A DNA stretch of 50,701 nt from Verrucomicrobiaceae bacterium (lineage in GTDB: Bacteria; Verrucomicrobiota; Verrucomicrobiia; Chthoniobacterales; JAATET01). Within the stretch, counting starts at the first letter, position 1. Each line of letters opens with the position of its first letter. The notes beneath the pieces were generated by a model that saw only the letters and a program-made list of their open reading frames with translations, searched no databases and was not told the DNA's origin. The translations under genes and the position numbers were made by a program. Location: NCBI GenBank assembly GCA_027488755.1, contig JAIYAZ010000153.1, positions 1 through 50,701 on the forward strand. The letters are read 5' to 3'. Shown here one piece after another: positions 1-50,701 of the stretch.

Positions 1-330
1 CGCGCCATCGAATCCAAGGTCAAGGCCGAGCAGGACGCCATGCGCGCCAAGAACGAGAAGCTCATGCGCGTCACCCAGGCCGAAGCCAGCGCCGCCGAGC
101 GCCAGCTCGCCGCCGACGCCCAGGCCTACACCACCGAGGTGGAATCCAAAGCCCGCGCCGACGCCATTCGCCGCGAAGCCGAGGCCCTGCGCTCCAGCCC
201 CGAGATCATCCAGCTCCGCAGCGTGGAGAAATGGGACGGCGTCCTGCCCCGCATCCAGGGCAACAGCCCCATCCCCTTCCTCAACGTCGGCGGCTTCGCC
301 GAGCCCACACCGACTCCCGCTCCGAACTAA
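1..330 (+). CDS. SPFH/band-7 (prohibitin-like) protein, 3' part only
   Basis: The frame is open from the first base of the window, so the start and the SPFH domain itself lie upstream. The visible 109 residues are an Ala/Glu/Lys/Arg-rich helical stretch (about residues 1-65), then a segment with EIIQLRSVEKWDG and GVLPRIQG, and a Pro/Thr tail. Known of the family: prohibitin-type proteins end in a long coiled coil followed by a 'KWDGKLP' motif and form membrane-associated rings. The resemblance to that ending is good, but the diagnostic domain is not in view. Its stop overlaps by four bases the stop of the convergent sigma-factor gene, so no terminator separates them. Confidence 0.7.
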   Translation, partial: RAIESKVKAEQDAMRAKNEKLMRVTQAEASAAERQLAADAQAYTTEVESKARADAIRREAEALRSSPEIIQLRSVEKWDGVLPRIQGNSPIPFLNVGGFAEPTPTPAPN

Positions 331-1916
331 CGCCCCTTCGGACCACATTTGGCCAGTCGGTGGAGCAGTAATCCGAAGATCACGCAGAGGAACACCGAGA
401 CCCAACCCGCGTAGTCCGGCACCTGGCGCGCGAAGTCGAGGAGCGCGTCGTTGGCAAACAGCGCCCGCGCGGCTGCGTCATTGGCATGCGGCGCGGTGGC
501 GTGCCCACCCAGCGCGAAATGATGCGCCGCCGCGCGCCCGCCATACGCCGCCCACCACGCCAGCGCCAGCCCGCCCGACGCCACGTAGCCCAGGGCAACG
601 CCCCCGAACGCGAGGCCACCGATCGCGGCCCCGCCAAACGCCACCAGCCCCACCGCCAATCCGCCAATCGGGAACACCCCGACCGCCAGCCCCCCGAGCG
701 CAACCCCGCCCATCGCCACGCCGCCCACCGCCAGGAACGGGCTCACCGCGACATCCCCCAAGGCCAGCCAGCCTAGCGCCACCCTCCGCCCGACCCGCGC
801 CGGCGACCCCACGCTCACATGCACGAGCGGCAGCCCGAGAAACTCCGCGCGGCTCCGATGCTCGAAATGCCATTCGCCCGTGGGATTTGCCTCCGGGTCG
901 AGACCGCGCCGGATGCGTTCCTCGCGCTGGATTCGTCGCAGCTCCTTCCGGTTCCACATTGCCCCCCCGATCATCGCCGCCTGGAAAACGACGATGCTCG
1001 CGACGACCCCGGCCGCCCACCAGCCCGGATGCGAACGCGCGAACGCCCCCGAAGTCGCCCACAAACCGCCCAGCGCCAGCAGAAATCCCAGCAAAATGCC
1101 GGCGATCCAGCGCATCGAGTGGCGCAAAAACTCGCGCTCCCGCTCGGACTCCGCCGCTCGCATCGCCATGCCGAAGCCCAGCCGTGCCCCCATCCAACCG
1201 AGCCCGAGCCCGCCCAACGCCCCGGCCACACTGGCGAAGAATCCCACCCCCGCCGCGCCGGATCCCTTTGCAATCGCCGCCCCCATCGTTGCGGCCTGCG
1301 CCGTATGCGTGAAGGCGGGGATCGCCGCCAGCACCCCGACCGCGAAAGCCCGCCCCGGCGCCGACCGCACGAGCGCGCCCTCCACCCTCGCCTGCACCGC
1401 TTCCCGCAGCATGCCGCGCCCGCGGGACAACCGCTGCCGCACCACCTCCTCGCTCAGCTCCAGGGCCGCCGCCACCTCGCGCACCGAGCGATCCTTGCGG
1501 TAAAACAGCACCAGCGGCTCCCGGTAGCGCTCGGGCATTCGTTCGAGCGACGCCCACACGAGCGCTTCCGCCTCCCGCGCATCGACGATTTCCCCCGGGC
1601 CGGGCGCGTCGTCCGTCACCTCCTCCGGGAGCCCCTCGAAACGCGCCGCCGTGCGGTGGAACCGCGCCGCGAGATGCCGCACCGTCCCGCACAGCCAGGC
1701 CCGGAAATTCCGGGGCGGCTCCACGGCGAGTTGTTTCCATGCCGCCAGGAAGGCCTCCTGCGCGATCTCCTCCGAGGCCGCGAACGAGCCCGTGCGGGCA
1801 TAAGCCACCGCGCAGGCCATGGATTGATGTTCCGCCACGAGGCTCGCAAATGCCGCGCGATCGCCCCGCCGTGCCGCACCGATCAACCGGGTTTCTTCGA
1901 TTTCATTCATCGACAT
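327..1916 (-). CDS. ECF-type sigma factor fused to a C-terminal membrane and AxGGx-repeat domain
   Basis: Residues about 10-90 look like sigma-70 region 2 (EEIAQEAFLAAWKQL, FRAWLCGTVRHLA) and about 115-175 like region 4 (LERMPERYREPLVLFY, then a helix-turn-helix ending VRQRLSRGRGMLREAV). The protein continues to 529 residues, against about 180-200 for a plain ECF factor. Residues 190-330 hold several hydrophobic helices. Residues 396-455 are about twelve consecutive five-residue units of the form A-x-G-G-[VL]. A last membrane helix lies near 505-520. No anti-sigma gene is adjacent, so the membrane part may hold the factor in check; this is inference. The start could also be two codons downstream (Met3); neither has a ribosome-binding site. 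Confidence 0.85.
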   Translation of the reverse strand: MSMNEIEETRLIGAARRGDRAAFASLVAEHQSMACAVAYARTGSFAASEEIAQEAFLAAWKQLAVEPPRNFRAWLCGTVRHLAARFHRTAARFEGLPEEVTDDAPGPGEIVDAREAEALVWASLERMPERYREPLVLFYRKDRSVREVAAALELSEEVVRQRLSRGRGMLREAVQARVEGALVRSAPGRAFAVGVLAAIPAFTHTAQAATMGAAIAKGSGAAGVGFFASVAGALGGLGLGWMGARLGFGMAMRAAESEREREFLRHSMRWIAGILLGFLLALGGLWATSGAFARSHPGWWAAGVVASIVVFQAAMIGGAMWNRKELRRIQREERIRRGLDPEANPTGEWHFEHRSRAEFLGLPLVHVSVGSPARVGRRVALGWLALGDVAVSPFLAVGGVAMGGVALGGLAVGVFPIGGLAVGLVAFGGAAIGGLAFGGVALGYVASGGLALAWWAAYGGRAAAHHFALGGHATAPHANDAAARALFANDALLDFARQVPDYAGWVSVFLCVIFGLLLHRLAKCGPKGR

Positions 1917-1982
1917 CCAGTGCCACGTCGCCGGGAAAGGTGACGCCCTTTTGCTGCTCCGGAAAAGAATTCCTGCGTTCGC

Positions 1983-2912
1983 TCACCCCGGCTTCCCCGC
2001 CGTGGCGAGGATCGTCTGGAACTGCGGGGCCTGCTTCTCGCGGGCGACGATGGAGACTTCCACGTCCGTAAAACCCGCCGCCCGCAGCATCTCGTCCAGT
2101 TCCACCTCGGAAAATCCCAGCCACTGGTGCGCGTAAAGCTCCCGTGCCTGCTCGTGGCTGTGGCTCGCCAGATCGAGGATAAGCACGCGCCCGCCCGGGC
2201 GCAGGATGCGAAACGCCTCCGCCACCGCGCGCGGCGGCCGCGCCGCGTGGTGCAGCGCCTGCGAAAACAGCGCCACGTCCACCTCGCCATCCGCAATCGG
2301 CGGAGCCTCGATGTCCCCGAGCCGATATTCCAGGTTCGTAAAACCGTTCTCCCGCGCCACGCCCGCGCCGAACTCGACCATTTTCTCCGAGTTGTCCACC
2401 GCGATCACCCGCCGCGCATGCCGCGCCAGCAGTTGCGAGAGTGTGCCCTCGCCCGCGCCGAGATCGGCGATCACCACCTCGCTCGGCAGCAGCCGCAGGA
2501 GGCCGTGCGCCAGCGCCTGCCAGGAGCGGCCCGGAATGTAGGTGCGTCCAAATTTGCCCGCGAGCCGGTTGAAATACTCCGCCGCCCGGTCCTTCCGCTT
2601 CCGCAGCGCCAGCGCCAGCGCCGCGTCGTCCCGCGCCGCCTCGGGCATCTCCTCGCCCGCCAGCCCGATCAAGCCCGCCAGCGGACCCTCCGGCCGCAGC
2701 TCCGCGCGGTAGAAAATGTTTTTGCCCACGCGCCGGTCCGCCACGAGGTTCTCCCGCTTGAGCAGCGCCAGACTCGCCGAAATGCGGCTCTGCCCCATGC
2801 CCAGAATCTCCTGCAACTCCGCCACCGTCAACTCCTCCGCCACCAGCAAACGCAGCAGGCGCAGACGCGTCGGGTCGGCCAGAATGCGGAAGGACTTTAG
2901 GATTGACGCCAT
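1983..2912 (-). CDS. sahR: SahR-type ArsR-family repressor with SAM/SAH-binding methyltransferase domain
   Basis: Residues 1-75 form an ArsR winged helix (ILADPTRLRLLRLL, MGQSRISASLALLKRENLV). Residues about 105-300 form a class I methyltransferase fold with motif I DLGAGEGTLSQLL (150-162), acidic loop AVDNSEKM and post-motif LFSQALHH. Known of the family: SahR controls the SAM cycle and releases DNA when S-adenosylhomocysteine binds its methylase-like domain. The gene is divergent from metK-ahcY with only 59 bases between starts, which is the arrangement expected for that role. The start is an ATG whose upstream region carries a tandem repeat listed separately. An ordinary ArsR/methyltransferase fusion is the alternative, but the context favours SahR. 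Confidence 0.85.
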   Translation of the reverse strand: MASILKSFRILADPTRLRLLRLLVAEELTVAELQEILGMGQSRISASLALLKRENLVADRRVGKNIFYRAELRPEGPLAGLIGLAGEEMPEAARDDAALALALRKRKDRAAEYFNRLAGKFGRTYIPGRSWQALAHGLLRLLPSEVVIADLGAGEGTLSQLLARHARRVIAVDNSEKMVEFGAGVARENGFTNLEYRLGDIEAPPIADGEVDVALFSQALHHAARPPRAVAEAFRILRPGGRVLILDLASHSHEQARELYAHQWLGFSEVELDEMLRAAGFTDVEVSIVAREKQAPQFQTILATAGKPG

Positions 2913-2932
2913 TGGACTTATGAAGACATTGG

Positions 2933-2948
2933 CATACGTTCATACGTT
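2933..2948. promoter_or_regulatory. Tandem CATACGTT repeat, candidate SahR operator
   Basis: Two perfect adjacent copies of CATACGTT lie in the 59-base gap between the divergent sahR and metK starts, 21 bases from the sahR start and 23 from the metK start. ATTGG also occurs twice nearby (2911-2915, 2928-2932). The placement suits a shared operator for both promoters. No binding consensus for this lineage is known to me, so the assignment is positional. Confidence 0.5.
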
Positions 2949-2971
2949 TTATCAACTCCCATCCTCACCCC

Positions 2972-4147
2972 ATGTCCCGCCGTTACATTTTTTCGTCCGA
3001 GTCCGTTGGTGAAGGCCACCCCGACAAGGTTGCCGATACGATTTCTGATGCCGTGCTCGACGCCTGCCTCGCGCAGGACCGCCGGAGCCGCGTCGCCTGC
3101 GAGACCTACGTGAAGAGCAACATCGCCATCGTCGGCGGCGAGATCACCACGAAGGCGAAACTCGACTACGTCCAGATCGTCCGCGACGCCGTGCGCGAGA
3201 TCGGCTACGTGAACGACGACGACGTCTTCCACGCCGACAAAATCTTCGTCCAGAACATCCTCACCGCCCAGTCGCCCGACATCGCCCAGGGCGTGGACGC
3301 CAAAAAGGCCAAGGGCAAAAAGACCGCCGAGCAGGGTGCCGGCGACCAGGGCATCATGTTCGGCTACGCCAGCAACGAGACGCCCGAGCTCATGCCCGCG
3401 CCGATCATGTTCGCCCACCGCCTCGGCCGGAAGCTCACCGAGATCCGCAAGGCCGGCCGCGCCGCGAAGTGGCTCCGCCCGGACGCGAAATCCCAGGTTT
3501 CCGTGGAATACGTCGACGGCAAGCCCACCCGCATCACGAACGTCGTCATCTCCACCCAGCATGCCGCGGACGCCGAGCACGCCGAGATCGAGAAATTCTG
3601 CATCGAGAAGGTCATCAAAGCCGTTCTTCCCAAGGCCATGCTCACGAAGGACACCGAGTTCCTCATCAACCCCACCGGCAAATTCGTCATCGGCGGCCCG
3701 CAGGGCGACACCGGCCTCACCGGCCGCAAAATCATCGTCGACACCTACGGCGGCATGGGCCGCCACGGCGGCGGCGCCTTCTCCGGCAAGGACCCGAGCA
3801 AGGTCGACCGCAGCGCCGCCTACATGGGCCGCTGGGTCGCCAAAAACATCGTCGCCGCCGGCCTCGCCGCCCGCGCCGAGGTCCAGTTCGCCTACGCCAT
3901 CGGCCACCCGCAGCCCGTGAGCGTGCACATTGACACCTTTGGCACCGGCACCGTGGCGGACGACGCCATCCTCGACGCCGTCTTGAAGACCTTCAGCTTC
4001 AAGCCCGCCGACATCGTCGCCCAGCTCGACCTCCTCCGCCCGATCTACGCCAAAACCACGAACTACGGCCACTTCGGCAAGGAAGACCCCGACCTCACCT
4101 GGGAAACCACCAACAAAGCCGCCGCCCTGAAAAAAGCCGTCAAATAG
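2972..4147 (+). CDS. metK: S-adenosylmethionine synthetase
   Basis: Makes S-adenosylmethionine from methionine and ATP. The N-terminus carries [13 protein letters not shown], followed by the ATP-binding [12 protein letters not shown] motif, the P-loop-like [19 protein letters not shown], and the usual C-terminal tail with HFG and DLTWE. At 391 residues it is normal length. It is the first gene of the metK-ahcY pair, divergent from sahR. The start is the ATG directly before [10 protein letters not shown]; the leader is C-rich and has no Shine-Dalgarno sequence. There is no room upstream for a SAM or SAH riboswitch, which fits control by a protein repressor. Confidence 0.97.
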
Positions 4148-4198
4148 GCGCATCCACCCTCGCGGATTAAACGAATCAACATAACAACATCTATTGAT

Positions 4199-5632
4199 AT
4201 GAGCACTGCCACCACCCCGACTCCCGCCGTCGACTACAAGGTCGCCGACATCTCGCTGGCCGAGTTTGGCCGCAAGGAAATCCAGATCGCCGAGCACGAA
4301 ATGCCGGGCCTCATGGCGACCCGCCGCAAATACGCCGCTCAAAAGCCGCTCGCCGGCGTCCGCATCATGGGCAGCCTGCACATGACCATCCAGACCGCCG
4401 TCCTCATCGAGACCCTCGTCGACCTCGGCGCGAACGTCCGCTGGTGCTCGTGCAACATCTTCTCGACCCAGGACCACGCCGCCGCCGCGATCGCCGCCGC
4501 CGGCATTCCCGTCTTCGCCTGGAAGGGCGAGACCCTTGAGGAATACTGGGACTGCACCATCAAGGCCCTCACCTGGCCCGACGGCTCCGGCCCCGAGCTC
4601 ATCGTCGACGACGGCGGCGACGCCACCCTCCTCATCCACAAGGGCGCCGACCTCGAAGAAGGCGACGCCAGCTGGGTGAACGCGCCCGCCGGCTCCTTCG
4701 AAGAGGGCGTCATCAAAGCCCTCCTCAAAAAGGTCAACGCCGAGGACCCCCTCAAGTGGACCACCTACCTCAAGGCCTGGAAGGGCGTCTCCGAGGAGAC
4801 CACCACCGGCGTCCACCGCCTCTACGAGATGCACCAGGCCGGCAAGCTCCGCGTCCCCGCCATCAACGTCAACGACTCCGTCACCAAGTCCAAGTTCGAC
4901 AACCTCTACGGCTGCCGCGAATCCCTCGTCGACGGCATCAAGCGCGCCACCGACGTGATGATCTCCGGCAAAGTCGGCGTCGTCTGCGGCTACGGCGACG
5001 TCGGCAAAGGCTGCGCCCAGGCCCTCCGCGCGCAGGGTGCGCAGGTCGTCGTCACGGAAATCGACCCCATCTGCGCCCTCCAGGCCGCCATGGAAGGCTT
5101 CCGCGTCCTCACCATCGAGGACACCCTCGGCTGGGGCGACATCTACGTCACCACCACCGGCAACAAGGACATCATCCGCCTCGAGCACCTCACCAAAATG
5201 AAGGACCAGGCGATCGTCTGTAACATCGGCCACTTCGACAACGAGATCCAGGTCGACGCGCTCAACAACTACGCCGGCGCGAAGAAGCTCGAAATCAAGC
5301 CCCAGGTCGACCAATACACCTTCGAAGACGGCCGCCAGCTCTACATGCTCGCCGAAGGCCGCCTCGTGAACCTCGGCTGCGCCACCGGCCACCCGAGCTT
5401 CGTCATGAGCAACAGCTTCACGAACCAGACGCTCGCCCAGATCGATCTCTGGAAAAACCGCGAGACGAACAAGCCCGGCGTCACCGTCCTCAGCAAGCAG
5501 CTCGACGAGGAAGTCGCCCGCCTCCACCTCGAGAAAATCGGCGCCAAGCTCACGAAGCTCACGCCCGCCCAGGCCGACTACATCGGCGTCAAGGTCGAAG
5601 GCCCCTACAAGCCCGAGACCTACCGCTACTAA
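4199..5632 (+). CDS. ahcY: Adenosylhomocysteinase (S-adenosylhomocysteine hydrolase)
   Basis: Hydrolyses S-adenosylhomocysteine to adenosine and homocysteine, removing the product of methyltransferases. Visible family signatures are [15 protein letters not shown] near the N-terminus, the NAD-binding [13 protein letters not shown] (around 262-274), and the C-terminal KPETYRY ending. At 477 residues it belongs to the longer class with an extra internal segment. It lies 51 bases after metK with no promoter-like sequence obvious between them, so co-transcription is likely, with control by SahR inferred. A strong terminator follows. Confidence 0.97.
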
Positions 5633-5667
5633 GAACGCCGCCGGGCCCCGCGCCCGCCGACCCTTCC

Positions 5668-5702
5668 AAAAAGCCCGCCCCGCCAACCCGGGGCGGGCTT
5701 TT
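5668..5702 (+). terminator. Rho-independent terminator after ahcY
   Basis: A perfect 13-bp stem (5668-5680 with 5690-5702) closes a 9-base loop. The right arm ends in a run of five T, and the left arm begins with five A, so it could also act on the minus strand. It lies 35 bases after the ahcY stop and separates the SAM-cycle operon from the biosynthetic cluster. Confidence 0.9.
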
Positions 5703-5780
5703 TCTTTGCCCGCTCGCCTCCCGCCCCCGCCGCGCGCTTGATCCCGCCGCGGCCGTGCCGGAGCATGTCCCCACCACCGC

Positions 5781-6194
5781 ATGGACCCCACCACCCTCGG
5801 CCTCCCGCATCGGCCGCCCTTCCTCTTCCTCGACGCCGTCACCGACCTCGAGCCCGGCACCTCCGCCCGCGCCACGAAAACCTTCGACCCCGCCGACCCC
5901 GTCTTCGCCGGCCACTTCCCCGGCGCACCCATCGTCCCCGGCGTGCTCCTCACCGAAGCCCTCGCCCAACTCGCCGGCATCGCCGTCGCCGAGCCCGGCG
6001 CCCGCTACCTCCTCTCCGCCGTCCGGCTCATGAAATTCCCCCGCGCCGCCCGCCCCGGGGAACTCCTCCTCCTCACCGCCACCGTCCAATCCCGCCTCGG
6101 CCCGCTCCGTCAATGCGCCGTCCACGCCACCGTCGGCTCCGAGACCGTCGCCACCGGCGAGATCGTCCTCAGCGAATGGACCGCCCCCGCCTGA
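5781..6194 (+). CDS. FabZ-like 3-hydroxyacyl-ACP dehydratase (hotdog fold)
   Basis: Expected to dehydrate 3-hydroxyacyl-carrier-protein intermediates, putting double bonds into the growing chain. The FabZ signatures are present: LPHRPPFLFLD (8-18), GHFPGAPIVPGVLLTEALAQLAG split across 44-66, with catalytic His45 and Glu59. Length (137) is normal for FabZ. It opens a long co-directional set of acyl-chain genes and differs from a housekeeping FabZ, which would usually sit with lpx or fab genes. This matches the dehydratases of aryl-polyene clusters. The start precedes DPTTLGLPHRPPF and has no Shine-Dalgarno sequence. Confidence 0.9.
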   Translation: MDPTTLGLPHRPPFLFLDAVTDLEPGTSARATKTFDPADPVFAGHFPGAPIVPGVLLTEALAQLAGIAVAEPGARYLLSAVRLMKFPRAARPGELLLLTATVQSRLGPLRQCAVHATVGSETVATGEIVLSEWTAPA

Positions 6195-6225
6195 CCGCCC
6201 ACAGGCGTCTCGCCAGCGCGCGAGC

Positions 6226-6243
6226 CTTCGTCTAAGAACGAAG
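6226..6243. other. Small intercistronic stem-loop
   Basis: CTTCGT (6226-6231) and ACGAAG (6238-6243) can pair around a six-base loop, within the 57-base gap between the dehydratase and acyltransferase genes. It has no T-run, so it is not a typical terminator; it might affect mRNA processing. Weak evidence. Confidence 0.3.
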
Positions 6244-6251
6244 CCTCCCGC

Positions 6252-6995
6252 ATGACTTCCGCCCTCCGGCGTCTCCTCTTCTGGCTCGGCTACCTTTACG
6301 GAGCCCTCGCCGTCGTCGTCTGCGCGACCTTGGGCGCCGCCCTGCTTCTCATTCCCTGCTCCGCCCGCTGGCGGCAACGCACCACCACCCGCGTGATCGC
6401 CGCCATCTCCCGCGCCTTCATCGTCACCATGCACCGCGCCGGGGTTTTTCAGTTCGACCTCCGCGGCCTGCAGGCCCTCCGCCCCCGCCGCGGCGTCATC
6501 TTCGCCGCCAACCACCCCACCTTCCTCGACGCGCTCCTCCTCTTCGGCGTGCTCCCCGGCGTCTTCTGCGTCACCAAGGCCAGCCTGCTGCGCCACCCGC
6601 TGCTTATCCCCATCCTCCGCGCCGCCGGTTACCTCGAGGTCGAACAACCCCGCCGCCTCATGCGCTCCTGCGCCGACCGCCTCCGCGCCGGGGACAACCT
6701 CCTCGTCTTCCCCGAAGGCACCCGCTCGCCCCAACGCGGCCTCCACCCCTTCAAGCCCGGCTTCGCCCACGTCGCCCTCCACGCCCCCGCCCCCGTCATC
6801 ACCCTCCACGTCGCCGGCCCGCCCGGCGACTTCCTCCGCAAAGGCACCGCCTTCTTCCGCCCCTGGCAGCCCCTCCCCATTCGCTACGTCTTCCGCGCCG
6901 GCGCGGAATTCCCCCCCCGCGAGGGCGACTCCACCAAAACCTTCCTCACCCGCGTCGAAGCCGCCTTCCACCCCGCCGTCGCGGCCACCCCATGA
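6252..6995 (+). CDS. PlsC-type 1-acyl-glycerol-3-phosphate (lysophospholipid) acyltransferase
   Basis: Transfers an acyl chain from a thioester donor to a glycerolipid or similar alcohol. The N-terminus has one or two membrane helices (about 7-35). The catalytic HX4D motif is NHPTFLD with His88 and Asp93, and the second motif is FPEGTRS (153-159). At 247 residues it is of PlsC size. Aryl-polyene clusters carry a PlsC-like acyltransferase thought to help attach the polyene to a lipid, and the same role is inferred here. It overlaps the next gene by four bases (ATGA), indicating translational coupling. Confidence 0.9.
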   Translation: MTSALRRLLFWLGYLYGALAVVVCATLGAALLLIPCSARWRQRTTTRVIAAISRAFIVTMHRAGVFQFDLRGLQALRPRRGVIFAANHPTFLDALLLFGVLPGVFCVTKASLLRHPLLIPILRAAGYLEVEQPRRLMRSCADRLRAGDNLLVFPEGTRSPQRGLHPFKPGFAHVALHAPAPVITLHVAGPPGDFLRKGTAFFRPWQPLPIRYVFRAGAEFPPREGDSTKTFLTRVEAAFHPAVAATP

Positions 6996-7768
6996 GCCCC
7001 GCGCCCCTCCTTCGCGCCGGCCTCCTCGCCACCGCCGGCCTCGGCGCCGGTCTCCTCCTCGGCGGCCGCCCACGCTCCGGACTCCTCGCCCTCGCCGCCG
7101 CCCACGCCACCTTCTGCGCCACCGCCGCCGCGCCAAACCACGCCCTCACCGGCCCGCTCATCCGCCGCTTCACCCCCCGCGACCGCGAACTCTGGCTCAC
7201 CCTCGACGACGGCCCCGACCCCGCCGCCACCCCCGCCATCCTCGACGTGCTGGAGCGCCACCGCGCCCGCGCCACCTTCCTCCTCATCGGCAAACGCGCC
7301 GCCCGCCACCCCGACCTCGTCCGCGCCATCACCGCTGCCGGTCACGAGATCGGCAACCACTCGCACACCCACCCCGCCGCCACGTTCTGGACCGCCGGCC
7401 CCGCCCGCCTCGCCCGCGAAATCGACGACGCCCAGCGCGCCATTCACGCCGCCGCCGGTATCACCCCCGCGTTCTTCCGCCCCCCCGTCGGCATGGCCAA
7501 CCTCTTCCTCGACCCGCTCCTCCGCGCCCGCGGTCTCCGCCGCCTCGGCTGGTCCGTCCGCGCCTTCGACACCCGACCGCAGGACCCCGCCGCCCTGCTC
7601 GACCGCCTCACCGCCGCCTGCTACCCCGGCGCCATTGTCCTCCTCCACGAACGCGGCGCCACCGCCGGCACCGCCATCCTCGACGCCTTCCTCACCCGCC
7701 TCCGCCGCGCGGAATTCCGCGTCACCCTTCCCGCCGAAGCCCAACTCCTCGTCGATTCCCTCGCATGA
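6992..7768 (+). CDS. Polysaccharide deacetylase (NodB homology) family protein
   Basis: Metal-dependent N- or O-deacetylase fold (carbohydrate esterase 4). After a hydrophobic N-terminal segment (about 8-45, likely a membrane anchor) come motif 1 TLDDGPD (70-76), motif 2 NHSHTH (122-127) with the two metal His, and motif 3 FRPPVG. All metal and base residues appear intact. The start overlaps the acyltransferase stop and the stop overlaps the ketosynthase start, so it belongs firmly to this operon. Its substrate is unknown; trimming an acetyl group from a sugar-lipid head group is one possibility, purely inferred. Confidence 0.88.
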   Translation: MSPAPLLRAGLLATAGLGAGLLLGGRPRSGLLALAAAHATFCATAAAPNHALTGPLIRRFTPRDRELWLTLDDGPDPAATPAILDVLERHRARATFLLIGKRAARHPDLVRAITAAGHEIGNHSHTHPAATFWTAGPARLAREIDDAQRAIHAAAGITPAFFRPPVGMANLFLDPLLRARGLRRLGWSVRAFDTRPQDPAALLDRLTAACYPGAIVLLHERGATAGTAILDAFLTRLRRAEFRVTLPAEAQLLVDSLA

Positions 7769-8925
7769 ACGTCGTTATCACCGGACTCGGCCTTGTCTCG
7801 CCGCTTGCCACCGGCGTGGACGCCACCTGGTCCCGCCTCGTCGCCGGTGAGCACGGCCTCCGCCCCCTCACCGTCTTCGACCCCGCCGGCTACCGCTGCC
7901 ACCGCGCCGGGGAAATTCCCCTCACCCCCGCCCCGCGCGACCGCGCCCCCCGCGCCAGCCACTTCCTCCTCGCCGCCGCCTGCGAAGCCCTCGCCCAGGC
8001 CCGCCTGCAGCCCTTCGACGGCCTCCCGCTCTGCCTCAGCACCACCGCCGGCGGCATGGAATTCGGCGAAGACTTCCTCCGCGGCTTCCTCGAAAACCGC
8101 CGCCCCGCCCTCGCCAAAATCGCCCGCTACCACCCCCGCCAGCAACTCCTCGACCTCGAACGCACCCTCCGCTTCCGCGCCGGCCCCGCCCACCTCATTT
8201 CCAACTCCTGCGCCAGCGGCGCCAACGCCCTCGGCCACGCCCTCGATCTCCTCCACACCGGCCAGGCCGAAATCCTCCTCGCCGGCGGATACGAAGCCCT
8301 CAACGAACTCGTCTTCGCCGGCTTCGACTGCCTCAAGGCCGTCACCGACGAGGACATCCGCCCCTTCGACGTCCATCGCTCCGGCCTCCTCCTCGGCGAA
8401 GGCGCCGCCGTCCTCGTGCTCGAAACCGCCACCCACGCCGCCCGCCGCGGGGCCGCCCCCCTCGTCACCCTCGCCGGCTACGGCCACGCCACCGACACCC
8501 ACCACATCACCCAGCCCGCCCCCGCCGGCGAAGCCCTCGCCCGCTCCCTCCGCGCCGCCTGCACCCGCGCCGGCCTCGCCCCCGCCGCCATCGATTATGT
8601 CAACGCCCACGGCACCGGCACCCCCGCCAACGACCCCGCCGAACTCGCCGGCTACCACGCCGTCTTCGGCCCCGACCTCCCCCTCATCCGCTCCACCAAA
8701 GGCGCCACCGGCCACACCCTCGGCGCCGCCGGAGCCATCGAGGCCGTCCTCGCCGTCCAAACCCTCCGCACCGGCGCCGTCCCGCCCCAGCTCGGTCTCC
8801 GCGAACCCATCCCCGGCATGGAAACCGCCCTCCGCGCCGCGCCCGCCCGGCCGCCCCGCGTCGTCGCCAGCACCAACCTCGGCTTCGGCGGCTCCAACGC
8901 CGCCCTCGTTTTCACCGCGCAATGA
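7765..8925 (+). CDS. Beta-ketoacyl-ACP synthase (FabF-like, catalytic)
   Basis: Catalyses decarboxylative condensation of malonyl-ACP with an acyl starter. The full thiolase-fold triad is visible: Cys149 in SNSCASGANALGHA, His282 in NAHGTGTPAND, and His317 in STKGATGHTLGAAGA. The C-terminus has the usual NLGFGGSNAALVF. Length 386 is slightly short of typical FabF. It overlaps the deacetylase upstream and the ketosynthase-like gene downstream by four bases each. The adjacent inactive-looking partner suggests a KS/chain-length-factor heterodimer as in type II polyketide and aryl-polyene systems. Confidence 0.93.
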   Translation: MNVVITGLGLVSPLATGVDATWSRLVAGEHGLRPLTVFDPAGYRCHRAGEIPLTPAPRDRAPRASHFLLAAACEALAQARLQPFDGLPLCLSTTAGGMEFGEDFLRGFLENRRPALAKIARYHPRQQLLDLERTLRFRAGPAHLISNSCASGANALGHALDLLHTGQAEILLAGGYEALNELVFAGFDCLKAVTDEDIRPFDVHRSGLLLGEGAAVLVLETATHAARRGAAPLVTLAGYGHATDTHHITQPAPAGEALARSLRAACTRAGLAPAAIDYVNAHGTGTPANDPAELAGYHAVFGPDLPLIRSTKGATGHTLGAAGAIEAVLAVQTLRTGAVPPQLGLREPIPGMETALRAAPARPPRVVASTNLGFGGSNAALVFTAQ

Positions 8926-9836
8926 CGCCGCTCGCCCTCCTCGCCGCCGGCTCCGTGCCCGCCACCGTCGCCGCCGCCCTCCCCCGCCTCCGCCCCGACG
9001 CCGCCCCCTTCGCGGTCCGCCGCGTGGCCCCCGAAGCCACCCAACGCTGGCAGCGCGAACCCCGCCTCCGCCGCGCCAGCCCCATCGCCCACTTCCTCGC
9101 CGAAGCCTGCACCCAGGCCGTGGAGGCCGCCCCCGTCCCGCGCGAACGCCTCGGCCTCGTCGTCGCCTACTTCACCGGCCCGAGCCAGTATTCCCGCGCC
9201 TTCTTCCAGCCCGTGCTCGAACGCGGCCCCACCGCCGCCAGCCCCGCGTATTTCCCCGACACCGTCTACAACGCCAGCCTCAGCCACGTCGCCAGCGTCC
9301 TCGGTCTCAATGGGCCCGCCTACGCCCTCGTCGGCGACGAAGCCGCCTTCGTCTCCGCCCTCACCGTCGCCCGGACCTGGCTCACCCTCGGCACCGCCGA
9401 CCACGTCCTCGTCGCCGGCGCCGAGGAACTCGACGCCATCGCCCTCGAAGCCTACGCCGCCGCCGGCTGGCTCCGCCGCGGCTTCCTCCCCGCCGAAGGC
9501 GCCGCCGCCCTCCTCGTCGGCCGCGAACCGGACGCCGCGATCCAAATCACCGACCTCGTGGAAGGCCCCACCCACCGCACCCCCGCCGAAGCCCGCGCCG
9601 CCCACGCCGCCGTCGCCACGACCTTTGGCTCCGAGCCCGTCTTCCCGCCCGACCCCGCGACCACCCCCCGCGCCTTCACCGCCAGCGCCGGCTGGTGCAT
9701 CCAGGCCGCCGCCCGCCAGCTCGCCGCCGACTCCGCCCTCTGGGTCCCCCTCCCCGGCCACGACCACGGCTCCGCCGCCCTCCGGCTTTGTTCCCGCTCA
9801 CGCCGGGTGAACGTTGAATCCGATAACCAGACCTGA
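8922..9836 (+). CDS. Ketosynthase-like protein without active Cys (chain-length-factor-like)
   Basis: It resembles the N-terminal half of ketosynthases: SLSHVASVLGLNGPAYAL (119-136), then VGDEAAF where the neighbouring enzyme has its active Cys. Aligning GPAYALVGDEAAF with GPAHLISNSCASG puts Glu140 at the Cys position; classical chain length factors have Gln there. The later His motifs are absent, and at 304 residues it is shorter than a full KS, as in the 'beta-ketoacyl synthase-like, N-terminal' proteins of aryl-polyene loci. From about 9787 codon choice changes, so the last roughly 17 residues (after GSAALRL) may be encoded by inserted DNA. The original stop may have been lost. Confidence 0.8.
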   Translation: MTPLALLAAGSVPATVAAALPRLRPDAAPFAVRRVAPEATQRWQREPRLRRASPIAHFLAEACTQAVEAAPVPRERLGLVVAYFTGPSQYSRAFFQPVLERGPTAASPAYFPDTVYNASLSHVASVLGLNGPAYALVGDEAAFVSALTVARTWLTLGTADHVLVAGAEELDAIALEAYAAAGWLRRGFLPAEGAAALLVGREPDAAIQITDLVEGPTHRTPAEARAAHAAVATTFGSEPVFPPDPATTPRAFTASAGWCIQAAARQLAADSALWVPLPGHDHGSAALRLCSRSRRVNVESDNQT

Positions 9837-9856
9837 CGGGTAGAGCGAAATCCCCC

Positions 9857-11548
9857 ATGAAAAACATCCCCTTTCTCGCCGGCTTAAGCGCCGTGCTGGG
9901 AGCCGCCGTTCTCATGAACCTGCAAGCCGCCTCCCCGCCCGATAAACCCGACTTCCGCCACTGGGGAGATCAGGGCGACGGCACCTTTCGAAACCCCATC
10001 CTCCCCGGCGACTTTTCCGACCCCGACGTCATCCGCGTGGGCGGTGATTATTATCTCATCACCTCAACGTTCCAGTTTTCGCCCGGCATGGCGGTGCTGC
10101 ATTCCAAGGATCTGGTGAATTGGAGGTATCTCAGTCACTGCTTTTCCGATCTCACCCAACTGGGACCGGAGCTCAACTGGGATCGCATGAACCGCTACAA
10201 CCGCGGCGTCTACGCGGGCTCGCTGCGTTACCACGACGGCAAATTTTGGATGTTCACCACCACGCTGGACGAAGGGGTTTTCATGACCACCGCGACCAGG
10301 CCCGAAGGCCCCTGGGCACCGCCGCTCAAAATCTGGGACCGAAAGGGCGTGGATGATAACTGCCCATTCTGGGACGACGACGGCCAGGCCTACATGCTTT
10401 TCTCCACGCCCGGGAACAAGTGGTATACCCGCATCGTCAAAATGTCGCCCGATGGGACAAGCGTTGATCCCTCCACCGAACGCGTCATCGATGCCCACCA
10501 GACGAGCGAGGGAAACAAAATCTACAAGCTCAACGGTTACTATTACATCTTCCACAACCAGTGCGAATTCGCCGGTCCGAATGATCAAAACACCGAGCGC
10601 ATCGGGGTCTTCATGCGGTCCCGGAACATTTGGGGACCCTACGAGAAACGCGTGGCTCTCCGCGGGCGCCGCCAGCCCGACCTGGACGGCGAGCCGAATC
10701 AGGGAGGTTTGGTTCAGACCGAGGCGGGTGATTGGTGGTTCATTACGCATCAAGGCCGCGGCTCCATCCACGGCCGCGCCTGCTCGCTTCTGCCCGTCAA
10801 GTGGGTCGATGGTTGGCCGGTGCTGGGCGAGCCGGACGCCCTCGCCATCGGCACCATCCCCTGGAGCGGGAAAAAACCGGTGGACGGATTCCCCGCCCAC
10901 GCGCCGCAGGCCTCGGATGACTTCTCCTCCGCCACGCTGGGCCCCCAGTGGGAATGGAACTACCAGCCCCGCGCGGACATGTGGTCGCTCACGGAACGTC
11001 CCGGCTCCCTGCGTTTGCGCGCCTTCAAGCCGCTGCATCGACCGCTCTCACCCGACCCGGGAGCTAAACCGGTTCCCCCCGGCGTGCTGCTTAACGCCGG
11101 AAACACGCTGACCCAGCGCCTCATGACCCCGGCGGGGGGAACCGCCACGGCCCGGCTTGATCTCACGAATCTCGCCGATGGACAGACCGCCGGCTTCGGA
11201 CTCTTCTCCAAGGAATACGGCGTGCTCGGCGTCCACCAAACGCAGGGCGTCCGTCGGTTGGTTTACCTCACCAACGACACCGCGCAACAAGGCCCGGTGT
11301 TAACGCAGAATTCCATCTGGCTTCGGGCCATCATCGACGACAAGGCCACATCCACCTTTGCCTACAGTCTCGACGGAGAACACTTCACTCCCTTCGGAGA
11401 ACCCTACGCCTTGAAATGGGCATGGTATCGCGGCATCCGCCTCGCGTTGTTCTCCTATAACGAAACCGCCGAAGCCGGTTTTGTGGATATCGATTCGTTC
11501 GAATACACCTTCCCGGGCCCGCCTCCCTTTCCCGGGCGTCATCGGTAA
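9857..11548 (+). CDS. Glycoside hydrolase family 43 protein (beta-xylosidase/arabinofuranosidase type), exported
   Basis: A signal peptide of about 25 residues (MKNIPFLAGLSAVLGAAVL, cleaved near LQAAS) precedes a GH43 five-bladed propeller. Candidate catalytic residues are general base Asp55 in FSDPDVI, the modulator in VDDNCPFWDDDG (Asp166/167) and acid Glu218 in TSEGNKIYK. From about residue 350 there is a beta-sandwich domain of the type common in GH43 proteins (DDFSSATLGPQWEWN). It sits between the KS-like gene and the carrier protein but uses many A/T-ending codons (gat, ggt, tcg), unlike its neighbours. It therefore looks inserted into the cluster, with a glycan-degrading rather than biosynthetic role. 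Confidence 0.92.
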   Translation: MKNIPFLAGLSAVLGAAVLMNLQAASPPDKPDFRHWGDQGDGTFRNPILPGDFSDPDVIRVGGDYYLITSTFQFSPGMAVLHSKDLVNWRYLSHCFSDLTQLGPELNWDRMNRYNRGVYAGSLRYHDGKFWMFTTTLDEGVFMTTATRPEGPWAPPLKIWDRKGVDDNCPFWDDDGQAYMLFSTPGNKWYTRIVKMSPDGTSVDPSTERVIDAHQTSEGNKIYKLNGYYYIFHNQCEFAGPNDQNTERIGVFMRSRNIWGPYEKRVALRGRRQPDLDGEPNQGGLVQTEAGDWWFITHQGRGSIHGRACSLLPVKWVDGWPVLGEPDALAIGTIPWSGKKPVDGFPAHAPQASDDFSSATLGPQWEWNYQPRADMWSLTERPGSLRLRAFKPLHRPLSPDPGAKPVPPGVLLNAGNTLTQRLMTPAGGTATARLDLTNLADGQTAGFGLFSKEYGVLGVHQTQGVRRLVYLTNDTAQQGPVLTQNSIWLRAIIDDKATSTFAYSLDGEHFTPFGEPYALKWAWYRGIRLALFSYNETAEAGFVDIDSFEYTFPGPPPFPGRHR

Positions 11549-11639
11549 ACGAAGGTCCCACAACGCCGCCCGCAGCTTGCCCGCAGGAACGCAGGATTGC
11601 CGCCCCCGCCATGGCCGGGTTAATTCCCATGGCGCAGCC

Positions 11640-11912
11640 ATGACCGTTGACCTCGCCGAACTCAAAAACCTCCTCATCGAAAACTGCATGCTGCGGCTTT
11701 CCCCCGAGGAAATCGCCGAGGACACCCCGCTCTTCTCGCCCGAAGGCCTCGGCCTCGACTCCATCGACGCCCTCCAGCTCGCCGTCGCCGTCGAAAAAAC
11801 CTACGGCGTCGCCATCAAGGACTCCTCCGTCGCCCGCGAAGCCCTCCACAGCCTCGCCTCCCTCCGCGACTGGATCACCCGCCAAAAAAATGAACCCGCC
11901 GGACAAGGCTGA
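11640..11912 (+). CDS. Acyl carrier protein (cluster ACP 1)
   Basis: Small acidic carrier of 90 residues with the phosphopantetheine site LGLDSIDALQL (Ser41). The start is the ATG before TVDLAELKNLLIEN; an upstream open frame runs into the GH43 segment and is not plausible. The last codons overlap the start of the following flavoprotein by 23 bases. Two carriers in one cluster are typical of aryl-polyene and flexirubin loci, one often dedicated to the starter. Which one that is cannot be told here. Confidence 0.9.
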   Translation: MTVDLAELKNLLIENCMLRLSPEEIAEDTPLFSPEGLGLDSIDALQLAVAVEKTYGVAIKDSSVAREALHSLASLRDWITRQKNEPAGQG

Positions 11913-13179
11913 CGTCGTCATCGCCGGTGGCGGCCCCGCCGGTTCCGCCGCCGCGATCACGCTCGCCCGCGCCGGCCGCCGCGTCCTCCTCCTCGAACGC
12001 GACGCCCACCCCCGCTTCCGCATCGGCGAATCCCTCCTCCCCTACGGCAACGACCTCCTCCGCGAGCTCGGCGTCTGGGACGACCTCGTCGCCGACGGCC
12101 GCTTCATGGAAAAACGCGGCGCCGAATTCGGCACCGCCGACGGCGCGCACTTCCAGCGCTTCTCCTTCGCCCAGGGCCTCGGCCCCGCCCACGCCTTCAC
12201 CTTCCAGGTCGAACGCTCCCGCTTCGACGCCCTCCTCTTCGCCCGCGCCGCCACCGCCGGCGCCACCACCCGCGAGCACGCCGCCGTCACCAGCCTCGCC
12301 CCCGACGCCCACGGCGTCACCGTCACCTACACCCACGCCGGCACCCCGCACACCGTCCGCGCCCGCCACTTCCTCGACGCCACCGGCCGCGACGCCGTCT
12401 CCGGCCGCCTCCTCCACCTCCCGAAAATCGCCACCCAACCCGCCCGCCGCCTCGCCACCTACGCCCACTTCCACGGCGTCACCCGCAACGACGGCGACGC
12501 CGCCGGCAACATCACCATCCTCCGCGCCCCCGGCGGCTGGTTCTGGCTCATCCCCCTCGACGCCGAAAAAACCTCCGTCGGCTACGTCCGCCTCCTCGCC
12601 GACCTCAAGGAAAACGGCCTCTCCCCCGACGCCGACTTCGACCGCGCCCTCGCCGCCTTCCCCGCGCTCCGCGACCGCCTCGCCACCGCCCACCGAGTCG
12701 CCCCCGCCCACTCCACCGGCGACTACAGCTACCGCTTCCGCTCCTTCGCCCCCCACCCCCGCATCCTCCTCACCGGCGACGCCGCCGGCTTCGTCGACCC
12801 CATCTTTTCCTCCGGCGTTTTGCTCGCCCTCAAATCCGCGCACCGCGCCGCCCGCCTCCTCCTCCGCCACGACGAACGCCCCCTCGGCCCGCTCACCCGC
12901 GCCCGCTACACCGCCGACGTCCGCCGCATGATGAATCTCTACCGCGGCATCATCCGCGCCTTCTACGACGCCCCCTCCTTCGAGCTCTTCATGCACCCCG
13001 AGCCCCCGTGGGACGTCCGCCGCGCCGTCCTCGCCCTCGTCGGCGGCCGCACCGAACTCCCCCTCCCCCTCCGCTGCCGGCTGCACGCCTTCCACCTCTG
13101 CCGCCACCTCCAGCGCTGGCTCCCCCTCGCCCCGCGCATCCCCTCCCTCACCGCATGCCCGCCGCCCACGCAGGCCTGA
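11890..13179 (+). CDS. FAD-dependent oxidoreductase, halogenase-like (flavoprotein 1)
   Basis: The Rossmann FAD motif VVIAGGGPAGSAAA (9-22) is followed by RIGESLLP and RFMEKRGAEF, in which Lys75 aligns with the catalytic Lys of flavin-dependent halogenases. GWFWLIP (216-222) fits the WxWxIP signature that separates halogenases from monooxygenases. A second FAD motif is LLTGDAAGFVDPIFSSG. Halogenases of this group often act on aromatic rings held on carrier proteins, and ACP 1 is encoded immediately upstream with overlap. The start is the ATG before NPPDKADVVIAGG. Geranylgeranyl-reductase-like or hydroxylase activity cannot be excluded from sequence alone. Confidence 0.8.
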   Translation: MNPPDKADVVIAGGGPAGSAAAITLARAGRRVLLLERDAHPRFRIGESLLPYGNDLLRELGVWDDLVADGRFMEKRGAEFGTADGAHFQRFSFAQGLGPAHAFTFQVERSRFDALLFARAATAGATTREHAAVTSLAPDAHGVTVTYTHAGTPHTVRARHFLDATGRDAVSGRLLHLPKIATQPARRLATYAHFHGVTRNDGDAAGNITILRAPGGWFWLIPLDAEKTSVGYVRLLADLKENGLSPDADFDRALAAFPALRDRLATAHRVAPAHSTGDYSYRFRSFAPHPRILLTGDAAGFVDPIFSSGVLLALKSAHRAARLLLRHDERPLGPLTRARYTADVRRMMNLYRGIIRAFYDAPSFELFMHPEPPWDVRRAVLALVGGRTELPLPLRCRLHAFHLCRHLQRWLPLAPRIPSLTACPPPTQA

Positions 13180-14066
13180 TCGACCCAGCCCCGCCGCGCT
13201 ACCCCCGCTTCCACGGCGCGGCCGCCTACGCCCTCGGGGCCGCCCTCGGCCGCGTGTTTCCGCGCGCCTTCTGCCGCGGCCTAGCCGAACTCCTTGGCAC
13301 CGTCTACGCCGCCACCCACCCCGCCCGCGTCGCCCTCGTCCGCGAAAACCTCCGCCTCCTCCGGCCCGACGCCGCCGACCCCGCCACCGCCCGCCGCGTG
13401 TTCCGCGAATTCGCCGGCACCCTCGGCGACTACTTCCACCTCGCCCGCCGCCCCGCCGCCACCGCCACCGCCCTCATCACCGAACGCGCCGGCTTCGAAC
13501 ACTTCGAAACCATCCGCCGCCACGGCCGCGGCGGCCTCCTCCTCACCGCCCACCTCAGCCTCTTCGAGCTCGGCGGCGCCGCCGCCCGCGAACTCGGGCT
13601 AGAACTCGTCGCCCTCACCCGCCCCGAATCCTCCCCCGCCCTCACCGCCTGGCGCGCCGCCACCCGCGCCCGCTGGGGCATGGAAACCCTCGAAATCGCC
13701 ACCGACGACCAATTCGCCTTCCTCCAGGTCGTCCGCCACCTCGACGCCGGCAAACTCGTCGCCGCCCTCATCGACCGCCCCCCCGCCGGCCGCGGCCAAC
13801 CCGTCCGCCTCCCCGGCGGCTCCGTCCACTTCGCCGGCGCCATCCTCCTCCTCGCCCTCGCCCAACGCTGCCCCGTCCTCCCCGTCACCACCGTCCACCT
13901 CCCCACCGGCGGCTACCGCGTCGAAGCCCACGAACCCTTCTTCGTCGAACGCACCGGCCCCGACTTCCTTGACCACGCCTGCCAGCGCCTCGCCGACGCC
14001 TTCACCCCCACCCTCACCGCCCACGCCGGGCAGTGGTTCCACTTCGTCCCCCTCAGCCCGCGCTGA
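13155..14066 (+). CDS. LpxL/HtrB-type lysophospholipid (lipid A) acyltransferase family protein
   Basis: Family members transfer acyl chains from ACP to lipid acceptors at the inner membrane. The HX4E motif is HLSLFE (His133, Glu138), and later segments (LIDRPPAGRGQPVRLPGG, HFAGAILLLALAQRCPVLPV) match the LpxL fold. Length is 303 residues. The start, ATG before PAAHAGLIDPAPPRYP, overlaps the halogenase-like gene by 25 bases. It is the last gene of this plus-strand run and its stop overlaps the convergent ligase gene by 14 bases. With the PlsC-like enzyme it gives the cluster two acyltransferases, suggesting a product anchored on a lipid (inference). Confidence 0.85.
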   Translation: MPAAHAGLIDPAPPRYPRFHGAAAYALGAALGRVFPRAFCRGLAELLGTVYAATHPARVALVRENLRLLRPDAADPATARRVFREFAGTLGDYFHLARRPAATATALITERAGFEHFETIRRHGRGGLLLTAHLSLFELGGAAARELGLELVALTRPESSPALTAWRAATRARWGMETLEIATDDQFAFLQVVRHLDAGKLVAALIDRPPAGRGQPVRLPGGSVHFAGAILLLALAQRCPVLPVTTVHLPTGGYRVEAHEPFFVERTGPDFLDHACQRLADAFTPTLTAHAGQWFHFVPLSPR

Positions 14067-15369
14067 ACCACCGCTCGATCGCCCCGCTATCCAGTTTGCC
14101 CCTCGCCGTCCGCGGCAACTCCGCCGCCACCCGCAATTCCCGCGGCCGCTTCCACGCCGGCAACCGCCGCGCCAGCTCCGCCCGCACATCCGTCCGCCCG
14201 CTCTCCACCGCCGCCACCAAATAATCCCGCCCCTCGCCCGGCACCACCCCCACCCACGCCTCCGTCACCCCGCGCAACCCCCGCAGCACCCGCTCCACCT
14301 CCAGCGGACTCACCTTGCGCCCGCCCACGTTCGCCAGCGCCGTCGCCCGGCCCAGAATCCGCAGCTCCCCCGCCGCCGTCCACCCGCCCACATCCGCCAG
14401 CGTGAACCGCCCGCCACGCGTCGTTACCGCCGCGCCCGCCACGCGAATCCGCCCGTCCCGCCCCACCGTCACCTCCACGCCCGGCAGCGGCCGCCCCACC
14501 GCCCGCCCGCTCCGCGACGCCGCCCCCGTCCGGTCGAAACAAATTCCGCCCGTCTCCGACGACCCGTAAAAATTCCGCACGCTCGTCCCGAACCGCGCCG
14601 CAAACGCCCGCGCCACCTCCGGCGGCAGCACCGCCCCCGCCGAAATCACCCGCCGCAGGCTGGGCAGCGCCGGCAACTCCGGCAACTCCGCCAGCAATCG
14701 CAGCACCACCGGCACCGTCGGCAGCACCGTCACCCGATGCGCCGCGATCCACTCCGGCACCTGCCGCGGCACCCACGCCGCCGCCGTCACCAGCGCCGTG
14801 CCCTGCAAAATCAGCGGCATCACCAGATTCCCCAGCCCGTAGGAATGCCCCAGCGGCAGCAACGCGAGATTCCGATCCGCCGCGCGAATCCCCATCCCCG
14901 CCACGATGTTCCGCCCGTCCGCCAGCAAATGCTCCGCGCGATACGGCACCAGCGCCGGCCGCCCCGTCGAGCCGCTCGTCACCTTCGCCCCCGCAAATCG
15001 CCCCGCCGCAAACGTCCCTCCCAGCCGCACCAGCGCTCCATCCGTCCACGCGTGCCCCGCCCCCAGCCCCCGCGCCAGCTCCATCCAATCCGCCCCCGGC
15101 TCCAGCGCCAACGCCGCCACCCCCGCCCGCTGCATCGCCAGAAAATCCTCCAGCCACCCCGGCTCCGTCGGCCGCGCAAACGCCACCAGTCCGCCCCGCG
15201 CCGCCGCGAACCGCGGCGCCAACGCCTCCGCCCGCTCCGCCAGCTCCCGCGCCGTCCACGTCACATCCCCGTCCGCTGCGCTCACCACCACGCGCCGCGG
15301 ACCCCGCGCCGCCACCGCGGCAAAAGCCTCCCACAACGCGCTGGGTCGGACGGAAGGCAAACGGGCCAT
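14053..15369 (-). CDS. AMP-dependent acyl/aryl ligase (adenylate-forming enzyme 1)
   Basis: Adenylates a carboxylic acid and passes it to a thiol, here probably a carrier protein. The core motif VTSGSTGRPALVPY (130-143) has Ala139 where the usual Lys stands. Other visible motifs are FYGSSETGG and the C-terminal RTARGKLDSG with the catalytic Lys intact. At 438 residues it is short, as are the ligases of aryl-polyene clusters (ApeH-like). An upstream in-frame Met would add 47 residues of Arg/Gly-rich sequence without family similarity, so the start before ARLPSVRP was chosen. It is divergent from ACP 2 with 99 bases between. Confidence 0.85.
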   Translation of the reverse strand: MARLPSVRPSALWEAFAAVAARGPRRVVVSAADGDVTWTARELAERAEALAPRFAAARGGLVAFARPTEPGWLEDFLAMQRAGVAALALEPGADWMELARGLGAGHAWTDGALVRLGGTFAAGRFAGAKVTSGSTGRPALVPYRAEHLLADGRNIVAGMGIRAADRNLALLPLGHSYGLGNLVMPLILQGTALVTAAAWVPRQVPEWIAAHRVTVLPTVPVVLRLLAELPELPALPSLRRVISAGAVLPPEVARAFAARFGTSVRNFYGSSETGGICFDRTGAASRSGRAVGRPLPGVEVTVGRDGRIRVAGAAVTTRGGRFTLADVGGWTAAGELRILGRATALANVGGRKVSPLEVERVLRGLRGVTEAWVGVVPGEGRDYLVAAVESGRTDVRAELARRLPAWKRPRELRVAAELPRTARGKLDSGAIERWFSAG

Positions 15370-15428
15370 CCAAAAAATCAACGCCGCCCCGCGCCGAAAA
15401 GCGAGGGCGTTTCCCCGCCCCTCGCGGC

Positions 15429-15457
15429 TTGACTCCCCCCGCCCGGGAAAAGAATTT
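15429..15457 (+). promoter_or_regulatory. Possible promoter for ACP 2
   Basis: TTGACT (15429-15434) followed 17 bases later by GAATTT (15452-15457) lies in the divergent gap between the ligase and ACP 2. The -35-like hexamer is good and the -10-like one weak, and it would leave only a few bases of leader. Low confidence. Confidence 0.3.
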
Positions 15458-15468
15458 TCAAGACGCGA

Positions 15469-15738
15469 ATGTCGTCCCCGTCCACGGAATCCATCCCGAT
15501 CCACCAGCAACTCCTCGCCGCTATCGGCGAGCGCATCCTCGAGCTACCCCCCGGATTCACCGTCGACTCCGACCTCTACGATGCCGGCCTCGACTCCATG
15601 GCCACCCTCCAGCTCATGCTCCTCATCGAGGAACGCTTCGGCGTGAACCTCCCCGAAGCCCAGGTCACCTGCGCGAACTTCCGCACCATCACCCAGCTCG
15701 CCCACCTGGTCGAAAAGGCCCTCGCCCGCCGCGGGTGA
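15469..15738 (+). CDS. Acyl carrier protein (cluster ACP 2)
   Basis: Carrier protein of 89 residues with the phosphopantetheine attachment site DAGLDSMATLQLM (Ser43). It starts an operon with a flavoprotein and a second adenylate-forming ligase, and is divergent from ligase 1. The helix-2 sequence differs from ACP 1 (DSMATL against DSIDAL), and this form resembles the stand-alone carriers that receive an activated starter from a neighbouring ligase. That reading is inference from context. The start gives SSPSTESIPIHQQLL and lacks a Shine-Dalgarno sequence. Confidence 0.9.
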   Translation: MSSPSTESIPIHQQLLAAIGERILELPPGFTVDSDLYDAGLDSMATLQLMLLIEERFGVNLPEAQVTCANFRTITQLAHLVEKALARRG

Positions 15739-15752
15739 GCCCCCCCTCCTCC

Positions 15753-16952
15753 ATGAGCGATTCCCCCCGCGTGCTCGTTGCCGGCGGGGGAACCGCCGGC
15801 CTCGCCGCCGCCGTCGCCGCCGCCCGCTCCGGTGCAACCGTCACCCTCGTCGAACGGCACGGCCTCCTCGGCGGCATGGGCTCCGTCGCCCTCGTCCACA
15901 CGCTCTGCGGCCTCTACGAACTCGCCGACGACACCCCGCCCCGCTGGGCCAACCCCGGCCTGCCCGCCGAATTCGCCACCCGCCTCCTCGCCCGCGGCGA
16001 CGCACTCCCCCCCGTCCGCCTCGGCCGCGTCCACGTCCTCCCCCACCGCCCCGCCGGCCTCGCCCAGGCCGCCGCGGATTGGCTCGCCGAAACCCCGCGC
16101 GTCACCGTCCGCCTCCTCGCAAACCTGCGCGCCGCCGATTCCGCCACCGGCCGCGTGGAAATCTCCACCCCCACCGGCCGCGAAACCCTCGCCGCCGACG
16201 CCTGGATCGACGCCACCGGCGACGCCGCGCTCGCCCGCCTCGCCGGCGCCCCCACCGAACACGCCCCGCCCGACCGCCTCCAGCGCCCTGCCTACATCGT
16301 CACCCTCAGCGGCGTCGACCCCGCCGCCCTCGCACCCGACGCCCGCCTCCGCCTCGCCGCGCAAATCGCCCGCGCCGTCTCCGCCGGCCACCTGCCCCCC
16401 GGCGCCGTCGGCGCCGCCCTCCGCGCGTTCGAGCCCGGCGGCGACACGTTTGTCACCATCGACCTCGCCGGCCCGCCGGACTACGACCCCACCGACCCCG
16501 CCACCCTCGCCGCCCTCCTGGCGGAAGGCCGCCAGCTCGCCGAAGCCCTCACCGCCTACCTCCGCCGCGAATCCCCCGGCTTCGCCTCCGCCGTCATCTC
16601 CGCCCACGCCCGGCAACTCGGCGTCCGCGAAAGCCACCGCGTGATCGGCCGCGCCCGGCTCGAAGCCGACGACCTCCTCCGCGGCACTACCTTCCCCGAC
16701 GCCGTCGCCCGCGCCACCTGGCCGATGGAACTCCGCGAAAACCACCGCGGACCCCGCCTGCGCTTCCCCGAATCCAACCGCCCCGCCGACATCCCCGCCG
16801 GTTGCCTCCAGGCCCGCGACCTCCCCCGCCTCTTCGCCGCCGGCCGCTGCGTCTCCTGCAGCCACGAAGCCCAGGCCTCGATTCGGGTGATGGGCACCTG
16901 CCTCGCCACCGGCGAAGCCGCCGGCCGCCTCGCCGCCGCTTCCTCCCGATGA
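15753..16952 (+). CDS. FAD-dependent oxidoreductase (flavoprotein 2)
   Basis: N-terminal dinucleotide-binding motif [18 protein letters not shown] (7-24) followed by LVERHGLLGGMGSVALVH, typical of the FAD_oxidored class. The C-terminal FAD segment is FAAGRCVSCSHEAQASIRVMG. It lacks the WxWxIP halogenase signature of the other two cluster flavoproteins, so an oxidation or desaturation is more likely. It is sandwiched between ACP 2 and ligase 2 (four-base ATGA overlap with the latter). This suggests it acts on an acyl group activated by that ligase and held on ACP 2; the actual reaction is not recognisable. Confidence 0.85.
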   Translation: MSDSPRVLVAGGGTAGLAAAVAAARSGATVTLVERHGLLGGMGSVALVHTLCGLYELADDTPPRWANPGLPAEFATRLLARGDALPPVRLGRVHVLPHRPAGLAQAAADWLAETPRVTVRLLANLRAADSATGRVEISTPTGRETLAADAWIDATGDAALARLAGAPTEHAPPDRLQRPAYIVTLSGVDPAALAPDARLRLAAQIARAVSAGHLPPGAVGAALRAFEPGGDTFVTIDLAGPPDYDPTDPATLAALLAEGRQLAEALTAYLRRESPGFASAVISAHARQLGVRESHRVIGRARLEADDLLRGTTFPDAVARATWPMELRENHRGPRLRFPESNRPADIPAGCLQARDLPRLFAAGRCVSCSHEAQASIRVMGTCLATGEAAGRLAAASSR

Positions 16953-18289
16953 ACGTCGTCGAGCTCCTCTTCCGCGACGCGGACCCCGCCGCTCCCGCCC
17001 TCATCGAAGGCGCGACCACCCTCACCTACGCCGCGCTCCGCGACCGCGTGGACGCCGCCGCCGCCCGCTTCGCCCACTGCCCCGCCCCCCGCATCGGCCT
17101 GCGCTGCCCCAGCGGAATCGATTACGTCGTCCTCGCCCTCGCCATCGTCCGCTCCGGCAAATGCCTCATCCCCCTCGCCGACGAACTCTCCGCTGCCGAA
17201 CGCGCCGAAATCCTCCGCCGCACCGCCGTCGCCGCCGTCGTCGGTCCCGACGGCGCGCTGGAACCCCTCGCCAACCCCGCCGCCCCCGCCTTCGACGAAG
17301 CCGCCTTCGCCGCGCTCGATCCCGCCTTCATCCGCTTCAGCTCCGGCACCACCGCCAGCAGCAAGGGCATCGTGCTCTCCCACGAGACCCTCCTCGCCCG
17401 CGCCCGCGCCGCGAATCGCGGCCTCGGCATCGGCCCCGGCGACCGCGTCGTGTGGATCCTCCCCATGGCGCACCACTTCGCCGCCTCCATCCTGCTCTAC
17501 CTCCTCCACGGCGCGGCGACTGTCCTCGTTCCCTCGCACCTCGCCGCGGACGTCCTCGCCGCCGGCCGCGCCCACCGCGGCACCGTGCTCTACGGCGCGC
17601 CGTTCCACCACGCCCTCCTAGCCGCCGAACCCTCCGGCCAAACCTGGCCCGACCTTCGCCTCGCCGTCTCCACCGCCGCCGCCCTCCCCGCCGCCACCGC
17701 CGAAGCCTTCGCCGCCCGCTTCGGCCTCCCGCTCACGCAGGGCCTCGGCCTCATCGAAGTCGGCCTCCCGCTCCTCAACCTCGCCGCCGCCCGCACCAAA
17801 CCCACCGCCCTCGGCCGCCCGCTCCCCGACTTCACCGCCGCGCTCCGCGACGGCGAACTCCACCTCCGCGGCCCCGGCCTGCTCGACGCCTACCTCGACC
17901 CCTGGCAACCCCGCGCCGAAATCCTCCGCGACGGCTGGTTCGCGACCGGCGACCTCGCCGAGCAGGACGCCGACGGCGACTACTTCCTCCTCGGCCGCCG
18001 GCACTCCGTCATCAACGTCGCCGGCCTCAAATGCTTCCCCGAGGAAATCGAGGCCGTCCTCGGCGCCCACCCCGGCGTCGCCCTCGCCCGCGTCACCGGC
18101 CGCCCCCATCCGAAGGTCGGCGCCGTGCCCGTCGCGGAAATCATCCCGCGCGACCCGCTCTCCCCGCCCGCCGTCGGCGACCTCGTCGCCCACTGCCGCG
18201 CCGCTCTCGCCCGCTACAAGATCCCGCTCGACTTCCGCTTCGTGGAAACGCTCCCCCTCACCGCGAGCGGGAAGCTGCGCCGGGCCTGA
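16949..18289 (+). CDS. AMP-dependent acyl/aryl ligase (adenylate-forming enzyme 2)
   Basis: A second adenylate-forming enzyme, with the intact core motif FSSGTTASSKGIVLSHE (130-146, Lys139), the WFATGDLAEQDADGDYFLLGRR hinge region and the C-terminal LTASGKLRR with catalytic Lys. Length 446. Unlike ligase 1 it keeps the Lys of the phosphate-binding loop. It follows ACP 2 and flavoprotein 2 with overlap, so the three genes look like a starter-unit module. Its 3' end overlaps the convergent MMPL gene by 32 bases. Substrate specificity cannot be read from the sequence. Confidence 0.88.
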   Translation: MNVVELLFRDADPAAPALIEGATTLTYAALRDRVDAAAARFAHCPAPRIGLRCPSGIDYVVLALAIVRSGKCLIPLADELSAAERAEILRRTAVAAVVGPDGALEPLANPAAPAFDEAAFAALDPAFIRFSSGTTASSKGIVLSHETLLARARAANRGLGIGPGDRVVWILPMAHHFAASILLYLLHGAATVLVPSHLAADVLAAGRAHRGTVLYGAPFHHALLAAEPSGQTWPDLRLAVSTAAALPAATAEAFAARFGLPLTQGLGLIEVGLPLLNLAAARTKPTALGRPLPDFTAALRDGELHLRGPGLLDAYLDPWQPRAEILRDGWFATGDLAEQDADGDYFLLGRRHSVINVAGLKCFPEEIEAVLGAHPGVALARVTGRPHPKVGAVPVAEIIPRDPLSPPAVGDLVAHCRAALARYKIPLDFRFVETLPLTASGKLRRA

Positions 18290-20612
18290 TCCGCCGCCAC
18301 AGCACCGGCAGCAGAAACAGCGAAATCAACGCGTCCAGCGCCAGCCCCAGCGCGCACGTGATCCCCAGGCTCGCCAGCCCGCGATGGTTCGCCCACCCGA
18401 TCGTGCCAAACCCCGCCACCGCCGACGCCGCGCACAGCAGTATCAGCAACCCCACCTGCGCCTGCGCCGCCCGCACGTCCCCGCCGTTGCGGTGCAGCGC
18501 CAGCAGCAGCAGCAGGCTGTAATCAATGCCCGTGCCCAGCAGCAGCAGCACCGCGGCAAGGTTGAACAGATTCCACGTCAACCCGAACAGCGACATCGCC
18601 CCCGCCAGCGCGACAAACACCAGCGCCATCGTCAGCCCGAGCACGAGCAGCTCGCGAACGTTCCGGAACGCCGCGAACAAAATCAACGCCACCACCACGC
18701 CCAGCCCCAGCGCCAGACGCGCCAGCTCGCCCGGCACCGTCCGCGCCAGCTCGCGCCCAAGCTGCGCCCAGCTCACCAGCCACGTCCCCGGCCCCTGCAC
18801 GCGCGCGACCACCGCGTCCTCGCGCCCCGGCACGGGATGCACCAGCCCCAGCGCGGCGCTGCCATCCGGCCCCGTCTGCGCCACGCGCCGCAGGATCCAC
18901 CGCGCCGCCTCCCCCTGCGGCCAGATCGGCAACGGCCGCGCCCCCCACTCCGCCCACCGCGTCACCACCGCCCGCGTGAACACAAACGCCTCCGTCGTAA
19001 ACCCCGCCTCCGCGAGAGTCTGTTCCAGCCGCGGAGCCTCCGCCGCGAGCGCCGCCAACCGCGGCAGATTCGCGCGCTGCGCGGCCTCATCCGGCCACAA
19101 CGGCAGCGCGGATTGAAACGACCGCACGTCCCCCGCCGCCTGCGCCGCCCGCAGCGCGGCCTCCGCCCGCTGCAACCGCGCCAACGTCTCCGCCTCTTCC
19201 CCGCCCGACACCACCAGATTCAGCAAGGCCGGATCGCTCCCGAGCCGCGCCGCCAACCGGTCCAGCGCCGTATAGGCCTCGCTCACGCGCGGGCGCAGCG
19301 ACTCGGCGGAGAAATCCATCCCCGGCGGCCCCTTCACGACGAGCACCCCCGCGAGCACGATCACAAGCAGCCCGGTGACCCATGCCCCCGGCCGCGCCAA
19401 TCGGTCAAACGGCACGCGCGGCGGCGGCTCCGGCGTGCGCCAACGCCACGCAATCGGCGTGAAGACCAGCAGCATCACCGCCGCTCCCACGACCACCCCG
19501 ATGCCCACCAGATTTCCAAGCTGCGACAGCCCCGGCAGCCGGCTCAGATTCAGCGCGAAGAACGCCGCCGCCGTCGTCCCCGCCGTCCACGCCACGTTGC
19601 GAAACGCATCCCGCCGAAGCTCCGCGAGCGAGGCCGCACCCTGCCGCGACTTTTGGTGCACGAGATAACCGTAGTCCACGCTCAGCCCGATCAGGATCGA
19701 CGCAAAGCCCACGCCGATCATCGTCAGCTCGCTCAGCAGCAGACCCGCCAGCCCGAGGGAAATCACAAACGTCGCGCCCAGCAGCGCGAGCAGCACCGCC
19801 AGCGGACGCACCCGCCGATACGTGACCCAGAACAACCCCGCTATCACCGCCAGCGTCACAAACGCCGAGGACTTCATGTCCCACTCCATCGTGCCGGAGA
19901 TGTCCGCCACGAACGCCGGCTCGCCCGTGATGCCCACCTTCACCGGCTTCGCGCCGACCGCCGTTCGCGCCGCCGCGCGCACCGCCGCCACCCAATCCAC
20001 GCGGCCGCGGTAACCCTCCCCCAAAGCCGGCGCCTCCACGTAAATCACGCGGAACATCCCGTCGCGCGACGCAAACTCCGAACCGAACTCCCGCGCCGCC
20101 CCGCCGTCCGCCAGCAAATCGGCGCTCAGCCCGAACGGGTCGTAACCCGCCAGCGCAATGTCCTGCGGCGACAGCGAATTCGCGAGCCGCTCCACCGCGG
20201 CGGCGGCCGTCGCGGACGCGGCGTCCGGCGCGAGGCGCGCCAGCAACGCGTCCACGCGGGCCGGCGGCTGATTGAGCACGAGATACGCCACGAGCTCCGC
20301 CGCGTCGCCCGAGGCCTGCTCCCACGGCGGCGCGTCCACCACCCGCGCGGCAAGATCCGGCCGCGCCCGCAGCATTTTCGCGACGGCCTCCGCGGCCGCG
20401 GCGGTTTCGCCGGCCTCCGCGCTTTCGAGCGTCACGATCAATTCATTCGGCCGGGCAAACCGTTCGAGAAAAAGCGCCAGTCCGTCCACCTGCGGCAGAT
20501 CGCGCGGCAGGAGCTTGAGGATGTCCACGTCGAAGCGGATGCGCGTGAGCCCGACGGCGACGAGCGCGGCGAGCCCGAGCAGCGCGAGCGCAACGAGGAG
20601 CCTACTTTTCAT
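18258..20612 (-). CDS. MMPL/RND-family exporter
   Basis: A 784-residue membrane protein with the RND plan: one N-terminal helix (5-24), a periplasmic domain, a helical bundle with TMIGVGFASILIGLSVDYGYLVHQ, a second periplasmic domain, and a second bundle with NLAAVLLLLGTGIDYSLLLLLALH. The two conserved GxxxDY segments of MMPL proteins are visible. Known of the family: MMPL-type proteins export lipids and polyenes, and aryl-polyene clusters encode one (ApeM-like). Its start overlaps the end of the LolA-like gene by 11 bases on the same strand, so both are co-expressed. Confidence 0.92.
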   Translation of the reverse strand: MKSRLLVALALLGLAALVAVGLTRIRFDVDILKLLPRDLPQVDGLALFLERFARPNELIVTLESAEAGETAAAAEAVAKMLRARPDLAARVVDAPPWEQASGDAAELVAYLVLNQPPARVDALLARLAPDAASATAAAAVERLANSLSPQDIALAGYDPFGLSADLLADGGAAREFGSEFASRDGMFRVIYVEAPALGEGYRGRVDWVAAVRAAARTAVGAKPVKVGITGEPAFVADISGTMEWDMKSSAFVTLAVIAGLFWVTYRRVRPLAVLLALLGATFVISLGLAGLLLSELTMIGVGFASILIGLSVDYGYLVHQKSRQGAASLAELRRDAFRNVAWTAGTTAAAFFALNLSRLPGLSQLGNLVGIGVVVGAAVMLLVFTPIAWRWRTPEPPPRVPFDRLARPGAWVTGLLVIVLAGVLVVKGPPGMDFSAESLRPRVSEAYTALDRLAARLGSDPALLNLVVSGGEEAETLARLQRAEAALRAAQAAGDVRSFQSALPLWPDEAAQRANLPRLAALAAEAPRLEQTLAEAGFTTEAFVFTRAVVTRWAEWGARPLPIWPQGEAARWILRRVAQTGPDGSAALGLVHPVPGREDAVVARVQGPGTWLVSWAQLGRELARTVPGELARLALGLGVVVALILFAAFRNVRELLVLGLTMALVFVALAGAMSLFGLTWNLFNLAAVLLLLGTGIDYSLLLLLALHRNGGDVRAAQAQVGLLILLCAASAVAGFGTIGWANHRGLASLGITCALGLALDALISLFLLPVLWRRIRPGAASRSR

Positions 20613-21264
20613 CGCGCACGGTGTAGCCGGTGAGGTCCACGCGGAAGGCGTCGGCCGGCAGCGGCTCGTTCACGCGAACGTTCGAGAAATCATTGCGCAG
20701 CTCCGACCCATCGCGCGCGGTGACGACAAACGAAAGAAGCTGCCCGCTCCCGCGATCAAACCTCACGCGAATCTCCTTGAGCGCCCGCGCCGCCGCCGCG
20801 TCGCGTGGCAGCATCGCAAACGTGCAGCGCTCCGGCGTGGCCTCAAGGTCCAGCAGCTCAAACCTCGCGCGGAACGCCTCGTAGTCCGCCGCGAGCGGAA
20901 ATTCCAGGATCGGCAGGTCGCGCGTCGCGTCCAGCTTCGCGGGGTCGAAGCGGCTCACCTCCCGCGCCCGCACGCGGATGACCTCCACCGGCCCGCCGTC
21001 GCGCACCACGATGGTTTCCGCCGGCTGACCCAGCTCCCAGCGGAACGCGCCCGGCGCGCGGAACCACAGCCGGCCGGGGCGCACGACAGGATCGCGCAGC
21101 ACGCGCAGCCGCCGCGTTTGCGTGAAATCCGCCGCCAGCGTGCGAATCTCTCGCTGCTGCGCCAGCCAGGAACGGAGCGGGCCGACGTCCACCGTGCGGA
21201 TCGTTTGCGCGGGTGCCGCGGTGAGGCCCAACGCCAGCGCGGCTAGGAAGAGCAGGGGACGCAT
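20602..21264 (-). CDS. LolA-like outer-membrane lipoprotein/lipid carrier, exported
   Basis: A signal peptide (about 1-19, RPLLFLAALALGLTAAPAQ) is followed by a LolA-like beta fold with TLAADFTQTRRLRVLRDPV and GRLWFRAPGAFRWEL, close to the family's 'F.Q.R.i..l..pl.s.G.l.f..p..lrW' pattern. Length 220. It precedes and overlaps the MMPL exporter, the same pairing as the outer-membrane lipoprotein carrier and exporter of aryl-polyene clusters. It probably shuttles the lipid-linked product across the periplasm. It is divergent from the second halogenase-like gene with 47 bases between starts. Confidence 0.85.
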   Translation of the reverse strand: MRPLLFLAALALGLTAAPAQTIRTVDVGPLRSWLAQQREIRTLAADFTQTRRLRVLRDPVVRPGRLWFRAPGAFRWELGQPAETIVVRDGGPVEVIRVRAREVSRFDPAKLDATRDLPILEFPLAADYEAFRARFELLDLEATPERCTFAMLPRDAAAARALKEIRVRFDRGSGQLLSFVVTARDGSELRNDFSNVRVNEPLPADAFRVDLTGYTVRDEK

Positions 21265-21311
21265 GGAATTTTTTGCCCGCCTTCCGCGGCGGAGGCGGTA
21301 TTCTACGGGCC

Positions 21312-22853
21312 ATGGCCTACGATGTCATCATCATCGGCGGCGCGCTTTCGGGCGCGTCCGTGGCGACGTTGCTCCGCCGCGAGCACCCCGACCTCCGCGT
21401 GCTCATCGTGGAGAAGTCGGAGCATTTCACGCGCAAGGTCGGCGAGGCCACGGTCGAGGTGAGCGGGCTCTTTCTCTCCCGCGTGCTCGGCCTCGGCTCG
21501 TTCCTCGCGGAGACCCAGCTCCCCAAGCAGGGCCTGCGTTTCTGGTTCGCGAATGACCGCGTCACCAACCTCGCCGAGGCCAGCGAAATCGGCCCGCGCT
21601 ACCAGGTCCGCCTCCCCTCCTACCAATGCGACCGCGCCGTGCTCGACGAGGAGGTCCTCCGCCGCGCCGTGGCCGCGGGCGCGGAACTCTGCCGCCCCGT
21701 CACGGTCGCCCGCGTCGAGCTGAACCCCGGCGGACTCCAAACCGTCACCCTGCGCGGGCCGGCCGGACCCGAAACGCTCCACGCCCGCTGGGTCGTCGAC
21801 GCCTCCGGCCCCGCCACGCTCCTCGCGCGGCAGGAGGGCTGGCGCGAGGAAATCACCGCGCACCCCACCGCCTCCGCCTGGGGCCGCTGGCGCGGCGTGA
21901 AGGATTGGGACGGCCTCGACCTCGCCGCGAAATATCCCGAGTGGGCGCGCGCCTGCCACACCACCCGCAACACCGCCACGAACCACATTGTCGGCGACGG
22001 CTGGTGGAGCTGGTGGATTCCGCTCAAGGGCGGCGACGTGAGCGTCGGCGTCGTGTTCGACCAGCGCCTCGTGGACTGGCCCGCCGGCGGCAGCCTCGGC
22101 GACCGCCTCGCGACGTTCCTCCGCCGCCACCCCGTCGCCCGCGAAATGCTCGCCGACGCCGAGCTCGTCGAGGGCGACATCAACTGGCGCAAAAACCTCG
22201 CCTACTGCAGCCGCACCTTTGCCGGCGACGGCTTCGTCCTCGTCGGCGACGCCGGCTCCTTCCTCGATCCGCTCTACAGTCCGGGGATGGACTGGATTGC
22301 CGCCGGCGCCACCCGCGCCGCCGCGCTCATCGGCGCGCAACAGCGCGGGGACGACGTCGCCCCGCTCGTCGCGGCCTACAACCACGCCTTCACCACCGGC
22401 TACCACCGCGCGTTCGACGCGCTCTACCGCGACAAATACGAATACCTCGGTGAGTTCGACCTCGTGCGCATCGCGTTTCTGCTCGACCTCGGTCTCTACT
22501 ACCTCGGCATCGTCCACTCACCCTACGTGCAGGGCGCGCAAACCCTCGTCGATCCGCCCTTTGGCGTGCCCGCCGCCCGCCCCGCGCATTGGCTCATGAG
22601 CCTCTACAACCGCCGCCTCGCCGCGATCGCGCGCCACCGCCGCGCCACCGGCCGCCTCGGTCGCACAAACGACCGCCACCGCGCCCTCACCAACGGCTAC
22701 ACGCTCGACCGCGCCGACGCCCGTCTCCTCCTCCGCCCGCTCCGTGCCTGGCTCGGGCTCGAACTCCGCGAAGGCTGGCGCACGTGGTTCCAGGCGGACG
22801 CCAAACCCGCCGCCCCGCTCCCCGCCCGGCCCGACCCGCAGCCCGCGACCTAG
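21312..22853 (+). CDS. FAD-dependent halogenase-like oxidoreductase (flavoprotein 3)
   Basis: 513 residues, with the FAD motif VIIIGGALSGASVA (5-18; Ala-Leu replaces the usual Gly-Pro/Ile), VGEATVEVSG, and LPKQGLRFWF, where Lys72 lines up with the catalytic Lys of tryptophan and phenol halogenases. WSWWIP (232-237) fits the WxWxIP signature, and LVGDAGSFLDPLYSPGMDW is the second FAD segment. The C-terminus (from about 400) is longer than in flavoprotein 1. The start is the ATG before AYDVIIIGG; an upstream in-frame Met would add an Arg/Gly-rich leader. It is divergent from lolA-like/MMPL and probably the right-hand end of the cluster. Confidence 0.82.
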   Translation: MAYDVIIIGGALSGASVATLLRREHPDLRVLIVEKSEHFTRKVGEATVEVSGLFLSRVLGLGSFLAETQLPKQGLRFWFANDRVTNLAEASEIGPRYQVRLPSYQCDRAVLDEEVLRRAVAAGAELCRPVTVARVELNPGGLQTVTLRGPAGPETLHARWVVDASGPATLLARQEGWREEITAHPTASAWGRWRGVKDWDGLDLAAKYPEWARACHTTRNTATNHIVGDGWWSWWIPLKGGDVSVGVVFDQRLVDWPAGGSLGDRLATFLRRHPVAREMLADAELVEGDINWRKNLAYCSRTFAGDGFVLVGDAGSFLDPLYSPGMDWIAAGATRAAALIGAQQRGDDVAPLVAAYNHAFTTGYHRAFDALYRDKYEYLGEFDLVRIAFLLDLGLYYLGIVHSPYVQGAQTLVDPPFGVPAARPAHWLMSLYNRRLAAIARHRRATGRLGRTNDRHRALTNGYTLDRADARLLLRPLRAWLGLELREGWRTWFQADAKPAAPLPARPDPQPAT

Positions 22854-22941
22854 GCGCAAATTTTTCCCACGAGACGATGGGAGAATCGGCGAGATTCTGC
22901 TAAACGCCTCACCCTGATGGCACTCTCCTCTCGCGTCAAAG

Positions 22942-22969
22942 TTGCGGGAATTGGCATCTTTTGCCGCAA
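22942..22969. other. Inverted repeat in the 212-base leader of the hybrid kinase
   Basis: TTGCGG (22942-22947) and CCGCAA (22964-22969) can form a 6-bp stem with a 16-base loop, in the longest non-coding gap of the window (22854-23065). A second small stem, GAATC/GATTC, lies near 22892. No known riboswitch consensus was recognised. The gap probably contains the promoter for the kinase operon, but no convincing -35/-10 pair was found. Confidence 0.3.
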
Positions 22970-23065
22970 ACTCTTCCATCTCCACCCCCGACGGGTGCGG
23001 CTCGGCGGCCTCCTCGGCACCGACCAAGCTGACGCGAATGTCTTTCTCACCATCGGTAAATCCGC

Positions 23066-25675
23066 ATGAAAGCGCGCCCCGCACTCCCTGACGAACCGCT
23101 GCGCGAGGCCTACCGCCAGCACAACAACCGACAGCTTTCCCGCAGCATCATCGTCGCCAACGCCATCGCCCTCGTCGGCATGCCCTCGGGCGTCCTCCTC
23201 GACTACTTCCTCTACCCCGAACGCTTCGCCCTCTTCGCCGCCATCCGCTTCGGCGTGGACGCCCTGCTCCTCGCCATCATGGGCATCCTCCACCTCCGGC
23301 GCCACCACCCCGCCCGCCCCCTCGTTTCCAGCCTCGGCATCCTCTCGCTCCTTCTCATGACGGCGTCCTTCAGCCTCATGATCTCCCTCACCGAGGGCGA
23401 ACGCTCCCCCTACTTCGCCGGCATCATCCTCGTGCTCTTGACGTGGTCCAGCCTCCTGCCCTGGTCCGTCGCCGAGACCCTCATCATGTGCCTCGGCTCC
23501 CTCGCCATCTACACCGTCGGCTGCCTCACCAGCCCCGGCTTCTCCCTGCCCGCCTCCCTCCCCCTCTTCGGCTTCAACACCTCCTTCATCCTCATCACCA
23601 CCCTCGTCTGCATCGGCGTCACCCTCTTCCTCTCCCGCGTTCGCTTCGAGGACTTCCGCCTCCGCCACCAGCTCGACGTTCAAAACCGCGAACTCCAGGA
23701 ACTCGACCGCCAGAAAACCCAGTTCTTCGCCAACATCAGCCACGAACTCCGCACCCCGCTCACCCTCATCCTCAGCCCCGTCGAAAGTCTGCTCTCCCGC
23801 CCCGATCAACTCGACGCCCGCGTCCACGAAAGCCTCATCCTCGTCCACCGCAACAGCCTCCGCCTCCTCAAGCTCATCAACGACCTGCTCGACCTCACCC
23901 GCCTCGACCAGGGCGGGGACGTCCTGCGCCGCCAGACCTTTGCCGTCGGGCCGTTCGTGCGCGGCATCGTCGACTCCGTGCGCCACCTCGGCCTCACGAA
24001 AAACCTCCGCCTCCGCGTCGAGGACGGCGACCCCGCCACCCTCCTCACCGCGGACGCCTCCCGCATCGAGAAGGTCCTCGTCAACCTGCTCACCAACGCC
24101 ATCAAATACACCCCCGCCGGCGGCTCCATCGTCGTCGCCTGGCACGCCGCCGGCCAGAACACCGCCCTCGTCGTGCGCGACACCGGCGTCGGCATCCCCG
24201 CCGAGGACCTCCCCCGCATCTTCGACCGCTTCCACCAGGTCCGCAGCAATCTCACCAACCAAACCCAGGGCGTCGGCATCGGCCTCGCCCTCGCCCGCGA
24301 ACTCGTCGAGGAACACGGCGGCCACATCGAGGTCGAAAGCCAGCCCGGCCACGGCTCGACCTTCCGCGTCCTCCTCCCGCTCGAATCCGGCGCCGCCGTC
24401 ACCCCCGCTCCCGCCGCCCCCTCCGGCCCCGAGGAACCCTTCGCCCAGGCCTTCCGCTCCGCCGACCGCGCCGTGCGGCCCCCCGCCGACCCCGCGGACG
24501 AACTCCCGCCCATCCTCGGCCAGGGCGAAACCACCGTGCTCGTCGCCGACGACGAAATCGACCTGCGCCGGTTCGTCACCGCCCTCCTCGCCGAGGATCA
24601 CCGCATCGTCCAAACCCCGCACGGCGGCAACGTCCTCGACCTCGCGGCCGAACACGAACCCGACCTTATTCTCCTCGACTGGATGATGCCCGGGAAGGAC
24701 GGCCTCACCCTCTGCCGCGAACTCCGCGCCAGCCCGCTCCACCGCGACGCGAAGATCATGCTCCTCACCGCCCGCATCGACGAACGCTCGAAACTCGACG
24801 CGCTCGCCGCCGGCGCCGACGACTTTCTCACCAAACCCTTCAGCAGCGCCGAGGTCAAAAACCGCGTCGCCAACCTCGTCCGCGCCGCCCGCCTCCAGCG
24901 CGACCTCCGCACCCGCAACGACGAACTCCGCGCCACCCTCGAGAAACTCCAGCGCACCGAGTCCCTCCTCATCCAAAGCGAAAAGATGAACGCCATCGGC
25001 TCGCTCTCCGCCGGCCTCCTCCACGAGATCAACAACCCGCTGAACTACACCCTCACCGCCATCAGCCTCGTCCACCAGTTCCGCGACACCCTCACGCCCG
25101 ACCTCCGCGAACTCCTCGCCGACATCGAGGAGGGCATGGGCCGCATCCGCGACGTCATCACCGACCTCCGCACCTTCGCCCACCCCGAGAGTCCCGATCA
25201 CCTCACCGTCTTCCCGCTCCTCGACGCCATTCGCGCCGCGCAGAAAATTGCCGCCGGGGAACTCCGTGACTGCACCGTCGACCTCGCCGTGTCCGCCGAG
25301 CTCCTCGTCTCCGGCCAGCGCACCCAGCTCACCCACGTCTTCATCAACCTCTTCGACAACGCCGCCAAGGCCCTCGCCGCCCACCCCCCGGCCGCCGGCG
25401 CCCGCATCCGCATCTCCGCCGAAACCCGCGGGGAATTCCTCGCCCTCACCTTCGTCGACAACGGGCCCGGCATCCCCCCCGCCATCCTCACGCGCATCTT
25501 CGACCCCTTCTTCACCACCCGCGAAGTCGGCGCCGGCATGGGCCTCGGCCTCAGCATCTGTCACACCATCCTGCAGGCCCACGGCGGCTCCATCACCGCC
25601 GGCAATGACCCCGCCGGCGGCGCCCGCTTTCTCCTCCAAATTCCCACGGCCCGCGAAACCCTTCAACCATGCTGA
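23066..25675 (+). CDS. Membrane hybrid histidine kinase with HK-REC-HK architecture
   Basis: Residues about 25-195 contain around six membrane helices. A first HisKA domain follows with FFANISHELRTPL (phospho-acceptor His226) and its ATPase domain (NLLTNAIKY, DTGVGIP, GVGIGLALARELVEEHGG). A receiver domain comes next with Asp538 in LILLDWMMPGKDG. The protein then carries a second kinase core with LSAGLLHEINNPLNY (His653), FINLFDNAAKA, DNGPGIPP and GMGLGLSICHTI. Both kinase modules look intact, and this order in one 869-residue chain is uncommon. It overlaps the next gene by seven bases and heads a three-gene signalling operon. The stimulus is unknown; no periplasmic sensor domain is obvious. 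Confidence 0.92.
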   Translation: MKARPALPDEPLREAYRQHNNRQLSRSIIVANAIALVGMPSGVLLDYFLYPERFALFAAIRFGVDALLLAIMGILHLRRHHPARPLVSSLGILSLLLMTASFSLMISLTEGERSPYFAGIILVLLTWSSLLPWSVAETLIMCLGSLAIYTVGCLTSPGFSLPASLPLFGFNTSFILITTLVCIGVTLFLSRVRFEDFRLRHQLDVQNRELQELDRQKTQFFANISHELRTPLTLILSPVESLLSRPDQLDARVHESLILVHRNSLRLLKLINDLLDLTRLDQGGDVLRRQTFAVGPFVRGIVDSVRHLGLTKNLRLRVEDGDPATLLTADASRIEKVLVNLLTNAIKYTPAGGSIVVAWHAAGQNTALVVRDTGVGIPAEDLPRIFDRFHQVRSNLTNQTQGVGIGLALARELVEEHGGHIEVESQPGHGSTFRVLLPLESGAAVTPAPAAPSGPEEPFAQAFRSADRAVRPPADPADELPPILGQGETTVLVADDEIDLRRFVTALLAEDHRIVQTPHGGNVLDLAAEHEPDLILLDWMMPGKDGLTLCRELRASPLHRDAKIMLLTARIDERSKLDALAAGADDFLTKPFSSAEVKNRVANLVRAARLQRDLRTRNDELRATLEKLQRTESLLIQSEKMNAIGSLSAGLLHEINNPLNYTLTAISLVHQFRDTLTPDLRELLADIEEGMGRIRDVITDLRTFAHPESPDHLTVFPLLDAIRAAQKIAAGELRDCTVDLAVSAELLVSGQRTQLTHVFINLFDNAAKALAAHPPAAGARIRISAETRGEFLALTFVDNGPGIPPAILTRIFDPFFTTREVGAGMGLGLSICHTILQAHGGSITAGNDPAGGARFLLQIPTARETLQPC

Positions 25676-26685
25676 ACGAATCCTCACCCCAGCCCTGCGG
25701 CATCCTCTACGTCGACGACGAGGAAATGGCCCTCAAATATTTCCACCGGGCCTACGGCGCGCAGTATCCCGTGCTCACCGCCAGCTCCGCCGACGAAGCC
25801 CTCCAGCGGCTCGAGTCTGATGCCGCCGACGTCGGCATCGTCATCTCCGACCAACGCATGCCCGGCATGCTCGGTTCCGACTTCCTCGCCCTCGTTCGCC
25901 AGCGCCACCCCAACAAGGTCCGCATCCTCACGACCGCCTACTCCGACCTCCAAAGCGCCATCAACGCCGTCAACAAGGGCCACATCTACCAGTATGTCGT
26001 CAAACCCTGGGAAATCCCCGAGCTCGGCATGATCCTCCGCCGCGCGGCCGACTACCACCACGTCCTCGCCGAACGCGACACCCTCCTCCGCGCCAAGATG
26101 ACCGTGCTCCAGCGCCTCATCTGCGGCGACCGCCTCCGCGGCCTCCTCCTCGGCAGCCAGACCCTGCCCGCAGCGGAGGCCCTCGCCTTCCGCCAGGCCC
26201 TCGGCGCCATGATCCTCGCCCTGCCCGGGGATTTTCCGCCCGCCCCCGCCGAAGGCCCGGCCACCGAACCCGCCGGCCACCTCCTCCGCCGCGAATACGA
26301 AACCTGCACCCACCTCCTCGGCTCCTTCCCCCCGCCCCCCGCCGCCGAAGCCCTCGAAAACCTCCGCGCCGCCCTCCCCGCCGCCAGCCTGGATAACCCC
26401 GACCCCGACCTCCACCGCCTCCTCGTCCCCCCCGCCGCCGGCGACGACGACCTCCCCCGCCGCCTCCTCGGCCTCGCCAGCGGGGGCCCCGTCACCGCCG
26501 AGTCCCGCCTTCTCCTCCTCGCCCTCAGCGCCCTCGCCGGCGCCGGAGCCCGCCTCGAAATCACCCGCGGCCCGCAGGACCCCGCCCCCCTCCTCCTCGA
26601 CCCCGGCCAAACCCCCGCCGACCCCGCCGAACTCATCGACGCCCTCTCCGAAAAGTTCGCCCAATTCGACATCGCGCGGTTATAG
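25669..26685 (+). CDS. Response regulator with RpfG/HupR-like receiver and unrecognised C-terminal domain
   Basis: Residues about 10-130 are a receiver: ILYVDDEEMALKYF with the acidic pocket, ISDQRMPGM with the phospho-acceptor Asp, ILTTAYSDL with the conserved Thr, and VVKPWE with the Lys-Pro. The SDQRMPG and KPW forms are typical of receivers linked to HD-GYP or kinase outputs. A helical linker (about 135-170) leads to about 170 residues rich in Ala/Leu/Pro that match no domain I know; no HD-GYP, GGDEF or HTH motif is present. It overlaps the hybrid kinase gene, so it is probably that kinase's partner. Confidence 0.85.
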   Translation: MLNESSPQPCGILYVDDEEMALKYFHRAYGAQYPVLTASSADEALQRLESDAADVGIVISDQRMPGMLGSDFLALVRQRHPNKVRILTTAYSDLQSAINAVNKGHIYQYVVKPWEIPELGMILRRAADYHHVLAERDTLLRAKMTVLQRLICGDRLRGLLLGSQTLPAAEALAFRQALGAMILALPGDFPPAPAEGPATEPAGHLLRREYETCTHLLGSFPPPPAAEALENLRAALPAASLDNPDPDLHRLLVPPAAGDDDLPRRLLGLASGGPVTAESRLLLLALSALAGAGARLEITRGPQDPAPLLLDPGQTPADPAELIDALSEKFAQFDIARL

Positions 26686-26730
26686 TTGCGAAAAAAATGC
26701 GGCAGTTTAGGGCTCCTCAACGCCTGCCTA

Positions 26731-27495
26731 ATGTCCCTTCCCGGAGTCCTGCTCGTCGATGACGAAGCCCTTGCGCTGAAGTATTTTGCGAAGGCTTTTG
26801 CCGGCAAGTTTCGGGTCTACCCCGCGGACGCCGCCGCCGCCGCGCTCCGCACCCTGGCCGAACCCGGCGCCGACATTGCCGTCATCGTCACCGACCAGCG
26901 CATGCCCGAGGCCACCGACATCGAGCTCCTGCGCGAGGTCCGGCGGCGCCACCCCCGCATCATCCGCATTCTCACCACGGCCTACGCCCACCTCGACGTC
27001 CTCGTGCAGGCCATCAACACCGGGGCCGTCTTCTCCTTCGTCGCGAAACCCTGGCAGCTCGGCGACCTCGAACGCACCCTCACCCAGGCCCTCGCCCGGC
27101 ACGCCTCCGAAGCCTCCGCCCAGCGCCTGCTCGCCACGAAACTCGACGAATTCCGCGCCACCCTGCTCGAAGGCCGCACCTACGACCTCGCGCAAATCGC
27201 CGCCCGCATCGGCCACTACGTCCACAACGCCCTCTGCCCCGTCAACGTCCTCCTCGAGCAACTCGGCGAAACCACCCAGGCGCCGCCCCTCGACCCCGCC
27301 TTCCTCCGCGACGTGAACGCCCAGGTCCAGGCCATCTCCCGCACGCTCAAGGACCTCGCCCAAATCAGCGCGCCCTCGACCCCGCGCCCGGCCCCCCGGC
27401 CGCCAGTCTCGGCCTCGAACTCGCCGCCTGCCGCAAGATCGCCGAATACGCCCACGCCGAAGTCAAAGGCCGCCTCGACGAAAACGAGGAGCTAG
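26731..27495 (+). CDS. Receiver protein with degenerate DHp-like helix; 3' end apparently frameshifted
   Basis: Starts at the ATG giving SLPGVLLVDDEALALKYF; an in-frame Met 15 codons upstream is less likely. A receiver covers about 1-120 (VTDQRMPEATD, ILTTAYAHL, VAKPWQL), closely related to that of the preceding gene. Then come a helical linker and IGHYVHNALCPVNVLLEQL, which resembles the H-box of a histidine kinase dimerisation helix. No ATPase domain follows. After QISAPSTP the frame becomes Pro/Ser-rich and atypical (PAPRPPVSASNS), while another frame stays protein-like to a stop at 27548. The 254-residue form is therefore probably not the ancestral one. Confidence 0.75.
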   Translation: MSLPGVLLVDDEALALKYFAKAFAGKFRVYPADAAAAALRTLAEPGADIAVIVTDQRMPEATDIELLREVRRRHPRIIRILTTAYAHLDVLVQAINTGAVFSFVAKPWQLGDLERTLTQALARHASEASAQRLLATKLDEFRATLLEGRTYDLAQIAARIGHYVHNALCPVNVLLEQLGETTQAPPLDPAFLRDVNAQVQAISRTLKDLAQISAPSTPRPAPRPPVSASNSPPAARSPNTPTPKSKAASTKTRS

Positions 27496-27548
27496 AACTC
27501 TACGTCCGCCTGCCCGTGCACCTCATCGTCAACGGCCCGCGCGGCTAG
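27365..27548 (+). pseudogene. Out-of-frame 3' tail of the preceding receiver gene
   Basis: In the -1 frame relative to the annotated gene, this stretch encodes QRALDPAPGPP, then ASLGLELAACRKIAEYAH and EVKGRLDENEELELYVRL, ending VNGPRG at a TAG. It has the C-ending codon style of its surroundings and no stop. Adding one A in the AAA run at 27362-27364 would join it smoothly to LKDLAQ. A real frameshift mutation, an assembly error, or programmed slippage are all possible. Confidence 0.6.
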
Positions 27549-27569
27549 GCCCCCCGGGAGCCCGCCGCC

Positions 27570-31873
<4,304 letters not shown>

Positions 31874-31896
31874 CGGGGAACTCGCGCCGAAACGCC

Positions 31897-31951
31897 GAGA
31901 CGCTGAGAAAGGAATATGGTGGGGGATACCCATCCCCCTCCTCCGCGTCTC
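31897..31951. repeat. Palindromic short-period repeat between acs and acpP
   Basis: GAGACGC (31897-31903) pairs with GCGTCTC (31945-31951), and GGGGGAT (31921-31927) with ATCCCCC (31932-31938) inside it. The outer arms consist of units like CGCxGAGx repeated about every eight bases, continuing to about 31965. The layout resembles the element inside purL. It lies in the 165-base gap after acs and could fold into a branched hairpin in RNA. Confidence 0.6.
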
Positions 31952-31985
31952 TGCGCCTCCGCGCGAACCTTCCTCAAAAACGAAA

Positions 31986-32009
31986 CAGGCCGCGCTCACG
32001 CGCGGCCTG
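31986..32009 (-). terminator. Rho-independent terminator for acpP
   Basis: A perfect 10-bp GC-rich stem (31986-31995 with 32000-32009) with a 4-base loop lies 29 bases beyond the acpP stop. On the minus strand it is followed by TTTCGTTTTT, a good U-tract. On the plus strand the trailing sequence (GCTCAAATTT) is weaker, but it may also stop acs transcripts. Confidence 0.8.
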
Positions 32010-32038
32010 CTCAAATTTGGAAATCGAAGGAGGGGAGA

Positions 32039-32284
32039 TTACTTCCCGCTCTTCTCCTCGATGTATTTCGTCACGTCGCCGACGGTCTGGAGCTTCTCGG
32101 CGTCCTCATCGGGCACTTCGACGTTGAATTCTTCTTCAAACGCCATGACGAGCTCGACCGTATCGAGGGAGTCGGCGCCGAGGTCTTCGATAAAAGATGC
32201 CGTCGGGGTCACCTGCTCAGGCGTAACGCCAAGCTGCTCGACAATGATATCTTTGACTTTCTCTTCGATGGATTTTTCAGACAT
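32039..32284 (-). CDS. acpP: Acyl carrier protein, housekeeping fatty-acid type
   Basis: 81 residues: [18 protein letters not shown], then the phosphopantetheine site [20 protein letters not shown] (Ser39) and [18 protein letters not shown]. This is close to the standard FabF-associated ACP sequence and clearly different from the two cluster carriers. It uses more A/T-containing codons than its neighbours, as highly expressed genes here seem to do. An upstream in-frame Met would add 37 non-homologous residues, so the start before SEKSIEEK is preferred. No fab genes are adjacent. It is divergent from the SRPBCC gene. Confidence 0.96.
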
Positions 32285-32358
32285 AGGGACAGGGTTGTTT
32301 GGTAAGGTGGGGCTAGCAGTTAGGCGCGGCCTCAGGGTTTGACAATGATTTATTTCCG

Positions 32359-32910
32359 ATGACCGCAGCAACTCGTTTTTCCGCCATGGGGTCAAGCCGA
32401 AATCCTCCCGCCCACGCCGCCGTCTTTACGCGCGACACGTGGCTGCCCGCGTCGCCCGCTGACGTCTACGCCTTCCACCAGGACCCGCGCAACCTCCGCA
32501 AAATTTCGCCGCCCTCGCTCCGCGTGCTCCGCATCGACGCCGAACCCATCGCCCGCGTCGGCGACCGCTTCCGCATCGTCGCCCGCCAGTTTTTCGTCGT
32601 CCCCGTCGACTGGCTCGGGGAATGGCTCACCGTCGAACCGCCCGCCCATCCCCACGCGCCCTGCCGCGTCGTCGACGGCGCCGTCTCCGCCCCCTTCGCC
32701 CGCTTCGACCACGAACACCGCTTCACCCCCGAAAACGGCGGCACGCGCATGACCGATCGCGTGACCTACTCGCTGCTCGGCCCCGCCTGGGGCCCGATCG
32801 GCGGGCTGCTCAACCTCGGCGTGCGCCTCCTCGTGCTCATCCCCATGTTTCGCACGCGCCACGCCGTGACGCGCCGCTACTTCTCCGCCCCGCGACCCGG
32901 CGCGGCGTAA
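32359..32910 (+). CDS. SRPBCC-fold protein (cell division inhibitor / polyketide cyclase-like)
   Basis: 183 residues with the pattern of SRPBCC ligand-binding proteins: [29 protein letters not shown] at the start, a central beta sheet ([21 protein letters not shown]), [29 protein letters not shown], and a long C-terminal helix. This variant is usually annotated as SRPBCC family or 'cell division inhibitor', without known substrate. The start may be here or nine codons on (Met before GSSRNPP); neither has a ribosome-binding site. Nothing in the neighbourhood suggests a pathway. Confidence 0.75.
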
Positions 32911-32928
32911 AAAAACCCCGCGCGAACC

Positions 32929-33660
32929 CTACGCCCCCGGCGTCGGCGTCGCGCTCGGCTTCGGCTGCGCGTCCGGCAGCGTCTGCCCCGCCGGCGCGTC
33001 GGTGCGCGGCTTGCCCGAGGGCGTCACCGTCGCCGTGCGCGTGTATTCGGGGTTGTTCGCCATCGAGGCCTCGATCGTGTAGGTCTGCCCCGGCTGCATG
33101 TCGCGCGTGGCGATCTTCTCCTCGTATTGGAGCCGCTCGCCGGGGTTGATCATCACCACGCCGCTCTGGTCGGTGAACGCCCGGTCGTCCGACCACTTCT
33201 CGATCACCTTCCCGCTGCCGTCGCGCACCAGAATCTCAATGCGCTGTGAGGTCGGGAAATCCATCTTCACCAGCCGCTGCGTGCGGTTGAACACCGTGAA
33301 CGTCACCGTGATCTCGCGCCGGTCATCCAGCGAAAACGTCGCCGGCTCGATCGCCAGCTTGCTGTCGCTCGCGGCCTTGCCGAGCTTCACCGACGCAAAC
33401 ATGTCCGTGAAAAACCGCGAAAACATCTTCGACGCGCTCACGTCGCCCGACTTGTTGCGCGGATACTGGTTCGACGGGCTGTCGAGGAACTGACGCGCCT
33501 TGCGCCCGGGATTCTCCGCCTCGCCGTTGAGGCTGAAGAACGGGCTCTCGGCCGGCGGAATCACCGGCACGGCGGGTTCCTGCGCGGAGGCCACCCGCAG
33601 GCCGGCTCCCGGAAACAGCGCGGCCATCAGGACCGGCGCAAGAAATCGCGAAACGTGCAT
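32929..33660 (-). CDS. Exported BsuPI-domain protein (intracellular proteinase inhibitor-like)
   Basis: A signal peptide (about 1-27, RFLAPVLMAALFPGAGLRVASA) is followed by a linker with FFSLNGEAENPGRKARQFLDSP and a beta-sandwich of about 110 residues. That domain shows TVTFTVFNRTQRLVKMDFP, RIEILVRDGSGKVIEKWSDD and INPGERLQYEEKI, the marks of the BsuPI domain. The tail is Pro/Thr-rich. BsuPI is named for a Bacillus protease inhibitor, but most family members are unstudied. The start was placed at the Met before HVSRFLAP; the frame stays open far upstream only because the opposite strand is GC-rich coding DNA. Confidence 0.78.
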   Translation of the reverse strand: MHVSRFLAPVLMAALFPGAGLRVASAQEPAVPVIPPAESPFFSLNGEAENPGRKARQFLDSPSNQYPRNKSGDVSASKMFSRFFTDMFASVKLGKAASDSKLAIEPATFSLDDRREITVTFTVFNRTQRLVKMDFPTSQRIEILVRDGSGKVIEKWSDDRAFTDQSGVVMINPGERLQYEEKIATRDMQPGQTYTIEASMANNPEYTRTATVTPSGKPRTDAPAGQTLPDAQPKPSATPTPGA

Positions 33661-33729
33661 ATCAGCGCAACGGGTTATCGCAGGGCGGGCACGGTTGCAA
33701 ATCCTATCCGCGCCGCTACCCTTGCCCGC

Positions 33730-34389
33730 ATGCGAACCCTCCTCCTCGCCACCTCCCTCCTCGTGGCCCTCGCGGGAGCCGCCTCCGCCGGCGCGAAAAA
33801 ACAGCCCCCCGTCACCGTCCGCTTCCACGCCCAGGGCGGCTCCGAGGGCGGGGAATTCTCCCAACCCGTCCAGCTCCTCCAGTCCGGCCGCTCCGTCACC
33901 ATGCAGACGATGCCCCTCCTCACAGAAAGCGAGATCAAATCCTTCCACCCCTTCGCGGCCACCGACGGGTCCGGCACCATGGGCGCCTACTTCCGCCTCG
34001 ACGCCCACGGCGTCAACCTCCTCTCCCAGCACACCATGTCCCGCCGCGGCACCTACATGATGGCGTTCTTCAACGGCCGCCACGTCGTCGACCTCTACGT
34101 CGACCGCGGCGTGAAGGACGGCATCGCCGCCATCCCCTCCGGCCTCACCGCCCACGACATCACCCTCCTCGACCTCACCTTCCCCCGCTTCGGCCACGAG
34201 GGCGAAAAACCCGCCGGCCTCCAAAAGCCGAAACCCACGCCCGCCTCCGCCCGGCCCAGCCCCACGCCCCCCCTTCGCCTCCAGCCCGCCATGGCCCGCC
34301 AACCCGACGGCACGCTCGCCCCCGCCCGCGCCATCCCCGGGGCCGGCGACCCCGCCCCCACCCAGCTCTCGCCCGTCGGCCAGCGGTAA
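33730..34389 (+). CDS. Exported protein of unknown function
   Basis: 219 residues with an N-terminal signal peptide (MRTLLLATSLLVALAGAASA) and a compact domain of about 140 residues (VTVRFHAQGGSEGGEF, MQTMPLLTESEIKSFHPF, GAYFRLDAHGVNLLSQHT, RHVVDLYVDRGVKDG). A long Pro-rich tail follows. The middle has a faint likeness to a periplasmic SecD-type subdomain, but not enough to call. It is divergent from the BsuPI gene (69 bases between starts) and 57 bases upstream of lnt on the same strand. The start was chosen for its signal peptide. Confidence 0.75.
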   Translation: MRTLLLATSLLVALAGAASAGAKKQPPVTVRFHAQGGSEGGEFSQPVQLLQSGRSVTMQTMPLLTESEIKSFHPFAATDGSGTMGAYFRLDAHGVNLLSQHTMSRRGTYMMAFFNGRHVVDLYVDRGVKDGIAAIPSGLTAHDITLLDLTFPRFGHEGEKPAGLQKPKPTPASARPSPTPPLRLQPAMARQPDGTLAPARAIPGAGDPAPTQLSPVGQR

Positions 34390-34446
34390 CCCCACCCCCC
34401 GCGCGGTCTTGCCAAACCGCCCCCGGGCTGCTGGCCTCTCCGCCTG

Positions 34447-36048
34447 ATGAAGCACCTCTGGCCCTGGATCCTGGCCGCCGCGAGCGGCGCCCTGCTGGCC
34501 CTCGCCTTCCCGCCCTACGAGCACTCCGTGCTCGGCTGGTTCGGTCTCACGCCCCTGCTCGTCGCCCTCTGGTGGGGACCCCGCGCCCCCGGCGGCCGCG
34601 GCGCCCTCGGCCTCTTCGCCAAAGGCTACCTCGCCGGCCTCGTCCATTTCTGGATGTCGCTCCAATGGATCACCGAAGTCACCGTCGCCGGCTGGGTCGT
34701 CTTCGCCTTCTACCTCGCCATTTATCCCGGCCTCTGGGCCCTCTTCGTCGGCCTCTGCTGCCGCCCCCGCGACCCGCTCCCGCCAACTCCCAACTCCCAA
34801 CTCCCAACTCCCAACCCCTGGCTCAGCTCTTTCGGCAACCTCCGCATGGCCCTCCGCGCCGCCTTTGCCTGGGTCGCCCTCGAGTGGCTGCGCGGCACCC
34901 TCTTCACCGGCTTCGGCTGGAACAGCCTCGGCGTCTCCACCTGGCAGAACGGCCCGCTCATCCAGATCGCGGAATTCACCGGCGTGGCCGGCCTCTCGTT
35001 TCTCCTCGTCCTCGTCAACGTCATCCTCGTCCTCACCGGCCGCCGCCTCGGCTACGAAGCCGGCACCAACCGCCTGCGCCCCCACTTCGACTTCACCGTC
35101 AGCATGGCCCTCGTCGTCGGCACGCTCGCCTTCGGTCTCTGGCGCGTCCGCGAGCCCGCCGGACCCGAGGTCGCCCTCCGCGTCGCCGCCGTCCAGGCCA
35201 ACATCCCGCAGGACGTCAAATGGGACCCCGGCTTCGAGCGGCACATCATCGACACCTACCGCCGCCTCTCCGCCTCCGCCGCCGCCTTCCGCCCCGACCT
35301 CCTCATCTGGCCCGAAGCCGCCACGCCCCGCCCCCTCCTCGAGGACGAGGAGATGAAAGCCATGGCCCTCGAAGTCTCCCGCGAAGCCGGCGGCGACTTC
35401 CTCCTCGGCTCCATCCGCTACCTCGGCGCGCAGGCCTACAACGCCGCCATCCTCCTCGACCAGCAAACCGGCGTGCAGACCTACCACAAAATGCACCTCG
35501 TCCCCTTCGGCGAATACGTCCCCTTCCGCCACAGCTTCCCCCTCTTCGCCTGGATCGTCGGCGACCAGGTCCTCGGCGACTTCGACGCCGGCACCGAGCC
35601 CGTCGTCATGACGCTCCAAAACAAACCCGTGCGCGTCGCCCCGCTCATCTGCTTCGAGGACACCCTCGGCGACCTCACCCGCCGCTTCGCCCAAAACGGC
35701 GCCCAGCTCCTCATCACCCTCACCAACGACGGCTGGTTCCGCCGCAGCGCCGCGTCCCGCCAGCACCTCGCCAACTCCGTCTTCCGCGCCGCCGAAACCA
35801 AGCTCCCCCTCGTCCGCGCCGCGAACACCGGCGTCACCGCCTTCATCAACCGCTTCGGCGCCGTCCAGCGCACCCTCGAAGTCGGCGGCAACACCTTCGT
35901 CGAAGGCGTCCTCCTCGGCGAAGTCGCCGTCCCCCTCCGCCCCGCCGAGACCTTCTACACCCGCCACGGCGACCTCTTTTCCCTGCTCGCCCTCGTCCTC
36001 ACCCTCGTCGCCATCCGCACCCACCTCCTCACCGCCCGCCGCCCGTGA
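34447..36048 (+). CDS. lnt: Apolipoprotein N-acyltransferase
   Basis: Adds the third acyl chain to the N-terminal Cys of lipoproteins at the inner membrane. Several N-terminal membrane helices are followed by a nitrilase-type domain with the catalytic triad Glu290 (WPEAATP), Lys348 (YHKMHLVPFGEY) and Cys402 (LICFEDTLG). A C-terminal helix closes the protein. Length 533 is normal. A stretch around residues 113-125 (PTPNSQLPTPNP) is encoded by a 7-base tandem repeat, described separately, and lies in a loop between membrane helices. The start is the ATG before KHLWPWILAAASG. Confidence 0.95.
   Translation: MKHLWPWILAAASGALLALAFPPYEHSVLGWFGLTPLLVALWWGPRAPGGRGALGLFAKGYLAGLVHFWMSLQWITEVTVAGWVVFAFYLAIYPGLWALFVGLCCRPRDPLPPTPNSQLPTPNPWLSSFGNLRMALRAAFAWVALEWLRGTLFTGFGWNSLGVSTWQNGPLIQIAEFTGVAGLSFLLVLVNVILVLTGRRLGYEAGTNRLRPHFDFTVSMALVVGTLAFGLWRVREPAGPEVALRVAAVQANIPQDVKWDPGFERHIIDTYRRLSASAAAFRPDLLIWPEAATPRPLLEDEEMKAMALEVSREAGGDFLLGSIRYLGAQAYNAAILLDQQTGVQTYHKMHLVPFGEYVPFRHSFPLFAWIVGDQVLGDFDAGTEPVVMTLQNKPVRVAPLICFEDTLGDLTRRFAQNGAQLLITLTNDGWFRRSAASRQHLANSVFRAAETKLPLVRAANTGVTAFINRFGAVQRTLEVGGNTFVEGVLLGEVAVPLRPAETFYTRHGDLFSLLALVLTLVAIRTHLLTARRP
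34783..34815 (+). repeat. Heptanucleotide tandem repeat (CCAACTC)4 inside lnt
   Basis: Four perfect copies of CCAACTC plus a partial fifth (CCAAC) lie within the lnt reading frame. Three units make 21 bases, so the encoded peptide repeats as PTPNSQL. A change of one unit would shift the frame. The sequence differs from the C-ending codon style around it and looks like an intruding simple repeat. Confidence 0.9.
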
Positions 36049-36109
36049 GAGAATTTCCCATTTTCGGATTTTCAGCCTCCGCCCCTTTCCGGCAACCTAA
36101 CCCCTTCGC

Positions 36110-36346
36110 ATGAAAGCCGTCGTCACCGTCACCCCGAAAAAATCCGTGCTCGACCCGCAGGGCGCCGCCGTCGCCCAGGCCCTCGCCCACCACGGCCTCG
36201 AAAACATCGGCAAAGTCCGCATCGGCAAATCGATCGAAATCGAACTCCCCGCCGGTACCATCGACGAAGCCCGCCTCCACCAGCTCTGCCGCGACTTCCT
36301 CTCCAACCCCGTCATCGAAGACTACACGTTCGAGATCGTCGCCTAG
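36110..36346 (+). CDS. purS: Phosphoribosylformylglycinamidine synthase subunit PurS
   Basis: 78-residue small subunit of the three-part FGAM synthase (PurSQL), which makes formylglycinamidine ribonucleotide in purine synthesis. Visible: [17 protein letters not shown] at the start, GKSIEIELP, and [11 protein letters not shown] at the end, as in the family. It sits directly before purQ with four bases between stop and start, and 61 bases after lnt. Confidence 0.96.
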
Positions 36347-36350
36347 AGCC

Positions 36351-37034
36351 ATGCGCTTCGCCGTCCTCCAGTTTCCCGGCTCCAACTGCGACCAGGACGC
36401 CGTCGCTGCCGTCCGCTCCTTCCCCGGGGCTTCCGCCGACCTCGTCTGGCACAAAACGAACTCCCTCGCCGGCTTCGACGCCGTCATCGTCCCCGGCGGC
36501 TTCTCCTACGGCGACTACCTCCGCTGCGGCGCCATCGCGCAGTTCTCGCCCATCCTCGCCGCCGTGAAGGAATTCGCCGCGCAGGGCGGCCCCGTCCTCG
36601 GCATCTGCAACGGCTTCCAGATCCTCTGCGAAAGCGGCCTCCTCCCCGGCGCCCTCGTCCGCAACCGCGACCTCCACTTCCTCTGCGAGCACATCCACCT
36701 GCGCGTCGAGACCACCGCCACCCCCTTCACGAAAAACGCCCGCCCCGGCCAGGTGCTCCGCATCCCCATCGCCCACGGCGAAGGCAACTACGTCTGCGAT
36801 GACGCCACCCTCGCTGAGCTTGAAAACAACGGCCAGATCGCCTTCCGCTACACCGACGCCACCGGCGCCACCACCGAAGCCGCGAACCCCAACGGCTCCC
36901 GCGCCCACATCGCCGGCATCCGCAACGCCGCCGGCAACGTCCTCGGCCTCATGCCCCACCCCGAGCGCGCCTGCGACGCCCTCCTCGGCAGCACCGACGG
37001 CCGCGTCCTCTTCGAATCAATTCTGAGTTCCTAA
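36351..37034 (+). CDS. purQ: Phosphoribosylformylglycinamidine synthase subunit PurQ (glutaminase)
   Basis: Class I glutamine amidotransferase that supplies ammonia to PurL. The nucleophile Cys is in [10 protein letters not shown] and the His-Glu pair in [10 protein letters not shown]; the N-terminus [14 protein letters not shown] and [16 protein letters not shown] are typical PurQ. Length 227 is standard. It lies between purS and purL; the 85-base gap before purL carries a palindromic repeat element. Confidence 0.97.
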
Positions 37035-37114
37035 CCATGGTGGGCACGGAGAACAGGGAGAGGCATTTCTGTCTTTCCGGCCTTTTCTCCATGCCCTCCA
37101 TGATCTCCATGGTT
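37033..37114. repeat. Palindromic 9-nt-period repeat between purQ and purL
   Basis: AACCATGG (37033-37040) and CCATGGTT (37107-37114) form perfect outer arms. Read on the minus strand, the right half is CATGGAGAT, CATGGAGGG, CATGGAGAA: three 9-base units in a row. The left half is a looser copy of the same pattern on the plus strand. The element fills nearly the whole purQ-purL gap and would form a long imperfect hairpin in the purSQL transcript. Confidence 0.75.
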
Positions 37115-37119
37115 TCCTA

Positions 37120-39402
37120 ATGCCCGACCCCGCCATCACTCCCGAAGTCATCGCCAAGCACGGCATCACGCCCGAGGAATACGCCCGCATCCAGCAGATC
37201 CTCGGCCGCGACCCGAACTTCACCGAACTCGGCGTCTTCTCCGTCATGTGGAGCGAGCACTGCTCGTATAAAAACTCCAAGCTTGAGCTCAAAAAATTCC
37301 CCACCACCGGCCCGCGCGTCCTCGTCAAGGCCGGTGAGGAAAACGCCGGCGTCATCGACATCGGCGACGGCTGGGCCATCGCCTTCAAGATGGAGAGCCA
37401 CAACCACCCCAGCGCCGTCGAGCCCTTCCAGGGCGCGGCCACCGGCGTCGGCGGCATCATCCGCGACATCTTCACCATGGGCGCCCGCCCCGTGTTCTCG
37501 CTGAACTCCCTCCGCTTCGGCCCCATCACCGACGACTCCGCCGAGGCCCGCACGAACCGCCGCCTCTTCGCCGGCGTCGTCGCCGGCATCAGCCACTACG
37601 GCAACTGCATCGGCATCCCCACCATCGGCGGTGAGGTCTACTTCGACGAAAGCTACGCCGGCAACCCCCTCGTCAACGTCCTTAACCTCGGCATCCTCCG
37701 CCACGACCAGATCGCCCGCGGCGGCGCCGTCGGCATCGGCAACCCCGTCTTCTACGTCGGCGCCGAGACCGGCCGCGACGGCCTCGCCGGAGCCGCCTTC
37801 GCCTCCCGCGAACTCACCGAGGAATCCAAGGAGGACCGCCCCGCCGTCCAGGTCGGCGACCCCTTCCGCGAAAAACTCCTCCTCGAAGCCTGCCTCGAAC
37901 TCCTCGCCAGCGGCTGCGTCGCCGGCATCCAGGACATGGGCGCCGCCGGCCTGACCTGCTCGACCTGCGAGACCGCCAGCCGCGGCGGCACCGGCGTCGA
38001 GATCGAGCTCGACCTCGTGCCCAAGCGCGAGGACGGCATGACGCCCTACGAAATCCTCCTCAGCGAATCGCAGGAGCGCATGCTCGTCATCGTCAAAAAG
38101 GGCCAGGAGCAGACCGTCCGCGACATCTTCGAAAAATGGGACCTCCCCTACGCCCTCGTTGGCGAGGTCAAGGACGACGGCATGATGCGCGTGAGACACG
38201 GCGGCCAAACCGTCGTGGAAATCCCCGCCCGCCAGCTCGCCGACGAAGCCCCGCTCTACGCCCGCGAAGCCGCGGAAAAAACCGCGGATTTCGCAGATTT
38301 CGCGGAGGAACTTTCTAAAATCCTTTCTGCGCCTTCTGCGTCCTCGGCGGTTCAGAAATCCCTCGTCGCCCTGCTCGCCGATCCCTCGATCGCCAGCAAG
38401 CGCTGGGTCTGGCGTCAATACGACCACATGGTCCGCCTCGGTGCCGCCGTGCTCCCCGGCTCCGACGCCGCCGTCTTCCACGTCCGCGAGGCCGACAAAT
38501 TCCTCGCCGCCTCCGCCGACTGCAACGCGATCTACTGCCGACAGGACCCCCGCGAGGGTGCCCGCATCGCCGTCGCCGAATGCTGCCGCAACCTCGCCTG
38601 CTCCGGCGCGACCCCGCTCGCCCTCACCGACAACCTCAACTTCGGCAACCCCCACAAACCCGAAAACTTCCTCCAGCTCCGCGAGGCCGTCGAGGGCATG
38701 GCCGAAGCCTGCCGCGTGTTCGACACGCCCGTCACCGGCGGCAACGTCAGCCTCTACAACGAGAGCCCCGTCGCGGCGATCGACCCCACGCCCACCGTCG
38801 CCGTCGTCGGCCTCATCGCCGACCCCGCGCACATCACCACCAGCGCCTTCAAGCAGGCCGGCGACGTCATCATCCTCCTCGGCGACCTCGTGGAGAACAC
38901 GCCCGCCCAGGGCATGGGTGCCAGCCACTACCTCAAGGTCCTCCATGGCCGCAAAGCCGGCTCGCCCCCCGCGCTCGACTACGACCGCGAGCTCGCCCTG
39001 CACAACGCCCTCCGCGCCCTCATCGCCGCCGGCCTCGTCCGGAGCGCCCACGATTGCAGCGAAGGCGGCCTCGCCGTCGCCGTCGCCGAGTCCTGCCTCG
39101 CCGCCACCCCCGCCCTCGGCGCCAGCATCTCCCATCTTCCCTCTTCCAGCTCCGGAACGACGTCACCGCTCGTGACGTTGTTCAACGAAAGCCAGTCCCG
39201 CGTCGTGATCAGCGTCCGCCCGGAAAACCTCGACGCGACCCTCTTCCAGCTCCAGCAACTCGGCGTGCCCGCCACCCGCCTCGGCGAAGTCACCTCCGGC
39301 GACACGCTGGAAATCAGCGCCGGCCCCGAAACCTACCGCTGGCCGCTCGCCGACCTCCACCGCGCTTGGGCCGACACCATCGGCACGCTCATGGAGGGCT
39401 GA
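37120..39402 (+). CDS. purL: Phosphoribosylformylglycinamidine synthase subunit PurL
   Basis: The large FGAM synthase subunit, small-PurL type (760 residues), which works with PurS and PurQ. Signatures include [85 protein letters not shown] and [11 protein letters not shown]. Between the two halves, at about residues 387-412, the protein contains [13 protein letters not shown] and [12 protein letters not shown], encoded by a palindromic 9-base-period repeat (listed separately). That spot is a variable linker in PurL proteins, so activity is likely kept. Confidence 0.96.
38281..38353. repeat. Palindromic 9-nt-period repeat embedded in frame in purL
   Basis: The left arm reads CGCGGATTT, CGCAGATTT, CGCGGAGGA as three 9-base units; the complement of the right arm reads CGCCGAGGA, CGCAGAAGG, CGCAGAAAG. 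The outer ends pair as ACCGC and GCGGT. Because the unit is nine bases, the reading frame is kept and gives ADFADFAEE. The pattern matches that of the intergenic element near 31897 and differs from surrounding codon usage. Confidence 0.75.
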
Positions 39403-39407
39403 CCCGC

Positions 39408-39539
39408 ATGGACGCCATCCTCGAAGAAATGGCCGACTTCGCCTTCGAGATGCTGGAATCCCACCGCCGACGCGGCCGGCCCTACATCGACCCCTACACC
39501 AACCAGCTCGTTCGCCCCACCCCGCCCCCGCAGGTCTAG
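39408..39539 (+). CDS. Small acidic protein, unknown function
   Basis: A 43-residue open frame starting five bases after the purL stop: MDAILEEMADFAFEMLESH, then an Arg-rich stretch RRRGRPYIDPYTNQ and a Pro-rich end. The codon style matches nearby genes and the composition is protein-like (amphipathic helix plus RPYIDPYTN). It would be translated from the purSQL mRNA. No family recognised; comparison with relatives would decide whether it is real. Confidence 0.5.
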   Translation: MDAILEEMADFAFEMLESHRRRGRPYIDPYTNQLVRPTPPPQV

Positions 39540-39555
39540 CGATAACCGATCTCCC

Positions 39556-39585
39556 TTGACGCAATCGCGACGCGCTTGCTAAGCG
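39556..39585 (+). promoter_or_regulatory. Possible promoter of the small exported coiled-coil gene
   Basis: TTGACG (39556-39561), an 18-base spacer, and TAAGCG (39580-39585) lie just before the ATG at 39593. The -35-like hexamer is good, the -10-like one partial. Transcription would start almost at the start codon. Confidence 0.35.
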
Positions 39586-39592
39586 AGCAGGC

Positions 39593-39970
39593 ATGAAGCG
39601 GATTCTCGGGGTTATTGGGGTGGTTCTGGGGTTTTCGGGGTTCGTGGCGACCGCCGCCGACCGCAACGCGCAACTCACCGAACTCGAAGCCCTCAAGGCC
39701 GAGCTGAAGCCCCTGCGCCAGCGGGCCTACCTCGAAAAGGACGTCATCGCTGCCAAAAAGACCCTCGACGACGCCTACCGCGCCTACTGGAAAGCCGTGC
39801 GCACCGCCATGCTCCGTCTGGAGCCCGCGAAAAAGCCGCTCATCGAAAAGGAGGCCGAACTCCGTAAAGCCACCACCCCCGGCGGCAGCCGCGCCGAGGA
39901 CTACGAAAAGAAGGCCGCCGCCACGCCGGCCCCCAGCCCGGCCAAACCGGCGAAACCCTCCGCCGACTAG
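39593..39970 (+). CDS. Small exported coiled-coil protein, unknown function
   Basis: 125 residues: a signal peptide (KRILGVIGVVLGFSGFVATA), then a charged helical segment (about 25-95; LTELEALKAELKPLRQRAYLEKD, KKTLDDAYRAYWKAVRTAML) likely to form a coiled coil, and a tail rich in Ala, Pro and Lys. No enzyme motif is visible. Periplasmic or surface location is inferred from the signal peptide. Its stop overlaps by four bases the stop of the convergent beta-helix gene. The codons at the very start (gtt, ggg) are less C-biased than the rest. Confidence 0.7.
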   Translation: MKRILGVIGVVLGFSGFVATAADRNAQLTELEALKAELKPLRQRAYLEKDVIAAKKTLDDAYRAYWKAVRTAMLRLEPAKKPLIEKEAELRKATTPGGSRAEDYEKKAAATPAPSPAKPAKPSAD

Positions 39971-41847
39971 TCCGGCCGGGCGGCCTCCCCGGGCGCCCGG
40001 GGATGATAACCGGGACGGATACCCGCGCGCTTCATCACCTCCTCGACCTGCGCCATGGCCCGGAAAGCGACCATGCGCTGTGGCTTTGGGCGCGGATTCT
40101 CCCCATCGGGCGCGGCCCAGAGCATGCCTTCGTTTTCGACGAAGGTGTTGTCCTTCGCACGGTTCACGGCCCCGTAAAACGTGGGCACATTCACGATGAC
40201 GTTGCGCCGCACGGTGACGAACTGCGTAAAGTTATCGAGGTAGATGCCGCTGATCCAGAAGTCCCCCGTCCACGGGCTGCGCCGGAGATCGGCGATGACG
40301 TTTTCCTCGATCACCGTGCCGCGCTGCTGGCCGCCGAGCGTGTAAATGCCGCCGCCGTCATCGAGCAGCTGCATCACACGTTCGATGCGGTTGCCGCGCA
40401 CCCGGTTGTCGCGGCAGCCCCAGTCCTTGTAACCGCCGGGTTGGTTTCCGATCTGGATGCCCGAATACGGCAGATCATGGATCTCGTTGTGGTCGACGAG
40501 CAGCCCGCGCACGAAGTGGGCGAGAATCGCGCCGCCGTTCACGTATTGCCGGCCGCATTCGTGAATGCGGTTGTTCCAGATCGCCACGTTCACGCTGCGC
40601 AGCTCGGGTTGGCTTCCCGACGTGCCCGGCCCCTCTTCCTGCATGAAGCGGGTGGTGCCCGTCTCCACTTCGATTTCGATGCCGTTGGCCATCACCGGCC
40701 CGATGTCGTTGCCCTCGATGTCGGAGTCCGACACATCCTGCCAGAATTGGATGCCGGTCGCGCCGGCGTTGCGGATGCGGCACTCGCGGATGCCCAGCTT
40801 CGTCGCGTGCCGCCCGCGAATCATCCCCGGCGGGTAATCCATGCCCTCATAACCCCGGGGGCCATCGTAAGGCTGCGCAAACTGCGTCGACGCAAACGAA
40901 CGCTCCGACGGCCGCGTCCAGTTGCTGCATTCAAAGCCGATGCCGCGAATCTCCAGGTGGCGCACCGGCTCGGCCAGCGTGCCGACCACGTCGAGCAAAA
41001 CGGGCACCCCCGGCACCTCGACAAGATGTTTTGCGGGGTCCACTCCCGGGCCAAAACGCACGCGCAGCCGGCCGCTGCGGGGGTCATGATACCACTCGCC
41101 CACTTCGTCCACAAAACCCGCGGCATCCTCAAAGTGGAAGGGAAAGCTGGCGAAATAGTCGTTCGGCTTCAGAAAGAAGGCGGCCTCCTCCGGCGAATCA
41201 ATGCCGATCGCCACGTGGTCCGCGCCTTCCTCGACCGCGCCCACCCGGCCGCGGTAATGCGTCCAGTGGCCGTTCCATGCGACTTCAAGCGTGGCATTGC
41301 CCGCCAAAGCCCGGACCTCGCGCCATTGTTCGGGCGGGATGAGCAGGCGCCGGCCTTTGACATCCGCGCCCTTCAACCGCCAGAACGGGCCGTGCCAGCC
41401 CCCGTTGGGGTGGCGCGCCCGCGTCAGTAAAGCCCCGTCGAGGTAGACCTGGCGAAAACGCGCCTTCCCGGCGTCGGCCTCATACAGCCCGGCCGCAGCG
41501 TCGAGCACGCGCCAGCCCGTCACCACCTTTCCCCCGCTCACGACCGGTTTCTCGCCCGGCGCGGCCCGGTAGGTCATCGGCGCGCCCGGCCGGCCCGAGT
41601 CGCGGGCATCGAGCCGAAAGCTTTCCTCGAGCCGGTAGGTGCCGCCGAGGAGGGAAACCGTCACCGGCCCCGGCCCCGCCCGCAATGCAGCGCGGGCCGC
41701 TTCGCGCGCGGCCCCCAGCCCGACCAGCGGACGCCCGCGGCTGCCGTCGCCGCCGCCCGCGCCGGCGGGCGCGACAAAAATTTCGCGCCCACCCGCCGTG
41801 GAGATTCCCGGAAGCACCAGCGCGAGGAGGAGGAAACGAAGCTTCAT
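39967..41847 (-). CDS. Exported right-handed beta-helix protein (GH141-like candidate)
   Basis: 626 residues with a signal peptide (KLRFLLLALVLPGISTAGG). REIFVAPAGAGGGDGSRGRPL, LLGGTYRLEESFRLDARDSG and TYRAAPGEKPVVSGGKVVTGW follow, the opening pattern of large beta-helix glycosidases such as GH141 (fucosidase/xylanase). The C-terminal half has helix coils with repeated N-x-I/V segments (WNNRIHECGRQYVNGGAI, VDHNEIHDLPYSGIQIGNQ, DNRVRGNRIERVMQLLDDGGGIYTLGG). It overlaps the fucosidase gene upstream by four bases, supporting a shared glycan target. The start before KLRFLLL was chosen for the signal peptide. Family placement is tentative. Confidence 0.75.
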   Translation of the reverse strand: MKLRFLLLALVLPGISTAGGREIFVAPAGAGGGDGSRGRPLVGLGAAREAARAALRAGPGPVTVSLLGGTYRLEESFRLDARDSGRPGAPMTYRAAPGEKPVVSGGKVVTGWRVLDAAAGLYEADAGKARFRQVYLDGALLTRARHPNGGWHGPFWRLKGADVKGRRLLIPPEQWREVRALAGNATLEVAWNGHWTHYRGRVGAVEEGADHVAIGIDSPEEAAFFLKPNDYFASFPFHFEDAAGFVDEVGEWYHDPRSGRLRVRFGPGVDPAKHLVEVPGVPVLLDVVGTLAEPVRHLEIRGIGFECSNWTRPSERSFASTQFAQPYDGPRGYEGMDYPPGMIRGRHATKLGIRECRIRNAGATGIQFWQDVSDSDIEGNDIGPVMANGIEIEVETGTTRFMQEEGPGTSGSQPELRSVNVAIWNNRIHECGRQYVNGGAILAHFVRGLLVDHNEIHDLPYSGIQIGNQPGGYKDWGCRDNRVRGNRIERVMQLLDDGGGIYTLGGQQRGTVIEENVIADLRRSPWTGDFWISGIYLDNFTQFVTVRRNVIVNVPTFYGAVNRAKDNTFVENEGMLWAAPDGENPRPKPQRMVAFRAMAQVEEVMKRAGIRPGYHPRAPGEAARPD

Positions 41848-43226
41848 GGGGGAGTCGGGGTGGGGTGGGAAAACGTGACGCGGAACACCCACACGGGCAC
41901 GACGCCCGGACGGGTGGCGGGAAATACCACGCGGAGCTCGTCGTCGGTTTGCTCCCAATCGAGCGCGCCGGCGTGACCGAGGAGCGTGACATCGGCGACG
42001 CGGGGCTCGCCCGGAGCGCGGCGACCAAGCGCCCGCACGGTGACCGTCTCCGCGCGCCAGCTTCGCGCGATCACGTGGAGGGCACCGTCCGCGCCAAGGG
42101 TGAAGCGCAGGTCGGGCTCAAGTTCGCGGGAAATCCGGTCGCGCACGGTGTCCGCCGCCGCCGCGTCCTCCGTCGGTCCCGGCGCGGCGTTTTCCGTGGC
42201 GGGGCTTTCGCCGAACTCGCGCCACGGCCGCGCGCCATGGATGGCCGCACCGTTCCCGGCGAGCCAGTCGCCCACGACCTTGAGATGGGCGGCCGCGCCA
42301 GCGGGCCAGGTGCCGTCGGCGCGGGGTCCAACGTTGAAGAGGAGGTTGCCGTTTTTGGCGGTGACGTCGGCGAGCAGGCGGACGATTTGCTCGGGGGTTT
42401 TCCAGTCAAGGTCGCGGGGGTGGAAGCCCCAGTTTTTGCCGAGGGTGGCGCAGGTTTCCCACGGGTGGTCGAGGGCGGTCGTGGGCACGTCCTGTTCGTG
42501 GGTCTCGTAGTCGCCCTGGGCGTTGCCGACGCGGTCGTTGACGACGCAGGCCGGCTGGAGTTCGCGGATGAGCGCGCGGAGTTCCGCGCTTTGGGCCGGG
42601 GTGATGCCTTCCGGGGTATCGAACCACAGGAGATCCACCGGGCCATACTGCGTGAGCAGCTCGCGAACTTGCGGTAGAACCTTGCGGCGGAAATACCGGT
42701 CAAAAACCTTGGCGCCCTCGTTGGGGTAATCCCAGGTATTCGAGCGGCCGCCGGGGGTCGGCCAGTCGGTGGGCGCGTCGGGGTCGTGCCAGTCGCGGCC
42801 AAGCGAGTAATAAAGCCCGAAGAGCAGGCCGTGGCGGCGGCAGGCGGCGGCGAGTTCGGCCACGGGATCGCGCAGGAAACCGGCGTGGTCGACGATGTTG
42901 AAGGGCTGGGAGGGCGAGCGGAACATCGCAAAGCCCTCGTGGTGCTTCGTCGTGAAGACGAGGTAACGCATGCCGGCCGCGCGGGCGTCCCGTGCCCAAG
43001 CGTCGGCATCAAACGCCGTGGGGCGGAAATCCCGCGCGAACGCTTCGTATTCCGTGATCGGAATGCGGGCCTGGAGCTGCAGAAATTCGGTGAAGCCCTT
43101 GCCCTTCCATGGACCTTCGGTGGCGACCCACGAGCCTTTCCACTGGCCTTCGGCGAAGGAATAGAGGCCCCAGTGGATGAAGAGACCGAAGCGGGCGTCG
43201 CGCCATTTTTCGAGCGGAGTCATCAC
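41844..43226 (-). CDS. Alpha-L-fucosidase, glycoside hydrolase family 29
   Basis: Removes terminal alpha-fucose by a retaining mechanism. N-terminal WRDARFGLFIHWGLYS, YLVFTTKHHEGFAMF (His95, His96), YYSLGRDWHDPD, and the nucleophile Asp203 in LLWFDTPEG are family signatures, followed by NLLFNVGPRADGTW. The C-terminal beta domain runs from about 365. No signal peptide is visible at the chosen start (TPLEKWRDARFG), although the flanking beta-helix proteins are exported, so it may be cytoplasmic or exported another way. It lies between two beta-helix genes in one operon. Confidence 0.93.
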   Translation of the reverse strand: MMTPLEKWRDARFGLFIHWGLYSFAEGQWKGSWVATEGPWKGKGFTEFLQLQARIPITEYEAFARDFRPTAFDADAWARDARAAGMRYLVFTTKHHEGFAMFRSPSQPFNIVDHAGFLRDPVAELAAACRRHGLLFGLYYSLGRDWHDPDAPTDWPTPGGRSNTWDYPNEGAKVFDRYFRRKVLPQVRELLTQYGPVDLLWFDTPEGITPAQSAELRALIRELQPACVVNDRVGNAQGDYETHEQDVPTTALDHPWETCATLGKNWGFHPRDLDWKTPEQIVRLLADVTAKNGNLLFNVGPRADGTWPAGAAAHLKVVGDWLAGNGAAIHGARPWREFGESPATENAAPGPTEDAAAADTVRDRISRELEPDLRFTLGADGALHVIARSWRAETVTVRALGRRAPGEPRVADVTLLGHAGALDWEQTDDELRVVFPATRPGVVPVWVFRVTFSHPTPTPP

Positions 43227-43241
43227 GACGGGGCTCTCCCT

Positions 43242-45863
43242 TCAGGGTGGCGTCGCGGGCCTGGGCGCAGGCGACGGCGTGGGCGTTGGGGGCGGCGCGA
43301 GAAGAGCTTCACGGCGGGCGCGGATCTGGGCCTCGTGGTCGCGCTGCCATTGGTAGATCGAGGCGACCTTCGGCTGGGGCCGCGGGGGCAGGGGCTCGGG
43401 GATTTCCGCGACGAGGACGTTGCCCTGATCACGCGCGAGGCGGGTGCGGCCGCCGGCGAATCCCACGAGCGGCGGCCGGGTGCCGTAGAACTGATTGTCG
43501 ATGAGTTCGACGCCCACGGCGTCGGACCCCAGCACGACGGTCGGCGAAACCTCCTGCCGGAGAATGAAGACGTTGCCCGCGAGGATGTGGTCGAAGCTTT
43601 TTTCCTTCGCGTAGACCGCGCGACCGCTGCCGACGTCGAAGCGGTTGAAGAGAATGAGCCAGCCCTCGTTGCCGCCGAGCATGAAGAGGCCGTCCTTCCG
43701 CGAGACGATATCGTTGTTGTAAACGACGTTGCGCGGGCCCTGCGGACCGTGCAGCCCGCTGGAGGGGCCAGAGGCGTAGAGGCCGTGACCGTAGCTGCCG
43801 CCGTCGCCACGGGAGTCGATGAAGTTTTGCTCGTAGAGATTTTCCAGCGTCCAGCCGGCGTGCCACTGGCCGTCGCTGCCAAGAAAGCGGCTGCGGCGCA
43901 CGACGTTGCCGGAGGAGTTCCACTGGCTGTTCGGGGCGTGGCGCATGCCGCGGACCTCGATGGTGTCGAGCAGGCAATCCCAACTGCGGTCGAAGCCGAC
44001 GTAGCCCGTGCCGCCGCCGCCCTTGAAGATGGCTTCGTCGAAGAGGCAGTCGCGCGCCTCGATGTGTTTGGACATCACGAAGTAGGCGGCGTTGCGCCCG
44101 GTATTTTTCACGGTGACGTTCTTCAGCCAGCAGCCCCAGGCGAAGGAGGTGCTCACCCCGTTGGTCCAAAGATCGTCGATGGCGTGCCAGAGGGTGGTGC
44201 CAATGACGGGGCCGCGTGGTCCCTGCCCCGGCACGACCTCCTGCTCAAGGCTCAGCCCCTCGAGGCCCGATCCCTGAATGACCTGCACCTTCTGCGCGAA
44301 GGAGCCGTCGGCCCGCAGAAAATCGGCGCGCAGCGGCTGGTTGAGGGTGACCCGGTCGCCCGCGACCGCGGTGATCTCATGGAGATTCTGCGCCTGGATG
44401 CCCCAGCTCGAGTTGTGCCCGGCGAGAGTTTTCCACCGCTCGCTGGCCGGCGCGACGAGGCTGATTTTATCGCCCGGGACTAGGCCGTGGCCGGCGGCGA
44501 GAGTAAGCGCGTTGCGCCCGCGCCGACCGTCGGCCTGCAGGAGCACGGGCCCCGCGACGATGCCACGCCCGACAAAGTTAACGGCGCCCAACTGGGCCGG
44601 GGCGGGCTCGCCGTTCCACCCGCGGGTGAGACGGAGTTCGATGGATTTTTCGACGCGGGGGCCGCCGTCATATTCGGCAATGGCGGTGAAGACGTGCGGG
44701 CCTTCGCCCAGCTTGCCCAGAGCCTGCGCGCCACTGACGCGGAGGGAGAACGTGTTGCCCCAGTGATCCTGGCGGACGCGCCGGTCGAGGGTCTGATTCC
44801 CGGCGCGGAGCTCCAGGGCCACGAGGTTTTTGGGGTTGGCGTGAAACTCGATCGTGGAGTTCTGCGCGAGTTCCTGCCCGGGCTTGAGGCGGAAAAAGCG
44901 GATCTCGCCGAAGGGGATGTGGTAGCGGAAAAGCAGCCGGGTCTTTTCGGGGCCGGCCCCGCGGATCGTGACGCGGTTGCCAAAGATCATCACGGGCTCG
45001 TCGAGAACGTAGTCGCCCTCGCCGAGCAGGATGGCCCCGCCGCCCTGCGCCGCCACGCGCGCGGCGGCCGCCTCCAGCACCGCGGTAACATTGCCTCCGG
45101 GGGTGGCCCCGAGTTCCGCCAGCCGCACCACGACCGGGGCCTGCGGAATGCCGCCGGGCACGCCGGCCCACGTGAAGTCGGGGTAGACGCGGCCGTCGGG
45201 ACCGATGACGTCGGCGGCGGTGAGTCGGGCGGTCTCCGCGGGACGGAGTTTGTAGGTCCCGGGCCAGGGCGCGGCGAGCGCGAGGGGCTGGGCGCGCAGC
45301 GCGAAGGCATCGAGATCAATCACGTAGGACGGCGGGCGCCACGGCGGACGCTGGATAGCGACATCCATCGTCACGGCGCTCGTTGGCGGCACCGCGTCGA
45401 GCGAGGCGGCGGCCCATTTGCGGTCCTTCGCGGCGTTCACGCGTCCCTCCTCGCGCAGGAGCTCGCGGCCGTCGGCGTCGAAGAAGCGCAGGTAGACGTT
45501 GGTGCCGTCGCCCGCCACCACGCGGCCCTGCCACGACAAGCGGTAGGTCACCCCGGGTTGAACGGGGATGCGCGCACTGGCGACCAAGGCCCCGCGGTCG
45601 TCACCCGGGCTTTCGAGGCGCAGACCCTTGCCGCCCTCGAAGGCCGCCTCCGGCGCGAGCCGGGCAAGGCCGGCGGCTCCGTCGAGATCCCAGCGGGTGG
45701 GGTTCGCTTCGAACCCGGCGTCGGGCAATTCCCCGGGACGCCCGGCGGGCGGGGTCGGTGCGGTCTGGGCGGACAACGCTCCGCAGACCCCCGCAAGGAG
45801 AAGAACGGTCAGGCGGCGGCGGCACGTCGGCCGGACCCGCGGGAAGGAGGACGGGAGGGACAT
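43242..45863 (-). CDS. Exported beta-helix protein with N-terminal carbohydrate-binding-like domain
   Basis: 873 residues. After a signal peptide (RRRLTVLLLAGVCGALSAQ) comes a jelly-roll-like region (about 45-190: DAGFEANPTRWDLDGAAG, VQPGVTYRLSWQGRV) resembling CBM4/9-type or family-wide 'DUF642-like' sandwiches. A pectate-lyase superfamily entry segment follows (VLEAAAARVAAQGGGAILL, GDYVLDEPVMI, NRVTIRGAG), and then beta-helix coils to about 840. The C-terminus is Pro/Thr-rich. It is first in the minus-strand operon, 15 bases before the GH29 gene. A polysaccharide lyase or glycosidase role is inferred; no catalytic residues were identified. The start was set for the signal peptide. Confidence 0.75.
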   Translation of the reverse strand: MSLPSSFPRVRPTCRRRLTVLLLAGVCGALSAQTAPTPPAGRPGELPDAGFEANPTRWDLDGAAGLARLAPEAAFEGGKGLRLESPGDDRGALVASARIPVQPGVTYRLSWQGRVVAGDGTNVYLRFFDADGRELLREEGRVNAAKDRKWAAASLDAVPPTSAVTMDVAIQRPPWRPPSYVIDLDAFALRAQPLALAAPWPGTYKLRPAETARLTAADVIGPDGRVYPDFTWAGVPGGIPQAPVVVRLAELGATPGGNVTAVLEAAAARVAAQGGGAILLGEGDYVLDEPVMIFGNRVTIRGAGPEKTRLLFRYHIPFGEIRFFRLKPGQELAQNSTIEFHANPKNLVALELRAGNQTLDRRVRQDHWGNTFSLRVSGAQALGKLGEGPHVFTAIAEYDGGPRVEKSIELRLTRGWNGEPAPAQLGAVNFVGRGIVAGPVLLQADGRRGRNALTLAAGHGLVPGDKISLVAPASERWKTLAGHNSSWGIQAQNLHEITAVAGDRVTLNQPLRADFLRADGSFAQKVQVIQGSGLEGLSLEQEVVPGQGPRGPVIGTTLWHAIDDLWTNGVSTSFAWGCWLKNVTVKNTGRNAAYFVMSKHIEARDCLFDEAIFKGGGGTGYVGFDRSWDCLLDTIEVRGMRHAPNSQWNSSGNVVRRSRFLGSDGQWHAGWTLENLYEQNFIDSRGDGGSYGHGLYASGPSSGLHGPQGPRNVVYNNDIVSRKDGLFMLGGNEGWLILFNRFDVGSGRAVYAKEKSFDHILAGNVFILRQEVSPTVVLGSDAVGVELIDNQFYGTRPPLVGFAGGRTRLARDQGNVLVAEIPEPLPPRPQPKVASIYQWQRDHEAQIRARREALLAPPPTPTPSPAPRPATPP

Positions 45864-45956
45864 ATCGGGGGGATGTTTGGATAATGGGGGCGAACCGCCG
45901 CGAAGGACAGCCTCCACTGCCAATCGATCGGACGCACTGAAGCGATCCCATTTCCG

Positions 45957-45974
45957 TTTACTCGATGAAGTAAA
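45957..45974. promoter_or_regulatory. Palindrome TTTACT-N6-AGTAAA, candidate operator of the glycan operon
   Basis: Perfect 6-base arms (45957-45962, 45969-45974) surround CGATGA, about 95 bases upstream of the first beta-helix gene and 17 bases after the stop of the methyltransferase gene. Size and symmetry suit a LacI-type dimeric repressor. No regulator gene is adjacent. A/T-rich arms stand out in this GC-rich DNA. Confidence 0.5.
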
Positions 45975-45990
45975 TTCCGGCGCCGCGGGG

Positions 45991-46899
45991 CTAAGTGACC
46001 CGCAGCCAGAGCGTGCGCGCGCCTTCGCCGGCGGGAAAATCGGGCAGTGCGGGCGTGGCGTGGAACTCGCCCCGGCGGCGGGCGACCTTCAGCGCGTAGC
46101 GGGCGGCGCGTTCGAGCGCAGGGCGGTCGAGTTTTGTGCAATTGGTCGAGAGAAGAATCCACGCCGGCGGCGCGGCGAGTTCAAGGGCAAGGCGGAGCAG
46201 GTCTTCGATTTGGTCCTCGACGCGCCAGCGCCGACCGCCCGCCCCAAGCGAGAAGGTCGGCGGGTCCAGGATAAGGACGTCGAAGGTTTCCCCGCGCCGC
46301 TGGAGCCGGGGCAGCACGTCCATGACGTCGTCGGCGAGGAAGCGGTGGCCGTCGAGGGCGAGGCCGTTGAGGCCGAAGTTGGCGCGGCCGCGGTCGAGCG
46401 ATTTTTTCGAGAGATCGAGGCTGAGCGTTTCCGCGCCGGCCTGCGCACCCACCACGGAAAACGAGCACGTGTAGGCGAAGGTGTTCAGCAGGCGCCGCGG
46501 AGCGAGGGTGCGAAGGAAGCTGCGATTCTCGCGCTGGTCGATGAACAGGCCGGAGGCGTAGCCGGCGTTGAACGCGATGCCGTAGCGAAGGCCGCGCTCG
46601 AGAACGACGGACTCCAGCGTGGCGGCGGGATCGCCGGCGAGCAGCACGGGCGAGACGCGCTCGGCGTTTTGGCGGGGAAGGAAGCGGGCAAAGATGCGCG
46701 CCGGCGCAAAGCCGACCCGGGCGGTCCATTCCCGCAGGCCGGTGAGGGCCTCGTCGCGGGCGGCGTCGCTCTTGTGCGAGATGAGCACGTCCTCGCCGAG
46801 GCGCTCGACCCAGGACTGCGGCGAGGTGAAGACGCGGTGAGCGTTGGTTTGCTCGGCCGCAAAGGCGGCGAACATCTCGGGCGAAAGCCAGCGGTTCAT
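45991..46899 (-). CDS. Class I SAM-dependent rRNA methyltransferase, RlmI-like
   Basis: 302 residues matching the catalytic part of the RlmI/RlmK group: YASGLFIDQRENRSFLR, then motif I LNTFAYTCSFSVVGAQAGA, LSLDLSKKSLDRGRANF, and the catalytic-loop region VLILDPPTFSLG. RlmI methylates a cytosine of 23S rRNA, but this protein lacks the N-terminal PUA domain of RlmI, so the target is uncertain. It is divergent from the downstream Cache kinase, with 131 bases between the starts. The start gives NRWLSPEMFAAF. Confidence 0.82.
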   Translation of the reverse strand: MNRWLSPEMFAAFAAEQTNAHRVFTSPQSWVERLGEDVLISHKSDAARDEALTGLREWTARVGFAPARIFARFLPRQNAERVSPVLLAGDPAATLESVVLERGLRYGIAFNAGYASGLFIDQRENRSFLRTLAPRRLLNTFAYTCSFSVVGAQAGAETLSLDLSKKSLDRGRANFGLNGLALDGHRFLADDVMDVLPRLQRRGETFDVLILDPPTFSLGAGGRRWRVEDQIEDLLRLALELAAPPAWILLSTNCTKLDRPALERAARYALKVARRRGEFHATPALPDFPAGEGARTLWLRVT

Positions 46900-47030
46900 G
46901 GATGGGATGGGGCCGCGCCGGGGCGGGCGGTTGGATTCTTCGTTAGCGGGTTTCGCGCGCGGGGGAAAGCCGCCCGGCCGCTTTTGCGCTTTCTGGCCGG
47001 AGGGCGAAGGGGCATACTTCCTCTCTGCCG

Positions 47031-49568
47031 ATGCACCGTTCTCTGCGCAAGAAGGTCGCGATGTGGTTTCTGCTAATCGCCGTGGTGGTGACGGCGGCGG
47101 CCTGGCTGGGCTACCGCCACATCGCCAACGAAATCCGCCGCGAGGCCCGCACGCAGATGCAGGCCAAGCTCGGGCACGTAATCGACGTGCTCGACGCGAC
47201 GAACTCGATCTACCACAACCTGATCACCGCCGCGCTGCACGTGCTGCGCATCGAGGCACAGCGGTTCGGCCCGCCGTCGGTTCGGCCCGTGGCGGGACCG
47301 GATGGCCGCGAGCGCCCCATGCTGTTTTTCGGCGAGCACGCGATGGGCGGGGATCTTTCGGTCGTCGATCACGTGACTTCGATCATGGGCGGGACGGCCA
47401 CGTTGTTTGTGCGCGAGGGCGACCGTTTTTCCCGCGTCACGACCAACGTCAAAAACCCCGACGGCAGCCGCGCCGTAGACACCGAGCTCGATCCCCGCGG
47501 GCCGGCCATCGGCCCGCTGCGCGAAGGCCGCGCGTTTTACGGCGTGGTCGAGGTGCTGGGGAAACCCTACATCACCGGCTATGAGCCGATCCTCGATGCG
47601 AGCGGCGCGGTGATCGGCGCCTATTACGTCGGCTACGCCCTGGAAAACCTCGCAAGCATTCACGACGCCCTCGACGACCGCGGCATCCTCGACCGCGGAT
47701 TCTTTGCCCTGCTCGACTCCCGCGATCACGTTCTCTTCCAGACGAAAAACATCACCTTCTCGCAGGAGGTGCCCGCCCTCGCCCATTCCGCGGCCACCGG
47801 GGGCGCGGTGGATCCGACCTGGCAGATCGAACGACGCACGTTTACGCCGTGGGACTACGACGTGATTGCGGGTTTATATCTCCCCGACGTCACCCGCATC
47901 ACCGCGCGCCTCATGTGGCAGGCCTACGGCATTCTCGGCGTCGTCATTCTGGCCGTGCTGGTCGTGTCGTTCTGGCTCGCGTCGAAACTCTCCGCCGCCC
48001 TGGAACTCGCGCAGCAGGCCCGCGAGGAAGCCCTCGACGCCAAGGACGCCGCCGAATCCGCCAACCGCACCAAAAGCACCTTCCTCGCGAACATGAGCCA
48101 CGAGCTCCGCACGCCGATGAACGCCATCATCGGCTACAGCGAGATGCTCATCGAGGAGGCCGAGGACGCCGGCCAGCCCGGCTTCATCCCCGACCTCCAG
48201 AAAATCCGCACCGCCGGCAAGCACCTCCTCGCCCTCATTAACGACATTCTCGATCTCTCCAAAATCGAGGCCGGCAAAATGTCCCTCTACCTCGAGGAGT
48301 TCCGCCTCGAGGACCTCATCCAGGACGTCGTCGGCACCTCCCAGCCGCTCGTCGCCAAAAACCAAAACCGCCTCGACGTGCGCCTCGCCGCGGACCTCGG
48401 CCTCATGCGCGCCGACCTCACCAAGGTCCGCCAAACCCTCTTCAACCTCCTCAGCAACGCCACCAAATTCACCGAAAAGGGCATCATCACCCTCACCGCC
48501 GATCGCGTCCCCAGCGAAAAGGGCGCCCGCATCCACCTCCGCGTTTCCGACACCGGCATCGGCATGACGCCCGAGCAACTCGGCCGGCTCTTCCAGGCCT
48601 TCACCCAGGCCGACGCCTCCACCACCCGCAAATACGGCGGCACCGGTCTCGGCCTCGTCATCAGCCGCCGCTTCTGCCAGCTCATGGGCGGCGACATCGC
48701 CGTGGAAAGCCGCGCCGGCGTCGGCACCACCTTCACCGTCGACCTGCCCGCCATCGTCGAACCCGCCACCGAGGCCGCCCTTGCTCTTGCCGCCTCCCCC
48801 GCCGAAACCCCGAAAATCAAATCGAAGACCCGCCCCACCGTCCTCGTCATCGACGATGATGCCGACGCCGCCGACCTCATGAGCCGCGCCCTCGAACGCA
48901 GCGGCTTCGCCACCATCCGCGCCAGCAAGGGCGGGGAAGGCATCGTCCTCGCCCAGCAGCAGCAGCCCGCCGCCATCACCCTCGACGTCATGATGCCCGG
49001 CATGGACGGCTGGGCCGTCCTGAGCGTGCTCAAGAGCGACCCGCTCACCGCCCGCATCCCGGTCATCATGGTCACCATGCTCCAGGACCGCCAGCTCGGC
49101 TACTCCCTCGGCGCCGCCGACTTCCTCACCAAACCCGTCGACGCCGACAAGCTCCGCTCCGTCCTCACCACCCACGCGCTCCACCACTCCGCCCACGTCC
49201 TCGTCGTCGAGGACGATCCCGCCAGCCGCGAGATGCTCAGCCGCGTCCTCACCCGCGAAGGCTACGAAGTCGCCGAGGCCGAGAACGGCAGCGTCGCCCT
49301 GGAACGCATCGCCGAGCGCCGCCCCGAACTCATCCTCCTCGACCTCATGATGCCCGTCATGGACGGCTTCGAATTTCTCGAAGTCCTCGCCCGCGAGCCC
49401 CAGCTCGCCAGCATCCCCGTCATCGTCATCACCGCGAAGGACCTCACGCCCGCCGACCGCGAAAAGCTCACCGGCAGCGTGCTGCAGGTCTTCCAAAAGG
49501 GCGCCACCGACCGCGAAAAACTCCTCCAGGACGTCTCCACCCAGGTCGAAAAAATGCTGAAAGCCTGA
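47031..49568 (+). CDS. Cache-domain hybrid histidine kinase with two receiver domains
   Basis: 845 residues: membrane helix about 9-27; periplasmic Cache-type sensor about 35-285 (GGTATLFVREGDRFSRVTTN, LREGRAFYGVVEVLGKPY, GYEPILDASGAVIGAYYVGY); second membrane helix about 293-318; coiled coil; HisKA with FLANMSHELRTPMNAI (His357); ATPase domain (NLLSNATKFTEKG, DTGIGM, GTGLGLVISRRF). Two receivers follow, with Asp652 (ITLDVMMPGMDGW) and Asp771 (LILLDLMMPVMDGF). Cache domains usually bind small metabolites outside the membrane. The two receivers suggest a branched phosphorelay. It leads a signalling operon with the next two genes. Confidence 0.93.
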   Translation: MHRSLRKKVAMWFLLIAVVVTAAAWLGYRHIANEIRREARTQMQAKLGHVIDVLDATNSIYHNLITAALHVLRIEAQRFGPPSVRPVAGPDGRERPMLFFGEHAMGGDLSVVDHVTSIMGGTATLFVREGDRFSRVTTNVKNPDGSRAVDTELDPRGPAIGPLREGRAFYGVVEVLGKPYITGYEPILDASGAVIGAYYVGYALENLASIHDALDDRGILDRGFFALLDSRDHVLFQTKNITFSQEVPALAHSAATGGAVDPTWQIERRTFTPWDYDVIAGLYLPDVTRITARLMWQAYGILGVVILAVLVVSFWLASKLSAALELAQQAREEALDAKDAAESANRTKSTFLANMSHELRTPMNAIIGYSEMLIEEAEDAGQPGFIPDLQKIRTAGKHLLALINDILDLSKIEAGKMSLYLEEFRLEDLIQDVVGTSQPLVAKNQNRLDVRLAADLGLMRADLTKVRQTLFNLLSNATKFTEKGIITLTADRVPSEKGARIHLRVSDTGIGMTPEQLGRLFQAFTQADASTTRKYGGTGLGLVISRRFCQLMGGDIAVESRAGVGTTFTVDLPAIVEPATEAALALAASPAETPKIKSKTRPTVLVIDDDADAADLMSRALERSGFATIRASKGGEGIVLAQQQQPAAITLDVMMPGMDGWAVLSVLKSDPLTARIPVIMVTMLQDRQLGYSLGAADFLTKPVDADKLRSVLTTHALHHSAHVLVVEDDPASREMLSRVLTREGYEVAEAENGSVALERIAERRPELILLDLMMPVMDGFEFLEVLAREPQLASIPVIVITAKDLTPADREKLTGSVLQVFQKGATDREKLLQDVSTQVEKMLKA

Positions 49569-49595
49569 CGCCTTTCCGAATCTCCGCCTTTGCCC

Positions 49596-49985
49596 ATGAA
49601 GCTCCTCCTCGTCGAAGACAACGAAATGAACCGCGACATGCTCTCGCGCCGCCTCACCCGCAAGGGCTACGAACTCGCCATCGCCGTCGACGGGCAGGAG
49701 GCCCTCGCCCTCGCCGCCACCGCCGCGCCCGACCTCATCCTCATGGACATGAGCCTCCCGCTCATCGACGGCTGGGAAGCCACCCGCCGCCTTAAGGCCG
49801 ACCCCGCCACCGCCGCCATCCCCGTCATCGCCCTCACCGCCCACGCCATGGCCGGCGACCGCGAACAAGCCCTCGGCGCCGGCTGCGACGACTACGACAC
49901 CAAGCCCATCGAGTTCCCCCGCCTCCTCGAAAAAATCGCCGCCCAACTCACCCGAGTCGGCAAAACCCCGCCCCCCACCGCGTGA
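49596..49985 (+). CDS. Single-domain response regulator (CheY/DivK-like)
   Basis: 129 residues and only a receiver: LLLVEDNEMNRDML, LILMDMSLPLIDGWE (phospho-acceptor Asp), IALTAHAMAGD, and DYDTKPIEFPRL with the conserved Lys. The MDMSLPLIDG variant is common in DivK-like relay proteins. It starts 27 bases after the Cache kinase and overlaps the next gene (GTGA), so it probably shuttles phosphate between them. A TTG two codons upstream is an alternative start. Confidence 0.92.
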   Translation: MKLLLVEDNEMNRDMLSRRLTRKGYELAIAVDGQEALALAATAAPDLILMDMSLPLIDGWEATRRLKADPATAAIPVIALTAHAMAGDREQALGAGCDDYDTKPIEFPRLLEKIAAQLTRVGKTPPPTA

Positions 49986-50701
49986 CCGCTCCCGGCGAAA
50001 CCCCGCTGGCGAAGCTTCGCCACGACCTGCGCACCCCCATCAACCACATCCTCGGCTACAGCGAACTCCTCGCCGAGGAACTCGCCGACCAGGGCGTCAC
50101 CTCCGCCGCACCCGACCTCACCCGCATCCGCGAAGCCGCCCGCCAGCTCCTCGGCATGGTCGACGCGAACCTCAGCGACGAGGGTTTCGCCCACCTTGAA
50201 ATCTCCGCGCCGGTCCCGCTCAACAAGCCCGCCCCCGCGCCACCCGCGGAATCCAAAATCCATAATCCAAAAATCCTCGGCCGCATTCTCGTCGTCGACG
50301 ACAACGAGGAAAACCGCACCCTGCTCGCCCGCCGCCTCGAACGCCAGGGTCACCGCGTTGTCGAGGCCGCCGATGGCGCCGCCGCGCTCGAGCTCGCCCG
50401 CCGCGAGCCCTTCGACCTCGTCCTCCTTGACGTCATGATGCCCGTGCTCGACGGCTACGGGGCCCTCGCCGCCCTCAAGGCCGATGCCAGCCTCCGTCAC
50501 CTTCCCGTCATCATGATCTCCGCGCTCGACGAGGTCGAAAGCGTCGTCCGCTGCATCGAAAACGGTGCCGAGGACTACCTCCCGAAACCTTTCGACCCCA
50601 CCCTCCTCCGCGCCCGCATCGACGCCAGCCTTGAAAAGAAGGCCCTCCGCGACCAGGAGCAGGATTACCTCCAGCGCATCAAGCAAACCCAGCTCCGCCT
50701 C
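49982..50701 (+). CDS. DHp-like plus receiver protein, 3' end outside the window
   Basis: Begins at a GTG overlapping the stop of the preceding regulator; no ATG fits. Residues about 8-60 look like a histidine kinase dimerisation helix pair (AKLRHDLRTPINHILGYSELL) without a visible ATPase domain. A Pro/Lys linker (about 78-98) is encoded partly by an A/T-rich 7-base repeat. A receiver follows at about 99-220 (ILVVDDNEENRTLL, LVLLDVMMPVLDGYG, YLPKPFDPTLL), and then a helical region runs off the window. Similar proteins often continue into an adenylate/guanylate cyclase, but that cannot be seen here. The reading frame is open to the last base. Confidence 0.85.
   Translation, partial: MTAPGETPLAKLRHDLRTPINHILGYSELLAEELADQGVTSAAPDLTRIREAARQLLGMVDANLSDEGFAHLEISAPVPLNKPAPAPPAESKIHNPKILGRILVVDDNEENRTLLARRLERQGHRVVEAADGAAALELARREPFDLVLLDVMMPVLDGYGALAALKADASLRHLPVIMISALDEVESVVRCIENGAEDYLPKPFDPTLLRARIDASLEKKALRDQEQDYLQRIKQTQLRL
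50250..50277 (+). repeat. A/T-rich 7-nt-period repeat within a signalling gene linker
   Basis: ATCCAAA, ATCCATA, ATCCAAA, then AATCC: about three and a half 7-base units coding for the linker ESKIHNPKIL. Its base composition is strikingly low in GC compared with all flanking DNA, so it looks like inserted repeat DNA that kept the frame open. Confidence 0.7.

Follow-up and report, generated by a model that had tools for sequence, protein, structure and literature searches.

The window, by which we mean the whole stretch of 50,701 nucleotides analysed here, carries a gene that joins in one 529-aa polypeptide an intact ECF sigma factor, transmembrane (TM) helices and a C-terminal repeat domain that has no match in Pfam or NCBIfam. 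This sigma factor is a novel variant of the ECFs with fused regulators. As the best explanation, to which we assign a probability of roughly 0.4, we propose a membrane-tethered, self-contained ECF sigma factor, in which a TM hairpin, a membrane-crossing beta-roll and a final TM helix would hold the protein at the membrane until a change in the bilayer, or a membrane partner, frees or exposes sigma. The features of the gene are the following:

327..1916, minus strand: whole gene for the 529-aa sigma / TM / repeat-domain protein, stop codon included (ORF list and translation)
1365..1916, minus strand: ECF sigma domain, residues 1-184, with region 2 at 26-92 and region 4 at 120-168 (Pfam, TIGR02937, fold match to SigW / sigmaE)
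951..1259, minus strand: three hydrophobic helical segments, residues 220-322 (hydropathy, AF2, flanking charges)
447..875, minus strand: unnamed cap and predicted beta-roll domain, residues 348-490 (profile match 447-872, family alignment, AF2 beta 351-474)
552..731, minus strand: A-x-G-G-x repeats, residues 396-455, six decapeptides (periodicity, family pentad counts)
357..422, minus strand: C-terminal TM helix, residues 499-520, with a positively charged tail behind it (hydropathy, flanking charges)
1919..1944, minus strand: promoter-like motif GTCACC-N15-GCACT, directly 5' of the ATG (found in 22 of 24 sigma-fusion genes)

An ECF sigma factor and its fused domain

The ORF runs from the ATG at 1916 to the stop at 327-329. 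Regions 2 and 4 of its sigma domain gave matches above cut-off in Pfam (Sigma70_r2, E 8e-12; Sigma70_r4_2, E 2e-10), region 3 had no match in Pfam or NCBIfam, and TIGR02937 was matched with E 3e-22. With the fold match to SigW / sigmaE, the identity of the protein as an intact ECF sigma factor is solid. A translation artefact of a GC-rich frame was ruled out, the sigma domain being in frame and relatives being found in many genera.

Regarding known systems, the protein resembles ECF48/52/53 (e.g. SCO4117) and IutY of ECF243, in which an ECF sigma and a C-terminal extension with TM helices also form one polypeptide (PMC8999054). Unlike those, it has no zinc anti-sigma motif or known extracytoplasmic domain, and carries the unnamed hydrophobic repeat instead; the motif HxxxCxxC was absent from all 14 sigma fusions examined. 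ECF41 sigma factors also lack a separate anti-sigma, have a regulatory C-terminal extension and use the promoter TGTCACA-n16-CGTC (PMC3426412). The -35 and the spacing of the motif upstream of our gene agree with that promoter, but the -10 is (G/C)CAC and not CGTC, and ECF41 proteins carry a soluble domain as their fused extension. In the window protein, no SnoaL-like or SigJ-type extension was matched in Pfam, and the NCBIfam SigJ/SigX4 models were far below cut-off.

The initial annotation was right about the repeat, which belongs to a larger domain that also has a conserved cap. Domain profiles gave 105 matches in Verrucomicrobiota, Planctomycetota and Bacillota at E 1e-10, a set from which unrelated low-complexity ORFs with weak E-values (e.g. 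L060-L063, L101-L112) had been left out early; as at least one low-complexity sequence (L081) still passes, the count of 105 is slightly too high. By genomes, matches were found in 41 of the 387 from the window's phylum and in 36 of the 392 from a planctomycete's phylum (both E≤1e-10), as well as, at the looser cut-off of E≤0.001 and with some low-complexity hits included, in 13 of the 199 from the phylum to which an Oscillospiraceae bacterium belongs. No relative was found in the PDB sequence search or in the plasmid search. The domain is built in a constant way, in which a polar cap (EYRSR...GLPLVHI...G...ARGIIAIGD) comes first and is followed by A-Φ-G-x-Φ pentads and an aromatic/polar end.

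The fusion partners of the 105 matches are ECF sigma factors (24), Ser/Thr kinases (23) and zinc ribbons (14), and the other 44 include XRE-HTH fusions, HAAS fusions and standalone forms. The repeat is found on other sigma factors too and is conserved in homologues, and the order sigma-TM-cap-repeat-TM is conserved in the 24 sigma proteins, which occur in the window's genus and in families f4 and f17 among others, with one in the planctomycete genome set (L179). We also noted DUF4019 as a standalone protein with a signal or lipoprotein signal sequence (L134, L135, L138-L140), and as a C-terminal domain on Ser/Thr kinases, some of them carrying the repeat domain and others not (L011, L012, L137).

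One could argue that the C-terminal half is a mere anchor and that regulated proteolysis, in the linker or within the membrane, is what switches sigma on, with no sensing through the roll. There are precedents in IutY (ECF243), which is cut by Prc and RseP, and in what is predicted for the ECF48/52/53 group (PMC8999054); here, the linker at residues 202-225 is low-confidence in the AF2 model of the window protein and could be cut. The domain is nevertheless conserved and reused with other effectors beyond the need of a mere anchor, so we regard this alternative as rather unlikely; it also overlaps our best explanation and does not exclude it.

Period and predicted fold of the repeat stretch

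Residues 396-455 read AVGGV AMGGV ALGGL AVGVF PIGGL AVGLV AFGGA AIGGL AFGGV ALGYV ASGGL ALAWW. The period of five claimed for this stretch was borne out: lag-5 identity over residues 381-480 was 0.36, whereas 20,000 shuffles averaged 0.15 and peaked at 0.28; in the best 60-residue window (start 392) it reached 0.45, versus at most 0.29 in 500 shuffles of the whole protein. A chance low-complexity run was ruled out by these shuffles and by the conservation in relatives.

The period-5 signal is real, but the five-residue unit first described is not the true one. Across the family, pentad position 4 is small or polar in odd units (207 vs 24 hydrophobic) and hydrophobic (V/L/I) in even units (164 vs 52 small or polar), with a Fisher p of 3e-48 for the alternation, all of these counts coming from related sequences. 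This alternation makes the real repeat unit a decapeptide. Position 1 is A or S in an unforced family count; in the charge count by pentad position it was fixed by construction, so its charge-free state there is no evidence. Positions 2 and 5 are V/I/L/F, with charges tolerated mainly close to both ends. From this pattern, we infer that the small residues (A/S) point inward in the roll and the large hydrophobic ones outward. In a short zinc-ribbon branch (L056-L059, L100), Gln occupies position 4 of every second pentad (IGQF..ISQF..LSQF), possibly forming a Gln ladder.

The AF2 model of the window protein shows the sigma helices, helices at 221-337, β structure at 351-474 (pLDDT mostly about 90) and a last helix. 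For a standalone relative, it gave continuous β at 37-124 with a pLDDT of 94, the five models ranging from 82 to 94. The repeat stretch is therefore predicted as a continuous β-solenoid and not as ordinary TM helices, in agreement with the repeat fold that had been proposed for it. For perfect repeats, AF2 is documented to produce spurious beta-solenoids at high confidence, with outward hydrophobic stacks as a warning sign (PMC11795689); the repeats in this family are natural and imperfect, and the five AF2 models agree.

That documented bias is one of the reasons to consider that the solenoid is a repeat artefact and that the stretch is made of Gly/Ala-rich TM alpha-helices, odd in number and probably three, as would suit its mean Kyte-Doolittle value of 1.3-2.1 throughout. 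Against such helices stand the 28% Gly, the lack of any loop or polar break over about 70 residues, the strict 5/10-residue phase, which makes no sense on a 3.6-residue helix, and run lengths that change by whole pentads within the family. We consider them improbable.

Within the solenoid prediction, the search for a known fold gave no convincing counterpart. Foldseek against the PDB found no convincing fold match, with TM-scores of about 0.2 for YadA heads. A viral-model match in Foldseek (E 9e-4) was distrusted for its TM-score of 0.19 and 3% identity. In VIA-align, YadA-head β-rolls ranked first (BoaA, Z 9.5, rmsd 8.5 Å over 109), and the CbpF and EibD alignments spanned about 1.37 residues per model residue. 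A YadA-head roll has about 14 residues per coil, and the ratio of 1.37 is consistent with about 10 here, the putative coil length. The likeness to the rolls of BoaA, CbpF and EibD thus lies in the best structural alignments and in coils rich in A-x-G, but the rmsd is 6-9 Å and YadA-head proteins are soluble, trimeric surface adhesins.

Pentapeptide-repeat proteins, such as those of the MfpA type and the mycobacterial MPTR, share with this domain the period-5 sequence repeat and a predicted beta-solenoid, and differ from it in the 10-residue unit, the hydrophobic outside and the membrane context. The window protein and ten relatives gave no match to Pfam pentapeptide profiles at E up to 1, and the right-handed quadrilateral helix of that family (20 residues per coil) was missing from the fold matches, an absence that, like the weakness of the YadA matches, we do not count as proof. 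Of the suggested likeness to pentapeptide repeats, the period of five stood, while the profiles did not match and the weak fold matches were to YadA-type beta-rolls.

Charge distribution and the membrane

The core free of D/E/K/R has a median length of 67 residues, which at 10 residues per 4.8 Å coil would give about 33 Å. Charged residues make up about 30% just before the roll and about 1% in its middle, and rise again at its end, where W/Y are enriched. At the TM helix that follows the roll, the C-terminal flank was the more positive one in 21 of 22 sigma proteins, 11 of 12 kinases and 9 of 9 others, that is in 41 of the 43 untied cases (1 kinase and 3 others were tied). By the positive-inside rule, this places the end of the roll outside, and the repeat stretch would then cross; apart from L030, the kinase fusions have no TM-like segment between kinase and roll. 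An odd number of alpha-helices would fit the flanking charges equally well. In four kinases (L010, L012, L038 and L095), the number of TM helices from the roll to an exported-type domain is even, which agrees with crossing, while two (L011 and L015) disagree with it: their DUF4019, which is exported when it occurs as a protein by itself, is preceded by one TM. In the sigma proteins, the crossing model needs the first hydrophobic segment to be assumed non-crossing; in the window protein, the charges suggest that residues 220-241 do not cross and that 268-290 and 298-322 form a TM hairpin. Taken together, the charge pattern and the length favour a crossing of the membrane by the repeat stretch, with these two kinases speaking against it.

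The initial annotation had placed a solenoid in or on the membrane; the composition fits a membrane-facing solenoid, and the protein also has ordinary TM helices. Going one step further, the domain could be a transmembrane beta-solenoid, packed by Ala/Gly, with large hydrophobic residues towards the lipid and about seven coils matching the bilayer, and serve as a general membrane-state sensor for sigma factors, kinases and transcription factors. This we put forward tentatively, at somewhat less than even odds. We know of no example of such a membrane-protein architecture, and a literature search on transmembrane beta-solenoid wording found no paper.

The roll could also be real and not cross, lying on the cytosolic face or packed through its hydrophobic faces into an oligomer, as a Toastrack-like platform below the membrane. 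Toastrack (the DUF4097 group), a beta-helix, has been proposed to act in the cytosol as a signalling platform close to the membrane; it, too, occurs joined to HAAS and has links to transcription regulators, and HAAS joined to pentapeptide repeats was noted in the same study (PMC11237479). Many family members without a TM helix speak for this alternative, and the topology of L011 and L015 fits it better. However, judged by the charges on either side of the next TM helix, the roll ends outside in nearly all proteins, and its outward positions are hydrophobic all through the middle, turning polar just near the ends. Unlike the present domain, Toastrack is recognised by Pfam and is not a hydrophobic decapeptide repeat, and its Pfam profiles had no match in any scanned protein. 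We find a non-crossing roll unlikely.

In the membrane-tethered reading, the sigma domain would lie in the cytosol, held at the membrane by the TM hairpin, the roll and the last TM helix, and the beta-roll, with about ten residues per coil, would span the inner membrane with polar residues just near both ends. A bilayer change, or a membrane partner felt via the roll, would release or unmask the sigma domain, through either a conformational change or proteolysis. The direct membrane sensing by the repeat domain that had been suggested earlier may, we infer, take this form. The freed sigma would transcribe its own gene from a GTCACC-N15/16-(G/C)CAC promoter; in relatives, the targets of such promoters would also include an exported S41 peptidase gene and genes encoding exported CIA30-like proteins and small proteins with two TM helices.

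Promoter motif, neighbouring genes and implications

GTCAC(C/A)-N15/16-(G/C/A)CAC was found close 5' of the sigma domain in 22 of the 24 sigma-fusion genes, compared with a mean of 0.8 and a maximum of 4 in shuffles. Such a conserved motif implies autoregulation, and these genes are apparently autoregulated through GTCACC-N15/16-(G/C)CAC. In the window, it lies so near the ATG that the transcript may be leaderless, and it is equally close to the ATG in the genus mate G001. At several of the sites L186, L193, L198, L200 and L206, the -10 element seems extended (GGCACT, then GTG 5 to 7 bases on).

Outside sigma genes, matches to the strict pattern were about as frequent as in the control; in the window's own organism, one strict pattern matched at the sigma gene itself and at five further sites, roughly as many as in the control. 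The putative regulon hence rests on recurring kinds of gene. In three genomes, the motif precedes exported CIA30-like proteins (Pfam CIA30, E 5e-11 to 5e-13; L193:908-1501, L202:832-1455 and L206:859-1497, 39-46% identical); in two genomes it stands before small two-TM proteins that resemble each other, and in a relative before an exported S41 peptidase. To our knowledge, the exported CIA30-like domain has no known bacterial role. The recurrence of these genes behind the motif suggests an envelope regulon of these sigma factors.

The genes around the sigma gene in the window are these:

1-330, plus strand: final part of an ORF that is truncated at the contig start
1986-2912, minus strand: ArsR-HTH/SAM-methyltransferase, on the sigma gene's strand and ending 66 bases ahead of it
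2972-4147 and 4199-5632, plus strand: metK and ahcY look-alikes (S-adenosylmethionine cycle), facing the ArsR-HTH/methyltransferase gene
5755-13179, plus strand: dehydratase-, acyltransferase-, polysaccharide deacetylase-, ketosynthase-, acyl carrier protein- and FAD oxidoreductase-like genes (ORF list only)

No anti-sigma gene adjoins the sigma gene of the window, whose upstream neighbour is the ArsR-HTH/methyltransferase gene and whose other side holds only the cut ORF, and none was found among the scanned neighbours of five relatives. The coupling to an ECF sigma without an anti-sigma gene, stated in the initial annotation, therefore held next to the sigma genes checked. The homologue of the 1-330 ORF in G001 is a complete gene that adjoins the sigma gene and reads like an SPFH/band-7 membrane protein. 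The gene neighbourhood is not conserved beyond close relatives. The ArsR-HTH/methyltransferase gene opposite the metK/ahcY look-alikes is an arrangement repeated in G001, and the run at 5755-13179 resembles an aryl-polyene or fatty-acid-like cluster.

The conserved and apparently autoregulated promoter is a ready-made read-out, so that sensing by the module may be tested with one reporter. If the crossing β-roll holds true, the domain would be categorically new, and a new way to build an inner-membrane protein would stand beside helix bundles. Even without membrane crossing, the domain represents an unnamed signalling module, present in three phyla and joined to partners of at least five kinds.
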